From assembly GCF_030758935.1 (NCBI RefSeq), contig NZ_CP132333.1, positions 2,480,992 through 2,544,991 on the forward strand: a stretch of DNA of 64,000 nucleotides. The letters run 5' to 3'. The stretch's first letter is position 1, and each line of letters starts with the position of its first letter. Under the pieces are notes generated by a model, which was not told where the DNA came from, made no database searches, and saw nothing but the letters and a program-made list of their open reading frames with translations. Below, piece after piece: positions 1 through 64,000 of the stretch. Made by a program: the position numbers and the translations under genes. The stretch is from Geothrix sp. PMB-07. Lineage in GTDB: Bacteria; Acidobacteriota; Holophagae; Holophagales; Holophagaceae.

Positions 1-274
1 CGCTGCCGCACGGGGAACGGATCGCCCGGATTCCGCCTTCTCCAAGACACGACCCGATGGCAGCTTCAAGCCCCGCAGCGAATTCGAGGACCGGCCCCGG
101 CCCTACGCCAAGCCGACCAAGCCCCGCCCCGACAGCGCGGAACGGCCCCGGAAAACCTGGGAGGATCGCGCCGCCAAGCCTGAGGTGAAGGACACGCCGC
201 GCCCCTGGAAGCCCAACAAACCCGCCGCCAAGCACGCGGAGGACAGGCCCGCAAAGACCTGGAAGAAGAAGTAG
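1..274 (+). CDS. C-terminal tail of an unidentified basic, proline-rich protein (5' end outside window)
   Basis: An open frame enters from the left edge and stops at TAG 272-274. The visible 90 residues are low-complexity, rich in Lys, Arg, Pro, Asp and Ala, with repeated Arg-Pro and Lys-Thr-Trp motifs, and end in a run of lysines. Such disordered basic tails are common on RNA-binding enzymes such as DEAD-box helicases and RsuA/RluB pseudouridine synthases, but the catalytic part is not here, so no function can be assigned. A perfect hairpin starts 17 bases after the stop, so this is the last gene of its transcript. The frame is confidently coding because it is GC-rich in the third codon position like its neighbours and is closed by a terminator. 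Confidence 0.6.
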   Translation, partial: AAARGTDRPDSAFSKTRPDGSFKPRSEFEDRPRPYAKPTKPRPDSAERPRKTWEDRAAKPEVKDTPRPWKPNKPAAKHAEDRPAKTWKKK

Positions 275-290
275 TCCAGACGTGCCTACT

Positions 291-330
291 TCCAAAACGA
301 AGGGCGCCTTTTGGCGCCCTTCGTTTTGGA
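291..330. terminator. bidirectional intrinsic terminator between convergent genes
   Basis: A perfect 18-bp inverted repeat (291-308 with 313-330) surrounds a TTTT loop. The arms begin with TCCAAAACGA and end with AGGGCGCC. The outer A/T-rich ends give a U tract in either direction. It lies between the rightward partial gene ending at 274 and the leftward penicillin-binding protein gene ending at 364, so it can serve both. Confidence 0.85.
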
Positions 331-363
331 GCAATCGACCCTCTCGATCCGTGCTAAACCGGC

Positions 364-2859
364 TCAGGCGTTGGGATCCGTGGCGTTCAGGTCCACGGGT
401 TTGGGCTCTTCCACCTGCTTGGGTCGACCCCACACCTTGTTCTCCATGGGCTGGCTGGCAGCCTTGTCGCGGGCCTCCTTCACCTTTTGGATGGCCTCGG
501 CATCGCTGCCGGATTTGGGTACCGTGCCGGGCTTGAAGGCCAGGTGCAGCACCCGGTCCGCCGTGGCGGAGGTCGCCAGCAGGCCCGTGTAGCGGTCGAC
601 GTCCGCCCACTCCATGCCCTCCGGCGCCTTGAATTCCTCCTTCTCGCCCGTGGTGGGAAGGGCCGCCTTCATGAAGTCGATCCAGATGGGCAGAGCCACC
701 TTGGCCCCATCGGCGCCGCGGAAGATGGTCTTCTTCTCATCCAGGCCCACCCACACGCCGCAGACTACCTTCGTGGAGAAGCCGATGAACCAGCCGTCGG
801 TGTGATCGTCCGTGGTGCCGGTCTTGCCCGCGATGGGCCACTGCAGTTCCGCGCCCGCCCGGGCCCCGGTGCCCGCATAGGCAACCCCCTGAAGGCACTG
901 GATGAGCTGGAAGTTGCTCATGGGATCCAGCACCTGTTCGGTGGCGGCGCCGCCATGGGTTTCCAGCACACGGCCATTGCGATCCGCCACCTTCTTGATG
1001 AAGAAGGGAACCGGCGCCTGCAGGCCGCCATTGGCGATGGTGGCGTAACCCCGGACCATCTCCCTCAGGGTGAAATCGCCGGAGCCCAGGGCCATGCTGG
1101 GATAGGGCGGAATGCTGCCGGTGAGGCCGCATTTCCGCGCGAAATCGATGACATTCAGCACGCCGGTTTCCTCGAGCGTGCGCACCGCGGGCACATTGCG
1201 CGAATCCCGCAGGGCTTCCCAGATGGGAATGGGGCCCCAGAAATCGCGCTCATAGTTCTTGGGCTCATAAGGTTTCACGCCGGGCCGCAAGGGCTTGAAA
1301 TCCGTGGTGCCATCGGGGTGCGTGACGGTCAGGTAATCCACGGTATCAAGGAAGCGGGTGGGCACATCCTCCACCATGGTCGCGGGCGTCTTTCCGGCGG
1401 TGAAGGCCGCACCGTAGACAAAGGCCTTCATGGTGGAACCAACTTGGCGCAGGGCCTGGGTGGCGCGGTTGAATTTCGAGCGGTTGAAATCGTAGCCGCC
1501 CACCATGGCGCGGATCTCACCCGACCTCGGATCCACGGCCATCAAGGCGCCTTCCACGGATGGATCCTGGTCGAGCTCCAGGGTTTTCGGAGTGCCATCG
1601 TCAGAGGTCTTCACCGTGAACAAGGGCGCTGCGCCCCTGGGCAGCAATTTCTGGATATCCTTCCCCGCCCAGGCGAAGGCGCTCTCAGGCACATCCAACT
1701 GGGTCTTGCCGATGCGCACCTGGGCTGCGCCGGCCTTCCAGCCAAGGATCACGCCGCGCACGCTATCGCCCACTTCAAAGTAGCGCTTCCAACCGTTGAG
1801 CTGAGTCGTCTCCGGGTCGCTGACGAACTGCACCGCCTCTTTGCGGAAACCCCGGCGGCGGTCCACGGCCTTCAGACCTTTGCGCACAGCCTCGTTGGCG
1901 GCCTCCTGCCAGTAGCTGTCCACGGTGGTGGTCACCTCGAGGCCGCCGTTCAGCACCTGTTCACGGCCGTATTTCTCGTAGAGGTACTTCCGAACTTCCT
2001 CCACCACGTAGGGCGCCACCGCTTCCTCGTGGGCATTCTCCCGGGCCAGCCGGATGGGTTTCTCCACGAGCAGGCTGGCCTCGGCCGCCTTCAGGTAGCC
2101 CTCTTTCACCATGCGGATGAGCACGTGGTTGCGCCGCGCCTTGGCCGCAGCCCGGGCCTTGGGATCGGGGTTGTAGGGGTTGTACCAGTTGGGATTCTGA
2201 ACCAGGCCCGCCAGCATCGCGCACTCTTCCGTGTTGAGCTGCGGAGCGCTCTTGCCGAAGTAGAATTCCGCCGCAGCTTCGATGCCGTAGCGCCCGCCGC
2301 CGAAGTACACCTCGTTGGCGTACATCTCGATGATCTGTTTCTTGGAGTAGGCCTTTTCGATCTTGCGGGCGAGGATGATCTCCTTCAGCTTGCGGTCGAG
2401 GCGTTTCTGCCGCTTGGCCGTCACCGTGCGGATGAGCTGCATCGTGAGGGTGGAAAAGCCCTCGCGGCGGCGGCCGAAGCTGGTCACCAGGTTCTTCACG
2501 GAGCGGAGGGCGCCCCAGGCCGAAACCCCGCCGTGCTCCCAGAAATCCGCGTCCTCCGTGGCCACAAGCCCGTTGATGTAGGCCTTCGGGATGTCGCCGT
2601 AGGGGATCACCACCCGGTGCTCTTCAGCAAAGATGCCGATGACGTTGCCGTTCTGATCCAGCACCTTGGTGATGGTCTTGGGCACCCGCATGGCAAACAG
2701 GGTGAGGAAGCTGTCCGCGTCCCGCGACAGCACCGACCAGGACACGGCAAGGGTGGCACCCCCCAGAACCACCAGGGCCAGAAGGGCCCAGGCGGCGCGG
2801 CGGAACCAGCTGCGGCGGAACCAACTGCGGATGGGAGAGGAAGCCGTCTTGGAAGCCAT
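364..2859 (-). CDS. mrcA: penicillin-binding protein 1A (bifunctional transglycosylase/transpeptidase)
   Basis: This class A penicillin-binding protein polymerises glycan strands from lipid II and cross-links the peptides at the periplasmic face of the inner membrane. A basic cytoplasmic tail is followed by one membrane segment (about residues 16-45). The glycosyltransferase 51 domain has EDADFWEHGG (about residue 102, catalytic Glu) and STLTMQLIR. The transpeptidase domain has STMK (about 475, catalytic Ser), SRN, and KTGTT (about 677). At 831 residues it has the usual length. I chose the ATG at 2859; a GTG at 2880 would add seven residues and neither has a strong ribosome site. It is transcribed divergently from NAD kinase and convergently with the gene at the left edge. 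Confidence 0.95.
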   Translation of the reverse strand: MASKTASSPIRSWFRRSWFRRAAWALLALVVLGGATLAVSWSVLSRDADSFLTLFAMRVPKTITKVLDQNGNVIGIFAEEHRVVIPYGDIPKAYINGLVATEDADFWEHGGVSAWGALRSVKNLVTSFGRRREGFSTLTMQLIRTVTAKRQKRLDRKLKEIILARKIEKAYSKKQIIEMYANEVYFGGGRYGIEAAAEFYFGKSAPQLNTEECAMLAGLVQNPNWYNPYNPDPKARAAAKARRNHVLIRMVKEGYLKAAEASLLVEKPIRLARENAHEEAVAPYVVEEVRKYLYEKYGREQVLNGGLEVTTTVDSYWQEAANEAVRKGLKAVDRRRGFRKEAVQFVSDPETTQLNGWKRYFEVGDSVRGVILGWKAGAAQVRIGKTQLDVPESAFAWAGKDIQKLLPRGAAPLFTVKTSDDGTPKTLELDQDPSVEGALMAVDPRSGEIRAMVGGYDFNRSKFNRATQALRQVGSTMKAFVYGAAFTAGKTPATMVEDVPTRFLDTVDYLTVTHPDGTTDFKPLRPGVKPYEPKNYERDFWGPIPIWEALRDSRNVPAVRTLEETGVLNVIDFARKCGLTGSIPPYPSMALGSGDFTLREMVRGYATIANGGLQAPVPFFIKKVADRNGRVLETHGGAATEQVLDPMSNFQLIQCLQGVAYAGTGARAGAELQWPIAGKTGTTDDHTDGWFIGFSTKVVCGVWVGLDEKKTIFRGADGAKVALPIWIDFMKAALPTTGEKEEFKAPEGMEWADVDRYTGLLATSATADRVLHLAFKPGTVPKSGSDAEAIQKVKEARDKAASQPMENKVWGRPKQVEEPKPVDLNATDPNA

Positions 2860-2953
2860 GGCTCTAGGATAAGCGGTCACCCTCGAACCACCCTTCCCGA
2901 AAATCAGGCCCGCCTGCTGCCGCGCCTCTGGCCAGTGGCGTTAGAGTGGTGCC

Positions 2954-3832
2954 ATGCCCCAGCGATTGATTCTCGTGGCCAAGGTCAAATCCCCGCACCT
3001 GGGTTCCACCCTGCGCGAAGTCATGCCCCTGTTCCTGGACCGGGGCTGGAGCGTCACTGGAGAACCGGGCCTGGAAGAGGCCTGGCGGCTGGCCCGGCTG
3101 GACCCCGCGCGGCTGGCCATCGACCTGGACCTGGGCATGGCCGAGGACCGGGCCGATCTCTGCCTGGTGCTGGGCGGTGACGGCACGCTGCTCTACGCCG
3201 CCCGCCGGGTGGGCCAGCGGGGCACGCCGATTCTGGGCATCAACCTGGGCTCCCTGGGCTTTCTCACGGCCCATCCCGTTTCCGGGGCCAAGCTGGCCGT
3301 GGAGGCCTTTCTGGCGGGCACCCTCGTGCCCGATGTGCGGCCCCTGCTCGAAGTGGAACTGTGGCGCCAGGGCCTGCTGCTGGCCCGCCAGAACGTGCTC
3401 AATGATGCGGTCCTGGCCAAGGGCGCCCTGGCCCGCATCATGGACATGCGGCTGTCCATCGGCGATCAGCAGGCCGGTCCCATCAAGGCCGATGGGCTCA
3501 TCGTCTCCACGCCCACGGGATCGACCGCCTACGCCCTGTCCGCAGGCGGCCCCATCATGCATCCCAGCCTGGAGGCCTTCGTCATCGCCCCCATCTGCCC
3601 ACACACGCTCACCCTGCGCCCCTCGGTGGTGCCTGCGGCCATGCCCATCACCATCACCCTCATGGATGCCGAGGATGCCCATCTGACGCTGGACGGCCAG
3701 GTGGGACATCGCGTGGTGCCCGGGGACGAGGTGAGGCTGCGCCAGGCGCAAACCCGCATCACGCTGCTGCAGAGACCGGGCCTGGATTTCTTCGCCCTGC
3801 TCCAGCAGAAGTTGCACTGGGGTGATCGCTGA
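2954..3832 (+). CDS. nadK: NAD kinase
   Basis: ATP-NAD kinase makes NADP from NAD in the cytoplasm. The family motif GGDGT is at about residues 74-78, followed by the conserved ILGINLGSLGFLT stretch, and the NDAVL and TPTGSTAYALSAGG motifs of the nucleotide-binding domain are present further on. At 292 residues it is of normal length. It is divergent from mrcA with about 95 bases between them. The next gene starts 267 bases downstream and is probably a separate unit. Confidence 0.95.
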   Translation: MPQRLILVAKVKSPHLGSTLREVMPLFLDRGWSVTGEPGLEEAWRLARLDPARLAIDLDLGMAEDRADLCLVLGGDGTLLYAARRVGQRGTPILGINLGSLGFLTAHPVSGAKLAVEAFLAGTLVPDVRPLLEVELWRQGLLLARQNVLNDAVLAKGALARIMDMRLSIGDQQAGPIKADGLIVSTPTGSTAYALSAGGPIMHPSLEAFVIAPICPHTLTLRPSVVPAAMPITITLMDAEDAHLTLDGQVGHRVVPGDEVRLRQAQTRITLLQRPGLDFFALLQQKLHWGDR

Positions 3833-4099
3833 GCGCCTGAATCCGCAATCGAGGCGGAACGCTGCGCAAACCGCGCTTCACTTCGGGCGATTCCGCCGGT
3901 CCAGGGTCCGAACCAGCCCTTTTGGCGGGCCTCAGGGTCTTTCGCGGTTCACCGGGATGACAGACTGCCCATCCCGCAGACCATTCCAGACCTATTGGTC
4001 GGCGGCGGTCTGCGCCAATCCCCGCTTGTGACCCCAGGCACATGGGGCCAGGGCGACACTTCACCGCAAGTAGGACTTGTGTCCCTTCATGGAGGCCCC

Positions 4100-5500
4100 A
4101 TGGCCCTCAAAGAACGACCGAAACCGTTCCTTCTCCCAGATTTTTGCAAGGGCTGCGGCCGTTGCCTCGACGCCTGCGCCAAGGACTGCATCACGCTCAG
4201 CGATCAGATCAATCCCACGACGGGTCTGATTCCCGTGGAGCTGGATCTGGCCAATTGCAATGCCTGTGGCATGTGCATGGACGCCTGCCCTGAGCCCTAC
4301 GGTCTGCGCCCCACCCACGAGGGCGAGATCCAGGAGTTCGAGCTGGAGGATCCCGCCCAGCTCTTCGGCGTGAAGCCCAGCGATGCGCCCGAGCCCACGG
4401 ACATCCCCAACGAAGTGCTGCCCCTGCCCCGCACGGAGCCCCTGGTCATCAAGGGCACGTACGCTTCGGCCGTGGGCGCCATCCTCGCGGGCTGCCGCCA
4501 CGTCTACGGCTACCCCATCACGCCTTCCACCGAGGGCGCCGAGCTCATGGCCAAGTTCCTGCCCAAGCTCGACGGCACCTTCATCCAGGCCGTCTCTGAA
4601 GTGGCCGCGGTGAACATGATGTACGGCACCGCCGGCGCCGGTCTGCCCACCATGACCTTCACCTCCTCGCCAGGCTTCAGCCTCATGCTGGAAGGCGTCT
4701 CCTACATGATCGGCGCGGAACTGCCCGGCGTGTTCGTGGACGTCATGCGCGGCGGCCCCGGCCTGGGCAACATTGCGCCCGAGCAGTCCGACATCAAGCT
4801 GGCCTGCCACGGCCTCGGCCACGGCAACACCCAGGCCATCACCCTGGCGCCCTCCACGCCCCAGGAAATGCTGGACCTCACCATCCTGGCCTTCGAGCTG
4901 ACCTTCAAGTACCGCAGCCCCGTGGTCCTGCTGGGCGACGGCTACCTGGGCCAGATGACGGGCAAGGTGCAGCTGCCCGAGACCATGATCAAGCCCGGCA
5001 TCCCCAAGTGGGCGGTCTACGGCGACGCCATGCACCGCAAGAACCTCATCTCCTCGATCTTCCTCACGGAAACCGAGCTCGAGGCCCACAACCACCACCT
5101 CAACCGCAAGTACGAGGCCATGCAGGTGGAGGCCCGTTCCGAATCCTTCCTCTGCGACGACGCCGAAGTCGTGCTCATCGCCTGCAACACGCCCGCCCGC
5201 ACCGCCAAGGGCGCCGTGCAGGATCTGCGCAACCAGGGCATCAAGGCCGGCCTCTTCCGCCCCATCACCCTCTGGCCCTTCCCCGTGGAAGACCTCAAGA
5301 AGGCCATCAAGAACGCCAAGCGCATCGTGGTGGTCGAAGCCAGCGCCGGGCAGCTGGAGGATGAAGTCCGCCTCGCCCTCAGCAAGGCCGGTGTCCGTCA
5401 GTTCCCCGAACTCGAGAACGTCCGCCGCATGGGCGGTGTGCTGCCCCAGCAGACCGAAATCATGACCCGGGTCCTGGGCCAGAAGGAGGTGCTCGCATGA
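4100..5500 (+). CDS. korA: 2-oxoacid:ferredoxin oxidoreductase alpha subunit with N-terminal 2[4Fe-4S] ferredoxin domain
   Basis: This is one half of a ferredoxin-linked 2-oxoacid oxidoreductase (2-oxoglutarate or branched-chain type, KorA/VorB), which oxidatively decarboxylates a 2-oxoacid to its acyl-CoA. Residues 1-65 are a ferredoxin domain with two clusters (CKGCGRCLDAC at 16 and CNACGMCMDAC at about 53). The rest is the pyrimidine-binding and domain II part of the PFOR family (motif GYPITPSTE at about residue 136). The ATG at 4100 has GGAGG seven bases upstream. The frame remains open further upstream, but without a better start. Its stop overlaps the start of the beta-gamma gene by four bases (ATGA), indicating translational coupling. 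Substrate specificity cannot be read from the sequence. Confidence 0.9.
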   Translation: MALKERPKPFLLPDFCKGCGRCLDACAKDCITLSDQINPTTGLIPVELDLANCNACGMCMDACPEPYGLRPTHEGEIQEFELEDPAQLFGVKPSDAPEPTDIPNEVLPLPRTEPLVIKGTYASAVGAILAGCRHVYGYPITPSTEGAELMAKFLPKLDGTFIQAVSEVAAVNMMYGTAGAGLPTMTFTSSPGFSLMLEGVSYMIGAELPGVFVDVMRGGPGLGNIAPEQSDIKLACHGLGHGNTQAITLAPSTPQEMLDLTILAFELTFKYRSPVVLLGDGYLGQMTGKVQLPETMIKPGIPKWAVYGDAMHRKNLISSIFLTETELEAHNHHLNRKYEAMQVEARSESFLCDDAEVVLIACNTPARTAKGAVQDLRNQGIKAGLFRPITLWPFPVEDLKKAIKNAKRIVVVEASAGQLEDEVRLALSKAGVRQFPELENVRRMGGVLPQQTEIMTRVLGQKEVLA

Positions 5501-6927
5501 GCAAGACCAGCGTCATTTACGACAAGTTCGAGCGCCATGCCCAGGGTCAGGGCCTGAAGGGCCACGCCACCCACTACTGCCCCGGCTGCGGCCACGGCCT
5601 CGCCCACAAGTTCCTGGCCGAAGCCATCGACGCCCTGGGCATCCAGGACCGCACGGTGGCCGTGAGCCCCGTGGGCTGCTCCGTGTTCCTCTACTACTAC
5701 TTTGATGTGGGCAACACACAGGCCGCCCACGGTCGCGCGCCCGTGGTGGCCCTGGGCCACAAGTTCGCCAACCCCGAGAGCGTGGTCATCAGCTACCAGG
5801 GTGACGGCGATCTGGCCTCCATCGGCCTGGCCGAAACCGTCGCCACGGCCCAGCTCGGCGCCCCCATCACCGTCATCTTCATCAACAACGCCATCTACGG
5901 CATGACCGGCGGCCAGATGGCCCCGACCACCCTGATGGGCCAGCAGAGCTCCACCAGCCCCGCGGGCCGCGACCAGTACAACGGCCAGCCCATGAAGATG
6001 GCCGAGATGATCGCCGGCCTCGACGGCCCCGTCTACGTGGAGCGGGTGGCCCTCTTCGACGCCAAGCAGCGCATCAAGGCCAAGAAGGCCATCCAGAAGG
6101 CCCTCAAGCTGCAGGTGGAAGGCCGCGGCTACTCCTTCATCGAGGTGCTGGCCGAGTGCCCCACCCACCTGAAGATGAGCCCAGAGGAAACCGAGAAGTG
6201 GGTCAAGGAATGCATGGAGCCCATCTATCCCCTCGGCGTGAAGAAGGACATCACCGTCGAGCCCTGGTTCGACCGCAAGGCCCCCTGCTTCAAGGGCGAG
6301 AAGATCCTCTCCCTCACCGGCGCCACCACCGAGCACCCCGAGCGCTTCTGCAAGGGCTTCCCCACCCAGCTCGACCTGAATGACGTCTCCCTGAAGCTGG
6401 CCGGTTCCGGCGGCGACGGCGCCCAGACCGCCGCCATGCTCATCGCCCGCGCCGCCATCAGCGAAGGCTTCGACGCCACCCACATCCCCAGCTACGGCCC
6501 CGAAAGCCGCGGCGGCACGTCCTACGCCGACGTGCATGTGGCGGAGACGGAAGTGCTGAATCCCGGTTCGCCCGATCCCCAGATCCTGCTGGCCTTCAAC
6601 GCCCCCAGCCTGGCCAAGTTCGGCCCGACCGTGCGCAAGGGCGGCTACGTGATCTACGACAGCTCCGTGGTCACCGAAGCCCCCGTGCTCGATCCCAGCA
6701 TCAAGGTCTTCCCCGTGCCCTTCACCGGCATCGCCACCGACCTGGGCAAGGCCGTGGTGAAGAACATCGTGGCCCTGGGCGCCCTCCAGGCCGCCACGAA
6801 CATCTTCCCCAAGGAGACCTTCCTCAGCGCCATCGGCGTGGCCCTGAAGGACAAGTGCGCCCTGATCCCTCTCAACGAAGAAGCCTTCGCCTGGGGCGTC
6901 AAGTCGGTGGAAGCGCTCAACAACTGA
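5497..6927 (+). CDS. korB: 2-oxoacid:ferredoxin oxidoreductase beta-gamma fusion subunit
   Basis: The first about 290 residues are the thiamine-diphosphate-binding beta subunit: HYCPGCGHG at about 26-34, GDGD, and the cofactor Asn motif NNAIYGMTGGQ. From about residue 298 (LAGSGGDGAQTAA) to the end the protein is a gamma domain (POR_N type, GPESRGGTSYADV). In many bacteria beta and gamma are separate genes; here they are fused, so with the upstream alpha-ferredoxin fusion the whole enzyme is built from two polypeptides. The length of 476 matches beta plus gamma. A dispersed palindrome follows the stop immediately and may end the transcript. Confidence 0.9.
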   Translation: MSKTSVIYDKFERHAQGQGLKGHATHYCPGCGHGLAHKFLAEAIDALGIQDRTVAVSPVGCSVFLYYYFDVGNTQAAHGRAPVVALGHKFANPESVVISYQGDGDLASIGLAETVATAQLGAPITVIFINNAIYGMTGGQMAPTTLMGQQSSTSPAGRDQYNGQPMKMAEMIAGLDGPVYVERVALFDAKQRIKAKKAIQKALKLQVEGRGYSFIEVLAECPTHLKMSPEETEKWVKECMEPIYPLGVKKDITVEPWFDRKAPCFKGEKILSLTGATTEHPERFCKGFPTQLDLNDVSLKLAGSGGDGAQTAAMLIARAAISEGFDATHIPSYGPESRGGTSYADVHVAETEVLNPGSPDPQILLAFNAPSLAKFGPTVRKGGYVIYDSSVVTEAPVLDPSIKVFPVPFTGIATDLGKAVVKNIVALGALQAATNIFPKETFLSAIGVALKDKCALIPLNEEAFAWGVKSVEALNN

Positions 6928-7016
6928 TTCACCACGGAGACACGGAGGGCACGGAGAGTGCCGATTGCTTTCTTCTCCGTGATTCCTTCGTGCCCTCTGT
7001 GCCTCAGTGGTGAATC
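6926..7016. repeat. imperfect palindrome, CACGGAGACACGGAGG family
   Basis: The left arm (6926-6956) begins GATTCACCACGGAGACACGG and contains ACGGAG repeated at 9-10 base intervals. The right arm (about 6975-7016) is its imperfect reverse complement, ending CAGTGGTGAATC. It begins at the stop codon of the beta-gamma gene and ends just before the ribosome site of the next gene. The RNA could fold into a long hairpin, so it may act as an attenuator. The same style of sequence recurs elsewhere in the window. Confidence 0.75.
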
Positions 7017-7037
7017 CTTTTCTTCTCGAGGAGCCCC

Positions 7038-7301
7038 ATGATGGACACCACCATCCAGACCACCCTCAATGCCGAGGAATGGAAGATCATCATGGCCCTC
7101 CGGGAGATCCCGGACAGCCCGCTGCGCAAGAAGGTCTCCGGCCTGCTGGGCGAACTGGCCCGCTTCATCCAGCAGCCCCGCTGCCTGGGCATGCAGGGTG
7201 ATGGCTTCCCCTGCGGCACACCCCACACCAGCTGCGAAGAATGCCAGCACATGCTCAAGGTGCTGGATGATCTGGCGGCGCGCCTTCCCCAGGAATCCTG
7301 A
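7038..7301 (+). CDS. small conserved-looking protein with four cysteines, function unknown
   Basis: An 87-codon gene preceded by GAGGAG at a good distance. The product is mostly helical in composition. It has a Cys at about residue 54 followed by a cluster of three (CGTPHTSCEEC) near 61-71, which could bind a metal or an iron-sulfur cluster. It lies 110 bases downstream of the oxidoreductase, separated by a palindrome, and is followed by two strong hairpins. I do not recognise the family. The codon use and terminator support a real gene. Confidence 0.65.
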   Translation: MMDTTIQTTLNAEEWKIIMALREIPDSPLRKKVSGLLGELARFIQQPRCLGMQGDGFPCGTPHTSCEECQHMLKVLDDLAARLPQES

Positions 7302-7307
7302 ACCTCC

Positions 7308-7331
7308 GAACCCGCCCTTCGTGGCGGGTTC
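7308..7331 (+). terminator. hairpin after the small cysteine protein gene
   Basis: A perfect 9-bp stem (7308-7316 with 7323-7331, arms GAACCCGCC/GGCGGGTTC) starts six bases after the stop codon at 7301. The U tract is poor, so termination may need the second hairpin downstream. Confidence 0.6.
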
Positions 7332-7342
7332 TCCGTTAGGCT

Positions 7343-7384
7343 TTTGGTGGCCGTTCCTCGAATCGACGAGGAACGGCCACCAAA
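7343..7384. terminator. second perfect hairpin in tandem
   Basis: An 18-bp perfect stem (7343-7360 with 7367-7384; left arm begins TTTGGTGGCCG) with a six-base loop. It sits 12 bases after the first hairpin and 25 bases before the EamA gene start. It can end transcription from the left. If the EamA promoter lies upstream of it, it would instead form a 5' leader hairpin. Confidence 0.6.
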
Positions 7385-7409
7385 CGTTTCCCCTCTTTCC
7401 GACGGTGTG

Positions 7410-8309
7410 ATGAGATCTCTGAAAGCCATGGCCCAGACTGACGGCCTGCTGCTCCTGGTGGCCATCATCTGGGGCTTCGCCTTCGTGGCGCAGCGCAACG
7501 GCATGGAGGCCATCGGCCCCTTCGCCTTTGGCGCCGCGCGGTTCGCGCTGGGCGCGCTGTCGCTGATTCCGCTGTTGATCCTCCAACGCAAGCGCGAGGC
7601 CCGCAAAGGCGTGCCTTCCCCGCGGCTCAGCTTTCGACAGCGAAGCCTCTGGGCCCTGGGGGCCGGCACCGTGCTGTTTGTGGCGGCCTCCCTTCAGCAG
7701 GTGGGCCTGGTTCACACCACCGCCGGCAATGCGGGCTTCATCACCTGCCTCTACGTGGTGCTCGTGCCGCTGGCTGGGCGCTTCCTGGGGCGTCCGGCGG
7801 GCTTCCATATCTGGCTTGGCGCGGGACTGGCCTTGGGCGGGCTCTACATCCTCAGCATCGGCACGGGCTTGAAACTGGCTCCTGGCGATTCGCTGGAACT
7901 GCTGGGCGCCTTCTTCTGGACCCTGCACATCCTGATCATTGCCCACGTGGGAGCGCGCATCGACACCCTGGAACTGTCCATTGGGCAATTCGCCACCTGC
8001 GCAACGCTGAGCTTCTTCGCGGCCCTGGCGCGGGAGCCCCATGCCTTCCGGGGCCTGCCTGCAGCTGGCCTTCCAATCCTCTACGGGGGCCTGCTGTCTG
8101 TGGGCGTGGCCTACACCCTGCAGATCGTGGCCCAGCGCAGGGCCCACCCGGCCCACGCCTCCATCATCCTTTCCATGGAAGCCCTCTTCGCGGCGGTGGG
8201 TGGCGTGCTCCTGCTGCACGAACCCCTGTCCCTGCGCCTGATCCTCGGTGGCGGGCTGATGCTGGCTGGCATGGCGGCTTCTCAGCTGGCGCCCAAGAAG
8301 GCGGCCTAG
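7410..8309 (+). CDS. EamA-family drug/metabolite transporter
   Basis: An inner-membrane permease of the DMT superfamily with two EamA repeats and about ten hydrophobic segments (299 residues). The typical WGFAFVAQRNGMEAIGP start of the first repeat and the SIILSMEALFAAVGGVLLLHEPLS signature of the second repeat are present. The substrate cannot be inferred. I start at ATG 7410; the frame is open from 7344, but that part would lie inside the perfect hairpin and encodes an unlikely leader. The stop overlaps tail-to-tail with the next, leftward gene (shared CTAG). Confidence 0.85.
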   Translation: MRSLKAMAQTDGLLLLVAIIWGFAFVAQRNGMEAIGPFAFGAARFALGALSLIPLLILQRKREARKGVPSPRLSFRQRSLWALGAGTVLFVAASLQQVGLVHTTAGNAGFITCLYVVLVPLAGRFLGRPAGFHIWLGAGLALGGLYILSIGTGLKLAPGDSLELLGAFFWTLHILIIAHVGARIDTLELSIGQFATCATLSFFAALAREPHAFRGLPAAGLPILYGGLLSVGVAYTLQIVAQRRAHPAHASIILSMEALFAAVGGVLLLHEPLSLRLILGGGLMLAGMAASQLAPKKAA

Positions 8310-9157
8310 GGGCGCTTCTCCGCTGAGGTGCGCAGCAGCGCCTCCATGCGGTCCAGCCGTTGCCGGAAATCATCGGAGAGTTCCTCCACCTTTTCGTGCA
8401 GGTGGGCGATTTCCAGCTCGGCCTTCACGTTGATTTCGTATTCCACATCATCGCGGATGTGGTCTTTGGCCGCCTGCCGGTTCTGGGCCAGCAGCACGAG
8501 GATCGACAGGATGATGGCCTCCAGTGACACCACCATGGTGAGGAATCCGAAGGGATAGGGATCGAACGAGGCCCGGCCGCTCACGTTGAGGTAGATCCAC
8601 ACCGCGAACCAGCCCGCATTGATGAGCAGGAAAGTCATGCTGCCCGAAAAGGCGGCGATCCAGTCGGTGAGTCGCTCCAGCAGTGAGCGTTGGTCGTCGA
8701 TCTCATCCTGCACGTTGCGGGCCACGCGGGTGCGCAGCAGCAGATCGGCTTTGCGGGTCATGGCGCCCATGGCCCCCAGCAGGTGCAGGGCTGCTTCGGG
8801 TTTCCGGGTGACCAGCAGCAGCAGGTCCGCACGGTCCAATTCCAGCAGGTCCGTGGGGATGATGGCCGTGGCCGTGGCCGTACGGGTGCCCTCATCCAGC
8901 ATGGCCAGTTCGCCGAAGACATCGCCGCGGTGGCGTCCCGTGAGCACGATCTTCTGCCCGGCCCGGTCCACGACTGAGATTTCGATTTCGCCGGAAACCA
9001 CGATGTACATGGCCTCGCCGGGATCCCCCGCCTTGAAGAGGGTCTCGCCGGGTTGGAGGCGCCGCAGATCCACTGCCTGGGCCAGGAGGTCCAGTTCCTC
9101 GGGCCTCAGGGCTGCGAACAGGGGAAGGTCAGCCAACAGGGCGGCATCGGCGGCCAT
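8306..9157 (-). CDS. cyclic nucleotide-binding domain plus DUF1003 membrane protein
   Basis: Residues about 8-125 form a cyclic-nucleotide-binding domain of the CRP/PKA fold, with the phosphate-binding-cassette-like GDVFGELAMLDEGTRTATA. Then follow a linker and a DUF1003 domain with two membrane segments (about 170-190 and 205-225), and a charged coiled tail. Proteins of this layout are thought to be membrane sensors; no DNA-binding domain is present. ATG 9157 has GGAG at the right distance; a TTG at 9169 is the alternative. It is transcribed alone, converging on the EamA gene. Confidence 0.8.
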   Translation of the reverse strand: MAADAALLADLPLFAALRPEELDLLAQAVDLRRLQPGETLFKAGDPGEAMYIVVSGEIEISVVDRAGQKIVLTGRHRGDVFGELAMLDEGTRTATATAIIPTDLLELDRADLLLLVTRKPEAALHLLGAMGAMTRKADLLLRTRVARNVQDEIDDQRSLLERLTDWIAAFSGSMTFLLINAGWFAVWIYLNVSGRASFDPYPFGFLTMVVSLEAIILSILVLLAQNRQAAKDHIRDDVEYEINVKAELEIAHLHEKVEELSDDFRQRLDRMEALLRTSAEKRP

Positions 9158-9260
9158 GGGTGTCTCCAAAAGGGGATGGAGCCAACCTATCGCACTCGGG
9201 GCCTCTCTGCCGATCCAAAAGACGCGGGGTTCAGTCTATTCGGCTCGAGGAATGGCGCAG

Positions 9261-10949
9261 TCACCCATCGAGGGCATGGAGGCTGAAGCAGACTTCATTG
9301 CCCGCCTCGTTGAAGGTGAGATCCTGGCCCAGGGCCTTGAGCAGCAGCAGCCCCCGGCCTGAAAGCTTGTCCGGGGTGTCCGCCATGTCGGCAAGGTACT
9401 GGCGCCAATCGAAACCCCGGCCTGGATCCGCCATGCGTGCCAGCAGGTGGGAGCAGACCCCATCGGGCCGGATGTGCAGGCTAACCTGGAGCTCAAGCGC
9501 CTCATGGCCACAAGCCTTCAGGCGGGACCTGCGCTCCAGGTCGTAGCGCTCGAAATCCACTTCCTTGAGAGCGGAATCCAGTTGAAGCACGCCGTGATCC
9601 ACGGCATTGATGATGGTTTCCGACAGCAGCAAGGCCAGGTTCTGGGCCATGCTCCTGGAAACGCCATGGCGCCCCAGGAAGCCCACCAGCGTCGAGCCCA
9701 TCTCCTGGTAGGCCGGTACGTTGGGGTGGAAGCGCAAGCACAGATCCAAGGTCCGTCCCTCAAGAACCTCAGGGGTCGTTCTCTGCTCGGATGCAGCGGG
9801 AACAGCCCAATCGGGTTCAAAGGGCCAAAGGCACCAGCTCACGTCGTCGGCAAGATCGAGGTTCCCGATCCTCTGTTCCACCAGGGCGCGCAGGCGGCCG
9901 GTGAACCCTTCGAGCCCGCCGGACCGGAAGGTATCCAGGATCTGCGCTTCGTCCACGATGTCGGTGAGGCCATCGCTGCAGGCAAAGAAGCAGTCGCCAG
10001 GGGCCATCCGGACCCGCCCCACCGCGGGTGCGCCAAGATCCTTCTGGATGCCCAGAGGGATGCCCGTGGAAGGGAATTTCACCACAGCGCCATCGCCACG
10101 GAGCACAAAGGCATCGGGCATGGCCGCGTTGATCACGAAGAACTCTCTCGTATGCCAGTCCATGCGGAAGAGAACGGCGCACGAGAACCGCCCCAGGGGA
10201 AGCAGGTGGATCAGCTTCTCGTTGATTTCCTCAAGGATGCTCAGAAGCGGGAAATTCCTGGCCGCCAGCGCGTTGAACACATCCAAGGTCGGAATGCCGG
10301 AGATGCCCGCCATCAGCCCGTGTCCCATGGGATCGCAGACCATGCCGAAATGGATGCCGGGCGCACCCGCCCGGTAGGTGCAGATATCTCCATTGATGCG
10401 GCGGGTGGCCAGGGTCTCCATCACAAAGCCCCGCGGCAGTGATGCTTTCCCTGGCTCCAGCAGCCGGTTCAACACATGCTTGACCACGGCGATTTCATCA
10501 CGTTCTTCGGCCTCACGCGCGGCCTGGCTCGCATGGGCCGCCACCAGCTCCGCCGTGGCCCGGATGCGGATGCGCAGTTCCGGGATGGTGAAGGGTTTGA
10601 TGAGGAAATCCTCGGCCCCGGCTTCCAGGCAATCCTTCAGCACCTCCACCTCGCCATGCCCCGTGAAAACCACCACGGGGACGGTGGTCCGCGTCTGGCC
10701 CTCGGCCGACAAGGCGCGGATTCTCTGCGTAAACTCGGCGCCGCTCATTCCCGGCATCGAGTAGTCGGTCAAGACCAGATCAGGAGCCTGGGCCTGGAAG
10801 AACGCCAACCCTTCTTTGCCGTCCCGGGCCAGGATCACCTCGAACCCATCCATTTCCAGGGCCGCCCGGACAAGCCTGCGCGTGATGGGATCGTCATCCA
10901 CCACGAGGATCTTCAGGCCATGCGCAGCATTGAGAGGGGCAGCCGTCAT
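9261..10949 (-). CDS. response regulator with SpoIIE-type PP2C phosphatase and RsbW-like HATPase domain
   Basis: Three domains in one 562-residue protein. Residues 12-130 are a receiver (VVDDDP, phosphoacceptor Asp in VLTDYSMPG, Lys in LIKPF). About 165-365 is a PP2C/SpoIIE phosphatase (CDPMGHGLMAG, ACSDGLTDIVD). About 400-560 is an HATPase_c_2 anti-sigma-type kinase domain (ETIINAVDHG, DPGRGFDW, GRGLLLLKAL). In partner-switching systems the phosphatase reactivates a STAS antagonist and the kinase inactivates it; both opposing activities sit in this chain. It is the last gene of a three-gene leftward unit after an MCP-like gene and a STAS gene, which are its likely partners. Confidence 0.88.
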   Translation of the reverse strand: MTAAPLNAAHGLKILVVDDDPITRRLVRAALEMDGFEVILARDGKEGLAFFQAQAPDLVLTDYSMPGMSGAEFTQRIRALSAEGQTRTTVPVVVFTGHGEVEVLKDCLEAGAEDFLIKPFTIPELRIRIRATAELVAAHASQAAREAEERDEIAVVKHVLNRLLEPGKASLPRGFVMETLATRRINGDICTYRAGAPGIHFGMVCDPMGHGLMAGISGIPTLDVFNALAARNFPLLSILEEINEKLIHLLPLGRFSCAVLFRMDWHTREFFVINAAMPDAFVLRGDGAVVKFPSTGIPLGIQKDLGAPAVGRVRMAPGDCFFACSDGLTDIVDEAQILDTFRSGGLEGFTGRLRALVEQRIGNLDLADDVSWCLWPFEPDWAVPAASEQRTTPEVLEGRTLDLCLRFHPNVPAYQEMGSTLVGFLGRHGVSRSMAQNLALLLSETIINAVDHGVLQLDSALKEVDFERYDLERRSRLKACGHEALELQVSLHIRPDGVCSHLLARMADPGRGFDWRQYLADMADTPDKLSGRGLLLLKALGQDLTFNEAGNEVCFSLHALDG

Positions 10950-11001
10950 GAATCGCCTTTCGGCGGCGGGAGGCGGGTTCGGCGCCTCGCCAGGCCAGAG
11001 G

Positions 11002-11310
11002 TCAGGAAAGAATGGGCACCAGCTTGCTGAAGTTCACGATCTTGAGCACTTCATCCACCTGGGCCGAGGGCCGGACAATGGCCAGTTCCTTTTGAGCCGC
11101 CTGCGCCCTCTGCCTGAAGTAGAGGATCATCCCCAACACGCTGGAATCCAGAAAGGTCACGCCGGACATATCAAGCTGGATGCGTGTGGTGGAAGGGTGA
11201 TCGAGCGCGGCGAGGGTGGCGGCCCGGAATTCGGGGTAGACACCATAGGCCAACCGTCCGTCGAGGAAAACGGTGGCGCAGCCTGCATCCACCACAGTCT
11301 TGTAATCCAT
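11002..11310 (-). CDS. STAS-domain anti-sigma factor antagonist
   Basis: A single STAS domain of 102 residues, the size of RsbV/SpoIIAA. The conserved phosphorylatable serine lies in FLDSSVLGM near residue 56. In this family the unphosphorylated protein binds a serine kinase (anti-sigma) and frees its target. The gene is nine bases from the MCP-like gene upstream and about 50 bases from the REC-SpoIIE-HATPase gene downstream, so the substrate, kinase and phosphatase are encoded together. A G-rich ribosome site precedes ATG 11310. No sigma factor gene is in the window, so the output target is unknown. Confidence 0.9.
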   Translation of the reverse strand: MDYKTVVDAGCATVFLDGRLAYGVYPEFRAATLAALDHPSTTRIQLDMSGVTFLDSSVLGMILYFRQRAQAAQKELAIVRPSAQVDEVLKIVNFSKLVPILS

Positions 11311-11319
11311 GATCCCCCC

Positions 11320-12468
11320 TCAGAACAATTCGACGTCGCCTGAATCCATGGATGCGGCTTGCACGGAGTTGTGGGCATTCACCCCAAAAGCCTCGAACTC
11401 CACCGCGGCCTGGGTGAGGAGATCCACCAGTGGCAGCTCGCCCCGGTCCACTTCGTTGGCGAGGGCTTGAAGCTTCGCTGCAAGCACCGCCAGCTGCCCC
11501 GACCCCACCCCCACGCGCTGCAGGATCTGGCGCACCATGTCCTCAAATTGCAGGGCCTGGATGGAGCGCCCCACTTGGGCCGTCACCGCCTTGCCAATGT
11601 CTTCCATGCGGGCCACCAGGGCCTGGGCTCGGATCTCACTCTGGCTGATGGCGGTCACCATGGTTTCAGCCAACTGCTTGGACCGGATGATCTCGTTGAA
11701 ATCATTGGAAGCGATGAGACTGGCCTGGGCCGAGGCGCGGCTCAGGACCTCCTCGGTTTCCCGCACCTGTGCGGAGATCTGATCGCTGATCCGCCCGCTG
11801 CGGTCAGCCAGCTTCTGCACCTCGCCGGCCACCACCGAAAACCCCGCGCCGTACTTCCGGGCGTGGGCCGCTTCAATGCTGGCGTTGAGCGCCAGCATGT
11901 GGGTGCGGGTGGCCACTTCTGCCAGTTCGCCCAGCGACCCGCTCATGGAGGCGGAACGCCCCCGGATGCCTTCCATTTCATCCACCAGCTGGAAACTGGA
12001 TTTGCCGATCTCCATCATCGCCTGCACGAAAAGATCCAGCGTGCCCCGAATGGTCGTGGCGAAAGCCTCCACGGATTGGGTTTCCGTCTGGCCTTCCAGG
12101 CTCACCTCCAGCACGCGGTGAAGCTCCATGGCCAGCTCGTACTGATCGCGGGCGAGGACATCCAGCTCTTGAAGGGCTTCCCCAAAGCCCCGGACGGCCT
12201 CTCCCATCAACCCTTCGGCTTGCTGGAGTTTGAGACCCTGCTCCCGAACAGCCTCCTCAAGCACCCCTGCCTGAATTCTCAGAAAGGCCGCAAGGGGCCC
12301 GTTCAGCGTCTCTGGCGGATTGCCCTGGGATGGCGGCGGGAAGTCCACGGCCTCTGCCCCTGCCACCTTGCTCCGGAAAAATCCCACGCCAAACTCCAAA
12401 TCCTTGCGGTTGATGGTTTCCCGGGTAGCCCCGGACAGGGCTCGCGGGCCAGGACGGTTCCTCTTCAT
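11320..12468 (-). CDS. soluble methyl-accepting chemotaxis-like signalling protein
   Basis: 382 residues with no membrane segment. The C-terminal half has the coiled-coil hairpin tip of MCP signalling domains (ALNASIEAAHARKYGAGF, VVAGEVQKLADRS), the part that contacts CheW/CheA. The N-terminal region (1-100) is not a recognised sensor. It is the first gene of the partner-switching unit and may feed a cytoplasmic signal into it or into a chemotaxis-like array. No cheA or cheW gene is nearby. Confidence 0.8.
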   Translation of the reverse strand: MKRNRPGPRALSGATRETINRKDLEFGVGFFRSKVAGAEAVDFPPPSQGNPPETLNGPLAAFLRIQAGVLEEAVREQGLKLQQAEGLMGEAVRGFGEALQELDVLARDQYELAMELHRVLEVSLEGQTETQSVEAFATTIRGTLDLFVQAMMEIGKSSFQLVDEMEGIRGRSASMSGSLGELAEVATRTHMLALNASIEAAHARKYGAGFSVVAGEVQKLADRSGRISDQISAQVRETEEVLSRASAQASLIASNDFNEIIRSKQLAETMVTAISQSEIRAQALVARMEDIGKAVTAQVGRSIQALQFEDMVRQILQRVGVGSGQLAVLAAKLQALANEVDRGELPLVDLLTQAAVEFEAFGVNAHNSVQAASMDSGDVELF

Positions 12469-12569
12469 CGGAGGTTTCCATCCTCGGCATGAAGATGGAG
12501 AAGGCTTAAAACCCCGGTTTCGCCATCAGGTCCGTCACCATGCGCAAAATGGTGAATGCCGGAGTGCCC

Positions 12570-13547
12570 ATGACCAAGTCTGCCCCCCTGCGCGTCGCAA
12601 TCGTTCAACAGCCCCCGGTCTTCCTCAACCTGGAGGCCAGCCTGGCACGGGCCGAGACCCTCGTGGCGGAAGCAGCCCGGGCCGACGCCAAACTCGTCGC
12701 CTTTCCCGAAACCTGGCTGCCCGGCTACCCCGTGTGGCTGGATGAGGCACCCGATGCCGCCCGCTGGGACCATCCCGGCGCCAAGGCGCTGTACCAGCTG
12801 CTGGCGGAGCAATCCCTGCAGATCCCCGGTCCCCATGTCGACCGGCTGCGAGCCCTGGCCGCCCGGTATCGGGTGGACCTCGTCATGGGCGCCCACGAGC
12901 GCCGGGGCGGCACCCTCTACAACGTGATGCTCTTCCTGTCCGCCGACGGGGAGCGCCACGCGCTGCACCGCAAGCTCACGCCCACCTACACGGAGCGTCT
13001 CATCTGGGGCCAGGGCGATGGCAGCACCCTGGCCACCCTCGACACGGACCATGGCACCCTGGGCGGGCTCATCTGCTGGGAGCACTGGATGCCCCTGGCC
13101 CGCGCCGCCATGCACGCCAAGCACGAGGTGGTGCACGTGGCCCAGTGGCCCGCCGTGGGCGAGTTGCACCAGCTGGCAAGCCGTACCTACGCCTTCGAGG
13201 GCCAGTGCTTCGTGCTGGCGGCGGGCTGCGTCCTCAGCAAGGCGGATGTGCTCGATGGCCTGGCCAGTCTCAGCCAGACGTCAGGCCCCGCCTTCGAGAT
13301 GCTGGCCAGCATGCCCGGGGATGCCGGGCACCTCTACAAGAACGGCGGCAGTGCCATCATCGCCCCGGATGCCAGGTACCTGGTGCCCCCCAGCCATGAA
13401 GCCGCCATCCTCCATGCGGATCTGGATCCCAGCCTCGTGACGCAGGGGCACCTGGTGCTGGACACCGCCGGACACTACGCCCGCCCCGATGTGTTCCAAC
13501 TTAGTGTGGATACCCGATCCAAGGAGGGCGTGACTTACACCGCATAG
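12570..13547 (+). CDS. nitrilase (carbon-nitrogen hydrolase)
   Basis: A cytoplasmic carbon-nitrogen hydrolase of 325 residues. The catalytic triad of the family is visible: Glu in AFPETWLPGYP, Lys in HRKLTPT, Cys in GGLICWEHW. The CWEHW context matches true nitrilases (nitrile to acid plus ammonia) rather than amidases or ureidopropionases. I chose ATG 12570, which has GGAG eight bases upstream; ATGs at 12540 and 12549 are possible. It is divergent from the MCP-like gene and followed by a cluster of palindromes. Confidence 0.88.
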   Translation: MTKSAPLRVAIVQQPPVFLNLEASLARAETLVAEAARADAKLVAFPETWLPGYPVWLDEAPDAARWDHPGAKALYQLLAEQSLQIPGPHVDRLRALAARYRVDLVMGAHERRGGTLYNVMLFLSADGERHALHRKLTPTYTERLIWGQGDGSTLATLDTDHGTLGGLICWEHWMPLARAAMHAKHEVVHVAQWPAVGELHQLASRTYAFEGQCFVLAAGCVLSKADVLDGLASLSQTSGPAFEMLASMPGDAGHLYKNGGSAIIAPDARYLVPPSHEAAILHADLDPSLVTQGHLVLDTAGHYARPDVFQLSVDTRSKEGVTYTA

Positions 13548-13552
13548 AGGAA

Positions 13553-13825
13553 GTCACGGATTCACATAGACGGACACTGATCAGACTTGCTCTTGCCCCT
13601 TGTTCATCCGTGGCCGAAAAATAAAGGAATTTTGAAAGCGGAGGTGAGCGGAAGGGCTGAGGAAAGCTGAGAAAACCACATGCAGTTCTCAGCTCTCCTC
13701 CGCCCCTCGGCCACCCTCCGCTTATTCCATTCCTTTTCTACCGGTGGGTCCGAAGGAAACGCATGAGCCGCGGGTTCACGCGGATGGAACCAGACCGATA
13801 TTCATCCGTTTTTCATCCGCGTGAG
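13553..13825. repeat. cluster of three different palindromes in the nitrilase / SnoaL gap
   Basis: The gap between the nitrilase gene and the leftward SnoaL-like gene holds three imperfect inverted repeats side by side. 13553-13617 has arms CACGGATTCACATAGACGG and TTCATCCGTGGCC. About 13624-13736 has arms near AAAGCGGAGGTGAGCGG and CCACCCTCCGCTTATTCC, with GCTGAGAA/TTCTCAGC at the inner end. About 13771-13825 has arms GGTTCACGCGGATGGA and TCATCCGCGTGAGC. The first and third belong to the CACGGAT-type family; the second is another sequence. No gene is visible here. Confidence 0.6.
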
Positions 13826-13836
13826 CATTTGGATCA

Positions 13837-14256
13837 TCATTCCCCGTGAGTGGAACCGCCGAACCGCGGCACGGTGCGGATGTAGCTCCGCTTGGCGACG
13901 ACCAGGCCCTCGCGCAACTGGATGTGGTCGATGCCATGCCGCACTTCACGCACCTCGGGCCGATCCCCCGGCGGCACGGGCCAATCCAGGGACCACTCGA
14001 AGCTGAAGGCCTGACGAACCTGATCCACGCAAAGCGCCTTCAGGTCGAAGCGGAAGTCCCCGTGCGCCTCGAACCAGGGCCCCCACGCCTTGACCAAGGC
14101 CGCCTTGCCCCGTACCACGCGGCCATTCCAGTGCTCGAACACCACCTCCTCGGCCATGCTCTGCAGCACGCCCTCCAGATCATGGCGGTTCCAGGCCTCC
14201 AGCCAGGCACGCAGGAAGGTTTCGATGCCGCTGGCGTCAAGCTCCTTGCCGGCCAT
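13837..14256 (-). CDS. SnoaL/NTF2-like protein
   Basis: A 139-residue protein with the NTF2-like fold pattern of the SnoaL-like family: an N-terminal helix pair (IETFLRAWLEAWNRHDLEGVLQSMAEEVVFEHWNG) followed by beta strands. Such proteins are polyketide-cyclase-like, isomerases or orphan binders; no catalytic role can be given. ATG 14256 has a strong GGAGGTGA site. It lies 21 bases downstream of truB in the same direction and could be co-transcribed with rbfA-truB. Confidence 0.7.
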   Translation of the reverse strand: MAGKELDASGIETFLRAWLEAWNRHDLEGVLQSMAEEVVFEHWNGRVVRGKAALVKAWGPWFEAHGDFRFDLKALCVDQVRQAFSFEWSLDWPVPPGDRPEVREVRHGIDHIQLREGLVVAKRSYIRTVPRFGGSTHGE

Positions 14257-14277
14257 GGGGTCACCTCCAACGGCGCG

Positions 14278-15174
14278 CTACAGCCCGCCGCGCAAATTGG
14301 CGAAGGTGCGCCATCCATCCTCGACGGGCTTCAGCAGGGCCACCAGGCGCCCTTCATGCAGGGCCCGCAGCGGCGCACCCGGATCAGGGAAACCCTCCGG
14401 CAGCGTCCAAGTGGGAGGATGGGATTCGCCTGCACCGATGGCCCGGCCGTGGCCCAGATGATCCGCCTCGTCGTCGGTGAGTTCCCGGAAGGGGCACCAT
14501 GGCAGCAGGTCGGTGCCCTTGATCAGCCATTCCGCGCCTGCTCCGGGGTCGGTCCAGGGGCCGATGGCCGTGCGGCGCAGGGCCGAAAGGTGGGCTCCGC
14601 AGCCCAGGGCGCGGCCCAGGTCCCGGGCCAGGCTGCGCACGTAGAAGCCACCCCGGCAGGTGATCTCCAGGCGGCTGGTGCGCGGCAGATCGTGGCTGAG
14701 CCAGCGGGCCGACAGCAGGAAGACGCGGCTGGGCTTCATGAGCACGATCTCGCCGCGGTGGGCCTTCTTGTAGGCGGCCTCTCCATCAATCTTCTTGGCG
14801 CTGGTGGCTGGGGGCACCTGGTCGGTCCAGCCCAAGAAGGGCGCCAGCGAGGCATCGAGGGCCTCGGGGCTCAGCTCAGGCAGCACGGGTTCTCCCAGAG
14901 GCAGCCCCTGATGGTCGCAAGTGTCGGTCTCCTGGCCCCAGGCCACTTCGGCCACATAGGCTTTTGGCAGCGGATGCATGAGCTCCATGAGCCGCGTGGC
15001 CTGGCCCGCCAGCACCAGCAGCAGGCCATCGGCAAAGGGATCCAGGGTGCCGCCGTGCCCCAGGGCCAGCTTCTTCTGCCCGGCCTCGAAGGCCCGGCGC
15101 TTGAAGCCCCGGATCACGTCAAAGCTGCTCTGCCCCACGGTCTTGTGGACGAGGTGGATGCCGGATTCGATCAT
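14278..15174 (-). CDS. truB: tRNA pseudouridine(55) synthase TruB
   Basis: Converts U55 in the T-loop of tRNAs to pseudouridine. The catalytic motif GHGGTLDPFADG is at about residues 40-51 (Asp is the nucleophile), with KAYVAEVAWGQETDT and a conserved RSLARDLG further on. At 298 residues it has the usual length. Its start overlaps the rbfA stop by an ATGA, the common rbfA-truB arrangement of bacterial infB operons, although infB is not present here. Confidence 0.95.
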   Translation of the reverse strand: MIESGIHLVHKTVGQSSFDVIRGFKRRAFEAGQKKLALGHGGTLDPFADGLLLVLAGQATRLMELMHPLPKAYVAEVAWGQETDTCDHQGLPLGEPVLPELSPEALDASLAPFLGWTDQVPPATSAKKIDGEAAYKKAHRGEIVLMKPSRVFLLSARWLSHDLPRTSRLEITCRGGFYVRSLARDLGRALGCGAHLSALRRTAIGPWTDPGAGAEWLIKGTDLLPWCPFRELTDDEADHLGHGRAIGAGESHPPTWTLPEGFPDPGAPLRALHEGRLVALLKPVEDGWRTFANLRGGL

Positions 15175-15590
15175 CAGGCTTCCGGTTTTCCCGAGGTGGC
15201 TTCGGTTTCTGCTTCAGGTTCCACCGGCCGGGCGGCCCGCTCCTTCTCGATTTCCGAAAGGAGTGTCTCCATGTGGTTGCCCTCTTCCAGAGTGCCGTCA
15301 GGGAAGAAGCGCAGCTCGGGCACCCGCTTCATCTTGAGGCGCGAAGCCAGCTGGCTGCGGAGGAAGCCCGCCGCGCGGCCCAGGGCCTTGCGGGTGAGGC
15401 CATCCTGGGCTTCCTGGTCGCCGCCATTGGCGGGCAGCACGGTGAAATAGACCCGGGCCACGCTGCGATCCGGCGAAAGGCGCACCGCGGTGAGGGTGAG
15501 GAAACCCAGTTCCGGGTCGCGCAGCTCCCGCTGCACCAGCGTCGACAGAAGGAAATGGATTTGGTCTTCAAGGCGTTCAGGGCGTTGCAT
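15174..15590 (-). CDS. rbfA: 30S ribosome-binding factor RbfA
   Basis: A small KH-like protein (138 residues) that binds the immature 30S subunit and helps 16S rRNA 5'-end maturation, especially in the cold. The sequence has the family pattern around LVQRELRDPELGFLTLT and VARVYFTVL. The C-terminal 20 residues are an acidic, Pro-Glu-Ala-rich extension. ATG 15590 has AAGGAA upstream; the frame is open further upstream but runs into the divergent methyltransferase gene. It is coupled to truB by a four-base overlap. Confidence 0.9.
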   Translation of the reverse strand: MQRPERLEDQIHFLLSTLVQRELRDPELGFLTLTAVRLSPDRSVARVYFTVLPANGGDQEAQDGLTRKALGRAAGFLRSQLASRLKMKRVPELRFFPDGTLEEGNHMETLLSEIEKERAARPVEPEAETEATSGKPEA

Positions 15591-15641
15591 GAGGTTCCTT
15601 TGCAACATCCATTCTACCCGACCCGTCCCCCTTCCCCTTAG

Positions 15642-16421
15642 GTGGAGCGCCAGGCCGCATCCTTGGATACCCTGGGGTATTCGAAGGGCAGTGACTTGGC
15701 CGAGTGGTTTGAAGGGTGGTTTGACGAGGACTATGCGCAGCTCTACGCCCACCGGGACGCTGAGGAGGCGCGGGTGGCCGTGGGCCGCGCGCTGCGGGTG
15801 GCCCCGGAGCTGAGCGAAGGCCCCGTGCTGGATCTCGCCTGCGGGGCGGGTCGCCACCTGGAGATCCTGCGCCGGGCCAACCCCCTGGCCTTCGGCATGG
15901 ACCTGTCCCGGGTCCTGCTGGGCATGGCGCCCAGCGGCCTCCGGCCCTGGCTGCTGAGGGGCGACATGCGGCATCTGCCCGTGAAGCCCGGCTCCCTCCG
16001 CGGCATCTGCCTCTGGTTCACCCCCTTCGGCTATTTCTCAGATGAGGAAAACCGGGCCCTCATGTTGAACCTGGGCGCCACCTTGGGGGCTGGCGGGGTG
16101 CTGATCATGGATTATTTCAACGCCGACCTGCTGACGCGGACCCTGATTCCCGAAAACACGATTGAGCGCGGCGGCATCCGTGCCCAGAGTCGGCGCACGC
16201 TGGAAGGCAACCGTCTGGTGAAGCGCATGGTGCTCACCCGCCTGGACACGGGCGAAGTCCGCGATGTCCAGGAGAGCGTGCGTCTTTACGCTCCCGATGA
16301 GCTGCAGGAAATGGCTGTCCGCGCGGGCCTGCGCCTGCGCCGCGTCCTGGGCACCTATGCGGGCGAGGCGTTCACGGAAGACAGTCCACGCTGGATCGGC
16401 ATTTTCGAAAAGGCCTGGTGA
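15642..16421 (+). CDS. class I SAM-dependent methyltransferase
   Basis: 259 residues with a Rossmann SAM-binding core: motif I VLDLACGAGRHLEIL at about residues 62-76, an acidic loop (GMDLS), and the post-core LRGDMRHLPV. The family resembles small-molecule or rRNA-type methyltransferases of the Methyltransf_25 kind; the substrate is unknown. The start used is GTG 15642, with no clear ribosome site; a later start is possible. It is divergent from rbfA and 77 bases upstream of pgk. Confidence 0.78.
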   Translation: MERQAASLDTLGYSKGSDLAEWFEGWFDEDYAQLYAHRDAEEARVAVGRALRVAPELSEGPVLDLACGAGRHLEILRRANPLAFGMDLSRVLLGMAPSGLRPWLLRGDMRHLPVKPGSLRGICLWFTPFGYFSDEENRALMLNLGATLGAGGVLIMDYFNADLLTRTLIPENTIERGGIRAQSRRTLEGNRLVKRMVLTRLDTGEVRDVQESVRLYAPDELQEMAVRAGLRLRRVLGTYAGEAFTEDSPRWIGIFEKAW

Positions 16422-16498
16422 GGTTTCCCGCCTGCCATCCATAGCCGACCCGCCGATCTTCCGTCAGAATGGAACCAACCTTGAACTCAGGAGCAGCC

Positions 16499-17695
16499 AT
16501 GGGCTTCCAATCGGTGCGTGATCTCAATGTGAAGGGCCACCGGGTCTTCCTTCGGGCGGATCTGAACGTGCCCTTGAAGGAAGGGAAGATCACCGATGCC
16601 ACCCGCATCAAAGAGACCCTGCCCACCCTAAAGTGCCTGCTGGATGGCGGCGCCTCCGTGGTGATGGCCTCCCACCTGGGGCGCCCCGAGGGCAAGGGCT
16701 TCGAGGCTGCCTACAGCGCCGCCCCCGTGGCCGCCTGGTTGAAGGAGCAGGGCTTCGACTGCACCCTGGCCGCCTACGTGAACGGCCCCGAGGTGGAGGC
16801 CCAGGCCGCGGCTTTGAAGCCCGGCCAGGTGCTGCTGCTGGAAAACCTGCGCTTCGAGAAGGGCGAGACCAAGAACAAGGAGGACTTCGCGGCGGACCTG
16901 GCCAAGCTGGCCGACACCTACGTGAACGACGCCTTCGGTTCGGCCCACCGCGCCCACGCCTCCGTGAGCGGCATGGTGTCCCACTTCCCCAAGGACCGCG
17001 TGGCCGCGGGCTTCCTCATGGAGAAGGAACTGAAGGCTCTGGGCAAGGTCACCGACAACCCCGACAAGCCGTTGGTGGTGATCTTCGGCGGCGCCAAGGT
17101 GAGCGACAAGATCGAGCTCATCCAGAACTTCCTCGGCAAGGCCGACGCCATCCTCATCGGCGGGGCCATGAGCTACACCTTCCTCAAGGCCCAGGGCTTC
17201 CAGATCGGCAAGAGCCTCTGCGAGGACGACAAGCTGGAGATGTCCCTGGATCTGCTGAAGCAGGCCCAGGCCAAGGGCACCCGCCTGCTGCTGCCCCTCG
17301 ATCACGTCGCCGCCAGCGAGTTCAAGGAGGATGCGGACTGCGCCATCACCACGGATCAGAACATCCCCGCGGATCGCATGGCCCTGGACATCGGCCCTGA
17401 AACCGTCGCCGCCTACGCCGCGGAGATCCGGGCCGCCAACACGCTGCTATGGAACGGCCCCATGGGCGTCTTCGAGATGGCGCCCTTCGCCAGCGGCACC
17501 CTCACCATGGCCGAGGAACTGGCCGAAGCCGCCGGACGCGGCGCCTTCGTGCTGGTGGGGGGCGGCGACAGCGTGGCCGCCGTGAACAAGGCCGGCGTGG
17601 CCGCCCGCATGAGCCATGTGTCCACCGGCGGTGGCGCCAGCCTGGAATTCCTCAGCGGCCTCGAGCTTCCGGGTGTGGCCGCGCTGCAGCGCTAA
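16499..17695 (+). CDS. pgk: phosphoglycerate kinase
   Basis: Glycolytic kinase making ATP from 1,3-bisphosphoglycerate. 398 residues with the family signatures VFLRADLNVPL near the start, HLGRPEGK, LLENLRFEKGE, VFGGAKVSDKIELI and LVGGGDSVAAV. ATG 16499 is preceded by AGGAG at six bases; an earlier ATG at 16469 is less likely. Downstream, pgk is separated from tpiA by a leftward DUF3224 gene and an AraC regulator, interrupting the common pgk-tpiA order. Confidence 0.96.
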   Translation: MGFQSVRDLNVKGHRVFLRADLNVPLKEGKITDATRIKETLPTLKCLLDGGASVVMASHLGRPEGKGFEAAYSAAPVAAWLKEQGFDCTLAAYVNGPEVEAQAAALKPGQVLLLENLRFEKGETKNKEDFAADLAKLADTYVNDAFGSAHRAHASVSGMVSHFPKDRVAAGFLMEKELKALGKVTDNPDKPLVVIFGGAKVSDKIELIQNFLGKADAILIGGAMSYTFLKAQGFQIGKSLCEDDKLEMSLDLLKQAQAKGTRLLLPLDHVAASEFKEDADCAITTDQNIPADRMALDIGPETVAAYAAEIRAANTLLWNGPMGVFEMAPFASGTLTMAEELAEAAGRGAFVLVGGGDSVAAVNKAGVAARMSHVSTGGGASLEFLSGLELPGVAALQR

Positions 17696-17739
17696 GCCGC
17701 ATCAACCCATCATCCCAATACGCACTGCTCGAACCGCCA

Positions 17740-18255
17740 TCAAGGCGCCTCGGGCAGTGCGTATTCCAGCACATAGCTGTGCTGTCCGTCCTTGATGGTG
17801 ATGGTCAGCTGTCCGCTGAGGCCCTTCAGCCCCTCGGTGCCGGAATCCGGGATCACGGCGACTCGCCACTCTCCGGGCACCCCCTTGGACATCACAGCGC
17901 TGTGCTGAAGCAGGAAGGATCCGCTGCGACCCTGCAACGTTCCGCGCACCTGCTCGATGGCCGTGTAGCCGCCGGAACCCTTCACCTCGGTCATGGCCGC
18001 GATCATTTCGCCCTGGCTCGTGCCCTCGAGATCGCCCTGGAACCGCTTGTCGATGGACATGCGCTGGGGGCTCCATACCCCACTGCGAACGCCTTCTGTG
18101 AGAGGAACCACTTTCACGTCAAAGGTGCCTTTAGCCAGGTGATTCACCTGGACCTCCTTTCGTTGGGGGATGGGGATGTGGGCCGAGAGAGCCGACACCA
18201 TGAGGGGGGAGAGCGGCCACAGACAGGCAGCCCGGAGAAGGGTTCTGGCCGGCAT
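17740..18255 (-). CDS. DUF3224-family exported protein
   Basis: 171 residues starting with a hydrophobic signal peptide (MPARTLLRAACLWPLSPLMV, cleaved near SALSA) followed by a small beta-rich domain typical of DUF3224 (lipocalin-like; ending in GLSGQLTITIKDGQHSYVLEYALP). The function of the family is not known to me; a periplasmic or secreted location is inferred. It is divergent from an AraC-type regulator about 110 bases away, which is its likely controller. ATG 18255 is preferred because it begins the signal peptide; the frame continues upstream to 18381. Confidence 0.65.
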   Translation of the reverse strand: MPARTLLRAACLWPLSPLMVSALSAHIPIPQRKEVQVNHLAKGTFDVKVVPLTEGVRSGVWSPQRMSIDKRFQGDLEGTSQGEMIAAMTEVKGSGGYTAIEQVRGTLQGRSGSFLLQHSAVMSKGVPGEWRVAVIPDSGTEGLKGLSGQLTITIKDGQHSYVLEYALPEAP

Positions 18256-18362
18256 GAAAACTCCGTCGAATGGATTTCCCCTCAAGAATGAGACCGAGGA
18301 TCGAGGCAGTATTGTAGAAACGCGACAGCTGGAGAATGGGCCGGAATCAGGGAGGATCCAGG

Positions 18363-19172
18363 GTGGTAAAGCCTGTGGCATGGCAGCCGAGAGGGGTGGT
18401 GGGCGCCGAATCCGTGCGACACCAATCCCCCGTGGAGCGGTTCCTGCCCGAAGGCCCGCTTGCGGCCGTGGTGGAGCGGTTCTGGACCATCTCCTGGGAT
18501 CTCCGAGGAAAGCCCACCCGAACCGGGGAGACCCTGCCCCACCCGTCGGTCTACCTGGTGGTCGAAGCTGGGCGATCCGGTCTCGCAGGCGTCAACACAG
18601 GCCGTTTCCAACGCCTGTTAGAAGGCAAAGGGCGCGTCTATGGCGTCAAGTTTCATCCCGGCTGCTTCCGCCCCTTCTGGCCCGGTCCCGTGCGAACCAT
18701 CACAGACCGAATCCTCCCCCTGGAAAGCGCCTTCGGCCCAGAGGGCGCCGAACTCGAGGGGGCGGTCCTCCGCTGTGGGGATGATGTCGGCGCAGCGGTG
18801 GCACTTCTGGAGGCTTTCCTCCTGAAGCGCCTCCCCCCGCCCGATCCCAGGGCCCAACTGGCGCGGCAGGTGGTGGCCCGGATTCTCGAGGACCGGAACC
18901 TGATCCAGGCAGAAGCGGTGGCTCGGGAAGTTGGCATGAGCCTTCGCTCCCTGCAACGGCTCTTTCTGGATTATGTCGGCGTGAACCCCAAGTGGGTGAT
19001 CGAGCGGTACCGGTTGCACGAGGCCATGGAGCGGCTGGAGAAGGATCCCTCGCTGGACCTGCCGGGATTGGCCCTCGCTTTGGGCTACTACGACCAGGCC
19101 CATTTCATCCGGGCCTTCAAGCGTCTCTTGGGGAGAACGCCCGGCGGGTATGCCAAGGCCTCCGAAGGCTGA
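18363..19172 (+). CDS. AraC-family transcriptional regulator
   Basis: 269 residues. The C-terminal third holds two helix-turn-helix units of the AraC family (AEAVAREVGMSLRSLQRLFLDYVGVNPKWVIERYR... and LALALGYYDQAHFIRAFKRLLGRTPGGY). The N-terminal part is like the DUF6597 sensor domain often found with it. GTG 18363 has an excellent GGAGG site seven bases upstream; ATG 18336 would add nine residues. It is divergent from the DUF3224 gene, suggesting a regulator-target pair. Confidence 0.85.
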   Translation: MVKPVAWQPRGVVGAESVRHQSPVERFLPEGPLAAVVERFWTISWDLRGKPTRTGETLPHPSVYLVVEAGRSGLAGVNTGRFQRLLEGKGRVYGVKFHPGCFRPFWPGPVRTITDRILPLESAFGPEGAELEGAVLRCGDDVGAAVALLEAFLLKRLPPPDPRAQLARQVVARILEDRNLIQAEAVAREVGMSLRSLQRLFLDYVGVNPKWVIERYRLHEAMERLEKDPSLDLPGLALALGYYDQAHFIRAFKRLLGRTPGGYAKASEG

Positions 19173-19246
19173 TAGCCTCAAGGTTTCCGCCCACGGACCG
19201 CGGCCCTGCCAACGGCTGGCGCTGGTGCGGCCCATCAGGAGATTCT

Positions 19247-19981
19247 ATGCGTTGTGTCGTCGCCAACTGGAAGATGAACCTGGCCTCTGAAGAGGCCCGC
19301 TCCTTCTGCGAGGATCTGCTCGCGCACTTCACACCGAGTGCAGGGACGGAGGTGGGCATTGCGCCCCCGTTCACCCTGCTGCACCTGGTGAGCGGTCTCA
19401 TGCGCCCCAAGGGCATCATGGTGTTCGGCCAGAACGGCCATGCGGAAGCCAAGGGCGCCTTCACGGGCGAAGTCTCCATGCCCCAGCTGCGGGATGCGGG
19501 CTGTTCCGGCGTCATCCTGGGCCACAGCGAACGCCGCCAGTTCTTCGGCGAAACCGATGCGGCCCTGGCCAAGAAGATCAAGGCCGCCTGGCAGTGGGAC
19601 CTGCTGCCCCTGCTTTGCATCGGCGAAACCCTCGACCAGCGCGATGCGGGCCAGACCCTGCAGGTGCTTGGACAGCAGCTGTCCATCCTGGCCGAGACCG
19701 GCCCCGGCCCCCTGTGGGTGGCCTACGAGCCCGTGTGGGCCATCGGCACCGGCCGCCGTGCTGAAGCCGAACAGGTGCGCGAGGCCCACGCCTTCATCCG
19801 CGCCGAACTGAACCGCCACTTCGCGGGATCCGAGTACCAGGTGCCCATCCTCTACGGCGGCAGCGTCACCCCCGAAAGCTTCCCCGAGCTGCTGGGCATT
19901 CCCGAAGTGGCCGGCGGCCTCGTGGGCGGCGCCAGCCTGGATCCCAAGAAATTCGCGCAGCTGGTGAAGCAGGCGAGCTGA
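19247..19981 (+). CDS. tpiA: triosephosphate isomerase
   Basis: Interconverts dihydroxyacetone phosphate and glyceraldehyde 3-phosphate. 244 residues with NWKMN (Lys at about 10), GHSERR (catalytic His), AYEPVWAIGTG (catalytic Glu) and LYGGSV. ATG 19247 is preceded by AGGAG. It follows the AraC gene by 74 bases and is followed by a perfect palindrome that separates it from the convergent zinc-ribbon gene. Confidence 0.96.
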   Translation: MRCVVANWKMNLASEEARSFCEDLLAHFTPSAGTEVGIAPPFTLLHLVSGLMRPKGIMVFGQNGHAEAKGAFTGEVSMPQLRDAGCSGVILGHSERRQFFGETDAALAKKIKAAWQWDLLPLLCIGETLDQRDAGQTLQVLGQQLSILAETGPGPLWVAYEPVWAIGTGRRAEAEQVREAHAFIRAELNRHFAGSEYQVPILYGGSVTPESFPELLGIPEVAGGLVGGASLDPKKFAQLVKQAS

Positions 19982-19998
19982 CCTCAGCGATTTCCTTG

Positions 19999-20070
19999 GC
20001 CACAGATGAACACGGATGAACTCAGATCAGGTTCGCCCCTGACCCGTGTTCATCCGTGTTCATCTGTGGC
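19999..20070. repeat. gene-less palindrome of the CCACAGATGAACACGG family
   Basis: A perfect 23-base inverted repeat (19999-20021 with 20048-20070; arms begin GCCACAGATGAACACGG) with a 26-base centre. Each arm is built of 10-base near-repeats (CACAGATGAA, CACGGATGAA). It lies between the convergent tpiA and zinc-ribbon genes and could serve as a terminator. The same arms flank the GxxExxY gene at 52,810-53,226. Confidence 0.85.
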
Positions 20071-20076
20071 GAAAAC

Positions 20077-20820
20077 TCACGTCCGATCCAGGAACAGCTC
20101 CGCCACTTCCGCGGCCAGTCCCAGCAGGCCCACGGTGCTGAGCCAGTGGCCCTGCGCGTTCATCTGCTGACGGAATTCGTAGGAGGAGGAGGGGTGCAGG
20201 GGCACCTGCACCGCCGCCTGGCGCTTGGCCTCCTTCAGTTCTTCGAGCTCCAGTTCCCGGGCCCGGTCCAGGCCGCCGTCGGCGACAAAGGCCAGCACGC
20301 GCCGCAGCTCATCCTTGTCGAACCACACGCCATGGGCCTTGCAGACATCCAGCACCACGCCGGAGCGCCGGGCATAGTTCACGCGGTTCATGCGCTGGGC
20401 GCAGGCGGGACAGGGGCGATACTGCACGGCCTCCAGGTGGGTCACCGGCGGGGCCGCGGGCGCTGGCAGCGCGCCCAGCACCGCGCCCTGGCGCTCCCGG
20501 CTGGCGCCCAGCTGCTCGAAGATGGTCCGGTCCAGCCAGAGACCGCCGCAGGCCAGGCATTCCTGCAGATCCAGTTCCCCCACCTTGGCCGAAGCCAGAG
20601 GCTTGGCGCAGGCAGGACAGGCCGCGCCGGCCGGAACCGCACTGGCCCGAGGCGCCACTGCGGCGCCACAGCCAGGGCAATGGGTGGCCGAGAGTGGCAC
20701 CAAGGCGAAGCAGGAAGGGCAGGCCACGGTGGCCAGCTGAGCTTGGCAGTAGGGACACTGGATGGCATCCGGGGGGACCGAAGCGCCGCAGCCGGAACAG
20801 CGGAGGACCTGGGCTTCCAT
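20077..20820 (-). CDS. multi-zinc-ribbon protein (zinc ribbon plus zf-TFIIB domains)
   Basis: 247 residues with a series of CxxC pairs: CSGCG...CPYC (about 7-25), CPSC...CPGC, CPAC...CLACGGLWLDR and CPAC...CKAHGVWFDKDEL. The last two match the zf-TFIIB type, with the Gly-Val/Leu-Trp-Phe/Leu-Asp signature. The C terminus is helical. The function is unknown; such proteins often accompany small operons of envelope or stress genes. ATG 20820 overlaps the stop of the upstream lipoprotein gene (ATGA), so the two are translationally coupled. Confidence 0.75.
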   Translation of the reverse strand: MEAQVLRCSGCGASVPPDAIQCPYCQAQLATVACPSCFALVPLSATHCPGCGAAVAPRASAVPAGAACPACAKPLASAKVGELDLQECLACGGLWLDRTIFEQLGASRERQGAVLGALPAPAAPPVTHLEAVQYRPCPACAQRMNRVNYARRSGVVLDVCKAHGVWFDKDELRRVLAFVADGGLDRARELELEELKEAKRQAAVQVPLHPSSSYEFRQQMNAQGHWLSTVGLLGLAAEVAELFLDRT

Positions 20821-21665
20821 CAGTCGTTTTTCGGCTGGACCGGGGTGCCTGGCGCGGGCGGCGGGGGCGGGTCCACCGGGGGCGGCGGAGGCGTCATGCT
20901 CGGCGCGGGGGTGGGCGGTTCCGCTGGCCTGGCCGGGGGTTCCGCGTCGCGCGGAGGGGCTGGCGCAGACGAAGCATCGCCATAGAAGCGCTGTTCCGTG
21001 AACCGCGTCCACTGGAAGTAGGCAGACAGCTTCTGCACCACCACCCGGGCGAAGCCCTTGGCCTCTTCTTCCCGGATGCGCCCATCATCGTCACGGTAGC
21101 CCCGAGGCAAAGGATCCATGGCCTCCACCACCTCGATGGGCTCGATGGATTCCACCCAGAGCGGCTCGGGATTGCCCTGCTGCCGCAGGCTCACTTCAGC
21201 CCGCACCACCTGGGGCCGGTAGCCCAGCCGGTCGCGGACCCGCTCCTGATGCATGGCCGCGTGGCTGCCTGCCCAGAGACCCCAGAAGAGGCCATCCACG
21301 GCACCCCAACCCCGGTTGCCGGAGATGGCGCTGAGGGTTCCCACCGCAATGCCCGTGGCCACCCCGACGGCGGCGGGGGAGGCTTCGCCCGCCGCCGGGG
21401 CGATCTCACGAATGACCACCTGAAGTTCAGCCGCGCCCACGGGAGGAGTCACCCCTTCGGGCACCACCACCACGCGGGTGGCCAGTCGGGCCCGCAGCGC
21501 CGAGCCGTATTCCTTCTGGTAGCCGTCACGATCCTGAAGCTGGGCGGGCATGGTCACGGACACGCGCACCGGCGCGGGCCGCTGCCGGAAAGCCTCCACA
21601 TCAGGCCGGGTGCAGCCAAAAGCCAGAAGGATGGGGATGACAAGCAACCAGGAAGCGCGCCTCAT
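20820..21665 (-). CDS. lipoprotein of unknown function with proline-rich C terminus
   Basis: 281 residues. An N-terminal lipoprotein signal (MRRASWLLVIPILLAFGC, Cys at about 18) predicts membrane anchoring. The middle contains a glycine/alanine-rich hydrophobic stretch (AVGVATGIAVGTLSAISG) that may insert in a membrane. The last 55 residues are mostly Pro, Ala and Glu with runs of prolines. I do not recognise a family. It is coupled to the downstream zinc-ribbon gene by a four-base overlap and is divergent from the DAHP synthase gene. Confidence 0.65.
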   Translation of the reverse strand: MRRASWLLVIPILLAFGCTRPDVEAFRQRPAPVRVSVTMPAQLQDRDGYQKEYGSALRARLATRVVVVPEGVTPPVGAAELQVVIREIAPAAGEASPAAVGVATGIAVGTLSAISGNRGWGAVDGLFWGLWAGSHAAMHQERVRDRLGYRPQVVRAEVSLRQQGNPEPLWVESIEPIEVVEAMDPLPRGYRDDDGRIREEEAKGFARVVVQKLSAYFQWTRFTEQRFYGDASSAPAPPRDAEPPARPAEPPTPAPSMTPPPPPVDPPPPPAPGTPVQPKND

Positions 21666-21756
21666 GGGAGACCTCCGGGGCCTAGTGTGCGACCGGGGGC
21701 AGGGGGTGTCCAGGACCCCCGCCGTGCTCCCGGTAGAATGATGACCCGAGGCCCAC

Positions 21757-22788
21757 ATGCTGATTCTCATGGAACCCCACGCCACGCCGGACCAGGTGCA
21801 GGAAGTCCTGGCCCTGATGGAGGCCTCGGGCATCCGCTGCCAGGTGAACGAGACGCCGGAATCCCTCAGCATCGTGGCCCCCAACGCTTCCAAAGCCCTC
21901 AAGCCCGACCGCATCGAGCCCATGGCCGGGGTGAGGCGCGTGGTGCCCATCACCAGCCCCTACAAGCTGGCCAGCGCCGATGCGGTGGCGGATCGCACCG
22001 TGGTGCACGTGCGGGGCGTGAAGATCGGCGGACCGGACCTGGCCCTGGTGGGGGGCCCCTGCGGCGTGGAAAGCCGGGAACAGCTCTTCACCGTGGCCCG
22101 CTACGTGGCCGAGGCCGGTGTGAAGCTGCTGCGGGCCGGCGCCTACAAGCCGCGCACCAGCCCTTACGCGTTCCAGGGCCTCGGCCTCGAAGGCCTGCGC
22201 CTCCTGGAAGAGGCCCGGGCCGAGTTCGACCTGGGCATCGTCACCGAGGCCACCGAGGTGGAAACCTTTGACGCTGTGGAGCGCAGCGCGGACATGGTGC
22301 AGATCGGCGCGCGCAACATGCAGAACTTCGCCCTGCTGCGCCGGGCCGGGCGCTGCGGCAAGCCGGTGCTGCTCAAACGCGGCCCCTCGGCCACGCTCGA
22401 AGAGTGGCTCTACGCCGCCGAGTACGTGTTGGGCGAAGGCAACCGCAACCTGGTGCTGTGCGAGCGCGGCATCCGTACCTGGTCCGATCATGCCCGCAAC
22501 ACCCTGGATGTGAGTGTGGTCCCCGCCGCCAAGGCCCTCACCCATCTGCCGGTGATGGTGGATCCCAGCCACGCCACAGGGCGCCGGGATCTGGTGATCC
22601 CCTGCGGCCTCGCGGGCGTGGCGGCCGGGGCGGACGGCCTGCTGGTGGAGACCCACTGCCACCCGGAGAAGGCTCTCAGCGATGGCCCCCAGGCCCTGCT
22701 GCCGTCGGACTTCATCCGCCTGGTGGCCCAGGCCGGGGCCGTGCATCGGGCCCTGCAGGCCCCCAGCCTCACTGGGCTCTGGATGTAA
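21757..22788 (+). CDS. aroF: 3-deoxy-7-phosphoheptulonate (DAHP) synthase, class I beta type
   Basis: First step of the shikimate pathway: phosphoenolpyruvate plus erythrose 4-phosphate. The N-terminal 75 residues are the small ferredoxin-like regulatory domain found on the Thermotoga/Bacillus-type enzymes. The barrel then has GGPCGVESREQ, RAGAYKPRTSPYAFQG, KRGPSATLEEWL and DPSHATGRRDL (metal and substrate residues). At 343 residues it matches this subtype. It starts 91 bases after the lipoprotein start on the other strand, and secG follows 38 bases after its stop. Confidence 0.93.
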   Translation: MLILMEPHATPDQVQEVLALMEASGIRCQVNETPESLSIVAPNASKALKPDRIEPMAGVRRVVPITSPYKLASADAVADRTVVHVRGVKIGGPDLALVGGPCGVESREQLFTVARYVAEAGVKLLRAGAYKPRTSPYAFQGLGLEGLRLLEEARAEFDLGIVTEATEVETFDAVERSADMVQIGARNMQNFALLRRAGRCGKPVLLKRGPSATLEEWLYAAEYVLGEGNRNLVLCERGIRTWSDHARNTLDVSVVPAAKALTHLPVMVDPSHATGRRDLVIPCGLAGVAAGADGLLVETHCHPEKALSDGPQALLPSDFIRLVAQAGAVHRALQAPSLTGLWM

Positions 22789-22826
22789 AGCTCCGCCCAT
22801 GGCAGACTAAGTGGTTCGGAGTTTCC

Positions 22827-23171
22827 ATGAACGGCCTTGCCATCACGTTCCTCATTCTTTTCGGCGTCCTCCTCATCGGGACGGTCCTTCTGCAGCCCGG
22901 CACCAAGGGCGGCCTGGGGGCTTCCTTCGGTGGCGGCGGTGCCAACTCCGCCTTCGGCGCGCAGGGTGCCACGCCCTTTCTGTCCAAGGCCACCTACTGG
23001 CTGGCCGGTGGCTTCCTTGCCACCACGCTGATGATCGAAGTGCTGATCATCCGCCAGAACCGTTCCGTGCTGGAAAAGACCTCCGACAAGCCCGTGGCCG
23101 CGGCCCCCGCACCTGTGGTCCCCACGCCTGCCCCGGCCACCGTTCCCGTCCCCGCTCCCGCGAAGAAGTAG
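22827..23171 (+). CDS. secG: protein translocase subunit SecG
   Basis: A small SecYEG subunit with two membrane helices (about 3-20 and 50-72) joined by a glycine-rich loop (GTKGGLGASFGGGG) typical of SecG. The C-terminal 30 residues are a Pro/Ala/Val-rich tail. 114 residues. It lies between DAHP synthase and a tRNA-Leu gene. The secG to tRNA-Leu neighbourhood is also found in enterobacteria. Confidence 0.9.
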   Translation: MNGLAITFLILFGVLLIGTVLLQPGTKGGLGASFGGGGANSAFGAQGATPFLSKATYWLAGGFLATTLMIEVLIIRQNRSVLEKTSDKPVAAAPAPVVPTPAPATVPVPAPAKK

Positions 23172-23232
23172 TCACCGCGAAACGAGTCATTGACCGGCTC
23201 CGCGCTTTGCGAGACACTTGGTATTCCACGTT

Positions 23233-23318
23233 GCCCGCGTGGTGAAATTGGTAGACACGCCATCTTGAGGGGGTGGTGGCCACAAGCCGTAGCAGTTCGA
23301 GTCTGCTCGCGGGCACCA
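23233..23318 (+). tRNA. tRNA-Leu, anticodon GAG
   Basis: An 86-base cloverleaf with encoded CCA. Acceptor arms are GCCCGCG (23233-23239) and CGCGGGC (23308-23314), followed by ACCA. The D-arm begins TGGTGAAATTGGTAGACACG. The anticodon stem is CCATC/GGTGG with loop TTGAGGG (anticodon GAG). A long variable arm follows, as in class II tRNAs, and then the T-loop GTTCGAGTC. It reads CUC and CUU codons. Confidence 0.95.
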
Positions 23319-23322
23319 AACG

Positions 23323-23348
23323 AAAGAGCGCCGGAAACGGCGCTCTTT
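23323..23348 (+). terminator. intrinsic terminator after tRNA-Leu
   Basis: A 10-bp stem AAAGAGCGCC / GGCGCTCTTT with loop GGAAAC, followed by further T residues, starting five bases after the tRNA CCA end. Confidence 0.9.
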
Positions 23349-23366
23349 TTTGTCTTCATTTGTGAA

Positions 23367-23484
23367 AACAGCAGGAACGCAGAGATCACAGAGAACCGCC
23401 ACGAGCGATTCCATCCATTTTGCGGCTCTTTTCCTCTGTGGCTTCTGTGTGAGCTCCGTGCCCTCTGTGTTCTGCTTGTTCTGC
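23367..23484. repeat. degenerate palindrome, CACAGAG type
   Basis: The left part (23367-23395) contains GCAGGAACGCAGAGATCACA. The right part (about 23431-23484) is an imperfect reverse complement rich in CTCTGTG. It is a decayed relative of the CACGGAGACACGGAGG palindromes and lies between the tRNA terminator and mutY. Confidence 0.5.
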
Positions 23485-23508
23485 TGCGAGAACTGATAGC
23501 GTCAAAGC

Positions 23509-24609
23509 ATGTCCTGGCCTCTCGCATCTGACCTTCTGGCTCCACTGGCACCCTGGTTTGATCGGGTGCGCCGCGACCTGCCCTGGCGCGCGGCAGATCT
23601 GGATGTGCCCCATCCAGATCCCTATGCGGTGCTGGTGTCGGAGCTGATGCTCCAGCAGACGCAGGTGGCCACGGTGGTGCCCTATTTCCACCGCTGGCTG
23701 GAACGCTTTCCCACGGCCCGTTCCCTCGCCGAGGCGGAGGAAGACGCGGTGCACAAGGCCTGGGAGGGACTCGGGTACTATCGTCGGGCCCGTTTCCTGA
23801 AAGCCGCTGCGGGTACCATCGCGGCCGAGGGTTGGCCCACGGACCTGGAGGGCCTGACCGGACTGCCCGGACTTGGTCCCTACACCGCCGCGGCGGTGGG
23901 CGCCATCGCCTTCCAATGGGCGACCCCCGCCCTGGATGGCAATGCCTTCCGCGTGCTGGCCCGTCTGCTGCTCCTGGAGGGAGATCCCAAGGAACGGGCG
24001 GCGGAGCTGCGCACCTGGCTCAGCCCAGCCATGGCAGTCCTCGGCCCCTCTCGCCTCACCCAGGCCCTCATGGAACTGGGCGCCACGGCCTGCCTGCCCA
24101 ATCCAACCTGTGCGCAGTGCCCGCTGAGCCCATCTTGCGAGACACGCCTCGCCGGACGCACCGCCGAGATTCCTCCTGTGGCCAAGCGGGCCAAACCAAA
24201 GGCAGCGACGCTCTGGTTGCTGGCCATCGAGGCCCAGGGCCACTACCTGCTGCAGGCACCGTCGGCCAAGGGACTGCTGGCGGGTCTCTGGCGCTGGCCC
24301 ACGGTAGAGGCTGCCGAGGCGGCACCGCGACCCCCATCGCCCAGTGATTCACCCATCCTCGCCTGGCCCGGTTGGACCCAGGTCTACACCCACCGGCGGG
24401 AGGCGGTCAGCCCCCTGCACCTAAGGCTGGGAGAGCGCTTTCCCGCAGCCGAAGGCCTGCAATGGGTTACTGGCCCCGATCTTCCTGCCCTGCCCCTGGG
24501 CAAACGCGATCAGCGGTTGCGGGACCTGCTGGAGACCCCAGGCCAAGTGCCATTGGAGATCCCCGATGTGGAGTTGATCCTGAGGCCATTCCGCACCACC
24601 AACACCTGA
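23509..24609 (+). CDS. mutY: A/G-specific adenine DNA glycosylase MutY
   Basis: Removes adenine mispaired with 8-oxoguanine. 366 residues. Catalytic Glu in ELMLQQTQV (about 45), helix-hairpin-helix GLPGLGPYTAAAV, catalytic Asp in LDGNAFRVLAR, and the [4Fe-4S] ligands C-x6-C-x2-C-x5-C (CLPNPTCAQCPLSPSC, about 197-212). A Nudix-like C-terminal domain recognises the oxidised base. A MutT-type gene is present 3 kb downstream on the other strand. Confidence 0.94.
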   Translation: MSWPLASDLLAPLAPWFDRVRRDLPWRAADLDVPHPDPYAVLVSELMLQQTQVATVVPYFHRWLERFPTARSLAEAEEDAVHKAWEGLGYYRRARFLKAAAGTIAAEGWPTDLEGLTGLPGLGPYTAAAVGAIAFQWATPALDGNAFRVLARLLLLEGDPKERAAELRTWLSPAMAVLGPSRLTQALMELGATACLPNPTCAQCPLSPSCETRLAGRTAEIPPVAKRAKPKAATLWLLAIEAQGHYLLQAPSAKGLLAGLWRWPTVEAAEAAPRPPSPSDSPILAWPGWTQVYTHRREAVSPLHLRLGERFPAAEGLQWVTGPDLPALPLGKRDQRLRDLLETPGQVPLEIPDVELILRPFRTTNT

Positions 24610-24870
24610 GTGATCGACTGAACCGGCGGATCAACCTCGAAGGGTATGATGGCGGCGATGATGACATTTTATTAACTACACTTAAAACAAAAACTTAAAT
24701 GCAAATCATCAATCAGATTGCCTGCCCATGCCTCTTCCTTGAGCGCCCAGGTACAGGCTCACCGCCAGGACACCCAAACGCCAAGAATGGCGAAAAAGTC
24801 GCCTTCTGGTTTTCTTCGCGCCTTCGAGTCTCGGTGGTGAACCTTATCTTAATAAATTCAGATCCGGCCC
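24610..24870. other. intergenic region with AT-rich patch and palindrome remnant
   Basis: No gene is visible. 24655-24720 is unusually AT-rich for the chromosome (ACATTTTATTAACTACAC and a run of As). At about 24753-24845 an imperfect inverted repeat has arms like GGCTCACCGCCAGGACACCC and GAGTCTCGGTGGTGAACC, similar to the palindrome at 60,178. It separates the convergent mutY and cpoB genes. Confidence 0.5.
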
Positions 24871-25599
24871 TCAGAGCCCCAGATCGCTCAGTTCCTGCTG
24901 GGCGGTGCGGGCCTCGGCGCTGCCTGAGAAGCCGTCCACCAGCTCCCGGAAGGCCTTCACAGCCGCAGGCTTCAGGCCCAGCTTGAGCAGGCACTGGGCC
25001 CGCTTCAACTTGGCGGGTAGGAACTGGGGCGAGGCCGCGTGCTCCTTGATGATCCGATCAAAGGCCAACTGGGCCTTGTCGAAGGCGCGCAGGTTGTAGT
25101 GACAGAGACCCAGGAAGAACAGGGCGTCCGGCCGCTTGGGACTCTGCGGATAGGTCGTGAGGAAGTGATCCAGGCCTTCGGAAGCCAGTGGGTAGTTGCC
25201 GCGGTTGTAGTCCAGCACCGCAGCATTGAAGGCTCGCTCATCTTCCGCAGCGGCTGCGGCAACGGCCGGCTGCGCATCGATGGATGGCCGGGTTCCGGCC
25301 TTGGGAAGGCTGGTGAGGCGGTTGTTCATGACGCGGGTGGTCTCCTGCACCTGCCTCAAGCTCTCCTGCAGATCGGCCTGGAAGCGGCGGTCCTGGCCCC
25401 GGGCTTCCGCGGCGGCCTGCTGATCGGCCTGGGCCTTCTTGTTGCCCTCTTCCACCACCTGGCGGAGCTTGAAGACCTCCACCTTGAGGTCACCCACTTC
25501 CTGCTCAACCCGGCGCAGCTGGTCTTCGGAACCGCAGCCCACGGTCAACACAGCGGCCAGGGTGGTGAGGGCGGGAAGCATCATCGTGCGGGCGCTCAT
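24871..25599 (-). CDS. cpoB: CpoB/YbgF-like Tol-Pal system coordinator
   Basis: Periplasmic protein that in other bacteria links peptidoglycan synthesis to Tol-Pal activity. 242 residues with an N-terminal signal ending in TVGCG (possible lipoprotein Cys), a coiled-coil segment (about 28-95, DQLRRVEQEVGDLKVEVFKL), an Ala-rich linker, and about three tetratricopeptide-like repeats to the end (AFNAAVLDYNRGNYPLASEGL, DALFFLGLCHYNLRAFDKA). It is the last gene after tolB and pal; a terminator stands between pal and this gene, so its expression may be partly independent. Confidence 0.85.
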   Translation of the reverse strand: MSARTMMLPALTTLAAVLTVGCGSEDQLRRVEQEVGDLKVEVFKLRQVVEEGNKKAQADQQAAAEARGQDRRFQADLQESLRQVQETTRVMNNRLTSLPKAGTRPSIDAQPAVAAAAAEDERAFNAAVLDYNRGNYPLASEGLDHFLTTYPQSPKRPDALFFLGLCHYNLRAFDKAQLAFDRIIKEHAASPQFLPAKLKRAQCLLKLGLKPAAVKAFRELVDGFSGSAEARTAQQELSDLGL

Positions 25600-25635
25600 G
25601 CAGACTCCACAGCAGTGCTTCTTATCCTAAACGAA

Positions 25636-25659
25636 AAGCGGGGGCCTTCGCCCCCGCTT
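25636..25659 (-). terminator. intrinsic terminator downstream of pal
   Basis: A 9-bp G/C stem (AAGCGGGGG / CCCCCGCTT) with loop CCTTCG. Read on the minus strand it is followed by TTTTCGTTT. It lies between pal and cpoB, so cpoB would be read through or have its own promoter. Confidence 0.75.
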
Positions 25660-25677
25660 CGCGTGATTCCGTGCAGA

Positions 25678-26400
25678 CTACTTGAGCTTGAATTCGCCGC
25701 GGCGGTTCTGGCTCCAGCAGGCTTCCTTCGCTTCCGTGCAGACGGGCTTTTCCTTGCCATAGCTGATGGTGGTGAAGCGGGCTTCGTCCACACCCAGAGT
25801 CTTCAGGTAAGCCAGGGCAGCGGCGGCGCGCTTGTTGCCGAGGGCGAGGTTGTACTCGTTGGTGCCGCGCTCATCGCAGTGACCTTCGATCTCAACCTTG
25901 GCGGCGGGGAAAGCCTTCATGAAGTCGGCGATGCCCTGCAGGATGGCGCGATCCTTTTCCTTGATCTCGGACTTGTCGTAGTCGAAGTGGATGGTGAGCA
26001 GGGCCTTGGCAGCGGCAGCCTTGAAGGCAGCGGCCTTCTCGGCCTCGGCGGCCTTGCGGGCAGCTTCCTCAGCGGCGGCGCGATCAGCGGCGGCCTTCGC
26101 GTCGGCAGCGGCCTTCGCATCGGCAGCAGCCTTCTCGGCGGCGGCCTTGTCAGCGGCTTCCTTGTCGGCCTTGGCCTTGTCCCAGCCATCGAACCAGCCC
26201 TGGGCCTTGTGCGGGTTGTCCTTGTCGTTCACATAGGGATTCGTTTCGCGACCCTTGCCGTCCTTGAACGCCTGGACGCCCTCATTGAAGGCGGCCTGCG
26301 TCTCCTGCTTGATCTGCTCAGCCGTCTTGGGGGGCTTGCAGGCCAGGCTGCCAAGGGTGAGCACAATGGCCGCAGGGACGAGGTAGGTTCCGTATCGCAT
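25678..26400 (-). CDS. pal: peptidoglycan-associated lipoprotein Pal
   Basis: Outer-membrane lipoprotein that binds peptidoglycan through an OmpA-like domain. The signal peptide ends with LGSLAC (Cys about 21). The middle (about 75-130) is a long Ala/Lys/Glu-rich helical segment with repeated DAKAAADAKAAAD units, unusual in length for Pal. The C-terminal OmpA domain has TIHFDYDKSEI, VEIEGHCDERGTNEYN and NRRGEF. 240 residues. It follows tolB by about 60 bases. Confidence 0.92.
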   Translation of the reverse strand: MRYGTYLVPAAIVLTLGSLACKPPKTAEQIKQETQAAFNEGVQAFKDGKGRETNPYVNDKDNPHKAQGWFDGWDKAKADKEAADKAAAEKAAADAKAAADAKAAADRAAAEEAARKAAEAEKAAAFKAAAAKALLTIHFDYDKSEIKEKDRAILQGIADFMKAFPAAKVEIEGHCDERGTNEYNLALGNKRAAAALAYLKTLGVDEARFTTISYGKEKPVCTEAKEACWSQNRRGEFKLK

Positions 26401-26464
26401 GGGATGATTCCTCCTGGATGTACCTGAGTATAGATGGACGGCGCTCAGGGAATCGCCATTAATT

Positions 26465-27757
26465 TCAACGTCCGCGGATCCAGCGCGGACTCTGGCAGCC
26501 CGGAAGCTCCGTCAAACGGCGGATCTGGCGGCCTGAAAGATCGGTGGTGAACAGCTGCAGCGGGCCGAACCGGTTGCTCGTAAACACAAGCAGACGCTCA
26601 TCCGGAGACCAGGCCGGGGACTCCGAGGTACTCACCCCGGTGGTGATCTGGTAGGCCTTTCCCTCTCCCAGCTTGTAGACAAAAAGATCAAACTTCCCTT
26701 CAAATCGGGAGACATAGGCGATCATGGCGCCGTTGGGACTCCAGGCGGGGCTCCCGTTGTAAAGTCCTTCTCCGGTCAGTCGGCGGAGGTTGGAGCCATC
26801 ATCCTGCATGAGGAAAACCTGGGGCCCCCCCTCCCGGTCTGAGGTGAAAGCAATCTGACTTCCATTCGGATTCCAGCATGGTTCGGTGTTGATGCCAATG
26901 CCATCCGTCAAGCGGCGAACCCGGTTATTGACCATGTCCATGACCATAATATCTGTGTTTCCCCGACGGTCACCCTGAACAAAGGCGAGACGATTACCAT
27001 CGGGCGACCAGACGGGGGACGAAAGCATGCTGCCTGAAGCACCGCTCGGGTAGAGCTTCTCGTGGGGACCGTCTTTACGACGCTGGCCCCAAATTTCTGG
27101 TGCACCACCTTTGTAGGTCAAGTACGCCAGGCGTCCATCTCCGGCTACAGAAGGAGCAAGGGTCAAGCTGCCGTGATGTGTGAGTTGCACCAGGCCCATG
27201 CCATCTCGGTCCACCTGGAAGATTTCTTTCACATTTCGTGAAACTTCGCGCACGAATACGATTCGGCTGGAGGCCACTCCCTTTTCACCCGTGAGACGGC
27301 CCACCAGATCATCGGCCAGATAGTGCGCGAGGTAGCGCAGAGGCACGATCTTGTTGGCATTGTAGGTGCGCGTGAACACGCCCTTTTCCGCGGCGGTGTC
27401 GAGAGCCGAGGCCTCCAACTGCAGATCGCCGTTAGGGGCCTTGGTCAGCTTTGCGCTCAGCAGCCACTGGGCACCCGCTTCCTTCCAGGCCTTGGCCGGT
27501 GCCCCATCGGCGGGCAGCCGCTCGGCGAGCACGGCGATGACGCCCGTTTCATCCAGATCCTTCTTGAGCACAGCGGTGAAATCCGAGGCCACGGTGGCAC
27601 CATCCAGACCCGTGGTTTTGGGCGACGTCATGGCCAGCACAAGCTTGGCGCTGCTGGTGGCGCTCAGCACCACCTCGGTCTGCTGGGCCTGAAGCCCTGT
27701 AACCAACCCCGACGCCGCCAGGGCGAACAGGAAGGTCCGAATGAGGAATCGCGGCAT
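26465..27757 (-). CDS. tolB: Tol-Pal system beta-propeller protein TolB
   Basis: Periplasmic partner of Pal. 430 residues with a signal peptide (cleavage near LQAQ), an N-terminal mixed domain, and a C-terminal six-bladed propeller of PD40 repeats (SSPVWSPDGNRLAF, TEPCWNPNGSQIAFTSDREG, GSPAWSPNGAMIAYVSR, SESPAWSPDERLLVFTSNR). It lies 33 bases downstream of the Nudix gene. tolQ, tolR and tolA are not in the window. Confidence 0.94.
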   Translation of the reverse strand: MPRFLIRTFLFALAASGLVTGLQAQQTEVVLSATSSAKLVLAMTSPKTTGLDGATVASDFTAVLKKDLDETGVIAVLAERLPADGAPAKAWKEAGAQWLLSAKLTKAPNGDLQLEASALDTAAEKGVFTRTYNANKIVPLRYLAHYLADDLVGRLTGEKGVASSRIVFVREVSRNVKEIFQVDRDGMGLVQLTHHGSLTLAPSVAGDGRLAYLTYKGGAPEIWGQRRKDGPHEKLYPSGASGSMLSSPVWSPDGNRLAFVQGDRRGNTDIMVMDMVNNRVRRLTDGIGINTEPCWNPNGSQIAFTSDREGGPQVFLMQDDGSNLRRLTGEGLYNGSPAWSPNGAMIAYVSRFEGKFDLFVYKLGEGKAYQITTGVSTSESPAWSPDERLLVFTSNRFGPLQLFTTDLSGRQIRRLTELPGCQSPRWIRGR

Positions 27758-27790
27758 GGCATCTCCGGGCCTGGGGGGACTTCCAGGGTA

Positions 27791-28186
27791 TCAGATGAGT
27801 GGTTCCAGGCCGTGTCCGGGTTCCCCGTCCCATTTCTTGAGCCAATCAAGCAATGCGACATTCAATGGCGGAATGGGCAAGCGGGCAATCTCAGTGGCGC
27901 GGAACCACCCCCAGGCCAGCTCCGTTCCAGGCAGGCCCTCTGCCTCCACGACGTAGGCATGCATGCGCACAGAGCCTTCGAGCGTGGGCCCCGCTTCGAG
28001 GCTTGTGAGTTCCGTTCCGGTTTCCTCACGCCACTCGCGACGAAGGGCCTGTTCCGGGGTTTCACCGGTCTCCACCTTGCCGCCTGGGAATTCCCACAGA
28101 CCTGGGAGCACCGGATTACCGGGGTCGCGGCGCTGCAGGAACCAGCGGCCATCGCTGCACAGCAGCGCCACCGCGACGTCCTTCAT
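27791..28186 (-). CDS. mutT: MutT-like Nudix hydrolase (8-oxo-dGTP diphosphatase type)
   Basis: A 131-residue Nudix protein. The Nudix box G-x5-E-x7-RE-x2-EE-x-G runs from GGKVETGE to REWREETG at about residues 36-58. Size and context fit MutT, which cleans 8-oxo-dGTP from the nucleotide pool, but other Nudix substrates are possible. The start overlaps the rnhB stop (ATGA). Confidence 0.85.
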   Translation of the reverse strand: MKDVAVALLCSDGRWFLQRRDPGNPVLPGLWEFPGGKVETGETPEQALRREWREETGTELTSLEAGPTLEGSVRMHAYVVEAEGLPGTELAWGWFRATEIARLPIPPLNVALLDWLKKWDGEPGHGLEPLI

Positions 28187-29016
28187 GCGTCCTCACCGGC
28201 CAGGCCGCCCTCCGCAGCCAGCTGGGCCAGACGATCCGCATAGCGGCGGCGGAGGGTCTCCACCCAAACCGGCTTGAGGCGCCCGTAGGCAGGCCGGAGC
28301 TCCGCTTCCACCCAGGCTCTCAGGGCTTCCATGGAGACGCAGGCATCGAGGCTGTGGCGCAGCGAATCCCGCAGGCCTTCGTCCACTTGTTGAAGCGCGG
28401 CCACTGGGGCGTAGCTGATGCGATGCACCGGGCTCACACCCAGCGCTGCAATCTGGGTGCGGTGCAGCGCAGTGCCATAGCCCTTGTGCTGGGCGAACCC
28501 GTAGCCCGGGTGGCGTTCCTCCAGCTCGATCATCCTCGCATCGCGGTGCGCCTTGGCCAGGATGCTGGCCGCGCCGATGGCGCAGCTGAGGGCATCGCCA
28601 TCCACCACCAGGCGCTCGGGCAGCCCGGTTTTCGGCCCCCGGTTGCCATCCACGAAGAGGATCCGCGGGCGAAGGGACAGATTCGCCACGGACTGTCGCA
28701 TGGCCATCAGCGTCGCCTCCAGGATGTTCTCCCGGTCGATGGTCATGGCATCCAGCTCCGCGATGCCGTAGGCGGGCAGGATGGCCTTCAGCTCCTGGGC
28801 CAGCACTTCCCGCCGCTCGGGTTTCAACTGCTTGCTGTCCCGCACGCCCCTCAGCACATGGCCCCATTTCTTCACGGTCTCAGCGTCCAGCACCGCGCAG
28901 GCCGCCACCACGGGACCGGCCCAGGCCCCGCGGCCGGCTTCATCCACGCCGCCCCAGGCCACGCCGGGCGGCACATTGCCGAGGTCCCAATCGAGGGGAT
29001 TGATCACGACTGCCAT
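28183..29016 (-). CDS. rnhB: ribonuclease HII
   Basis: Cleaves RNA in RNA-DNA hybrids and at single ribonucleotides in DNA. 277 residues, longer than the usual about 200 because of a C-terminal extension of about 60 residues (helical, MEALRAWVEAELRPAYGRL). The catalytic DEAGRGAWAGP is at about 25-35. The second Asp is in FVDGN, and SCAIGAASILAKAHRDARM carries the remaining metal-site residues. It heads the leftward run rnhB-mutT-tolB-pal-cpoB. Confidence 0.93.
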   Translation of the reverse strand: MAVVINPLDWDLGNVPPGVAWGGVDEAGRGAWAGPVVAACAVLDAETVKKWGHVLRGVRDSKQLKPERREVLAQELKAILPAYGIAELDAMTIDRENILEATLMAMRQSVANLSLRPRILFVDGNRGPKTGLPERLVVDGDALSCAIGAASILAKAHRDARMIELEERHPGYGFAQHKGYGTALHRTQIAALGVSPVHRISYAPVAALQQVDEGLRDSLRHSLDACVSMEALRAWVEAELRPAYGRLKPVWVETLRRRYADRLAQLAAEGGLAGEDA

Positions 29017-29025
29017 CGTCCCCCC

Positions 29026-29172
29026 TTCAACATTTCAGGGACTCCCAGGCAATGAGCCAAGTCAACCCGGATCCGGATCGAGCTTGGCGCTGCGGGGCAG
29101 CGTCAAGTGACCAGGCCGGACCGGGTTGAAGCCAGTTCAGCATTTCAGGGATTCCCAGGCAATGAGCCAAGT
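29026..29172. repeat. 110-bp duplication of a gene 3' end around a hairpin
   Basis: The last 36 bases of the glycosyltransferase gene and one base beyond its stop (29136-29172) recur as 29026-29062 with two mismatches. Both contain AATGAGCCAAGT. Between the copies, 29063-29128 folds as a two-part hairpin: outer arms CAACCCGGATCCGG / CCGGACCGGGTTG, inner arms CTTGGCGCTGC / GCAGCGTCAAG with a three-base loop. It lies between rnhB and the glycosyltransferase gene. The hairpin may terminate the glycosyltransferase transcript. Confidence 0.75.
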
Positions 29173-29808
29173 ATCCATCACTCCGCGAAAATGGCTGCGG
29201 TGCGGCCCAGGACGATAGATGGCCTGGATGGGGATATGGGCCCAGCGCAGCTTCCAGTCAGCGGCTTTCATCGCAATTTCCATCTCGATGGCAAAGCCCG
29301 TGGCGCGCAGATCCAGCCGGTCGAGCACCTTCTTGCGGATCAGGCGGAAGCCGCTCTGGCTGTCCTCCCAGGTCACGCCCGCGATGCGGCCCAGGGTCCA
29401 GGTGCCCAGGGCATTGGTGCGCCAACGTTTGGCGGGGATCTTTGCGCGATCCAGGAAGCGTGAGCCGATGAGGAAATCCGCGTCGGGGCGGACCATCAGA
29501 TGATCCAGGAAGCGCTGGAAGTCTGCCGGGTCGTGCTGGCCATCAGCATCGAGGAAGAGGTAGAAATCGAAGGCATCGCTTTTAAGGTGCGCGATGCCGG
29601 CACGCATGGCCTGGCCCTTGCCCCCGCCCTTGCCGGGCTCCAGACGCAACACCTCGGCCCCTGCAGCCCTGGCCACGGCGCCCGTGCCATCGCTGGATCC
29701 GTCATCCACCACCAACACGCGATGAAGGCCGAAGGGCTTGAGGCCCTCCAGCACCGGAGCGATGTGGTCGGCTTCGTCGTGGGCGGCAATGATCGCGGCG
29801 ATCCTCAC
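29137..29808 (-). CDS. family 2 glycosyltransferase
   Basis: 223 residues of a GT-A fold enzyme, like dolichyl-phosphate mannose synthases or polyprenyl-phosphate sugar transferases without the membrane tail. Motifs: IAAHDEADHI, VVDDGSSDGT (nucleotide-binding Asp residues), FLDADGQHDP (metal DxD) and SGFRLIRKKVLD. I prefer GTG 29808, whose GTGA overlap with the M61 stop matches other couplings in this genome; ATG-like starts to 29841 would overlap the peptidase gene by 37 bases. The acceptor is unknown. Confidence 0.82.
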   Translation of the reverse strand: MRIAAIIAAHDEADHIAPVLEGLKPFGLHRVLVVDDGSSDGTGAVARAAGAEVLRLEPGKGGGKGQAMRAGIAHLKSDAFDFYLFLDADGQHDPADFQRFLDHLMVRPDADFLIGSRFLDRAKIPAKRWRTNALGTWTLGRIAGVTWEDSQSGFRLIRKKVLDRLDLRATGFAIEMEIAMKAADWKLRWAHIPIQAIYRPGPHRSHFRGVMDTWLIAWESLKC

Positions 29809-31601
29809 CGGCGACCGCCCCGCTTCAATGGCCCGGGCCAAGGCTGTCCATAGGAAGCCGCGAAAGCCGAACGCTGGCCAAGGCTGGCACGAACCTCCGG
29901 CACCAGTCGGTAACTGCGCTCTGGGCTTTCGGCCACGTCCACGGTGGTTTCAAACACGCGTCCCCGATCCGCCGCCAGCACCTGCACCTGGCCGCCAGGA
30001 CCCGGCTCCGCCAGCCCCCGCTGAACATCCGAGGAAGATGTGGTACGCCAGCCATCCACCGCGAGGATCTCCATGCCGTAGCTCAGTCCGGCTGCGGCGG
30101 CGGGGCTGCCTGGAATCACGTTGAGGACGCTGGCGCCCTGCGGGGCCACGACCAGGCCTGTCCAGGCCTTCGCGCGCCGGACGGCGGCAGGATCCTCACG
30201 ATCTTCGGGAGAGAGCTTCTCCCAGGCGGCCTGAGCCTCCAGCTTTATACCGAAGGCGCGCGTGAGAAGGGCACCGTCCAGTTCTGCGCGACCTGAAATG
30301 TAGGCGCTCCAGAAGGGTTCGGGAGCCTTGCCGGAGAGTTCCTGGAAGGCTTTTCGCACATCACCGTCACAGAGGCCGTTTTCGCCATGCCTTGTCCAAA
30401 GCAGGCGGAAGAGCTCCGGCAACCCGGCTTTGCCGCGGCTGCCTTCGCGCAGCGCCGCATCCATGAGCCAGGCCACCATCTCGCCCTTGTCGTAGTAGCT
30501 GATGGAGCTGTTGGGGCTGAATTCGTGGGCCTTGTAGAGGCGGATCCAGGCGTCCCAGCTGGATTCCTCCAGGCTCTGCTCCAAACGGCCAGGGCGTTGC
30601 GTTTGCTCGCTCCAGCAGCGGGCCAGCTCTTTCGAGGTGTGGCTCCATGGCACCACCCCGGCGCGCAACACGATCAGGTGTTCCATGTACGAGGTGAGAC
30701 CCTCGTGGAACCAGAGCATTTTCGTAGGGTTTTCCTGGCTGTAATCGAAGGGGCCGAGCACGGTGTCGTGCAGGCGCTTCACGTTCCAGGCGTGGAAGAA
30801 TTCATGGGCCGCCAGCTGGTAGAGGCTGTAGTAGCCCTCGGGCTTGTCGAAGGCGTGGCTGTCGGCGATGAGGCTGGTACAGTCCTTGTGCTCCAGCCCG
30901 CCCCGCAGCCTGGGCGTGAAGGTGAAGAGGAACACATAGCGCTTGAAGGGGAAGCCGCCAAAGATGGCGCCTGCGGCTTCCACGATCTTCTGGGTGGCCG
31001 TGGTGATGCGGCCTTCGTCGCCGTTATGGTCACCCGTGAAGGCCAGCTCGAAGGTGGTGCCACCGCTCTTGAAACGCCGACTCCGGAACGAGCCCAGCTC
31101 AAATGGTGAATCGATGAGGGTGTCGAGGTCCGCAGCCAGGCAGGCGCCCTGCTTCTGCGGGAGCGAGGAAGCCACTTTCCAGTCGGCGGGGAAACCCTCG
31201 AAGCGCACCTCGTAGGGCCGGTCCGGCTGCCCCTCCAGGTAGAGGAAGGTCGCGGCGGGGATGATCTGGGCGTGGGTGGCATCCACATGGTTGGTGCGCA
31301 CGGTGAGGTCGTTGCCGTAGACGCGGTAACGAAGGGTCAGATCGCCTTTTGATGCGGACAGCTGCCAGCGCTGCTTGTCCAGCTTCTCCAGGGGCTGCTC
31401 TCGGCGGCCATCCTGGCGACGCACCCGGTCCACAAATCGCGCGTAGTCACGCACCAGGTAGGAGCCCGGCGTCCAGGCCGCCATGGCCGCCACACCGCCC
31501 TCCCGCAGGGCTTCCGCGGGAAGGACGAGCTCCACTTCAACCAGATGCTGGGCCAGGTCCAAGGGACGCAGGGTGGCCCGGATGGGCGCAAGTTTGCTCA
31601 T
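29805..31601 (-). CDS. M61 family glycyl aminopeptidase-like metalloprotease with PDZ domain
   Basis: 598 residues. The N-terminal beta domain of M61 peptidases is followed by a gluzincin catalytic domain with the zinc motif HEFFHAWNVKRL at about 267-278 and the downstream Glu in LWFHEGLTSYMEHL. The C-terminal PDZ domain (about 480-560) has VLNVIPGSPAAAAGLSYGMEILAVDG. No signal peptide is visible, so it is likely cytoplasmic. It is coupled to the glycosyltransferase gene by a four-base overlap and follows the TetR gene by eight bases. Confidence 0.88.
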   Translation of the reverse strand: MSKLAPIRATLRPLDLAQHLVEVELVLPAEALREGGVAAMAAWTPGSYLVRDYARFVDRVRRQDGRREQPLEKLDKQRWQLSASKGDLTLRYRVYGNDLTVRTNHVDATHAQIIPAATFLYLEGQPDRPYEVRFEGFPADWKVASSLPQKQGACLAADLDTLIDSPFELGSFRSRRFKSGGTTFELAFTGDHNGDEGRITTATQKIVEAAGAIFGGFPFKRYVFLFTFTPRLRGGLEHKDCTSLIADSHAFDKPEGYYSLYQLAAHEFFHAWNVKRLHDTVLGPFDYSQENPTKMLWFHEGLTSYMEHLIVLRAGVVPWSHTSKELARCWSEQTQRPGRLEQSLEESSWDAWIRLYKAHEFSPNSSISYYDKGEMVAWLMDAALREGSRGKAGLPELFRLLWTRHGENGLCDGDVRKAFQELSGKAPEPFWSAYISGRAELDGALLTRAFGIKLEAQAAWEKLSPEDREDPAAVRRAKAWTGLVVAPQGASVLNVIPGSPAAAAGLSYGMEILAVDGWRTTSSSDVQRGLAEPGPGGQVQVLAADRGRVFETTVDVAESPERSYRLVPEVRASLGQRSAFAASYGQPWPGPLKRGGRR

Positions 31602-31609
31602 GGACCGCC

Positions 31610-32311
31610 TCAGCCCAACGCGCCGTGGAGCCAGCGCCGCGTGGCCCAGGCGATCTCCGCATCGGTGATCTGGTAGTTCGGATCGCGGAGTTTCTCCTCG
31701 ATGAGCGAACCCACCAGGGACGTGAACAGCAGCACCTCTTTGCGGGCCATGTCCAGACTGGTGCCGAAGACGTGGTTCATGAAGAGCCCCAGGGGACTGA
31801 GGCCCCGCTCCACCAGAGGCATGAGGTCGCGGAAGTTGGAATCCGGGGAAGGCACGGCGATGGAGCGCAGAATGAAGCCGGTGAACTCCTGGCTTTCCAG
31901 CAGCAGGCCGAGGTAGGAGCGGGACAGCTGCAAGCAGGCGGCTTCAACGGCCTCCCGGCCCTTCACAGGCTCCGCGAGGAGGGGCGCCACCATGGCCTGA
32001 ATGCGAGCGGCCATGCTGGAAAGCGAGACCAGGCAGAGCTGCCGGAACAAGCCCTCCTTGCTGCCGAAGTGGTAATAGAGGGTCGGCTTGGATACACCGG
32101 CTTCCTCGGCGACTTCCTTCACCTGGACACCGTCGTAACCCTTGGCCGCGAAGTGCGACAAGGCGGACAGCAGCAACCGGGCCTTGAGGTCTCCCTGAGC
32201 GCTGAGGCGCTCCAGGGCCGCATGGAAGCTGCCGTGGGCGCCCACGCCAAGGGCCTCGGGCCCGAAGACGGGCACCATCTCTTTGAGACCATGGTCTGGA
32301 ACGGTGGACAT
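31610..32311 (-). CDS. TetR-family transcriptional regulator
   Basis: 233 residues. An N-terminal helix-turn-helix (ALSHFAAKGYDGVQVKEVAEEAGVSKPTLYYHFGSKEGLF) follows about 45 extra residues not usual for the family. The C-terminal ligand domain is helical. ATG 32311 has AGAGG upstream; ATG 32337 is a possible alternative. It is immediately upstream of the M61 peptidase gene and 60 bases downstream of miaE, all leftward. Confidence 0.85.
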   Translation of the reverse strand: MSTVPDHGLKEMVPVFGPEALGVGAHGSFHAALERLSAQGDLKARLLLSALSHFAAKGYDGVQVKEVAEEAGVSKPTLYYHFGSKEGLFRQLCLVSLSSMAARIQAMVAPLLAEPVKGREAVEAACLQLSRSYLGLLLESQEFTGFILRSIAVPSPDSNFRDLMPLVERGLSPLGLFMNHVFGTSLDMARKEVLLFTSLVGSLIEEKLRDPNYQITDAEIAWATRRWLHGALG

Positions 32312-32370
32312 AAGCTGCCTCTGAAGTGCCTTCAGCATGCCACGAATGGACTTACTGGGGGTCAAACCAC

Positions 32371-32964
32371 CTAGTGGACCGCAGACCGCCAGGGCAGGGA
32401 TTGGATGACCTCCGCCTCCCGGTCCAGCCACCAATCCAACCGGGTGGCGGCCTCCGCGCCAAAGCGCTCCTCGGCCAGGCTGCGATAACCCAGGGCGTGC
32501 CCGGCCTCGCAGCGCTCCAGTTCCAGCAGAAAAGCCAACCAGGCCGTGGACCCCAGCTCGGGATGGCTGGCTCCGGCCCGTTCCAGCAACCACAGGCGTT
32601 CGCAGCTGCGAGCCTCGATGAGGGCGGCGATGAGCAGCCGGTCCAGCAGGCCCTTGGCCGCCTGCTGGTGCAACGCCTTGGCGTAGGCGTTGCCGCCATC
32701 GGGCCGCAGCGGCCAGCCGAAGGCCATCAGCGCTTCCAGCACCCGCCGGTAGTGGTTCAGTTCCTCCTCCGCCAGCCGCGCCAGCAGCACCGAGGCGCGC
32801 GGGATCTCAGCGAGGTGCAGGCTCAGGTTCAAGGCATTCAGCGCCGCCTTCTTTTCATTGTGGGCATGGTCCGACAACAGGGCGGCGGGATCGGCCAAAG
32901 CCGCCTCGGCCCAGGCGGCGGGCGTTTCCGCGCGGAGCGGCAGGGGCGGTTTGAATCCAGTCAT
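32371..32964 (-). CDS. miaE: tRNA-(ms2io6A)-hydroxylase MiaE-like
   Basis: A 197-residue di-iron four-helix protein of the MiaE family, which hydroxylates the isopentenyl group of ms2i6A37 in tRNA using O2. Ligand motifs: DHAHNEKKAA, LAEEELNHYRRV and LIEARSCERL. The start overlaps the stop of the upstream EamA gene (ATGA). An O2-using enzyme in this genome argues against strict anaerobiosis, if the reading is right. Confidence 0.85.
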   Translation of the reverse strand: MTGFKPPLPLRAETPAAWAEAALADPAALLSDHAHNEKKAALNALNLSLHLAEIPRASVLLARLAEEELNHYRRVLEALMAFGWPLRPDGGNAYAKALHQQAAKGLLDRLLIAALIEARSCERLWLLERAGASHPELGSTAWLAFLLELERCEAGHALGYRSLAEERFGAEAATRLDWWLDREAEVIQSLPWRSAVH

Positions 32965-33809
32965 GGTCGTTCTCCCAGCACGGCATTCAGACCCAGGGCC
33001 AAGGCGATGACCGAGCCGCCCACCATGAGCCGCGACCAGGCCACCGGCTCATGGAAGATGAGGCCCGAAGCCAGAATGGCCAGGGGAATCTTCATGTTGT
33101 TGAAGATGGCCAGGGTGCCCAGATCGGTGCGGCGGGCCCCGGCATTGAACAGGAAGAAGCCCAGACCCGAGGCCACCACGCCCAGGTAGACCAGCACCCA
33201 GCCCTGGCGGAGCGTCAGGCCCAGCACTTGATGCCAGTGGAATGAGGGCGCCGCCATGGCCACCGCCACCGCGCTCGCCCCCAGGTAGAGCAGCCCCATG
33301 AGCTGATGATCCGATTTGCCCGAGGCGGGCGCGACCCGGCGGTAGAGCACCTGGCCCAGGGCGAAGCAGAAGTTCGCGCCCTGCATGAGGAGAAAGCCCC
33401 ACAACAGGCCAGTGCGTCCCAGTCCCGTCCAGACGCAGATGCCCGTGCCGAGAACGGCGATGGAGGCCACCACGAGGAAGAACCAGGAGCGCCGCCCTTC
33501 CAGCAGATCGCCCACCAGGGTGACGAAGAGCGGCGTGAAGATGGTGAACAGCGCCACCTCCGAGGACTGCAGCCAGCGGAAGGAGGCGATGTAGAGCAGG
33601 TACATCAGGCCGAACTGCAGGGCGCCGATGCCCAGGAAACCGAGAATCTGACGCGGTTTCAGCCCCCCCACTCGGAGAAAGGGCAGAAACACCAGGGCCG
33701 CCAGGAGGGTGCGAGCAGCCGTCACGAAGGGTGCCCCAAGACCGCTTACCTGGGCCGTGAGGCCGAAGGAGAGGGCCCAAAGCACGGAGACGAGAAGAAG
33801 CAGCAGCAT
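32961..33809 (-). CDS. EamA-family transporter
   Basis: 282 residues with about ten hydrophobic segments in two EamA repeats; the protein begins directly with a hydrophobic helix (MLLLLLVSVLWALSFG). It is distinct in sequence from the DMT protein encoded at 7.4 kb. Substrate unknown. It is 16 bases downstream of the DUF2520 gene and overlaps miaE by four bases, forming one leftward transcript. Confidence 0.82.
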   Translation of the reverse strand: MLLLLLVSVLWALSFGLTAQVSGLGAPFVTAARTLLAALVFLPFLRVGGLKPRQILGFLGIGALQFGLMYLLYIASFRWLQSSEVALFTIFTPLFVTLVGDLLEGRRSWFFLVVASIAVLGTGICVWTGLGRTGLLWGFLLMQGANFCFALGQVLYRRVAPASGKSDHQLMGLLYLGASAVAVAMAAPSFHWHQVLGLTLRQGWVLVYLGVVASGLGFFLFNAGARRTDLGTLAIFNNMKIPLAILASGLIFHEPVAWSRLMVGGSVIALALGLNAVLGERP

Positions 33810-33825
33810 GATGAATCCGCCCGTG

Positions 33826-34461
33826 CTAGCCGAGGCTGCGCCCCAGCCGGAGGAAGATCTCCCGCCAGGGTTCCGGCAAGGCCTCGGCATCCCGGGCGAT
33901 GGTGGCCTCGTCCCCCCGCACAAAGGGACCTGTGCGGCCCGCGAGGCCCCGCTCCGCTACGTTGCGCAGGGTGGCCTCCGCGAGGGGCAGCAGGCCCCGC
34001 CCTGGCAGCGCCACGCCCTGGGCGCGCAGGAGCGCTTCCGCCCCGAGCCACAGGGTGGCCGCGTGGCCCGAGGTGAGTACTGCGGCCGCGTGGTAGAGGG
34101 GCTTCAACTCCCCGGGCAGGTCGAAGGCTGCGAAGCCCAGGTCGCCAAAGGCCCGGCGCAGATCATCGGGCACGGCTCCGGTCATCGCCACGGGGGTTCC
34201 AGTCCAATCTCGGGCGCGACCATCAAAGCTGGTGAGGGGGTGCGCGCAGGGCACATCCGTCAGATGCAGGCTTCCCGCCAGATGCACACAACGCCCGGGG
34301 AAGTGGGCCGCCAGTTCGGCCACGGCCCGGTCCGGCACCGCCAGTAGCACCAGGCCCTGAGGCCGGGCCTCATGATCCAGCAGCATCGTCCGGTCACCCC
34401 AGGCCTCCGCCAGTGCGCAGCCCGCGCGGCCCCGGCCCAGGATGGTGAAGGCGACACTCAT
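33826..34461 (-). CDS. Rossmann-like plus DUF2520 domain protein
   Basis: 211 residues. An N-terminal NAD(P)-binding fold (SVAFTILGRGRAGCALAEAWG) is followed by a C-terminal helical DUF2520 domain, the layout of proteins related to NADP-dependent oxidoreductases of the ProC/PanE type. Substrate unknown. The frame is open to 34722, but ATG 34461 starts the Rossmann strand. It is divergent from the next rightward gene by 63 bases. Confidence 0.75.
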   Translation of the reverse strand: MSVAFTILGRGRAGCALAEAWGDRTMLLDHEARPQGLVLLAVPDRAVAELAAHFPGRCVHLAGSLHLTDVPCAHPLTSFDGRARDWTGTPVAMTGAVPDDLRRAFGDLGFAAFDLPGELKPLYHAAAVLTSGHAATLWLGAEALLRAQGVALPGRGLLPLAEATLRNVAERGLAGRTGPFVRGDEATIARDAEALPEPWREIFLRLGRSLG

Positions 34462-34524
34462 GGCAACAGTGTTGCGTACATCCGCCCCTCCCTCCTCTGG
34501 ACTGACATTCTCTACACTCAGCCC

Positions 34525-35238
34525 ATGCCACAGCCTTCCCGTCAAACCCCGTCCACGCATTGGGCCCTGCCGCCCGAGGTGCCCTGGCCGCGGTTCCTGC
34601 GCCTGCTGAGGCAACCGGATCCGCCCAGGGGCTGGCTCGAACTCGCGGCGGACCTGCCGGACCTGCGGAAACGCCCCCTGCTGCTGCGGTGGATCGCCCA
34701 GCATCCCAAGGCCCCGGCCCACCTGCGCTCACGCCTGCTGGCACGTCTGCCCTGGCGCGCCCTGGCGGCCGTGGCCACGGATGCCGCCGCCCACCCCCAG
34801 GCGCGGCAGCAGGCCACGGAAAAGCTGCAGCAGCTCTGGGCCGTGATGACCTCGGGCGAGCGGCGCAGCCTGGCGCTCCATGCGCCCAGGCCTTTGTGGC
34901 ACCTGGTGTGGAAGGCTCCGTCGCTGGGCGTTCTTTCGGCCTTCCTGCAGAACCCAAAGCTGGGCTTGGAGGCCCTGGTGGCACTCATCCAGCCGCCGTT
35001 GCGGCCTGCGCAGGCCGAGGCCCTGGCTGAGTCCCGCTGGCGTGAATCCGGCCCCGTGGCCGGGCAGGTGCTCCAGGCCCTGGACCGCAGCCTGGGCCTG
35101 CCCGACTCCGGCCTCGCCCTGGGCCACGCTGCCCCGTGGATCAAGGCCCTCGACGAAGAGACCCGCATCCTCGTGGCCAGCCGCATCCTGACTCCCGCCC
35201 TGCGCCGCATGGCGCATCCCCGGCGCGAAGAAACCTGA
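34525..35238 (+). CDS. uncharacterised helical, HEAT-like repeat protein
   Basis: 237 residues almost entirely of helix pairs rich in Leu, Ala, Arg and Pro (LRKRPLLLRWIAQHPKAPAHLRSRLLARLPWRALAAVATDAAAHPQ...), suggesting HEAT- or leucine-rich-variant-like repeats. No catalytic motif. I do not recognise a family. ATG 34525 has no strong ribosome site; the frame is open from 34372 within the divergent gene. It is monocistronic and followed by a dispersed palindrome. Confidence 0.6.
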   Translation: MPQPSRQTPSTHWALPPEVPWPRFLRLLRQPDPPRGWLELAADLPDLRKRPLLLRWIAQHPKAPAHLRSRLLARLPWRALAAVATDAAAHPQARQQATEKLQQLWAVMTSGERRSLALHAPRPLWHLVWKAPSLGVLSAFLQNPKLGLEALVALIQPPLRPAQAEALAESRWRESGPVAGQVLQALDRSLGLPDSGLALGHAAPWIKALDEETRILVASRILTPALRRMAHPRREET

Positions 35239-35258
35239 CCACAGAAAAGAGCAGATTG

Positions 35259-35335
35259 GCCGCAGATGAACACAGATTCACACGGATAAAAGACCGATTA
35301 GCCGTTCATCCGTGTTTATCGGTGTTCGTCCGTGA
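35259..35335. repeat. gene-less palindrome of the CCACAGATGAACACGG family
   Basis: The left arm (35259-35290) reads GCCGCAGATGAACACAG onward; the right arm (35303-35335) is an imperfect reverse complement reading GTTCATCCGTG onward. The centre is only 12 bases. It lies between the convergent HEAT-like and elbB genes. Same family as 19,999-20,070 and the flanks of the GxxExxY gene. Confidence 0.75.
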
Positions 35336-35372
35336 CAAAAAAGCATGGCTGAACATGGACGTTGAATCCGCC

Positions 35373-36050
35373 TCAGGCGCGCTTCAGCACCTCGGCCACG
35401 CAGCGCTCGATGCCCACGAAGACATCGCTCAGGCGCGCATCGTCGAACATGTAAGCGGGGGTGGTCACCAGGTTGAGCGATTCATCCACCACGATCTCCC
35501 GGGCGCTGGGGGTGTCCTGGTGCAGGTGGCCCAGGCGGCGGATGGCGTCGGCGCAGCCAGGATCGCCCCCCAAGGTCAGGCGGGCGGTGCGGTGGCCCGC
35601 GAGGGCGATGGCCACCAGGGCGGGCGCGACGCAGATGGCGCCCACGGGTTTCTTCGCATCGAAGAAGGCCCGGATGAAGGCCACCACGTCGGGGCGGGCC
35701 TGGGCTTCGGGCCCCTTGAAGGCGAAATCGCAAAGGTTCTTGGCCACGCCAAAGCCCCCGGGCAGAACCAGGGCATCGTAATCCTGGGCATTGGCCTGGG
35801 CCAGATCCAGGCACTGCCCCACCCGGGCGATGCGGCTGGCCTCCTCCAGAATGTTGCGGGTGGCCCCGGGCGTGGGCTGGCCCGTGACATGGTTGATGAC
35901 ATGGTGCTGGTCGGCGTTGGGAGCGATGCACTGGAAGGCCGCGCCGTGCTGATCGAGGGCCAGCAGCGTCAGCACCGCCTCGCGCACCTCGGCGCCATCG
36001 AGATGGCCGGAACCGGCCAGCAGCACCGCAACCTTGAGCGTCTTCGCCAT
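35373..36050 (-). CDS. elbB: ElbB-like DJ-1/PfpI family glyoxalase-type protein
   Basis: 225 residues of the DJ-1/PfpI fold. The nucleophile-elbow cysteine lies in PVGAICVAPALVA, with GSGHLDGAEVREAV near the N terminus and LVLPGGFGVAKNLCDFA as in ElbB, a protein linked genetically to isoprenoid metabolism in E. coli. The biochemical role is uncertain. ATG 36050 precedes the typical MAKTLKVAVLLAGSG start. It is divergent from an aminotransferase gene, with a perfect inverted repeat near its start. Confidence 0.85.
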   Translation of the reverse strand: MAKTLKVAVLLAGSGHLDGAEVREAVLTLLALDQHGAAFQCIAPNADQHHVINHVTGQPTPGATRNILEEASRIARVGQCLDLAQANAQDYDALVLPGGFGVAKNLCDFAFKGPEAQARPDVVAFIRAFFDAKKPVGAICVAPALVAIALAGHRTARLTLGGDPGCADAIRRLGHLHQDTPSAREIVVDESLNLVTTPAYMFDDARLSDVFVGIERCVAEVLKRA

Positions 36051-36060
36051 GGGAGCCTCC

Positions 36061-36099
36061 AGATGGATGGGTCGATTATCCATCGAAACCCATCCATCT
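36061..36099. promoter_or_regulatory. candidate operator, 12-bp perfect inverted repeat
   Basis: AGATGGATGGGT (36061-36072) and its exact reverse complement ACCCATCCATCT (36088-36099) lie 15 bases apart, just upstream of elbB and 47 bases before the divergent aminotransferase. Position and symmetry suggest a regulator site or a leader hairpin. Confidence 0.45.
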
Positions 36100-36145
36100 A
36101 AACGGGCGGCCGCGGGGTGTGCACCTTTTCGATTAACCTGCCTCC

Positions 36146-37303
36146 ATGCGCCTTTCCTCCCGCCTGCCGCAGGGCTTTGAGCCCAACGCCCTCTCAGCCA
36201 CCTTGGCCCACCTCAGGGCGGAGGGCAGGCCGGTGCTGGATCTCACGGGATCCAATCCCACCCGCTGCGGTTTCGACTACCCCGAGGAGGAGATCCGCGC
36301 CGCGCTGTCGCAGCCTTCGGTACTGGCCTACGATCCCGATTCCCGCGGGGCGCGGAGCGCCCGGGAGGCCATTGCCAGGCATCACGGCCAGGGCCTGCGG
36401 GCGGATGAGTTGCAGCTGACCGCCTCCACCAGCGAAGGCTACGGCCTCCTCTTCAAGCTGCTGGGCGATCCCGGCGACGAGGTGCTGGTACCCAGCCCCA
36501 GCTATCCCCTCTTCGATTGGCTGGCGCGGCTCGAGGGCCTGAGCGCCCGCACCGTGCCCTCCTACTTCCATGAGCGCTGGCACCTGGATCTCGGTGCCCT
36601 GGAGGCGGCGGCATCCCCGCGCACACGGGCCCTGGTCGTGGTCAATCCGAACAACCCCACTGGACATTTCCTGTCCATCTCGGAATGGCACAGCCTGACG
36701 GAGCTGTGCGCCCGAAGGGGCCTGGCCTTGCTGGTGGATGAAGTCTTCGCCGACTACGCACTGGAACCACCCGCCGATCGGCTGGCCTCGGCCCTGCTCG
36801 AAGCAGAGCCCCCCTGCCCCGTGTTCCTGCTCTCAGGCCTCAGCAAGGTGGCCGCCCTGCCCCAGTTGAAGCTGGGCTGGATCGCCGTGCGCGGGCCCGG
36901 AGCCGCGGCGCATCTGGAGGCCCTGGCCTTCCTGGCCGATCAGTATCTATCCGTGTCGGCCCCGGTGCAGACCGCTGCGCCCCGACTGCTGGAGTTGGCC
37001 CCCGGCATCCGCCAACAGATCCGCCACCGCCTTCAAGCGAATCTCGCCAGCCTCGATCAGGCCCTGACAGCTCATCCACGCCTGTCCCGGCTGCCCGTGG
37101 AGGGGGGCTGGTCGGTGCTGCTGCGACGGCCCGCCGTGGATGCCGACGAGGTCTGCGCCTTGCGGTTGCTGAACGAGGCCGGGGTCCTGGTGCATCCGGG
37201 CTCCTTCTTTGACCTGCCTGGCGACAGGCATCTGGTGCTCAGTCTGCTGACCGGGGAAGGGAGCTTCCGTGAAGGACTGGCCCGCATCCTGGCCTTACTC
37301 TGA
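36146..37303 (+). CDS. PLP-dependent aminotransferase, class I/II
   Basis: 385 residues with fold type I motifs: STSEGYGLLFKLLGDPGDEVLVPSPSYPLF, VVVNPNNPTG, VDEVFADY and the PLP lysine in SGLSKVAALPQLKLGW (about residue 237). The sequence belongs near aspartate/alanine aminotransferases; the amino donor cannot be assigned. It is divergent from elbB and 39 bases upstream of the DUF4178 gene, but a separate transcript is possible. Confidence 0.85.
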   Translation: MRLSSRLPQGFEPNALSATLAHLRAEGRPVLDLTGSNPTRCGFDYPEEEIRAALSQPSVLAYDPDSRGARSAREAIARHHGQGLRADELQLTASTSEGYGLLFKLLGDPGDEVLVPSPSYPLFDWLARLEGLSARTVPSYFHERWHLDLGALEAAASPRTRALVVVNPNNPTGHFLSISEWHSLTELCARRGLALLVDEVFADYALEPPADRLASALLEAEPPCPVFLLSGLSKVAALPQLKLGWIAVRGPGAAAHLEALAFLADQYLSVSAPVQTAAPRLLELAPGIRQQIRHRLQANLASLDQALTAHPRLSRLPVEGGWSVLLRRPAVDADEVCALRLLNEAGVLVHPGSFFDLPGDRHLVLSLLTGEGSFREGLARILALL

Positions 37304-37342
37304 GCTAAATCACCAGCCCTCTGACATAATCACCGGCATCCC

Positions 37343-39376
37343 ATGAGCCCCCTCGCCTCCTGCCCCAGTTGCGGTGCCGCCCTGAGCTTCCGGCCAGGGA
37401 CCATGGTGGCCGTCTGCTCCTACTGCAAGGCCCTGGCCGCCCGCCGGGACCGCGACCCCGAGCTCATCGGCAAGGTCGCCGATCTCGTGGACACCGGTTC
37501 GCCTCTCGGACTGGGGACAACGGGAACCTACGCGGGACGCACCTTTTCGCTGGCGGGCCGCGTCCAGCTCAAACATGCCCTGGGAGGCGTGTGGGACGAG
37601 TGGTACCTGGCCCTCGACGATGGCCGCTGGGGTTGGCTGGCGGAAGCCCAGGGCCGCTTCTACCTCACCTTCACTCAGACGCCCCACAGCGCCCTGCCCG
37701 CCGCGGACAACCTCCAGGCCGGGGCCCTGGTAGACCTGGGCTCCGACGGCCTCTGGACGGTGGGGGAGATCAGCACCGCCAGCTTCCACAGCGCCGAAGG
37801 GGAGATCCCCTGGACGGTGGAACCTGGCGCCACCTACCGCTTTGCCGACCTGTCCGGGAAGAACGGCGCCTTCGCCACGCTGGATTATGGCGAGGATCCG
37901 CCGCTGTTCTTCCTGGGCCGCGAGATTCCCCTGGTGGATCTGCACCTCCAGGGCGGCACGCGGAAACCCGCCAAGGTGGGTACGCAAAACCTCAACTGCC
38001 CCAAGTGCGGCGGAGCCCTCGCCCTGCATGCGCCGGACCAAACCCAGCGTGTGGGCTGCCCCAGCTGCGGCAGCCTGCTGTCCGCGGAAAACGGCAAGCT
38101 GGCCTTCCTCAAGAGCCTCAAACAACCCCACGCCGACGTGGCCATCCCCCTAGGGGCCGAGGGCACGCTGAACGGCGAGAAGGTGCTTTGCATCGGCCAG
38201 CTGCGCCGCAGCTGCAGCTTCGACGGCACCGTCTATCCCTGGATGGAATACCTGCTCCTGGACAGCCAGCATGGCTTCAAGTGGCTGGTGGAAAGCGAGG
38301 GCCACTGGAGTCTGGCCGTTGCCGTGCCGCCGGGTGAAGTCCCACAGGTGCAAGGATCCCAGCGGAACCTCTGGATGCAGGGCCGCAACTGGCGCCGGTT
38401 CCAGGATGCTGAAGCGGCGGTCGAGGGGGTGTGGGGCGAGTTCTACTGGATGGTCGAACAGGGCGAACGGGTGACCGTCACTGAATTCGTCGCGCCACCC
38501 CTCAGCCTCAACCGCGAGTGGCAGCGCCACAGCAAAGGTGGCGAAGAAGTGAACTGGAGCCTCTCCACCTACCTGCAGCCGGAGGCGGTGTGGTCCGCCT
38601 TCAAGCTGAGCGGTGCGGCCCCCGCGCCGCGAGGCATCGCCTCCTTCCAGCCCAACCCCCACAAGGCCGCCCTGTCGAAATCCACGCTCTGGCTGGTGGG
38701 CGCCCTGGGTCTGCTGCTGGCCCTGGTGATGGCGGAATCTGTCACACATCGCAACGAGCAGTTGTTCAGCAAGCGGCTCGACCTCTATGAATTGACGCCG
38801 GGCCTTCGTCGGGAGGCCGCCGACGCTCTGCGCAAGAACATCCCCACCCGCCGGCCCGCAGCCAGTGCAAACCCAGAGGCTCCTCCGCCGGAGACCCAGG
38901 ACCCGGTCTTCTTCTCAGATCCCATCGAGATCAAGGATGGGCGAAGCAACCTGGCCGTCACCCTCAGCGCCCCGGTAAACAATGGCTGGGTGAGCCTGGA
39001 GGGCGCCCTGGTGAGCGAAACCACCGGCGTGGCCGAACTCTTCCTGCTGGAAAGCAGCTACTACCACGGCGTGGATGGCGGCGAATCCTGGTCCGAGGGC
39101 GATCAGACGCAGGAGGTCTTCCTCAGCGCCGTGCCGCCCGGCACCTACGTGCTGCGCCTGGCCCCCCAATGGGACGGCAAGGTGCCGCCCGTGGCCGCCA
39201 TCGAGGTGCAGCTGCGGCAGGGCGTCATGCGCTGGCTCTACCCAGGGCTGGCCCTGCTGGCCATCCTGGTGGTGCCCCTGCTCATGGTCTTCCGCATGGC
39301 GGCCTTCGAGACCCGCCGCTGGCAGGAGAGCATGTATAGCGCGAGTACTTCTTCATCGGATGGAGGTGATGATTGA
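37343..39376 (+). CDS. DUF4178 domain protein with zinc ribbons and two membrane segments
   Basis: 677 residues: an N-terminal zinc ribbon (CPSCG...CSYC, 8-28), a first DUF4178 domain (about 45-205, VDTGSPLGLGTTGTYAGRTF), a second zinc ribbon (CPKCGG...CPSCG, about 217-240), a second DUF4178 domain (about 265-410), a membrane helix (about 453-470), a periplasmic beta domain, and a last membrane helix (about 630-650). DUF4178 genes typically sit with DUF350 and spermidine-synthase-like genes, as here once the island is removed. Function unknown; a membrane-associated complex is likely. Confidence 0.8.
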   Translation: MSPLASCPSCGAALSFRPGTMVAVCSYCKALAARRDRDPELIGKVADLVDTGSPLGLGTTGTYAGRTFSLAGRVQLKHALGGVWDEWYLALDDGRWGWLAEAQGRFYLTFTQTPHSALPAADNLQAGALVDLGSDGLWTVGEISTASFHSAEGEIPWTVEPGATYRFADLSGKNGAFATLDYGEDPPLFFLGREIPLVDLHLQGGTRKPAKVGTQNLNCPKCGGALALHAPDQTQRVGCPSCGSLLSAENGKLAFLKSLKQPHADVAIPLGAEGTLNGEKVLCIGQLRRSCSFDGTVYPWMEYLLLDSQHGFKWLVESEGHWSLAVAVPPGEVPQVQGSQRNLWMQGRNWRRFQDAEAAVEGVWGEFYWMVEQGERVTVTEFVAPPLSLNREWQRHSKGGEEVNWSLSTYLQPEAVWSAFKLSGAAPAPRGIASFQPNPHKAALSKSTLWLVGALGLLLALVMAESVTHRNEQLFSKRLDLYELTPGLRREAADALRKNIPTRRPAASANPEAPPPETQDPVFFSDPIEIKDGRSNLAVTLSAPVNNGWVSLEGALVSETTGVAELFLLESSYYHGVDGGESWSEGDQTQEVFLSAVPPGTYVLRLAPQWDGKVPPVAAIEVQLRQGVMRWLYPGLALLAILVVPLLMVFRMAAFETRRWQESMYSASTSSSDGGDD

Positions 39377-39555
39377 TGCGGATCCTCTACATCCTATTCC
39401 TGGGCGGCGGGTTCAGCCTCATGGTCGCCAACGCCTTCTTCGGCCGCGAATTCTTCGGCCAGCGCCGCCGCGCCGACCTGCCCCCCAGCGTCCGTCAGAC
39501 GCCGGGCGCCTACCGCACCTTCCTGCACAACAACGGCTTCCACGGAGGTAAGTGA
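39376..39555 (+). CDS. 59-residue membrane protein of the DUF4178/DUF350 operon
   Basis: The ATG overlaps the DUF4178 stop (TGATG). One N-terminal hydrophobic helix (ILYILFLGGGFSLMVANAFFG) precedes a basic tail ending in FHGGK. Its last codons and stop form the left copy of the 19-bp island attachment repeat. In the pre-island sequence its TGA would overlap the ATG of the DUF350 gene. The coding sequence is intact despite the insertion. Function unknown. Confidence 0.7.
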   Translation: MRILYILFLGGGFSLMVANAFFGREFFGQRRRADLPPSVRQTPGAYRTFLHNNGFHGGK

Positions 39556-39556
39556 T
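39538..39556 (+). repeat. attL, 19-bp direct repeat
   Basis: TTCCACGGAGGTAAGTGAT, identical to 52571-52589. It comprises the last codons and stop of the 59-residue gene (Phe-His-Gly-Gly-Lys-stop) plus the first bases that would begin the next gene. It marks the left junction of the island. Confidence 0.92.
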
Positions 39557-40213
39557 CCAACAGGATCCGTTTACCGCTAAGCCCTTTAATTTGTGCCATT
39601 GGAGCTTTCCAGGCAGTTCCGAATTGACGGAATTACGACGAAAATAGAGAGAATATTTAGGGAAAATCGGGAACGGAATACACAGATCTGAACACACCCA
39701 TTAATTACCCAAACATCAGGTAGTGACCGATGTCACACCAAATCTTTTGTCAGGATTTGCAGGTCGTTTGAGATCCCCAGGCTATCCCAGAGAGAGCAAC
39801 TATCGGACTAAGCACCAACCCCAAGCTTGGAAAAGTGCTCCAGCAAGGGGTCCTCCATTTTTGCGCAGGTTTGCAATCCGTCCGAAACCGCCAGCCTATC
39901 TGGGTGGGCAATTGTCTATCTCTCTGATCCGTCTCACTAGGTGCCCAGGGAATAGCGGTTTTCCATCAGTGATTCTCGAATCCTACGGAGAGATTTCTAA
40001 TCGAACTTCCTGTCAGCCAAGAGGCAGAAATTCCGGTCCAAGACAACTTCAGTCGGCAACTCAGCCTAGTAGAAGGTCACATAGGAAAGAAGAAGGAGAA
40101 TGGCAGGGATTCGGGAGCCTACATCAAACTGTGAATCAGATCAGGCAAAAAGCTATTTAAGTGAAAGCATCAATGAAACACTCGGACCAATCTTTTGGGT
40201 TGATTTTGTGTTT
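39557..40213. other. non-coding left end of the island
   Basis: No convincing gene. It holds a small dyad GTGACCGATGTCAC at 39723-39736 and a 16-base sequence CAGATCTGAACACACC at 39683-39698 that recurs near the other island end. It also has two loosely similar segments around 39751-39788 and 39866-39902 (CAGGATTTGCAGG / CAGGTTTGCAATCC, each followed by CCAGGCTATC-like bases). An open frame at 39723-40160 has no ribosome site or recognisable product. Confidence 0.5.
39683..39698 (+). repeat. candidate integrase arm-type site, left
   Basis: CAGATCTGAACACACC, 127 bases inside attL, identical and in the same orientation as 52498-52513 near attR. Confidence 0.5.
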
Positions 40214-41080
40214 TTAATGTAAATGCCATTCATATACAGGAATATGTTCGTTATTCATAATTGCTTCAATAGTGACGTCTTTGAATCTATTTTCATTTTC
40301 TGGATATTCGTCTATCAAAAAAAATTGCCTCCTAAACCGTGGAAATTGGTCAATTGTTAATTTATTTTCTTTGTTTATATATTCAATTTTTTTAATTTTT
40401 TCTTCTTTTGTAATATTAAGCTTCTTTATTTTATTTATCATTCTGTTTTTCCTTATAATACCAAATCTTCTTGTCTGATGGATCATATATGTTTTGTATA
40501 ACGATTGAAACAAGAATAAGCTAGATACATACATTATTTTATCTCCATATTGTTTAATAATGTTTTTAGCCACAACATCAAATCTTTTATTTGTCATCAA
40601 TTCATTATAGAAATCTCTATAGAAATTCATTAAATCATAATTATTAATATTTGAACCTGGGCCAAAAATACAATAAAAAGGAGCTTGATCGTAAGGTTTT
40701 AGCATCTCCATAGAATAACCACCCTTGCATGTTCCCATTATTACAACAAGTTGAATATTAGATATTTTTGATAGCTGTTGACAATATGTGGAAAACTCTT
40801 CCCAGGTAAACATTTCTCCATTTCTTGTTTTGAAGCCATTTTCACTACCATGTGCATCAATATGCAGAACGATTGGTGGACATGGTTTGCCCAATTCTCG
40901 CATTTCAAAATAAGCATCATTAAGAAGCTTCGTTATTTCGTATTTGTCTTTTGGTTCTGCTACTGATATAGCCACATTCTCTTGCTCCGCTCTCGGGTAG
41001 ATAAACCGCTCAGCACATTGAATACCAATTTGATCTTCTTTCCTTGGGTCAATACATTCAATGATATAGACCTTGATCAT
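40214..41080 (-). CDS. caspase-like (clan CD) cysteine peptidase candidate
   Basis: 288 residues. Residues 70-80 are a strand ending in a His-Gly (VLHIDAHGSENG, His about 77), and 110-121 a strand ending in a Cys (LVVIMGTCKGGYS, Cys about 118). That order and roughly 40-residue spacing is the His-Cys dyad pattern of the caspase/CHAT fold. The C-terminal 130 residues are Lys- and Asn-rich and unrecognised. ATG 41080 has GGAGG plus GGAAG upstream; the frame extends to 41122. It lies alone at the left end of the island, separated from the possible primase gene by 291 bases. In defence islands such peptidases are often effectors. Its partner, if any, is unknown. Confidence 0.6.
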   Translation of the reverse strand: MIKVYIIECIDPRKEDQIGIQCAERFIYPRAEQENVAISVAEPKDKYEITKLLNDAYFEMRELGKPCPPIVLHIDAHGSENGFKTRNGEMFTWEEFSTYCQQLSKISNIQLVVIMGTCKGGYSMEMLKPYDQAPFYCIFGPGSNINNYDLMNFYRDFYNELMTNKRFDVVAKNIIKQYGDKIMYVSSLFLFQSLYKTYMIHQTRRFGIIRKNRMINKIKKLNITKEEKIKKIEYINKENKLTIDQFPRFRRQFFLIDEYPENENRFKDVTIEAIMNNEHIPVYEWHLH

Positions 41081-41371
41081 GGTCTTCCATCCTCCATTCG
41101 CTTTAGACTCATCATTCGCCAACTCGACTAAATTAACAAGGCCATTAAGTTTCCAAGAATTGTTGATGCGATGGGCATAAGATGACCTGGCAAACTTGCA
41201 GTAGGGGTAAGCCTCCGCTCATCTCTCTGTCAGCCTGCATCGCCATCAGGACTCTCTCAGCATTTCGCTAACTCGGCTCCGCTCATCGCCTCGGTGCAGG
41301 CGTGGCCGCTTAGCTGCTTTCGTAAGTGTTCCCATGGCGACATGGCCAAATAAACGCGAAAGTTTGCACAA

Positions 41372-42556
41372 CTAAGCCACTTTCAACGCCCGTCGTAGCA
41401 ATCTCTTGGTATGACTCTTCCAACTTGATTTAGCCTGAGATAACCTCTCTGACTTTTCATTGAAGTTAGGTATTCTTGACACATACTCTAAATATTTATT
41501 TTCATTATTAAACAAGCAAGTCATTACGAATAGTCTCTTATTCCAATCACCATCTTCAATTATGACCTGTTCGGGTTCTGCTGGTTTGAACTTCTTGGTT
41601 TTTCGGTTGGATTTCCATTCTTCAAGCTCTGAAACGATCTTTCGACAAAACTCGAAGGCAATACCGGCGGCCCGATAACTCTTTGCCTTCTTCCCGGGTT
41701 GATAGGAACTGCTGACTAGCCTTAGCAATCCCTTTTCTTCAAGACTTTTAATTGCCTTACAAACACCCTTAATTGAAATTTCTCTATTGAATGTCTCAGA
41801 AATATAGGTGGAAGGAAGCTGAATACCGCTAAGGAACATGCTTCTATAAGCAGAACCAAACACAAACCGAATTACCATCTTCTCCGACCTATTTAGTTTT
41901 ATTTTACTTGAAACACACTCAATGCTTCTTGTATATATTTTCCATTTGTGTTTATCCGCCACTAAAATATGTGTTTGTTCAGGATTTAAAGTATGAACCT
42001 TCGTAGCTGGTAGACTCTCTGATAGAACAGTTGCAGAATCCCAATCCAGGAAAGTGCAAGTCATCGCTGAAACACTGTGGTCTAAATTTGAATAGTATTC
42101 AGGCAGAACAGATTTCAGAAAGGAGAGACCTTCAGACTGGGTCAATTTCCCATGCACTGGAAAGGCCGCTTTGACCTTCCTAGACGATGAAAAGAAAACA
42201 ACCGCATCATTGCCTAGTTTTTCTTCCAGATCTTTTTTAAGAGCATCGTAGGAAGAAAAGCCAAAATCAGAAGGTGGTAAATCAAAATCAGCAAATATAA
42301 GGCTATCATAAGATTTATTGCCATACAATAATAGTTTTCCCTTTTTACTATTGCTCGATAAAGCTTTATAATGCCTAATAACTGGTGATTTCACTAAAGC
42401 CGAATCTGATTCCCAGCCACATCTAAAATATAAATACACTCCAGTAGATAATTTGAACTGATTTTTAAATATTGGTAATTGATCTAATGATATATAATCC
42501 ATTAAATTAGCATTGTCTAAACTAATGGCTGATTCATCTATTAAAATAGCGTTCAT
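41372..42556 (-). CDS. possible replication protein (archaeo-eukaryotic primase-like) with winged-helix C terminus
   Basis: 394 residues, AT-rich codons. Residues about 80-135 carry an acidic strand FADFDL and a strand VVFFSSSRKVKAAFPV, and about 160-172 has FLDWD. The order D-x-D, S...K, hydrophobic-D resembles primase-polymerase (AEP) domains of plasmid and island replication proteins, but the match is by eye only. The C-terminal part has a helix-turn-helix-like region (REISIKGVCKAIKSLEEKGLLRLV) and a basic tail. An AT-rich non-coding region with small repeats lies just upstream, as expected for an origin. Could instead be an unrelated island protein. Confidence 0.4.
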   Translation of the reverse strand: MNAILIDESAISLDNANLMDYISLDQLPIFKNQFKLSTGVYLYFRCGWESDSALVKSPVIRHYKALSSNSKKGKLLLYGNKSYDSLIFADFDLPPSDFGFSSYDALKKDLEEKLGNDAVVFFSSSRKVKAAFPVHGKLTQSEGLSFLKSVLPEYYSNLDHSVSAMTCTFLDWDSATVLSESLPATKVHTLNPEQTHILVADKHKWKIYTRSIECVSSKIKLNRSEKMVIRFVFGSAYRSMFLSGIQLPSTYISETFNREISIKGVCKAIKSLEEKGLLRLVSSSYQPGKKAKSYRAAGIAFEFCRKIVSELEEWKSNRKTKKFKPAEPEQVIIEDGDWNKRLFVMTCLFNNENKYLEYVSRIPNFNEKSERLSQAKSSWKSHTKRLLRRALKVA

Positions 42557-42908
42557 ATGGTGCTTCCGTTATAGCATATTTGGTGCCATCCTTGAGCAAG
42601 GAAAAGCATCCAATATTCATTTCTATAAATGACTACGAATACATATCGAGCGTAGAATTGAAAACAAAAATATATTTTTAAGCCATTTTAGATCAACAAT
42701 GATCTCCTAACTTAACATAACGCTACAACAATCATTAAACCCGATCATACAAATATTTGGTTCAACAATGTTATATACCTGAGTTGATGGTTTATATACA
42801 CAATATACACATCAAGAATACATAATAGTGTAGATGCAGTTATTACAACGTAAAATAATAGTGAATGCTATAACAGTATCCATTCATCGTTCAATTAAAA
42901 CCTATAAT
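42557..42908. other. AT-rich non-coding region, candidate replication origin or promoter region
   Basis: 352 bases with no gene. Three copies of CAACAAT occur at 42694, 42726 and 42763, roughly 32-37 bases apart, the first inside the dyad GATCAACAATGATC. Another dyad CTACG/CGTAG flanks an AT-rich core at about 42632-42654, and GTTATAGCA (42568) is mirrored by TGCTATAAC (42866). It lies directly upstream of the possible primase gene. Confidence 0.35.
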
Positions 42909-43280
42909 CTAACCAAATAATACCTGTAGTTTGGCTGGCTTGATCACATTTTTACTATATGACTCATCAATGTTTGTAATCAGTTTATACTTACTGTCTA
43001 ACTCTCGCTTTACACCATCCTTAACAGGTTTAGATATTTTGTTGGCAACTGCCCGTTCAATTTCAGGTGGGGTGAGTTCTCCATGGATGGAAAGCTCGTC
43101 CAGAATCTCTGAACAATGTTCCTCCAGTGATTCCCTAACCTGTTCTCTCAGAATCATAAAAACAGAATTACTGATAGCTTCAATCTTTGCCAACTCTAAG
43201 TTAGCTTCCAAAGCCTCACTATTAATGGTTATATCAGAAATACGACTAACAAGTGCATCTGTGTATGGTGTTTCTTTCAT
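42909..43280 (-). CDS. unknown small island protein
   Basis: 123 residues, acidic and helical (EALEANLELAKIEAISNSVFMILREQVRESLEEHCSEILDEL), with no membrane segment or recognised motif. It is 352 bases upstream of the possible primase gene in the same direction. No strong ribosome site; ATG 43280 is preceded by AAAGGATTAAAAA on the coding strand, which is weak but acceptable. Confidence 0.5.
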   Translation of the reverse strand: MKETPYTDALVSRISDITINSEALEANLELAKIEAISNSVFMILREQVRESLEEHCSEILDELSIHGELTPPEIERAVANKISKPVKDGVKRELDSKYKLITNIDESYSKNVIKPAKLQVLFG

Positions 43281-43795
43281 TTTTTAATCCTTTATTTATA
43301 AAATATTAATACCATTTCACTTAGTAATAAATTCATTCAAACTTAATTCAAATTTTTTGTTTTGTAAAAAATACGTATGGCATCAATAAAATTCGATTTA
43401 TATCATACCATCTAAGTTAGGACCTTCCAATATAAGCTGGGGGGTCTCTTTGTGAAAAAATTTCGCGAATAATATGTTCGAATAATATTGTAGGAGTTTT
43501 ATGTTAGAGTGTTTGGTTCCTTCCGTTTGCGCTTCAGAGTGTAGGGCAAGCTAGACCAAACTGTAAGGACTTAGCACTCCAGCCGATTCATTGATCCTCG
43601 CCTACTCTTGGTCAGATCACGTTGGTAGCCAGCACATTTGAACCACATGGTTACATGCACATCATTAACTAAATTTATATCAGCAAAAAGACTGACGCAT
43701 CTCTCTTTGAGATGAATTCTAGTACCCATTAGTTCAGCCCCTGCCCGTAGAGTGTTGCCCTCCAGAAAGGGTCATGCTGGGCGTAGAACTACGAG
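43281..43795. other. non-coding AT-rich region with a possible 17-codon leader
   Basis: About 515 bases without a recognisable gene. A minimal open frame, ATG 43501 to TAG 43554 (rightward, 17 residues with three Cys), is preceded by TAGGAG and could be a leader peptide, though nothing follows it. A small hairpin CATCTC/GAGATG with a five-base loop is at 43699-43715. The left half is very AT-rich and probably holds promoters for the leftward gene at 43280. Confidence 0.4.
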
Positions 43796-44182
43796 CTACT
43801 TCCCTGCCCTCTCTTTCATAACCCTATCGAGTGTTTCCTGAATGGTTTCCCAACGAGCTTCTGGGACAACTCCCTTCTGAAACCAAAGATTTACTGCCTT
43901 CTGGGTAACCCCAAGAAGGCGACTGAGTGCGCTTTGACTCAGCCCCAGTCTCACCATTTCTCTCTTGAGGTAGTGGATTGAACGCCTATCAGTTCCTGAG
44001 ATGCTCCCCGGTCTAAACACTGGTTGCCGGTCAACCGGAAGTGTTGCCTGAATCACTTCATCAAGAACGACTCCAGTTGTCACCCCACGCCTGGCAGCTA
44101 CTACTCGAAGACGTTTAGCAGAATCAGGGCTGATTCGAGCAGTAATGGCTTCCCACTCTTCCTTGCGCGGTCCACGGCCCAT
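43796..44182 (-). CDS. HTH regulator: ribbon-helix-helix-like N terminus plus XRE-type domain
   Basis: 128 residues. The N-terminal 50 look like a ribbon-helix-helix (AITARISPDSAKRLRVVAARRGVTTGVVLDEVI); residues about 70-105 form a Cro/CI-type helix-turn-helix (REMVRLGLSQSALSRLLGVTQKAVNLWFQKG). It is higher in GC than its island neighbours. Probably the island's regulator, controlling the 0.6-kb non-coding stretch upstream or the integration genes; no direct evidence for the target. Confidence 0.65.
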   Translation of the reverse strand: MGRGPRKEEWEAITARISPDSAKRLRVVAARRGVTTGVVLDEVIQATLPVDRQPVFRPGSISGTDRRSIHYLKREMVRLGLSQSALSRLLGVTQKAVNLWFQKGVVPEARWETIQETLDRVMKERAGK

Positions 44183-44776
44183 TCCACCCCTCCGCCACGA
44201 ATGGCAATGTCACGGGTGGATTCTTTCCAACGTAGAGCCATTTCTATATTTTTGACATTTCAATGTTGCCAAGAAGTGTCTACCATACCCATTGAGCCCA
44301 ATATTTTCAGCTCACATGGCGCCATCTTGCTACACCACTCCAGATACAACCTTCCTACTTGGTAGAAATGGATAAACAACAAACGCAATGAAGTCCGAGA
44401 GAAACAATAGTCTCAGCCCTTCCCAAGCCCTCGAATGACAGGGAGTTCTGTTCCAACCCGCGTAAACCCACCTTCTGGCGATCCAGAAGACAACCGCGAG
44501 AGATTGACAATGTCTCATAAAACAGAAATGGCTTTGTTAGCCGTAAAAGGACACCCACCCATGCTCACCAAAATCACCAGGGAACTCTTGAATGGACTTT
44601 GAACCGACCAATATGCACCATGAAGATTCTAAACAATTCACATGACATCACTATAGACGTTCCATAAGTTAAGCTCAGGCACTAGACCCCACTAGACACA
44701 GCACTCAAGCAGCAAAATGCTTAAACAATTATTAATATATCATATATTTTAAAATTTTAATAATAAGGAGGTAAGT
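44183..44776. other. non-coding region between two divergent island genes
   Basis: 594 bases without a convincing gene; open frames at 44330-44558 on the minus strand have no ribosome site and look incidental. It contains the hairpin CTTCTGG/CCAGAAG at 44472-44489 and a tandem CACTAGAC repeat at about 44680-44697. A strongly AT-rich segment before 44777 (TTAATATATCATATATTTT) probably holds the promoter of the membrane-protein gene. Confidence 0.45.
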
Positions 44777-45469
44777 ATGAATAGTCGTTCAACCAAGATT
44801 TTTGGGCTTGCAGCTATAGCCATAGTTATTGGATTTGGGCTTGGTTTTTATGTTAAGCAGCTAAACCATAAGAATAAACAACAAGAGCTTATAATTGCAA
44901 AAACAAACCAAACTAAAAATGAAATCAATAATATTGACGTAAAATTATTACAAATATCATCAGACCAACAAGACTTGATGCAGAAATGGAATGATTTTAT
45001 TGCAAATGGCTTTCCAGATGACGCCCTAATTCGAACAACTACTGATGACGGTAGTTTCAAAATGATTACAGTCAGCGAAAAGAAAGATGATCTTAGAAGG
45101 AAATACGCCGCCAATGAAGCTGAATCAAAATCACTTAATCAAAGAAGATTAGAATTGGCGTCAACTATACCTGGCGAATTAATACCAACTCAAGCTAAAA
45201 ACAATCAAGACCAATCAATACATATCTCACTAGAAAGCAACACTATTTATAAACAAACAATGAGTGATATCGGATGTCCTATCTCGACTGGAAACAGACT
45301 TTATTTAAACAATGTAACATTTAAAATTTATGTAGACTCAATTATGGCAATGAAAAATCAACGCGAACAGGCATCTAACAATTTTCATATACCCATCCTA
45401 CCCGATTCAAATGAGATTAATAATATTTACGAAGCTAGAAAAATCGTTATGATGGAGAATTCAAAATAG
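44777..45469 (+). CDS. unknown single-pass membrane protein with coiled coil
   Basis: 230 residues, AT-rich codons, with a strong AGGAGGT site. Residues about 9-27 form one N-terminal membrane helix (IFGLAAIAIVIGFGLGFYV) followed by a long Lys/Gln/Asn-rich coiled coil (about 30-150), so most of the protein would lie outside the cytoplasm. The C-terminal 80 residues are unrecognised. It is followed by a strong hairpin, so it forms its own transcript next to the resolvase. Possibly an accessory or exclusion protein; no function can be assigned. Confidence 0.6.
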   Translation: MNSRSTKIFGLAAIAIVIGFGLGFYVKQLNHKNKQQELIIAKTNQTKNEINNIDVKLLQISSDQQDLMQKWNDFIANGFPDDALIRTTTDDGSFKMITVSEKKDDLRRKYAANEAESKSLNQRRLELASTIPGELIPTQAKNNQDQSIHISLESNTIYKQTMSDIGCPISTGNRLYLNNVTFKIYVDSIMAMKNQREQASNNFHIPILPDSNEINNIYEARKIVMMENSK

Positions 45470-45504
45470 TTCATTACATTTTAAGATTAGATCAGATGCA
45501 ACCG

Positions 45505-45532
45505 TATATCCCCGGCATGGCCCGGGGATATA
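45505..45532 (+). terminator. hairpin after the coiled-coil membrane protein gene
   Basis: An 11-bp stem TATATCCCCGG / CCGGGGATATA with a six-base loop (CATGGC), followed by TTTCGT, 35 bases after the stop codon at 45469. Confidence 0.7.
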
Positions 45533-45715
45533 TTTCGTGAGTCACTTAAAGAGGAATTACTAGGGACCATCATTGTCTTTAAGATCGAATGTCGTTGACG
45601 ATGAGGACAAAAGGCGTTCCCAAACGAATAACTTTGGATTGCCTGATTCACCTGGAAGAGTCAGAACACTTTCCGGGACCTCGCCAGAGACGTTTCCTGG
45701 CTTAAGCGCAGGCAA

Positions 45716-46273
45716 TTAGACCCTTCTAGAGGCAGGTAGCCACCGGTAGAGAGTTGGAACAGAGATGCCGAGGTTCTTTGAGACATCTTTAGGTGGCATA
45801 CCAGTAGCCAAGAGTTTTTTTGCGGATTCGATCTTGCCGTCAGACATCTTCCGCTTCCGACCTCCCACCCTTCCAAGCTTCCTCGCAACCTCCAGTCCTG
45901 CCTTTGTCCTCTCCCCAATCAATTCACGTTCCATCTGAGCCATACTGGCCATGACATTAAAGAAGAACCTCCCTGCAACAGTGGAAGTATCAATCTGATC
46001 AGTGATGCTTTGGAAGTGGACCTTTCGATTTGCCAGTTCTTCCACCAGATCGACTAAGCCCTTCACGCTACGACCTAGCCGATCTAACTTCCAGACAACA
46101 AGGACATCACCTTCCCTCAGATGGGAGAGTGCGTCTATTAGACCTGGCCTATCAGCCCGGGCCCCTGACATGAAATCTTGGAAGACCTTTTCACACCCGG
46201 CCTTTGCTAAGGCATCTTCCTGTAGATCCAAGTGCTGATCCTGGGTTGAAACTCTCGCATAGCCAATCCGCAT
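45716..46273 (-). CDS. serine recombinase, Tn3 resolvase / DNA invertase family
   Basis: 185 residues, the size of small resolvases and invertases. The N-terminal catalytic domain has GYARVSTQDQ (Ser about 9 as nucleophile), VWKLDRLGRS and ERELIGERTKAGL; the C-terminal helix-turn-helix is GMPPKDVSKNLGISVPTLYRWL. It is transcribed away from the reverse transcriptase cassette. A cluster of TCGAGAAT-type dyads lies directly upstream of its start and may be its binding or crossover site. Confidence 0.9.
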   Translation of the reverse strand: MRIGYARVSTQDQHLDLQEDALAKAGCEKVFQDFMSGARADRPGLIDALSHLREGDVLVVWKLDRLGRSVKGLVDLVEELANRKVHFQSITDQIDTSTVAGRFFFNVMASMAQMERELIGERTKAGLEVARKLGRVGGRKRKMSDGKIESAKKLLATGMPPKDVSKNLGISVPTLYRWLPASRRV

Positions 46274-46282
46274 GTGATCTCC

Positions 46283-46347
46283 GATTCTCGAAACTCATCC
46301 AAGTATATGTAATCGAGAATTGAGAATCAAGAATGGTTTTCGAGAAT
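46283..46347. promoter_or_regulatory. candidate resolvase binding site (res-like)
   Basis: ATTCTCGA (46284-46291) and TCGAGAAT (46313-46320) form a dyad 37 bases long, ten bases upstream of the resolvase start. TGAGAATC and a second TCGAGAAT (46340-46347) follow directly. Repeated half-sites with about this spacing are typical of small serine recombinase sites and of their autoregulation. Confidence 0.5.
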
Positions 46348-46380
46348 GCTATTTCCTTGATAACTGGTATCCCTCGTTTT

Positions 46381-46404
46381 AGGTATTTGGGCTCTCAAAT
46401 ACCT
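46381..46404 (+). other. perfect hairpin upstream of the reverse transcriptase cassette
   Basis: AGGTATTTG / CAAATACCT with loop GGCTCT, in the 356-base non-coding gap between the resolvase and drt3a. A shorter dyad GAGCA/TGCTC follows at 46446-46462. It could belong to a 5' leader or be an alternative place for the system's ncRNA. Confidence 0.4.
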
Positions 46405-46629
46405 TGGTTTTCAAGAAGAGATCTGTGGATTCTAACGACTTGTCGAGCATCGTAATTGCTCAAAAGGGCGTCCACTAGGAGTCTGGGGACGTTTGTGAAA
46501 TCTGCCGGAAAGATGTTTGATGACGAATTGCTTCCTGTGGCTTGGTTGATGTGATATGACGGAACATGAATTGGCTATTCGAGCGTCTTCATTGGGAAGT
46601 AGGATCTAGCAAGTTCTACAGGCGATCAC

Positions 46630-47904
46630 ATGCCCGATCAATCATTCAGCCCTAAGAATCTGTTGGCGATGCTTAAGAAGGCCGATTTCCGATCCGTGCC
46701 GAGTCTTACTTGGGCGGCCTATCGGAAGTTATGCGTTGAGGAAGCTATTCAATCTTCCACCAGCAGATTCAATGGAGTTAACCCCATAACTAGATTTCAT
46801 CTTAAGAAGAAATCAGCTTATCGAATTAATAATATTGGCAATATGCTTGTCATCAGAAAGTTGAATTACAATTTAATAAATATATTTAATATAAAATATG
46901 CATGTCGTTCCACTATAATTTCAAATTTAATACATTTTATAAAAGAAGGTATTCCTTATCGTATATACAGATTGGATGTATCACAATTTTATGAATCATT
47001 TGACCATTTAGATATTAAAAATAGAATATCAAGCTGTAAAAAAATCAATCCAATTACAAAAAATCTGACATTTGCATTTTTAGACTATTCCCTTGGTGCT
47101 GGTTCGGCGGGTTTGCCCCGAGGTATTTCGTTGAGCTCTACTATATCTGAGATGATGATGGAGGACTTTGACAAAGAAATTAGGTCATGCAAATCAATAT
47201 ATTTTTATTCTAGATATGTTGATGATATTGTTATAATTACAAATGCATCGGAAGAAAGAGAAGATTTTATAAATTTTGTTCAAAACATACTACCACATGG
47301 TTTGCGTTTAAATCCAAAGAAGCAACAAGTTTGTGAAGCACTTCAAGTTGCTCCACAAAAAACATCAAAGCGTCCTTTGATTAAACGTATAATATGTACG
47401 TTTGATTATTTAGGCTATCAATTTACCATTTCTGACCCAGCGAGAGCAGACATTGATACAGAAGACAAATACAGAAATGTTGTTGTTGATATTTCAAATA
47501 ATAAAATAAATAAAATAAAGACAAGAATAGCGCGATCAGTTCGAGACTATTTAGTTAACCCTAAAAGAGATGAAAAACTGTTGATTGATCGCATTAAATA
47601 TCTAACCAGTAATTTTTATATTTTTAATAAAAATTCAGGGATGCGCAACCTGGCGGGTATATATTATGGTTTTCCGGCTTTGAGTAAAAATGCAAGCGGT
47701 CTATTAATTTTGGATGCATTTTTAAGAAATTTAATACTTTCCAGATCTATTAGAATATATATTGGTTCATTGCGTATTATTGATTCGAATTTAAAACGTA
47801 AATTACTATCTCATAAATTTTGCCTTGGCTTTGAGATGCGTAGATTTATTTACTTTGCTCCCAAACGTATGCAAGAAATCCAGGAGTGTTGGAAATATGA
47901 GTAG
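46630..47904 (+). CDS. drt3a: defence-associated reverse transcriptase Drt3a (UG3-type)
   Basis: 424 residues with a complete reverse transcriptase palm. Motif A is YRLDVSQFYESFDHLD (about 115), motif B GSAGLPRGISLSSTISEMMMEDFD, and the catalytic YVDD box is at about 196-199 (YSRYVDDIVIITN), then LNPKKQQV and a CTFDYLGYQF thumb entry. There is no maturase or HNH domain, so it is not a group II intron protein. A second, longer RT gene starts inside its last codons. A tandem pair of small-plus-large RTs is the layout of DRT type 3 (UG3 + UG8). Codons are very AT-rich except in the first about 40 residues. A weak AGG precedes the ATG. Confidence 0.82.
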   Translation: MPDQSFSPKNLLAMLKKADFRSVPSLTWAAYRKLCVEEAIQSSTSRFNGVNPITRFHLKKKSAYRINNIGNMLVIRKLNYNLINIFNIKYACRSTIISNLIHFIKEGIPYRIYRLDVSQFYESFDHLDIKNRISSCKKINPITKNLTFAFLDYSLGAGSAGLPRGISLSSTISEMMMEDFDKEIRSCKSIYFYSRYVDDIVIITNASEEREDFINFVQNILPHGLRLNPKKQQVCEALQVAPQKTSKRPLIKRIICTFDYLGYQFTISDPARADIDTEDKYRNVVVDISNNKINKIKTRIARSVRDYLVNPKRDEKLLIDRIKYLTSNFYIFNKNSGMRNLAGIYYGFPALSKNASGLLILDAFLRNLILSRSIRIYIGSLRIIDSNLKRKLLSHKFCLGFEMRRFIYFAPKRMQEIQECWKYE

Positions 47905-49876
47905 AAGAGGAAATAAGCGAAAAATTAAACGCAGTGATTACACGCGTGTAATCTTAACAGAGACGTTACCATTTGAAACGCCAGTTATATTTTCAAACGA
48001 TGGACTATATGGACAAATTAATGACTTGAACTCGGCTTCACTTCTTCGCCAAAATTTATTAAAAGCACTTATATTTGGAGAAGGAGAAGGAGATAGATCA
48101 AGGCCGACTGTGCCACATATTTTTAAAATTAAAAAAAATTCGACTGAATTTAGAAGATTAGCCTTGGTTCACCCAAGATCTCAATGGATTATCAAAGAAT
48201 TCTATCAAAAATATGAAACACTTATGTTGTATCACTGTGCGCACAGTCCAGCTTCAATTCGTTCACCTGAAAAAATTGCTAGTGCTTTTTTCATGCGCAG
48301 TGACATGGAGAACCTTCACCAATACAAAACTGGTCATGTTGGACTGCAAAAGATCGATGAAATAACTAAACATGTCCCAAGCTTCTTCTCTTATCGCGGA
48401 TTTGATAGATTATATAAATTTTTTGAATCTAGAGATTATTTTTTATTAGAGAAAAAATATTCATTCTTTCAGTCTCTTGATGTTTCAAAATGTTTTGACA
48501 GTATATATACACATGTTATGTCGTGGTCTGTTAAGGATAAAGAATTTACAAAAAAACATGTTACTGTTGAATCAACATTTGCACAAGAATTTGATTGGGT
48601 GATGCGCCATTGCAATCACAATGAAACCAATGGCATTGTGATAGGTCCAGAAATAAGCCGGATATTTTCAGAAATTATATTTCAAAAAATTGACTTACTT
48701 ACTATAAAAAAAATAAAAGAAAAGAAGGGGATGATTTACGGTGAGCACTATGAATTTAGAAGGTATGTAGATGATGTTTACATTTTTTCCAACAAGCAAT
48801 TAGATTGCAAGATCGTATATGATGTATATTCAGATGTGTTGACAGAATTTAATCTTAGATCGAATTCTTCAAAATCTATTTTGCTTTCACGCCCATTTAT
48901 TACGAACAAATCAAGATTAATACATGAAATAGGTATTGAAGTTGATGATTTTATTGATAAATTCCTAGAGTCAAGTGAAGATGGGAAATATCTAATTCCA
49001 AAGCGCATAAATTCTGTTTGGAAATTAACACAAAAACACATAGAAGTAATAAAATCGACTTGCTCTTATAATGATATTAATTATGATGGTGTTTCCGGTT
49101 ATTTGATTGGCGTTTTTGAACAAAGAATTAAAAAAATAGTGTCAATATCAAAATTTGATAACTCAGATCATTCGCAGATGATTTATAGGGATGCAATTTT
49201 TGTTTTACTTGATATAATGTTCTTTCTTTATCAAATTTCGCCATCTGTGAGCGCGTCATACAAAATTTGCACGTCAATCATTTTGTTAATAAGATTCTCT
49301 AGAAAATTTTTACCTGAATACAAAGATAATATTGCACAGCGAATATATGAACTGTCTGGAGATCTTTTGTCACGTAGTAAGAATGACGAAATTGATCATG
49401 TAGAAGGGTTTTTGCCATTAGAAGTTTTAAATATTATATTGGGCATAAGGGAGCTTGGGCCTGGTTTTTTGTTACCATGCGATATTCTGGAAAAAGTATT
49501 TATTAATCAAAAATCAATATCATATTTTGATGCCATAAGCTGTTTATTTTACATTAGAAATGATGCTGAATACAAAACATTGAAAGATAAGGTTATTTTT
49601 GCAATCAATGAAAAGCTTATGAATCTAAAAGATATTAGAGTTAATGCTGAGAAAGCCTATCTATTACTCGATATGCTTGGTTGTCCTTATGTATCTCGAC
49701 GAAAGAAGACGATTTGGTTGAATCGGGCCTGTAAGGCCTTAGACGTTGTAATCCCGGGCCCCTCAGTCGAAGCCCTCTTTTTCGATGAAGAAGATAAATG
49801 GCATGCTCACATCGACTGGGCGGAAGTGGATCTTCTCAACGTGCTGGAAAAGAAACTATTGAAACAAGTTTATTGA
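47897..49876 (+). CDS. drt3b: defence-associated reverse transcriptase Drt3b (UG8-type)
   Basis: 659 residues, starting eight bases before the drt3a stop, with AGGAG about 11 bases upstream of ATG 47897. RT motif A is LDVSKCFDSIYTH (about 194), motif B region ETNGIVIGPEISRIFSEIIF, catalytic YVDD about 290 (FRRYVDDVYIFSN), then a long helical C-terminal region of about 300 residues with no nuclease motif I can see. The N terminus (TRVILTETLPFETPVIFSNDGLYGQ) matches what I recall of Drt3b proteins. The pair is translationally coupled. The last 60 codons are less AT-rich than the rest. The gene is followed by a structured non-coding stretch. Confidence 0.82.
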   Translation: MSRRGNKRKIKRSDYTRVILTETLPFETPVIFSNDGLYGQINDLNSASLLRQNLLKALIFGEGEGDRSRPTVPHIFKIKKNSTEFRRLALVHPRSQWIIKEFYQKYETLMLYHCAHSPASIRSPEKIASAFFMRSDMENLHQYKTGHVGLQKIDEITKHVPSFFSYRGFDRLYKFFESRDYFLLEKKYSFFQSLDVSKCFDSIYTHVMSWSVKDKEFTKKHVTVESTFAQEFDWVMRHCNHNETNGIVIGPEISRIFSEIIFQKIDLLTIKKIKEKKGMIYGEHYEFRRYVDDVYIFSNKQLDCKIVYDVYSDVLTEFNLRSNSSKSILLSRPFITNKSRLIHEIGIEVDDFIDKFLESSEDGKYLIPKRINSVWKLTQKHIEVIKSTCSYNDINYDGVSGYLIGVFEQRIKKIVSISKFDNSDHSQMIYRDAIFVLLDIMFFLYQISPSVSASYKICTSIILLIRFSRKFLPEYKDNIAQRIYELSGDLLSRSKNDEIDHVEGFLPLEVLNIILGIRELGPGFLLPCDILEKVFINQKSISYFDAISCLFYIRNDAEYKTLKDKVIFAINEKLMNLKDIRVNAEKAYLLLDMLGCPYVSRRKKTIWLNRACKALDVVIPGPSVEALFFDEEDKWHAHIDWAEVDLLNVLEKKLLKQVY

Positions 49877-50207
49877 CAGGATATTGTCATTGCGGAAGGT
49901 GGCAAAGATCCCTCTTCGGATGACCTTTTGGTCATCCGCTTCTCTGGGTGAATGGCAGGAAAGGGTTTAAATCTGATCCTTGAGTGCTGGAAACCCATGA
50001 GCACCGAGATTCGTCTCGTTGCACACACTTTGCGGAGATTGTCACCTTCCACCTGTTTAGCGAGAAAGGCCTGCCGAGAGACAATCTCGACGAAAGTAGT
50101 TATGGACTTTCCATTCTTATTTTCTGATCCCTGAGAGTCGGCAATACTCTTCAGTTAGCATGTGAATTCCAATAGACAAAAGGCTCTGGATTGCTCCAGA
50201 GCCTTTT
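49877..50207 (+). ncRNA. candidate DRT3-associated ncRNA with CACACAC tract
   Basis: A non-coding stretch directly after drt3b with ordered helices: 49917-49925/49930-49938 (CGGATGACC, TTTT loop); GGGTTT/AAACCC at 49963/49991; a five-bp stem with UUCG loop at 50005-50018; and a nine-bp stem GAGATTGTC/GACAATCTC at 50035/50080. Between the UUCG hairpin and the last stem lies an unpaired TTGCACACACTTTGC with CACACAC at 50022-50028. A 13-bp terminator hairpin closes it at 50178-50207. DRT3 systems are known to use an ncRNA, and I recall an ACACAC template being reported. Exact ends, promoter and expression are unknown. Confidence 0.6.
50178..50207. terminator. strong intrinsic terminator, usable in both directions
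   Basis: A perfect 13-bp stem AAAAGGCTCTGGA / TCCAGAGCCTTTT with loop TTGC. It ends the drt3/ncRNA transcript from the left and lies 14 bases after the stop of the leftward gene 50222-50920. Confidence 0.9.
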
Positions 50208-50221
50208 GATATTCATACAAT

Positions 50222-50920
50222 CTATTTCTTATTCTTACGAAATTTCTCTAATGCCCTCAAAGCATTTGGATTTCCTTTACGAGCTGAGGTCTTGGTGAAA
50301 CCAAGGGCAGATTTCCCAAAGTTCTTTTGGTAAGCAGAGATGATATCTGTGACTTCGCTGTGGAACTCCCTGCTATTTACAACGGTTAAGAAGGCTTCCA
50401 CCATTTCAATTGGACTGCCCTTGAATCTCTTACAGATGCTCTTGGCTACCGCTTCTACTGTCTTTTCAGCTTTCCCAGCCCTCTGGCCGGTCCTCTGACT
50501 CTTTACAGGCCGAATCTCCTTCATCATGGTCAGAGCCTGGAAGTATTCAATCCCTGCTTTGTCCAATGCCTCTAGGAAGCTCACGTAGTTTTTCTCAAGC
50601 TTCCCATACAGAATAAAGGCTTGTTTGAAATCAGGCTTGTCTTCAGCTTCTTTAAAGATTCGACTCATCACGGAAGCAGGAACAGAAGCCCTACCGAGCT
50701 TGTATTCCGCTTTGTTTTCCTTTCCAGTCCCCTTTTCATAGGTGAAGGGATTCTTGGTAGGAGTAGCCATGTTCATTACCTCTGGGTTAGTGGCTGGTTC
50801 ATCAGCCAAGGTTGGTAGGAGAGTAGCAGGTGATTCTGAAGGGATGATTATAAATTTGTCCCTCTTCTTTCTGAACGGCCCTGTAAGGCCAGTCTTGATA
50901 TCTTTGAAGATACTATTCAT
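50222..50920 (-). CDS. unknown basic island protein
   Basis: 232 residues, rich in Lys. The N-terminal 80 residues look disordered (Pro, Thr, Asn, Ala); the rest is helical (AEYKLGRASVPASVMSRIFKEAEDKPDFKQAFILYGKLEKNYVSFLEAL...), with an unrecognised basic C terminus. It converges on the candidate ncRNA and shares its terminator. Not a family I know; it could be an accessory of the RT cassette or an island housekeeping protein. Its base composition is intermediate between island and chromosome. Confidence 0.6.
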   Translation of the reverse strand: MNSIFKDIKTGLTGPFRKKRDKFIIIPSESPATLLPTLADEPATNPEVMNMATPTKNPFTYEKGTGKENKAEYKLGRASVPASVMSRIFKEAEDKPDFKQAFILYGKLEKNYVSFLEALDKAGIEYFQALTMMKEIRPVKSQRTGQRAGKAEKTVEAVAKSICKRFKGSPIEMVEAFLTVVNSREFHSEVTDIISAYQKNFGKSALGFTKTSARKGNPNALRALEKFRKNKK

Positions 50921-51199
50921 AACTCAATTCCTCTCACCACGCAACATATAAATGTAAAAATTTAGATCAATCAACCATCATTCTTACATTATAAATCTAC
51001 AAGCACTCAACATCCAGTCAACCTCTTTTTTAAAATAAATTTAACCATATTGCTACGGTTACATGTTTTATCTATATGAACTTGTTGTGATTTTCTATTT
51101 CAGAGGATGCTAGTAGCGAAATCCTTATGCACGCTCCGCTCTCCGACTTTTACCTAGAGTTCAGTGGGGCTCCATCCGATATGTAGGTGGAGAACGGGT

Positions 51200-51427
51200 G
51201 TGAAACTAATGAACCAGAGGCAATTAAAGGAATACTTTATTACTATTCGCGGCAAAAAACTATCAAGTGAAGCTTTAACAGCTTGCTTAATAAAAGGAAT
51301 GCCATATACAATTATTGGCAAAAGAAAGCACTTCAACCCAATTTCAGTTGTAGATTGGCTAGAAAAGCAAGAAACAGTATCTAAATATTATATTACTAAC
51401 AAATCAAGACAAATAAGAAGAGGTTGA
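51200..51427 (+). CDS. excisionase-like (AlpA/MerR-type HTH) protein
   Basis: 75 residues starting at GTG 51200, which has GGAG seven bases upstream (ATG 51209 is the alternative without a good site). The layout QLKEYFITIRGKKLSSEALTACLIKGMPYTIIGKRKHFNPISVVDWLEKQE is a winged-helix excisionase or AlpA pattern: helix-turn-helix, then a wing, then DWLEK. It is one base upstream of the integrase gene, the usual place of a recombination directionality factor. Confidence 0.65.
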   Translation: MKLMNQRQLKEYFITIRGKKLSSEALTACLIKGMPYTIIGKRKHFNPISVVDWLEKQETVSKYYITNKSRQIRRG

Positions 51428-51428
51428 A

Positions 51429-52475
51429 ATGTCTCGACACAAAAACATATATCTTCGTGGTTCCGTATATTATTATCGCTTCGTTGTTAATGAGATGTTG
51501 TACCATAACTCAACACACTGTAAGGATATCGAATCCGCTATTCAAGTATACGAACAGATCTACAAAGAAACTATATTAGGTAATGTTGGCATTAAAAAAA
51601 TTCCTACTTTTAATTTCATTAAGGACAAGTGGCTTGAGAAGCATTGCCACTATTCAGATACGCACATTCGAACGGCTAAAATTTTTTACGATAAACACAT
51701 TTGCCCAGTTTTTGGCAATAAATCTCTAAATCGTATTGACACAGAAATCATATCTGATCTAGTAAATGATTTTCTAAAAACACACTCTAAAGGAAGTACC
51801 AATTCATTAATAAAATACATTAATATTGTATTCAATTATGCTATAGAATTAGAATATATTAAAATCAAACCATACAAAATTAAAAGGCAGAAGCCAGACA
51901 AGAAGCCAAAACAATTAGTGCATATTGACGAAATTAAATCATTTATTGATTTTTGCTATAAAAACCACAAAAGCAAACAAACTCCATTAATGATTACATT
52001 AGGTTTACTTACAGGAATGCGAGAAGGTGAAATTTTAGGTGCTGAATGGTCTTGGTTCAACGAATTAGAGCAAACCCTTACTGTTCATAAATCTAAGACT
52101 GGTGGTTTCAGAAAGATATTTCTAGATAACTACCTGTTCAATAAAATAAAAACATATAAGGCAGAATCAGCTAACTCCCTGCCCACACCGATTCTCATGT
52201 TTCCAGCTAGAGACAAAGGCCAGCATCCCAGAAGCTTTATCACTTGGGCACTTAGGAAGCTTTCAAAGAAATACGGCATGACTGGTAAGTTCTCTGCGCA
52301 CTCTCTGCGTCACTCGTACATATCTAATCAACATGCCAGCGGAACAGCCCTGGCAGACATTCAAGAAATCGTCGGACATGAAAACCTAGAGACTACGGCT
52401 GGGTACATCCATGCAAATGTCAAAAGACAGAAGGAAGCACAAGACAGACTTTCCAAGCTTGCTAACCTTGCATGA
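51429..52475 (+). CDS. int: tyrosine-type site-specific integrase
   Basis: 348 residues. A short N-terminal arm-binding region and a core-binding domain (about 60-150) precede the catalytic domain, with all key residues: Arg in TGMREGE (about 198), His-x-x-Arg in HSLRHSY (about 291-294), His in VGHENLE (about 315) and Tyr in TAGYIH (about 326). It sits 95 bases from attR, as in many islands. AT-rich codons. It presumably catalyses integration at TTCCACGGAGGTAAGTGAT, which is not a tRNA gene. Confidence 0.93.
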   Translation: MSRHKNIYLRGSVYYYRFVVNEMLYHNSTHCKDIESAIQVYEQIYKETILGNVGIKKIPTFNFIKDKWLEKHCHYSDTHIRTAKIFYDKHICPVFGNKSLNRIDTEIISDLVNDFLKTHSKGSTNSLIKYINIVFNYAIELEYIKIKPYKIKRQKPDKKPKQLVHIDEIKSFIDFCYKNHKSKQTPLMITLGLLTGMREGEILGAEWSWFNELEQTLTVHKSKTGGFRKIFLDNYLFNKIKTYKAESANSLPTPILMFPARDKGQHPRSFITWALRKLSKKYGMTGKFSAHSLRHSYISNQHASGTALADIQEIVGHENLETTAGYIHANVKRQKEAQDRLSKLANLA

Positions 52476-52497
52476 ACACACCAGACAAAGACACTTG

Positions 52498-52513
52498 CAG
52501 ATCTGAACACACC
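52498..52513 (+). repeat. candidate integrase arm-type site, right
   Basis: CAGATCTGAACACACC, identical to 39683-39698, 57 bases inside attR. A partial copy (TGAACACACC) lies at 52473-52482, at the end of the integrase gene. Confidence 0.5.
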
Positions 52514-52570
52514 TTGTCTCCCGTCCAGCCTTAATACTTGAAAACAAAGGTGCTAACTTAGGCGATCATA

Positions 52571-52589
52571 TTCCACGGAGGTAAGTGAT
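52571..52589 (+). repeat. attR, 19-bp direct repeat
   Basis: TTCCACGGAGGTAAGTGAT, identical to attL. This copy supplies the ribosome site GGAGG and the first two bases of the ATG of the DUF350 gene. Confidence 0.92.
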
Positions 52590-52806
52590 GTTCACGAACC
52601 AGCTGCTGCACCAGCTCCTCGTCGCTGCCGTCTTCTCTGCCCTGGGTCTCGTCATTCTGGGTGTGGTGTGGCTGATCCTCATCAAGGTGCTGCCCTTCTC
52701 GCTCCGCAAGGAGATGGAGGATGACCAGAACACGGCCCTGGGCATCGTCCTGGGCTGCCTCATCCTCGGCATCAGCATCATCATCGCCGCCGCAATTCAT
52801 GGGTGA
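52588..52806 (+). CDS. DUF350-family membrane protein
   Basis: 72 residues with two membrane helices (about 8-32 and 50-70; ALGIVLGCLILGISIIIAAA) and a short charged loop EMEDDQN, the pattern of one DUF350 unit. The GGAGG site and most of the start codon lie in attR. Before the island arrived this gene would have begun within the stop codon of the 59-residue gene, so it belongs to the DUF4178 operon although 13 kb now separate them. Function unknown; the family accompanies polyamine and PspA-type membrane genes. Confidence 0.8.
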   Translation: MFTNQLLHQLLVAAVFSALGLVILGVVWLILIKVLPFSLRKEMEDDQNTALGIVLGCLILGISIIIAAAIHG

Positions 52807-52809
52807 TAG

Positions 52810-53226
52810 GCCACAGATGAACACGGATGAACACGGATTGGATGCCGTGTGTGAAGCCGTGATCGGGGCGGCATTCCAGGTGAGCAACACCTTGGGGGCA
52901 GGATTCCTAGAAAAGGTCTATGAGAACGCTCTCGCTCATGAACTGAGGAAATCGGGGCTCCCCGTGGCGCAGCAATACCCGATCAAGGTGATGTATGACG
53001 GGGTGGTCGCAGGAGAATATGTCGCAGACCTGTTGGTGGCGGGCTCCATCCTTGTGGAACTGAAATGTGTCAAAGCCATCGAGGATATTCACCTTGCTCA
53101 GTGCATCAACTATCTACGTGCAACGGGTCTCAGGCGCGGTCTGATCCTCAACTTCCAATTTCCCAAAGTCGGCATCAAGCGAGTCTCTCTATGACCCATC
53201 CGTGTTTATCCGTGTTCATCCGTGGC
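52810..53226. mobile_element. GxxExxY gene flanked by inverted copies of the dispersed palindrome
   Basis: A 417-bp unit with 29-base inverted ends (52810-52838 and 53198-53226, two mismatches, GCCACAGATGAACACGG outermost). The enclosed reading frame begins inside the left end and stops four bases before the right end. Gene-less palindromes with the same arms are at 19,999-20,070 and 35,259-35,335. The layout suggests an autonomous element with non-autonomous derivatives. This is inference; no target duplication is evident. Confidence 0.5.
52817..53194 (+). CDS. GxxExxY protein (PD-(D/E)XK nuclease-like)
   Basis: 125 residues. The family signature is at about 29-35 (GFLEKVY) and the nuclease-like Asp...Glu-x-Lys at 71 and 81-83 (VADLLVAGSILVELKC), matching the PDDEXK_3/GxxExxY family. 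Its first codons (MNTDEHG) are encoded by the left inverted repeat; an earlier in-frame ATG at 52799 overlaps the DUF350 stop. No ribosome site is clear, so it might be read by coupling to DUF350. Biochemical function of the family is unknown to me. GC-rich like the chromosome. Confidence 0.75.
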   Translation: MNTDEHGLDAVCEAVIGAAFQVSNTLGAGFLEKVYENALAHELRKSGLPVAQQYPIKVMYDGVVAGEYVADLLVAGSILVELKCVKAIEDIHLAQCINYLRATGLRRGLILNFQFPKVGIKRVSL

Positions 53227-54763
53227 TAATTCGGTTCTTAACAATCCCGCACCCCAGCCCACGCTCAAGGCGCCGCTGCTCTTCATCAGCGTGCTGCTCA
53301 TCGCCTCCTGCGGGCTGATCTACGAGCTGGTGGCGGGGACGCTTTCCAGCTACCTGCTGGGGGATTCGGTCACGCAGTTCTCCACGGTCATCGGCGTCTA
53401 CCTCAGCGCCATGGGCCTGGGCTCCTGGCTGTCGAAGTTCCTGCAGCGCGGTCTGGCCCGACGCTTCGTGGATCTGGAATTGGCCGTGGCCCTGGTAGGT
53501 GGTTTCTCGGCCCCCATCCTCTTCCAGGCCTTCGCCCACACCCATGCCTTCCGGGTGGTGCTCTATGGCGAGGTGATGGCCGTGGGCACGTTGGTGGGCC
53601 TGGAGATCCCCATCCTCATGCGCATCCTGCAGGACCAGGTGCGTTTCAAGGATCTGATCGCGGGCGTGCTTACCCTCGACTACATCGGCGCCCTGTTCGC
53701 CTCGCTGCTCTTCCCCCTGCTGCTCATGCCCAAGCTGGGCCTGGTGCGCACCAGCCTGCTCTTCGGCCTCCTGAACGCCGCCGTGGGGCTCTGGTCCACC
53801 CATCTGCTGCAGTCCCAGCTGGGCCCCACGCGCATGATCCGCCTGCGCTGTGCGGTGGTGATGGCATTGCTGGCTGTGGGCCTGGTATTCGCCGGGAAAT
53901 TCACTCTGGCCGTGGAAGAGGAGATCTTCGCGGACGAGATCGTCTACGCCAAGGACAGCGCCTATCAGCGCATCGTGCTCACCCGCGGCCGGGGCAGCTT
54001 TCAGCTCTTCCTCAACGGCAATCTGCAGTTCTCCAGCGCCGATGAATACCGCTACCACGAGGCCCTGGTGCATCCTGCCTTCGGCCTGCGCCCGGAGGCG
54101 AAGCGCGTGCTGATCTGCGGCGGCGGCGATGGCCTGGCCGTGCGCGAAGTTCTGAAGCATCCCTCCGTGCAGGAGGTCGTGCTGGTGGATCTCGATCCAG
54201 CCATGACCGACATGGCCCGCAAGCAGCCCATGGTACGCCAGCTCAACGGCGCCGCCCTGGAGGATCCCCGGGTGAAGGTGGTGAACGCCGACGCCATGGT
54301 GTGGCTGCAGGAAGCCACCGCCGCGCCCTTCGACCTCGCCTACGTGGATTTCCCCGATCCCAACACCTACGCCCTGGGCAAGCTCTACACGTCGCGCTTC
54401 TACCGTCTCCTGCAGCGCCGCCTGACGGAGGACGCCATGATCACGGTGCAGAGCACGTCGCCCCTCATGGCGCGGCAATCGTTCTGGTGCATCGCCGCCA
54501 CCATGGAGTCGTCCGGCCTGAAGGTGCGCCCCTACCACCTGGCCGTGCCCTCCTTCGGCGTCTGGGGTTTCGCCTTGGCTTCGAAACGCGATTTCGACGT
54601 GCCCACCCATGTGCTGCCGGGCCTTCGCCACCTCTCCGATGAAGCCACCACGGCCATGTTCGCCTTCCCCAAAGACATGGACCGCGTCCCCACGGAAGTG
54701 AACCGCCTGGACAACCAGGTGCTGGTGCACCTCTACGCCCGGGAATGGCGGCGATGGTCGTGA
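53222..54763 (+). CDS. membrane-bound spermidine/spermine synthase-like aminopropyltransferase
   Basis: 513 residues. The N-terminal about 230 residues form six or seven membrane helices (LLFISVLLIASCGLIYELVAGTLSSYLLG). The C-terminal part is a polyamine synthase domain with QRIVLTRGRGSFQLFLNGNLQFSSADEYRYHE and the SAM-type loop RVLICGGGDGLAVREVL (about 295-312), then YVDFPDPN. The start I use is GTG 53222, lying in the last bases of the palindrome end with no ribosome site, so the element may have replaced the original leader. It follows DUF350 in the DUF4178 operon. Confidence 0.85.
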   Translation: MANSVLNNPAPQPTLKAPLLFISVLLIASCGLIYELVAGTLSSYLLGDSVTQFSTVIGVYLSAMGLGSWLSKFLQRGLARRFVDLELAVALVGGFSAPILFQAFAHTHAFRVVLYGEVMAVGTLVGLEIPILMRILQDQVRFKDLIAGVLTLDYIGALFASLLFPLLLMPKLGLVRTSLLFGLLNAAVGLWSTHLLQSQLGPTRMIRLRCAVVMALLAVGLVFAGKFTLAVEEEIFADEIVYAKDSAYQRIVLTRGRGSFQLFLNGNLQFSSADEYRYHEALVHPAFGLRPEAKRVLICGGGDGLAVREVLKHPSVQEVVLVDLDPAMTDMARKQPMVRQLNGAALEDPRVKVVNADAMVWLQEATAAPFDLAYVDFPDPNTYALGKLYTSRFYRLLQRRLTEDAMITVQSTSPLMARQSFWCIAATMESSGLKVRPYHLAVPSFGVWGFALASKRDFDVPTHVLPGLRHLSDEATTAMFAFPKDMDRVPTEVNRLDNQVLVHLYAREWRRWS

Positions 54764-54781
54764 GTCCAAAGAGAAAGATGG

Positions 54782-54923
54782 GGTCCACGGATTTCACAGA
54801 TTCCACAGATGAACACGATCGCTTCTTCAAGCCCATCAGGACCCAATCCCCCATGCGGAACCAGCAGATCAAGCGACGACTCCTGCATCTGAATCTGTGT
54901 GAATCAGTGGAATCTGTGGATCC
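54782..54923. repeat. imperfect palindrome, CACAGATTCCACAG type
   Basis: The left arm (54782-54812) reads GGTCCACGGATTTCACAGAT onward; the right arm (54891-54922) is an imperfect reverse complement, ending GGAATCTGTGGATCC. The centre is about 80 bases. It fills most of the 223-base gap between the synthase and FAD oxidoreductase genes; a T tract follows it, so it may also terminate. Confidence 0.6.
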
Positions 54924-54986
54924 ATCCTTTTTTTCATCGGCACCATCTGTGGTTTCAAATTTCGCCCATCGGCTTCAGGCTTTGCC

Positions 54987-56594
54987 ATGAGGCGCCGCGA
55001 CTTCCTTGCATCGGCGGCCCTTTCTGCGGTTCCCCTCGCCTGCCGCCGCAAGCCCGAGTTTCCCTTCTCAGGCGAGCTGGTAGGCCCGGATCTGCCCCTG
55101 GGCCACTGGGTGCGGGGTGGCGCCTTTGCGGAGCCCAAACAGTTCGAGCCCATCTCCGTGCTCGTGGTGGGCGGCGGCGTGGCAGGCCTCAGCGCGGGCT
55201 GGCGGCTGGCGGGCGCGGGCTTCGAGGATTTCAAGGTGCTGGAGCTGGAGCGCGATCCCGGTGGAACGTCGCGCTCGGGCCGCAACCACGTGAGCCCTTT
55301 TCCCTGGGCCGCCCACTACCTGCCCGTGCCGGATCGCGGCAATCACGCCGTGCTGCGCCTGCTCGATGAGTGCGGCGTGCTGGAAGGTTTCAATGCCAAG
55401 GGCGATCCCCGCTTCGCGGAAGAGGCCACCGTGCGCGCGCCCGAAGAGCGCATCTTCGCCTTCGGCCAGTGGTGGGAGGGCCTCTACCTGCGCGCCGGGG
55501 CCAGCGCCGAGGACGAGCGCCAATACCACGCCTTCTTTGCAGAAGTGGATCGCTGGGCCGCCTTCCGGGATGCCCAGGGCCGCCCGGCCTTCAGCATTCC
55601 GCGCTCCCGCTGTTCCGATGCCCCCGAGGCCCGGGCCCTCGATGGCCTCTCCATGGCGGCGTGGCTGGATGCCCGTGGGCTCACCTCGCCGCGCCTGCGC
55701 TGGCTGCTGGACTACGCCTGCCGTGACGACTATGGCTCCCGCCTCGACACCACCAGCGCCTGGGCTGGGCTCTTCTATTTCGCCGCTCGCAAACAGGGGC
55801 CCGGCGAGGATTCGCGCCCCCTGCTCACTTGGCCCCAGGGCAACGGCTTCCTGGTGGAGCATCTGCGCCGGGCCTGCGGCGAGCGCCTCCACTGCGGCAC
55901 CCTGGCCACTGCCATCCGTCAGGAGGGAAATGATCTCCTGGTCACCGCCTGGGACAACCTCCAGCAGCGGCGCCTCGGGTGGCGCGCCAAGCGGGTGATC
56001 TTCGCGGGCCCCCAGCATGCGGCCCGGCACGTGATCGAAGGCCTTGAGGCGGCGCGCCCCGCTTCGACCCGCATCCACAACGCGCCCTGGCTGGTGGCCA
56101 ACCTCACCCTCCGCGCCCGCCCTGCGGAACCGGCCTTCCCGCTGGCCTGGGACAACGTGCTGCGCGACAGCGAGGCTTTGGGCTACGTGGTGGCCACCCA
56201 TCAAAGCCTGCGCGACTACGGGCCTAGCGTTTGGACCTGGTACCGGCCTTTCGCCGGTCCGGATTGCGAGGCCGAGCGCGCCCGTTTGCGGGCCATGGAT
56301 TGGGCCGCCTGCGCGCGCATGGTCATGGCGGATCTGCGCCCCGCCCATCCCGATCTGGAAGGCCTGGTGGCGCGTCTCGACGTCATGCGCTGGGGCCACG
56401 CCATGGTGCGGCCGGCACCAGGCCTGCTGTGGGATCCCGCCTTCCTGGCTCTGAGCCAGCCCTTCGGCGGCATCCATTTCGCCCACACAGAACTGAGCGG
56501 CGTGGCGCTCTTCGAGGAGGCCCAGGATCACGGCATCCGCGCCGCGGAGGAAGTGCTCTCAGCGCTGGGTCGGCCCGGGGGCAGCTGGCGCTAG
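54987..56594 (+). CDS. exported FAD-dependent amine oxidase-like protein
   Basis: 535 residues. The N terminus MRRRDFLASAALSAVPLAC combines a twin-arginine motif and a lipoprotein-type Cys (about 19), so it is exported folded and probably anchored. The FAD-binding dinucleotide fold follows (SVLVVGGGVAGLSAGWRLAGAG, about 58-79; LELERDPGGTSRSG). The C-terminal FGGIHFAHTELSG is the second FAD contact. By context it may oxidise polyamines made by the upstream synthase-like protein. Its 3' end overlaps the convergent phosphatase gene by 36 bases. Confidence 0.78.
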   Translation: MRRRDFLASAALSAVPLACRRKPEFPFSGELVGPDLPLGHWVRGGAFAEPKQFEPISVLVVGGGVAGLSAGWRLAGAGFEDFKVLELERDPGGTSRSGRNHVSPFPWAAHYLPVPDRGNHAVLRLLDECGVLEGFNAKGDPRFAEEATVRAPEERIFAFGQWWEGLYLRAGASAEDERQYHAFFAEVDRWAAFRDAQGRPAFSIPRSRCSDAPEARALDGLSMAAWLDARGLTSPRLRWLLDYACRDDYGSRLDTTSAWAGLFYFAARKQGPGEDSRPLLTWPQGNGFLVEHLRRACGERLHCGTLATAIRQEGNDLLVTAWDNLQQRRLGWRAKRVIFAGPQHAARHVIEGLEAARPASTRIHNAPWLVANLTLRARPAEPAFPLAWDNVLRDSEALGYVVATHQSLRDYGPSVWTWYRPFAGPDCEAERARLRAMDWAACARMVMADLRPAHPDLEGLVARLDVMRWGHAMVRPAPGLLWDPAFLALSQPFGGIHFAHTELSGVALFEEAQDHGIRAAEEVLSALGRPGGSWR

Positions 56595-57095
56595 GTTCTG
56601 CGGGCGCTCCTCCAGCGTGGGCTCGCCCTTGGCGGGAATGCGAACCAGCCAGAGCCGGTCATAGGTGTCCAGCGACCAGTAGGGAATGGGGCCTTTCACG
56701 CCGAGGCCACGCACCAGCTTCTTCATGAGGTCGTGGTGCCAGCAGATGATGACGGTGCGGCCGCGAGGGCCCCGCAGGATCTCCGCCGCCAGCTCCTCCG
56801 AGGCGCCCTTGCCGTGAACGTTGGGCGTCAGCTTGAGGCTGGCCGCGAGCGGGGCCAGCGTCTGCTGGGTGCGCTGCAGGTCAGAGCAGTGGAGTTCCTG
56901 GGGCTTGAAGGCCTGTAGCTGCGGAACCAAAGCCTGGGCGCGGCGCAGCCCTGCCTCCGAGAGGGGCGAGTCACCATCCAACAGGGATTGTCGCTCCGCA
57001 TGGCGCAGCAGGATCACCGTGGTGTCCTGGGCCCAGAGATTGAGAGCCATCGCCATGAACGCGACGAACAGAAAACGACAGAAGCGCAGCGTCAT
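56559..57095 (-). CDS. exported histidine phosphatase (SixA/phosphoglycerate mutase superfamily)
   Basis: 178 residues. A signal peptide (RFCRFLFVAFMAMALNLWAQ) is followed by the catalytic LLRHAERQ (His about 31) and the second His in IICWHHDLMK, with LSEAGLRRAQAL between. The small size and motifs fit the histidine phosphatase superfamily; the periplasmic location suggests a non-signalling role such as a phosphoester hydrolase. ATG 57095 has a G-rich site upstream. The C terminus overlaps the convergent FAD gene, an unusual 36-base tail-to-tail overlap. Confidence 0.75.
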   Translation of the reverse strand: MTLRFCRFLFVAFMAMALNLWAQDTTVILLRHAERQSLLDGDSPLSEAGLRRAQALVPQLQAFKPQELHCSDLQRTQQTLAPLAASLKLTPNVHGKGASEELAAEILRGPRGRTVIICWHHDLMKKLVRGLGVKGPIPYWSLDTYDRLWLVRIPAKGEPTLEERPQNLAPAAPGPTQR

Positions 57096-57428
57096 GGAAC
57101 CCCCGGACTCCCAGCCTAGCGGCCCTGGCGCAGCCTGTGATCCCCGACACATGCCGCCAGCCCGACTTTCCAGTCGGAGCCACCTGGCGCCACCGATTTT
57201 CTCTCATTCACGTCTGACAGAGCGGAGGATGCACACGTCAACCACGTCACGACACTTTACATTCTCACCTTCATGAACCCATTGGAATACCGCTATTCCC
57301 TTGACCTGCCCCTTCCAGAAGCGTGGCATTGAATCCACTTTCTTCGTCCATTCCGATACGTGCCATGAGCCTCTCCGCCCCTGCGGGTGGAGATGCCGAA
57401 GCCATCCATCAGTGCCGGAGGTGCAGCC
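57096..57428. promoter_or_regulatory. divergent promoter region upstream of the cytochrome operon
   Basis: 333 bases without a gene between the phosphatase and cytochrome genes, which diverge from here. It must hold promoters for both. A tandem motif CACGTCAACCACGTCA is at 57234-57249 and could be a regulator site. No terminator-like hairpin stands out. Confidence 0.4.
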
Positions 57429-57974
57429 ATGAACCACCGCCTGACCATCACCGCGTTCATGAGCCTGTTCCTGCTGGCGGTCCACGCCGCCGCCGTGGAG
57501 CCCAAGCCAAAGGGCGAACCCGCAGCCCAGGAGGGCATCCAGGTGCCCAAGCCCCCCTTTTCCGAGGGCGTTTTTCCCTGCACTGCCTGCCATGACGGCA
57601 AACAGTTGAAGGTGAACCCGCAGCGGCGCGACCTGGCCATGCATGACGAGATCAAACTGAACCACGGCCCCGAAAGCCGCTGGTGCCTGGACTGCCACGA
57701 TGCCAACAACCGCGACAACCTGCACCTGGCCAGTGGCGAGAAGGTGCTGTTCACCGAATCCTACAAGCTCTGCGGCCAGTGCCACGGCGACAAATTCCGG
57801 GATTGGCGCGTGGGCATCCATGGCAAGCGCACCGGGAGCTGGAACGGCGCCAAGCAATATCTGCTCTGCGTCCACTGCCACAACCCGCATGCACCCCACT
57901 TCGCGCCCCTCAAACCCATGCCGCCCCCCACCCGGCCCGAGGCCATTCAGCTCAAGAAAGGGGGCGCCCTATGA
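57429..57974 (+). CDS. periplasmic tetraheme cytochrome c
   Basis: 181 residues with a signal peptide (cleavage near HAAAV) and four CxxCH heme sites at about 51, 86, 115 and 147 (CTACH, CLDCH, CGQCH, CVHCH). Additional His residues can act as distal ligands. GGAGG precedes ATG 57429. It is the first gene of a three-gene operon with an exported Fe-S protein and an NrfD-type membrane protein, coupled by an ATGA overlap. It probably exchanges electrons between the quinone pool module and other periplasmic cytochromes. Confidence 0.88.
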   Translation: MNHRLTITAFMSLFLLAVHAAAVEPKPKGEPAAQEGIQVPKPPFSEGVFPCTACHDGKQLKVNPQRRDLAMHDEIKLNHGPESRWCLDCHDANNRDNLHLASGEKVLFTESYKLCGQCHGDKFRDWRVGIHGKRTGSWNGAKQYLLCVHCHNPHAPHFAPLKPMPPPTRPEAIQLKKGGAL

Positions 57975-58885
57975 CGGATCTGACACCCATGCAGCCCCAG
58001 GAGGAAACGGGCCCCAGCCGTCGCCAGTTCCTCGGCACCGCCGTGGCTGCCATGGCCACGGCCCTGACGGGTTGCGGCAAGCTCAGCAAAGAGGAATTCC
58101 TCCAGCACAACTTCCGTGAGCTTTCCAAGGATGAAATCCAGACCATCATCGCGAGGCTCGAAAGCGAGTACATGGAGAAATTCAAGAAGGCGGTGAAGGT
58201 CACCAACGAACCCGCCCTGCCCGGCGTGATCTTCGGCTACGCGCTGGATCTCAGCCGCTGCGTGGGCTGCCGCCGCTGCGTGCATGCCTGCGTGAAGGAG
58301 AACAACCCGTCGCGGGATCCGGAAATCCAGTGGATCCGCGTGCTGGAAATGGACAAAGAGGAAGGCGTCAACCTTCAGCATGCCGAGCCGTATTACAACC
58401 CCGCCGAAGTGCCCCGTGAAAGCCACTTCTACATGCCCGTGCAGTGCCAGCAGTGCAAGAAGCCGCCCTGTGTGAAGGTATGCCCTGTCGGTGCCACCTG
58501 GAAGGAGAAGGACGGCATCGTGGTGGTGGACTACAACTGGTGCATCGGCTGCCGCTACTGCATGGCCGCCTGCCCCTACGGCGCTCGCCACTTCAACTGG
58601 GGCGAGCCGCACCTCGACAGCAGGGACGTGAACCCCGATACCCACTACCTGGGCAACCGGCCCCGCCCCAAGGGGGTGGTGGAGAAGTGCACCTTCTGCG
58701 TCCAGCGCACCCGCAAGGGCCTGTACCCCGCCTGCGTGGAGGTCTGCCCGACGGGCTCACGCAAGTTCGGCAACCTGCTGGACCCCAAGAGCGAGATCCG
58801 CCAGGTGCTGGAGCACAAGCGCGTCTTCAAGTTCAAGGAGGACCTGAACACCCAACCCACCTTCTTCTACTTCTACGGGGTGTGA
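57971..58885 (+). CDS. exported 4Fe-4S ferredoxin-type electron transfer subunit
   Basis: 304 residues. A twin-arginine signal (PSRRQFLGTAVAAMATALTGC) ends in a possible lipoprotein Cys. Four Cys clusters follow: CVGCRRCVHAC, CQQCKKPPCVKVCP, CIGCRYCMAACPYG and CTFCVQR...CVEVCPTG, as in the DmsB/HybA/DsrO family with four [4Fe-4S] clusters. It overlaps the cytochrome stop by four bases, and the NrfD-type gene follows four bases after its stop. It passes electrons between the membrane subunit and the cytochrome. Confidence 0.9.
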   Translation: MTDLTPMQPQEETGPSRRQFLGTAVAAMATALTGCGKLSKEEFLQHNFRELSKDEIQTIIARLESEYMEKFKKAVKVTNEPALPGVIFGYALDLSRCVGCRRCVHACVKENNPSRDPEIQWIRVLEMDKEEGVNLQHAEPYYNPAEVPRESHFYMPVQCQQCKKPPCVKVCPVGATWKEKDGIVVVDYNWCIGCRYCMAACPYGARHFNWGEPHLDSRDVNPDTHYLGNRPRPKGVVEKCTFCVQRTRKGLYPACVEVCPTGSRKFGNLLDPKSEIRQVLEHKRVFKFKEDLNTQPTFFYFYGV

Positions 58886-58889
58886 AACC

Positions 58890-60164
58890 ATGTTCACGCT
58901 CATGAACTTCGAACAGTTCATCACCGACACGATCGGGCTCATGCTCCAAGGCAGCCGTCTCTACTACGCCTGGGTGGGCTTTCTCCTGGTGCTGATCCTC
59001 GTGGGGGGACTCGCCTACGCCAATCAGTTGAACCACGGACTTCTCGTCACAAACATGCGCGATCAGGTGTCGTGGGGCTTCTACATCGGCAACTTCACGT
59101 TCCTGGTGGGCGTGGCCGCGGCCTCCATCATGCTGGTGATCCCGGCCTACATCTACGACTGGGCGCCCATCAAGGAGATCACCATCCTGGGCGAGATGCT
59201 GGCCGTTACGGCCCTCATCATGTGCCTGGGCTTCGTCATGGTGGACATCGGCCGGCCCGACCGCTTCTGGCACATCATGCCCCTGGTGGGCCGCCTCAAC
59301 TGGCCCCAGTCGATGCTGGCCTGGGATGTCATCGTCCTGAACCTGTACCTGCTGCTGAACTGGTTCGTGGTCACCTACCTGCTGTTCAGTTCATATGCAG
59401 AAAAGCACTACAACAAAAAGATCGTGCTGCCCCTGGTGCTGGCCTCCATCCCCATGGCCATCAGCATCCACACGGTGACGGCCTACCTCTACAACGGCCT
59501 GGCCTCGCGTCCCTTCTGGAATTCGGCCATCCTGGCCCCGCGCTTCCTGGCCTCGGCCTTCTGCTCGGGCCCAGCGGTGCTGCTCATCCTTCTGCAGGTG
59601 CTGCGCCGCACCACGCGCCTGAAGATCACCGATGAGGCCATCTTCAAGATCGCCGAATTGATGGCCTACACCATGGGCTTCAACCTCTTTCTCACGGCGG
59701 CGGAATCCTTCAAGGAGCTCTACTCCGGCACCGAGCACACGGTCTACTTCCAATACCTGCTCTTCGGCCTGGAGAAGAGCGGCGTGCACTACAACACCCT
59801 GGTGCCCTTCGCCTGGGCTTCGATCATCACAGGCTTCGTGGCCTTCCTGCTCTTCCTCATCTCCAAAACCAGGATGAACTGGACCGCGCTCAACATCGGC
59901 TGCGTGCTCATCTACGCCAGCGTCTACATCGAGAAGGGCATGGGCCTCATCATCCCCGGCCTCACGCCCGATGCCCTGGGCGAGATCTATGTCTACCGGC
60001 CCTCCTTTACCGAGATCGCCGTGGCCGTCGGCATCTTCTCCCTGGGCGCCCTGATCTTCACCATCATGCTCAAAGCCGCCGTGCCCATGATGCTGGGCGA
60101 GTTCACCATCACCAGGGGCCGCAAACCCGCGAAAACCCCAGAGGCGGAGCTCATCGAGGCTTAA
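58890..60164 (+). CDS. NrfD/PsrC-family quinone-interacting membrane subunit
   Basis: 424 residues with about ten membrane helices and the conserved WGFYIGNFTFLVGVAAASI and RPDRFWHI features of the HybB/DsrP branch of the NrfD family. It binds menaquinone or menaquinol in the inner membrane. With the preceding cytochrome and Fe-S protein it forms a complex of the Hmc/DsrJOP/Cbc4-like kind. The direction of electron flow cannot be told from the sequence. A palindrome starts 14 bases after the stop. Confidence 0.88.
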   Translation: MFTLMNFEQFITDTIGLMLQGSRLYYAWVGFLLVLILVGGLAYANQLNHGLLVTNMRDQVSWGFYIGNFTFLVGVAAASIMLVIPAYIYDWAPIKEITILGEMLAVTALIMCLGFVMVDIGRPDRFWHIMPLVGRLNWPQSMLAWDVIVLNLYLLLNWFVVTYLLFSSYAEKHYNKKIVLPLVLASIPMAISIHTVTAYLYNGLASRPFWNSAILAPRFLASAFCSGPAVLLILLQVLRRTTRLKITDEAIFKIAELMAYTMGFNLFLTAAESFKELYSGTEHTVYFQYLLFGLEKSGVHYNTLVPFAWASIITGFVAFLLFLISKTRMNWTALNIGCVLIYASVYIEKGMGLIIPGLTPDALGEIYVYRPSFTEIAVAVGIFSLGALIFTIMLKAAVPMMLGEFTITRGRKPAKTPEAELIEA

Positions 60165-60177
60165 GGGGTCGATAGAA

Positions 60178-60265
60178 CTTTTCACCACCAAGACACGAAG
60201 ACACCAAGAAAAACGCAAGAACATCCTTTTCGGTTCTTGGTGCCTTGGTGTCTTGGTGGTGAATC
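60178..60265. repeat. palindrome, CACCAAGACACGAAGACACC family
   Basis: The left arm (60178-60222) has ACACGAAG/ACACCAAG units every 9-10 bases; the right arm (60233-60265) is the reverse complement, ending TTGGTGGTGAATC. It separates the convergent NrfD and aldo-keto reductase genes and can serve as a terminator. A remnant of the same family lies at about 24,753-24,845. Confidence 0.8.
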
Positions 60266-60286
60266 CTTTTTATGATGCGTTCGATA

Positions 60287-61369
60287 TCACCACCGCTCCT
60301 GGTCCGTGGCAGGCGCCATGGGCCAGGGATCGGAGGCCTGACCATTGATGGTCGCGCCACTCTGCATCACGTGCTTGGTGTTGGCCAGGAATGCGTGGGG
60401 GAATACGGGCACCGGCGCGCTGGCGGCGTTCAGCCGGGCGATCAGATCCTTGGGAAGGTCCAGATCCAGGGCCTGCAGGTTGCCCTCCAACTGGGACAAG
60501 GTACGGGCGCCAAGGATAGGGCTTGTGATGCCGGGCCGCGACAGCACCCAGGCCAGCGCCACCTGGGCCATGCCCGTGCCCACTTCAGAAGCGACGGATT
60601 CGGCGGCCTCGATGATGTCGTAGTTACGCTCGGTGAGGCTCTTCGAGACGCCCGGCACGTGGCGGCCTTCGCCCTGGGGTTGGCGGTTCCGCCCGTACTT
60701 GCCGGAGAGCAGCCCGCCCCGCAGAGGGGACCAGGGCGTGATCCCCAGACCGTGGGCCTGCGCCATGGGCAGCAGATCATGCTCGACACTGCGCTCGATG
60801 AGCGAGTATTCGATCTGCAACGCCACGAAGGGGGACCAGCCCCGGAAGCGGGCCTCCACCTGGCCCTGCGCCACCACCCAGGCCGGCGTATCGGAAACGC
60901 CCACGTAGCGGATCTTTCCGGCGGCCACCAGGTCGTCCAGGGCCCGCAGGGTTTCCTCCATGGGTGTGTGGGGATCGTGGAAGTGCATCCAGTAGAGGTC
61001 CACGTAATCCGTCCGCAGCCTCCGCAGGCTTTGCTCCAGCTGCTGGTGGATGGCCTTGCGACCGGCGCCGCCCGCATTGGGATCGCCCCGGTGGAGGCTG
61101 CCGCAAAACTTGGTGGCCAGCACCACCCGTTCACGTCCGCCCCGCTCGGCGAAGTAGTCGCCCAGGATGGCCTCACTGTGCCCCTTGGTGTAGATGTTGG
61201 CGGTGTCGATGAAGTTGCCCCCGGCGGACAGATAGCGATCCAGCATGGCCCGGCTCACGTCCACCTCGGCACCGAAAGTCCAATCGGTTCCGAAGGTCAT
61301 GGTGCCGAGACACAGGGGACTGACCCGCAAGCCCGAACGCCCCAGGGTGCGATAGTCGGTGAGTTTCAT
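60287..61369 (-). CDS. aldo-keto reductase
   Basis: 360 residues, an NADPH-dependent (beta/alpha)8 reductase. Catalytic Asp and Tyr are in FIDTANIYTKGHSE, Lys in LATKFCG and His in YWMHFHDP; the cofactor region is near GARTLSQLEGNL. It is in the AKR11/YhdN-like or general stress branch; the substrate is unknown. ATG 61369 starts the usual MKLTDYRTLGRSGLRVSPL. It is 34 bases downstream of the HD-GYP gene in the same direction. Confidence 0.88.
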   Translation of the reverse strand: MKLTDYRTLGRSGLRVSPLCLGTMTFGTDWTFGAEVDVSRAMLDRYLSAGGNFIDTANIYTKGHSEAILGDYFAERGGRERVVLATKFCGSLHRGDPNAGGAGRKAIHQQLEQSLRRLRTDYVDLYWMHFHDPHTPMEETLRALDDLVAAGKIRYVGVSDTPAWVVAQGQVEARFRGWSPFVALQIEYSLIERSVEHDLLPMAQAHGLGITPWSPLRGGLLSGKYGRNRQPQGEGRHVPGVSKSLTERNYDIIEAAESVASEVGTGMAQVALAWVLSRPGITSPILGARTLSQLEGNLQALDLDLPKDLIARLNAASAPVPVFPHAFLANTKHVMQSGATINGQASDPWPMAPATDQERW

Positions 61370-61403
61370 GGCGGCCTCCCAGAGCCACCAGCCTACACCC
61401 GCT

Positions 61404-62486
61404 TCAGATCCCGGGATCTTCGCTGTGGGCCTCGTCCGGGTTGGCCCTGAGGATGTCGCGGAACACAGCCAGGTTCGCCAGGAACAAGTCAGCAAGCTGC
61501 GGATCAAAATGGGAGCCGCTGCCCTGGCGAATCAGCTCCACCACCTTTTCTTCAGGCCAGGCGGGCTTGTAGTGGCGACGGTTGCTCACGGCGTCATACA
61601 CATCGACCAGGGCCGTGATGCGGGCCTCCAGAGGGATGGCCTCGCCCTTCAGGCCCTTGGGATACCCGCTGCCATCCCATTTTTCGTGGTGGCCGATGGC
61701 GATGCGCGCCCCCATCTGGATGAAGGGCACGGTGGAGCCCTTCAGGATGGTGGCGCCCATGGTGGTGTGGCGCTTCATGAGCACCCACTCCTCGTCTGTG
61801 AGGGAACTGGGTTTCTGGAGCACCGCGTCTGGCACACCGATCTTGCCGATGTCGTGGAGGGGCGCTGCGGCCCGGATGGTGTCCACCCGCTCCTGATCCC
61901 AGCCCAGGAGCCGCCCCATCTCCGTGGCATAGAGGCCGATGCGGCGCACGTGCATGCCCGTTTCGTTGTCGCGGTGCTCGCTGGCCGTGATGAGGCGGAA
62001 GGCGATCTCTTCGCGCGAATCGCGGATTTCGATGGTCTGCTCCCACACCTTCTGCGCAAGTTCAGCCTCGCGGTCCCGGAAGGCGATCTCCAGCATGCGG
62101 CGCCGCAGGGCGCCGTTCACCTGCACGAGAATCTCCCGCGGCTGGTACGGCTTCAGCACGAAGCCGAAGGCGCCATGCTGCAGGCACTCGATGGCCGTTT
62201 CTGTGTCCTCCAGGGAACTCACCATGACCACGGAGGTATCGGGAATCCGCCATCGGATGGCCTTCACGAGATCGAGGCCCGAGGCCCCGGGCATCTGAAT
62301 GTCGCAAAGGATCAGGTCGATGGTGTCTTCGTCCAGAATTTCGAGGGCGCCCCGCACATCCTCCGCCAACCGGATGCGGTACCCCGATTTCGCCAGGATC
62401 CGCTGAAGCGACAGGCGCACGATGGCCAGATCATCCACGATGAGGATGCTGGTCTGGTCCGGCACCACCTGGTTGTCCTCGCTCAT
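61404..62486 (-). CDS. HD-GYP response regulator (cyclic-di-GMP phosphodiesterase type)
   Basis: 360 residues. An N-terminal receiver (LIVDDLAIV, Asp in LCDIQMPG, Lys in LKPYQP) is followed by a coiled linker and an HD-GYP domain with HDIGKIGVPD and HHEKWDGSGYPKGLKG. Such proteins degrade cyclic di-GMP when the receiver is phosphorylated. It is divergent, by 175 bases, from a sensor kinase gene, which is the plausible partner. Confidence 0.92.
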   Translation of the reverse strand: MSEDNQVVPDQTSILIVDDLAIVRLSLQRILAKSGYRIRLAEDVRGALEILDEDTIDLILCDIQMPGASGLDLVKAIRWRIPDTSVVMVSSLEDTETAIECLQHGAFGFVLKPYQPREILVQVNGALRRRMLEIAFRDREAELAQKVWEQTIEIRDSREEIAFRLITASEHRDNETGMHVRRIGLYATEMGRLLGWDQERVDTIRAAAPLHDIGKIGVPDAVLQKPSSLTDEEWVLMKRHTTMGATILKGSTVPFIQMGARIAIGHHEKWDGSGYPKGLKGEAIPLEARITALVDVYDAVSNRRHYKPAWPEEKVVELIRQGSGSHFDPQLADLFLANLAVFRDILRANPDEAHSEDPGI

Positions 62487-62661
62487 GCCCTTCCCTCTTC
62501 CACCTCAACGACCACTTTGATGGCTTCATGAAGTCTGGCCATCGTTCCGCAAAACAGGATTAATCCTCGGCGGCTCATCGTCTTGGTAATTTTTGATGTA
62601 ACGTGTTTTTTTACACCAGACCTGTCCCCACACCCAATGCAGTCCCCACCCCTAGGACCTG

Positions 62662-64000
62662 ATGCCCGCTGCGTCTTCCCGTTTCTCCCGCCGACTCTTC
62701 CTCGACGTGGCCCTCCCCTCCCTTGCTGGCCTCGGGCTCCTGCTCGTGCTGGGATGGGTGGGCGCGGCCTTCCTTCGCCGCTCCCAATTAGAGAACCTGG
62801 CCGCAGATCGCGTATCAGCTCTGCAGAAGAACCTGGCCACACAGGGGGAAAACCTAGACAGCCTCGGGCAAATGCTCGCCCAGTCCTGGGTTGCCCAGGG
62901 CGGACATCCAACGGAGCCCGTCGCGGCCATCCAAACCGCCCTGCCGCTGCTGCGCCACCTGGACTTGGTGTCGAACCTGATCCTTTGTTCACCTGACGGC
63001 GATTTCGTCACTTTGGTCCGCACCGCGCGAGGCTGGGACCTCGTGGAAGGAGGCCGCGCCTACCCCTCCGGCGAAGGCCGCCTCACCAAACAGGTGGGCA
63101 CGGCCGTCAGCGAAGTCCAGACCATCCGCCTGCCCCCGCGCTATCCCATGGACCGGCCCTGGTTCCTGGAGGGCATGTCCCTCGACCAGGCAAGGTGGAT
63201 GAAACAGGCCTACCCCTTTGTGGAAACCGCGCAGGGGGGCCTCTCCTACCTGATGCCCGTGTTGGATCCCGATGGCCGCCGGCGGGGTCTCATCTGTATC
63301 GACAGCACCCAAGCCCGTCTCTCCGCGATCCTTGAAGCCGACCTGGGCAATCCCTTCTGCCGGGCCATGATCACCGACGCATCTCAGCGGGTGGCTGTGC
63401 CAGCGAGGTGGCCGTTGGGACCAGAAAGCGCGGATACCTTCACCAGCCCTCGCATTGAGGACATCCCTTGGGCCCAATCCCTCCTGCCTTTGCGGCCTGA
63501 AGGCCGTCCGGCCATGGCCACGGTGGCCATCGGTGGCCTCGATTTCCTCACCCTCCGCAGCAGGATGGACCTTGGCCCCGGATTTCAGGGCGACCTTTGG
63601 GTGGCCTTTCCCATCACCCATCCCCCGACTCCCCTGCGGGGCTGGGGGTTGGTGGGCACCCTCATCCTCAGCCTGCTGATGCTGGCTTGGCTGATCTACC
63701 TGCGCTGGATGAGCCACCGCTACGACCTCCCCTTGCAGGGGCTGCTCCACTCCGCAGAGGCGGCGAGAACAGGTGCTGTTGTTCCCGATCTGGACTCGAA
63801 CATCTGGGAACTCCGACAAATGGGGCACAGCCTGAAGCTGGCCGGGGAAGCCGTGCGGGAGCGGCAGGATCTGGAGGACCAGCTCATCCGGAGCCAGCGC
63901 TTCGAGATCATGTCGGCCCTTTCCGCAGGCGTGATCCATGACGCAAACAACGTGCTTTCCATCGTCATGCTCCGCATCGAGCGGGTGCTGACGCGGGGAT
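62662..64000 (+). CDS. sensor histidine kinase (3' end beyond the window)
   Basis: The frame runs from ATG 62662 (AGGA upstream) to the window edge, 446 codons so far. A membrane helix (about 15-38) is followed by an extracytoplasmic sensor region of about 290 residues with Cache-like features, a second helix (about 331-350), a short linker, and a coiled segment. The phosphoacceptor motif SAGVIHDANNVLS is at about 422-434 (His about 426). The ATPase domain is cut off. It is divergent from the HD-GYP regulator and likely its partner. Confidence 0.85.
   Translation, partial: MPAASSRFSRRLFLDVALPSLAGLGLLLVLGWVGAAFLRRSQLENLAADRVSALQKNLATQGENLDSLGQMLAQSWVAQGGHPTEPVAAIQTALPLLRHLDLVSNLILCSPDGDFVTLVRTARGWDLVEGGRAYPSGEGRLTKQVGTAVSEVQTIRLPPRYPMDRPWFLEGMSLDQARWMKQAYPFVETAQGGLSYLMPVLDPDGRRRGLICIDSTQARLSAILEADLGNPFCRAMITDASQRVAVPARWPLGPESADTFTSPRIEDIPWAQSLLPLRPEGRPAMATVAIGGLDFLTLRSRMDLGPGFQGDLWVAFPITHPPTPLRGWGLVGTLILSLLMLAWLIYLRWMSHRYDLPLQGLLHSAEAARTGAVVPDLDSNIWELRQMGHSLKLAGEAVRERQDLEDQLIRSQRFEIMSALSAGVIHDANNVLSIVMLRIERVLTRG

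Follow-up and report, generated by a model that had tools for sequence, protein, structure and literature searches.

The window, that is, the whole stretch of DNA analysed here (64,000 nucleotides from Geothrix sp. PMB-07), contains a GxxExxY gene enclosed by inverted repeat ends and lying between two genes of an operon. This locus and the gene-less palindromes elsewhere in the window are as follows.

52588..52806, + strand: DUF350 gene, the upstream neighbour.
52810..52841, + strand: left end, GC followed by three units of about 10 bp (CACAGATGAA CACGGATGAA CACGGAT).
52817..53194, + strand: GxxExxY gene for a PD-(D/E)XK nuclease-like protein of 125 aa, from the open reading frame, the TIGR04256 and PF13366 profiles and a structure model.
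53195..53226, - strand: right end, an inverted copy of the left, containing the GTG start of the listed downstream open reading frame.
53222..54763, + strand: spermidine-synthase-like gene, the downstream neighbour (listed start GTG at 53222).
19996..20073: gene-less palindrome of the same end family as the window gene, arms 89% complementary, site empty in five of seven relatives read.
35254..35339: gene-less palindrome of the same end family.
13555..13612: a further gene-less palindrome of this family, decayed, 72% to the copy at 19996.
60181..60263: gene-less palindrome of another end family (CACCAAGACACGAAG); another GxxExxY gene of the genome (L034) is flanked by the same end type.

The inverted arms (52810-52841 and 53195-53226, with first bases GCCACAG and GCCACGG) are 91% complementary. 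The reading frame opens with the ATG at 52817 within the left arm and closes with the TGA at 53194 directly before the right arm (125 codons), and the first codons of the protein, MNTDEHG, are encoded by the repeat itself. The mechanical list of reading frames offers a longer alternative start at 52721 (157 aa); we set the start at 52817 because the TIGR04256 family profile begins only at residue 12 of the 157-aa reading. The protein match begins inside the left arm in 36 of the 62 armed loci of other organisms, with a query that contained these residues. The preliminary description had the gene starting inside one repeat end and stopping at the inverted other end, within an operon whose flanking frames are unbroken, and both points are confirmed: DUF350 ends at 52806, the GTG of the spermidine-synthase-like gene lies at 53222 inside the right end, and both frames are intact. 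In empty alleles of relatives, as read by eye, the upstream and downstream genes overlap by 8 bases at ATGGGTGA. The element alters the operon in that it occupies the place of this overlap and its right end supplies the downstream GTG start.

Just upstream of DUF350, 47825-52475 encodes a Drt3b-type reverse transcriptase (PADLOC, E 8e-209) and a phage-type integrase, which suggests a defence-bearing island ending beside the DUF350 operon. Two direct repeats of 37 nt, 110 nt apart and 95% alike, lie at 29026-29172. A known RNA as the identity of the repeats was ruled out, there being no Rfam match in the window at gathering scores.

The window protein scores 140 bits against TIGR04256 (cut-off 35) and 138.6 bits against PF13366 (cut-off 22), exceeding both curated cut-offs for membership of the GxxExxY/PDDEXK_3 family. 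Residues G29, E32, Y35, D71, E81, K83, A94 and Q95 are invariant in 41 sequences. The D...ExK motif among them (D71, E81, K83), with the core fold in a structure model (pLDDT 95.8), meets the definition of the PD-(D/E)XK superfamily, to which the preliminary description had rightly assigned the protein. The best match of the model is a Cas4 (Z 10.2), with lambda-type exonucleases further down and archaeal Hjc at Z about 7, below the caution line of Z 8 under which matches may reflect common arrangements. The protein is thus modelled as a PD-(D/E)XK enzyme nearest to Cas4; its likeness to Cas4 and Hjc, in predicted fold and catalytic motif, is a similarity of fold only and shows no function. 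No other domain was found in the protein (only PF13366 at E<=1), and no solved relative by sequence (best E 0.21).

With this one query, relatives were found in 8 of 72,556 plasmid records and 0 of 50,697 phage records, and no PHROG matched; by this measure it is not a gene usually carried on phages or plasmids, and the counts fit a chromosomal, vertically kept enzyme. A known anti-phage defence gene was likewise ruled out, since PADLOC gave no match at E<=0.01. A GxxExxY gene has been reported from an algal virus. Open-licence papers, as far as their available parts go, name GxxExxY (in passing) and PF13366; none was found that links either to repeats, and a description elsewhere is not excluded.

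By the preliminary description's own terms, the idea of a repeat element would have fallen if GxxExxY genes were usually unflanked, or if the locus were identical in all relatives with no empty site. On the first point, the 150 nt on the downstream side of each gene were reverse-complemented and compared with the 150 nt upstream, a pair passing at score 30. Of 61 genomes of the bacterial family, a profile search detected GxxExxY genes in 48. One genome, G005, was left out of the flank statistics because 28 of its 30 fetched loci share one repeated transposase stretch. Of 74 profile-found genes compared, 59 have matching inverted ends, against 1 of 1,212 shifted windows; only 6.4% of 740 mispaired flanks pass, so the pairing in this set is element-specific. 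With 20 more family genes the figure is 76 of 94, in 36 genomes; these 94 were hand-picked from a longer list of matches. Shifted windows were drawn only from loci long enough, and stretches of 1.55 kb gave none. Among the 18 family genes without matching ends, 13 have a one-sided palindrome within 300 nt (control windows, 7 of 398), and five have no palindrome nearby, four of them in G015, where one is shown beside a DDE transposase.

Matching ends were also found at 14 of 25 further loci of the phylum, one of which belongs to the window's genus (control windows, 3 of 894), and at 62 of 80 cross-phylum loci (5 of 2,694), whose titles name Planctomycetota, Cyanobacteria, Deltaproteobacteria, Chloroflexi, Methanosarcinales and others. 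The cross-phylum loci were ranked with a query whose first residues come from the end, which favours flanked loci; the profile-found sets (74, 94 and 25 genes) are free of this bias. Mispaired flanks pass in 36% of the cross-phylum set because that protein clade shares one end type. Plasmid-borne genes have matching ends in three of eight cases (Bacteroides, Bernardetia, Sphingomonas). GxxExxY genes are thus usually flanked in the family, phylum and cross-phylum sets, though for the most part the ends share the design and not the family, and the same-locus controls and the independent genomes rule out chance or an assembly artefact.

Several loci depart from the simple arrangement. Three GxxExxY loci with similar downstream sequence (L061 in G010, L102 in G039, L125 in G044) have complete palindromes upstream only. 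On a Fusobacteria plasmid (L411) the gene lies between direct, not inverted, repeats containing ATCCGTG, as judged by eye. Two contigs of metagenome-assembled genomes that carry such elements (L201, L217) are titled Bordetella parapertussis, a label that is probably wrong.

By eye the ends fall into many families, including CACxGATGAA, CACxGAGG, CACCAAGG, CACGAAGG, CGCGAATG, CGCAGATGA, ACAGGATTA and GCGGAGGAA, all of one design, in which each arm is a run of near-repeats. Arms match themselves at 0.53 at lag 10, as against 0.20-0.31 at other lags from 4 to 15 and 0.28-0.31 in shuffled arms; among 90 representatives, 62 have a best period of 10 and 18 one of 9. Since a helical turn of DNA takes about ten bases, the units of an arm would face the same side of it. 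In 15 of 135 elements the arms have opposite polarity, as if the gene lay between two palindromes and not inside one. The GxxExxY gene lies between inverted ends built of units of about 10 bp, and gene-less forms share these ends.

The two gene-less copies of the window ends noted earlier in the window were recovered, at 19996-20073 and 35254-35339. Allowing up to two mismatches, CACAGATGAACACGGAT has 77 matches in the whole genome (4.24 Mb in a single contig) and the pattern read backwards has none, so the window ends are not due to chance. These matches form 31 places, of which one has the gene; this is the tally of gene-bearing and gene-less copies that had been proposed as a check, for the window's own genome. 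At one site of genome G000 (L021, 721049-721266) a palindrome of CACCAAGGCGCC type is nested in the loop of a GAT-type palindrome.

Empty sites in sister genomes, the second check proposed, were found at both junctions that we followed. The window junction and a junction at pyrG were each read in 30 loci, counting that of the window's genome itself and one that was too short for a verdict; allele states here and at the gene-less sites were read by eye. At the window junction 5 loci have the gene-bearing element and 18 are empty. The others have a decayed gene (G048), a remnant (G045), palindromes of other families (G052, G069) or a DUF4268 gene (G039, between palindrome arms; G066, one arm seen). 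At the pyrG junction the gene is present in 8 loci, 15 are empty, 3 have another palindrome family and 3 have a shortened or decayed copy (G053; G043, where a further palindrome is nested in it; G045, a possible remnant). The condition of a locus identical in all relatives is thus not met. Counting decayed genes as present, the gene changes state at least eight times on the pyrG tree of 29 genomes. In one metagenome-assembled genome (G056) pyrG occurs on two contigs, one beside a GxxExxY match, and mixed populations may blur a few states.

Of 11 gene-less sites probed, six were read, with 40 alleles in relatives: 15 are empty or nearly so, 22 have a palindrome and 3 have other DNA. In 14 of the 22 the palindrome is of a different family from that of the window genome at the site. 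At one and the same intercistronic gap, each form of the element is found in some species and missing from sister species. No target-site duplication could be resolved by eye in these 40 alleles of six sites, the empty alleles being too diverged near the junction, and exact junctions are unresolvable in the alleles compared. GCCACA stands at the element's start position in 7 of the 18 empty window-junction alleles, by target preference or by chance.

These alleles bear on an explanation by homing, in which the palindromes spread by other means and the GxxExxY protein is a homing endonuclease that cuts gene-less palindromes of its own family and copies its gene into their loop. The gene does sit where the loop of a palindrome would be, the ends of that palindrome are equal to those of gene-less copies, and a nuclease fold would suffice. 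Such a history would pass through a gene-less palindrome of the gene's own family, and no intact one was seen at either junction, where the 30 loci each are empty, gene-bearing, decayed or occupied by other families. Nor does homing explain the abundance of repeats in trans described below, unless it also maintains them, and we judge it unlikely.

Ends and protein vary together. In Mantel tests protein distance correlates with end distance at r=0.45 for 40 profile-found loci and r=0.51 for 90 flank clusters, with none of 5,000 permutations as high in either. One element was taken per flank cluster, N-terminal residues that ends could encode were left out, and 44 of 179 elements without arms were dropped, the remaining 135 giving the 90 clusters. 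As the ends are linked to the gene, co-variation alone could reflect joint descent. At the pyrG locus both arms have CACC units in some species and CGCC units in others, and the two ends appear to change together. At four loci common to several species, silent sites differ by 0.50-0.82 and dN/dS of the GxxExxY gene, computable for 26 of 38 pairs, is 0.045-0.151, which shows purifying selection on the protein. Arms at these loci have a median identity of 86-100% (local alignment, which favours high values). Protein and ends are conserved even with silent sites close to saturation.

Purifying selection and persistence at one locus in several species would also be expected of a host nuclease that polices or resolves palindromes (as cruciforms) and is kept beside them by selection, another enzyme mobilising both. 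The several GxxExxY copies per genome and the Hjc-like model matches, only at Z about 7, are compatible with this. Policing, however, requires neither ends that co-vary with the protein nor a gene placed inside them, and 49 of 61 genomes lack Y1 transposases, the enzymes known to move such palindromes and the only movers sought across whole genomes. We regard a host role of this kind as quite improbable. The 49 include genomes with 104, 110 and 90 repeats, which rules out Y1/RAYT as the general mover; such transposases do occur in the window's own genome (7 matches, six alike).

The abundance of gene-less repeats was compared with the protein clades encoded in the same genome, for one end type. 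Median counts of GAT-type repeats are 30 in genomes with a GAT-clade protein (29 genomes), 4 in those with other clades only (19) and 0 in those without a gene (13); across the 61 genomes, GAT clade differs from other clades at p=4e-5, and other clades from no gene at p=0.013. Within the genus the medians are 38 and 6 (p=1e-4). The GAT clade was defined at >=53% identity, repeat counts were copied by hand, and the test is correlative, without correction for phylogeny or shared descent. Gene-less palindromes also match the gene ends of their own genome: the score in eight genomes is 43.1 against a permuted 27.7 (0 of 5,000 permutations as high), and without G000, 36.4 against 26.7 (40 of 5,000). 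Gene-less copies of the tested type are abundant mainly where the matching protein clade is encoded.

There are exceptions. No gene was found in G057, which has 24 repeats (its assembly is 86% complete); G016 has 90 repeats and its only close GAT-clade match is a 64-aa fragment, for which it was placed with the other clades; G010 has a GAT-clade member and no repeats; and G022 has palindromes without a GxxExxY gene. The single GxxExxY gene of G003 has CACGAAGG ends, and a gene-less palindrome of CACGAAGG type occurs at one site, but another site has a CACCAAG palindrome. Palindromes in G041, G044 and G051 lack a good match among the GxxExxY genes retrieved there. The relation of autonomous to non-autonomous forms proposed in the preliminary description gains support from the correlation in trans and from co-variation; that the gene-bearing form is autonomous is not proven, and cutting or copying by the protein remains inference.

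The palindromes might instead be a general hitch-hiking vehicle by which the GxxExxY gene is merely carried. Other genes can ride between the arms: in G039 (L380:3571-4690) a DUF4268 gene, candidate defence PDC-S11 of PADLOC, lies between CACCAAG-type arms, and in G066 (L147) such a gene lies beside one arm. In G005, which has 50 GxxExxY matches, the stretch shared by 28 of 30 loci, up to 1.4 kb long, includes the gene for an IS4/5-type DDE transposase together with a full or shortened GxxExxY gene inside palindromic ends (L066-L094). Passive carriage predicts neither ends that follow the protein clade in most genes nor matching gene-less repeats in trans, and we think it very improbable. With a transposase in the shared stretch, the 50 matches of G005 were in turn rejected as proof of self-mobility. 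At one locus of G015 (L121) the end of a DDE transposase lies upstream of the GxxExxY gene. The four-helix-bundle family TIGR02436, a possible second cargo, was found in 7 of 31 genomes.

We favour, as probable though not secure, the reading that the window locus represents a mobile palindromic repeat in its gene-bearing form, one that resembles REPIN/RAYT systems and uses an unrelated nuclease, cutting and movement being inferred. That gene and palindromes form one system we hold with high confidence. Mechanistically, the protein would bind the helically phased units of each arm and nick or cut at the palindrome, whether this is a duplex, a cruciform or a single-stranded hairpin, acting both in cis and in trans; copies of the palindrome, some including the gene and some not, would then be placed in intergenic gaps by host repair. 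We know of no strand-transfer activity of a lone PD-(D/E)XK hydrolase, for which reason completion by host repair appears the likeliest route. There are no cleavage, binding or insertion data, and on this nuclease step our judgement is evenly divided.

An equally balanced case can be made for a wider proposal: a class of mobile repeats, with autonomous and non-autonomous forms, that occurs in some archaea as well as many bacterial phyla and depends on a stand-alone PD-(D/E)XK nuclease recognising arm units phased at 10 bp; protein clades and end families would have co-diversified into many systems competing for the same intercistronic gaps. If true, a nuclease family named only by its motif would acquire a testable function, and palindromic repeats of many phyla, such as those of CACxGATGAACACxGAT, CACxGAGGCACxGAG and CACCAAGGCACCAAG type, an origin. 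The REPIN/RAYT way of life, with a vertically kept enzyme and many non-autonomous palindromes, would have arisen a second time with an unrelated enzyme.

The likeness to REP/REPIN-RAYT systems lies in dispersed intergenic palindromes, a gene flanked by palindromes that are dispersed in the same genome, a repeat type that goes with the gene clade, and purifying selection on the gene; RAYT systems have all of these. Gene-less places also outnumber the gene, by 30 to 1 in the window's genome. The differences lie in the parts. RAYT is an HUH/Y1 tyrosine transposase and the window enzyme is PD-(D/E)XK, with only PF13366 in the protein at E<=1, so that the requirement for an encoded HUH/Y1 transposase fails; window-type arms are near-repeats of 10-bp period, and the gene often lies in the loop of one palindrome. 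REP repeats have a GTAG or CGTC tag at one end according to the title of PMC3733652, a paper available in part, and no such tag occurs in the window ends or the other listed ends. The system is REPIN/RAYT-like by way of life and fails RAYT membership by its parts, and it stands a fair chance of meriting a separate class. No link was seen between the window repeats and the intrastrand triplex repeats of PMC4666352, as far as the part available goes.

As in insertion sequences with their MITEs, gene-bearing and gene-less elements share inverted ends and empty sites exist; unlike them, the element encodes no DDE or Y1 transposase, its single gene being PDDEXK_3 only, the window-type ends are internally repeated, and no target-site duplication was resolved. 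A nuclease encoded within the mobile unit is shared with homing endonucleases and with the PD-(D/E)XK nucleases of mobile elements, Rpn and TnsA, from which the window element differs in having no partner gene and in occupying intergenic gaps, not one fixed gene.
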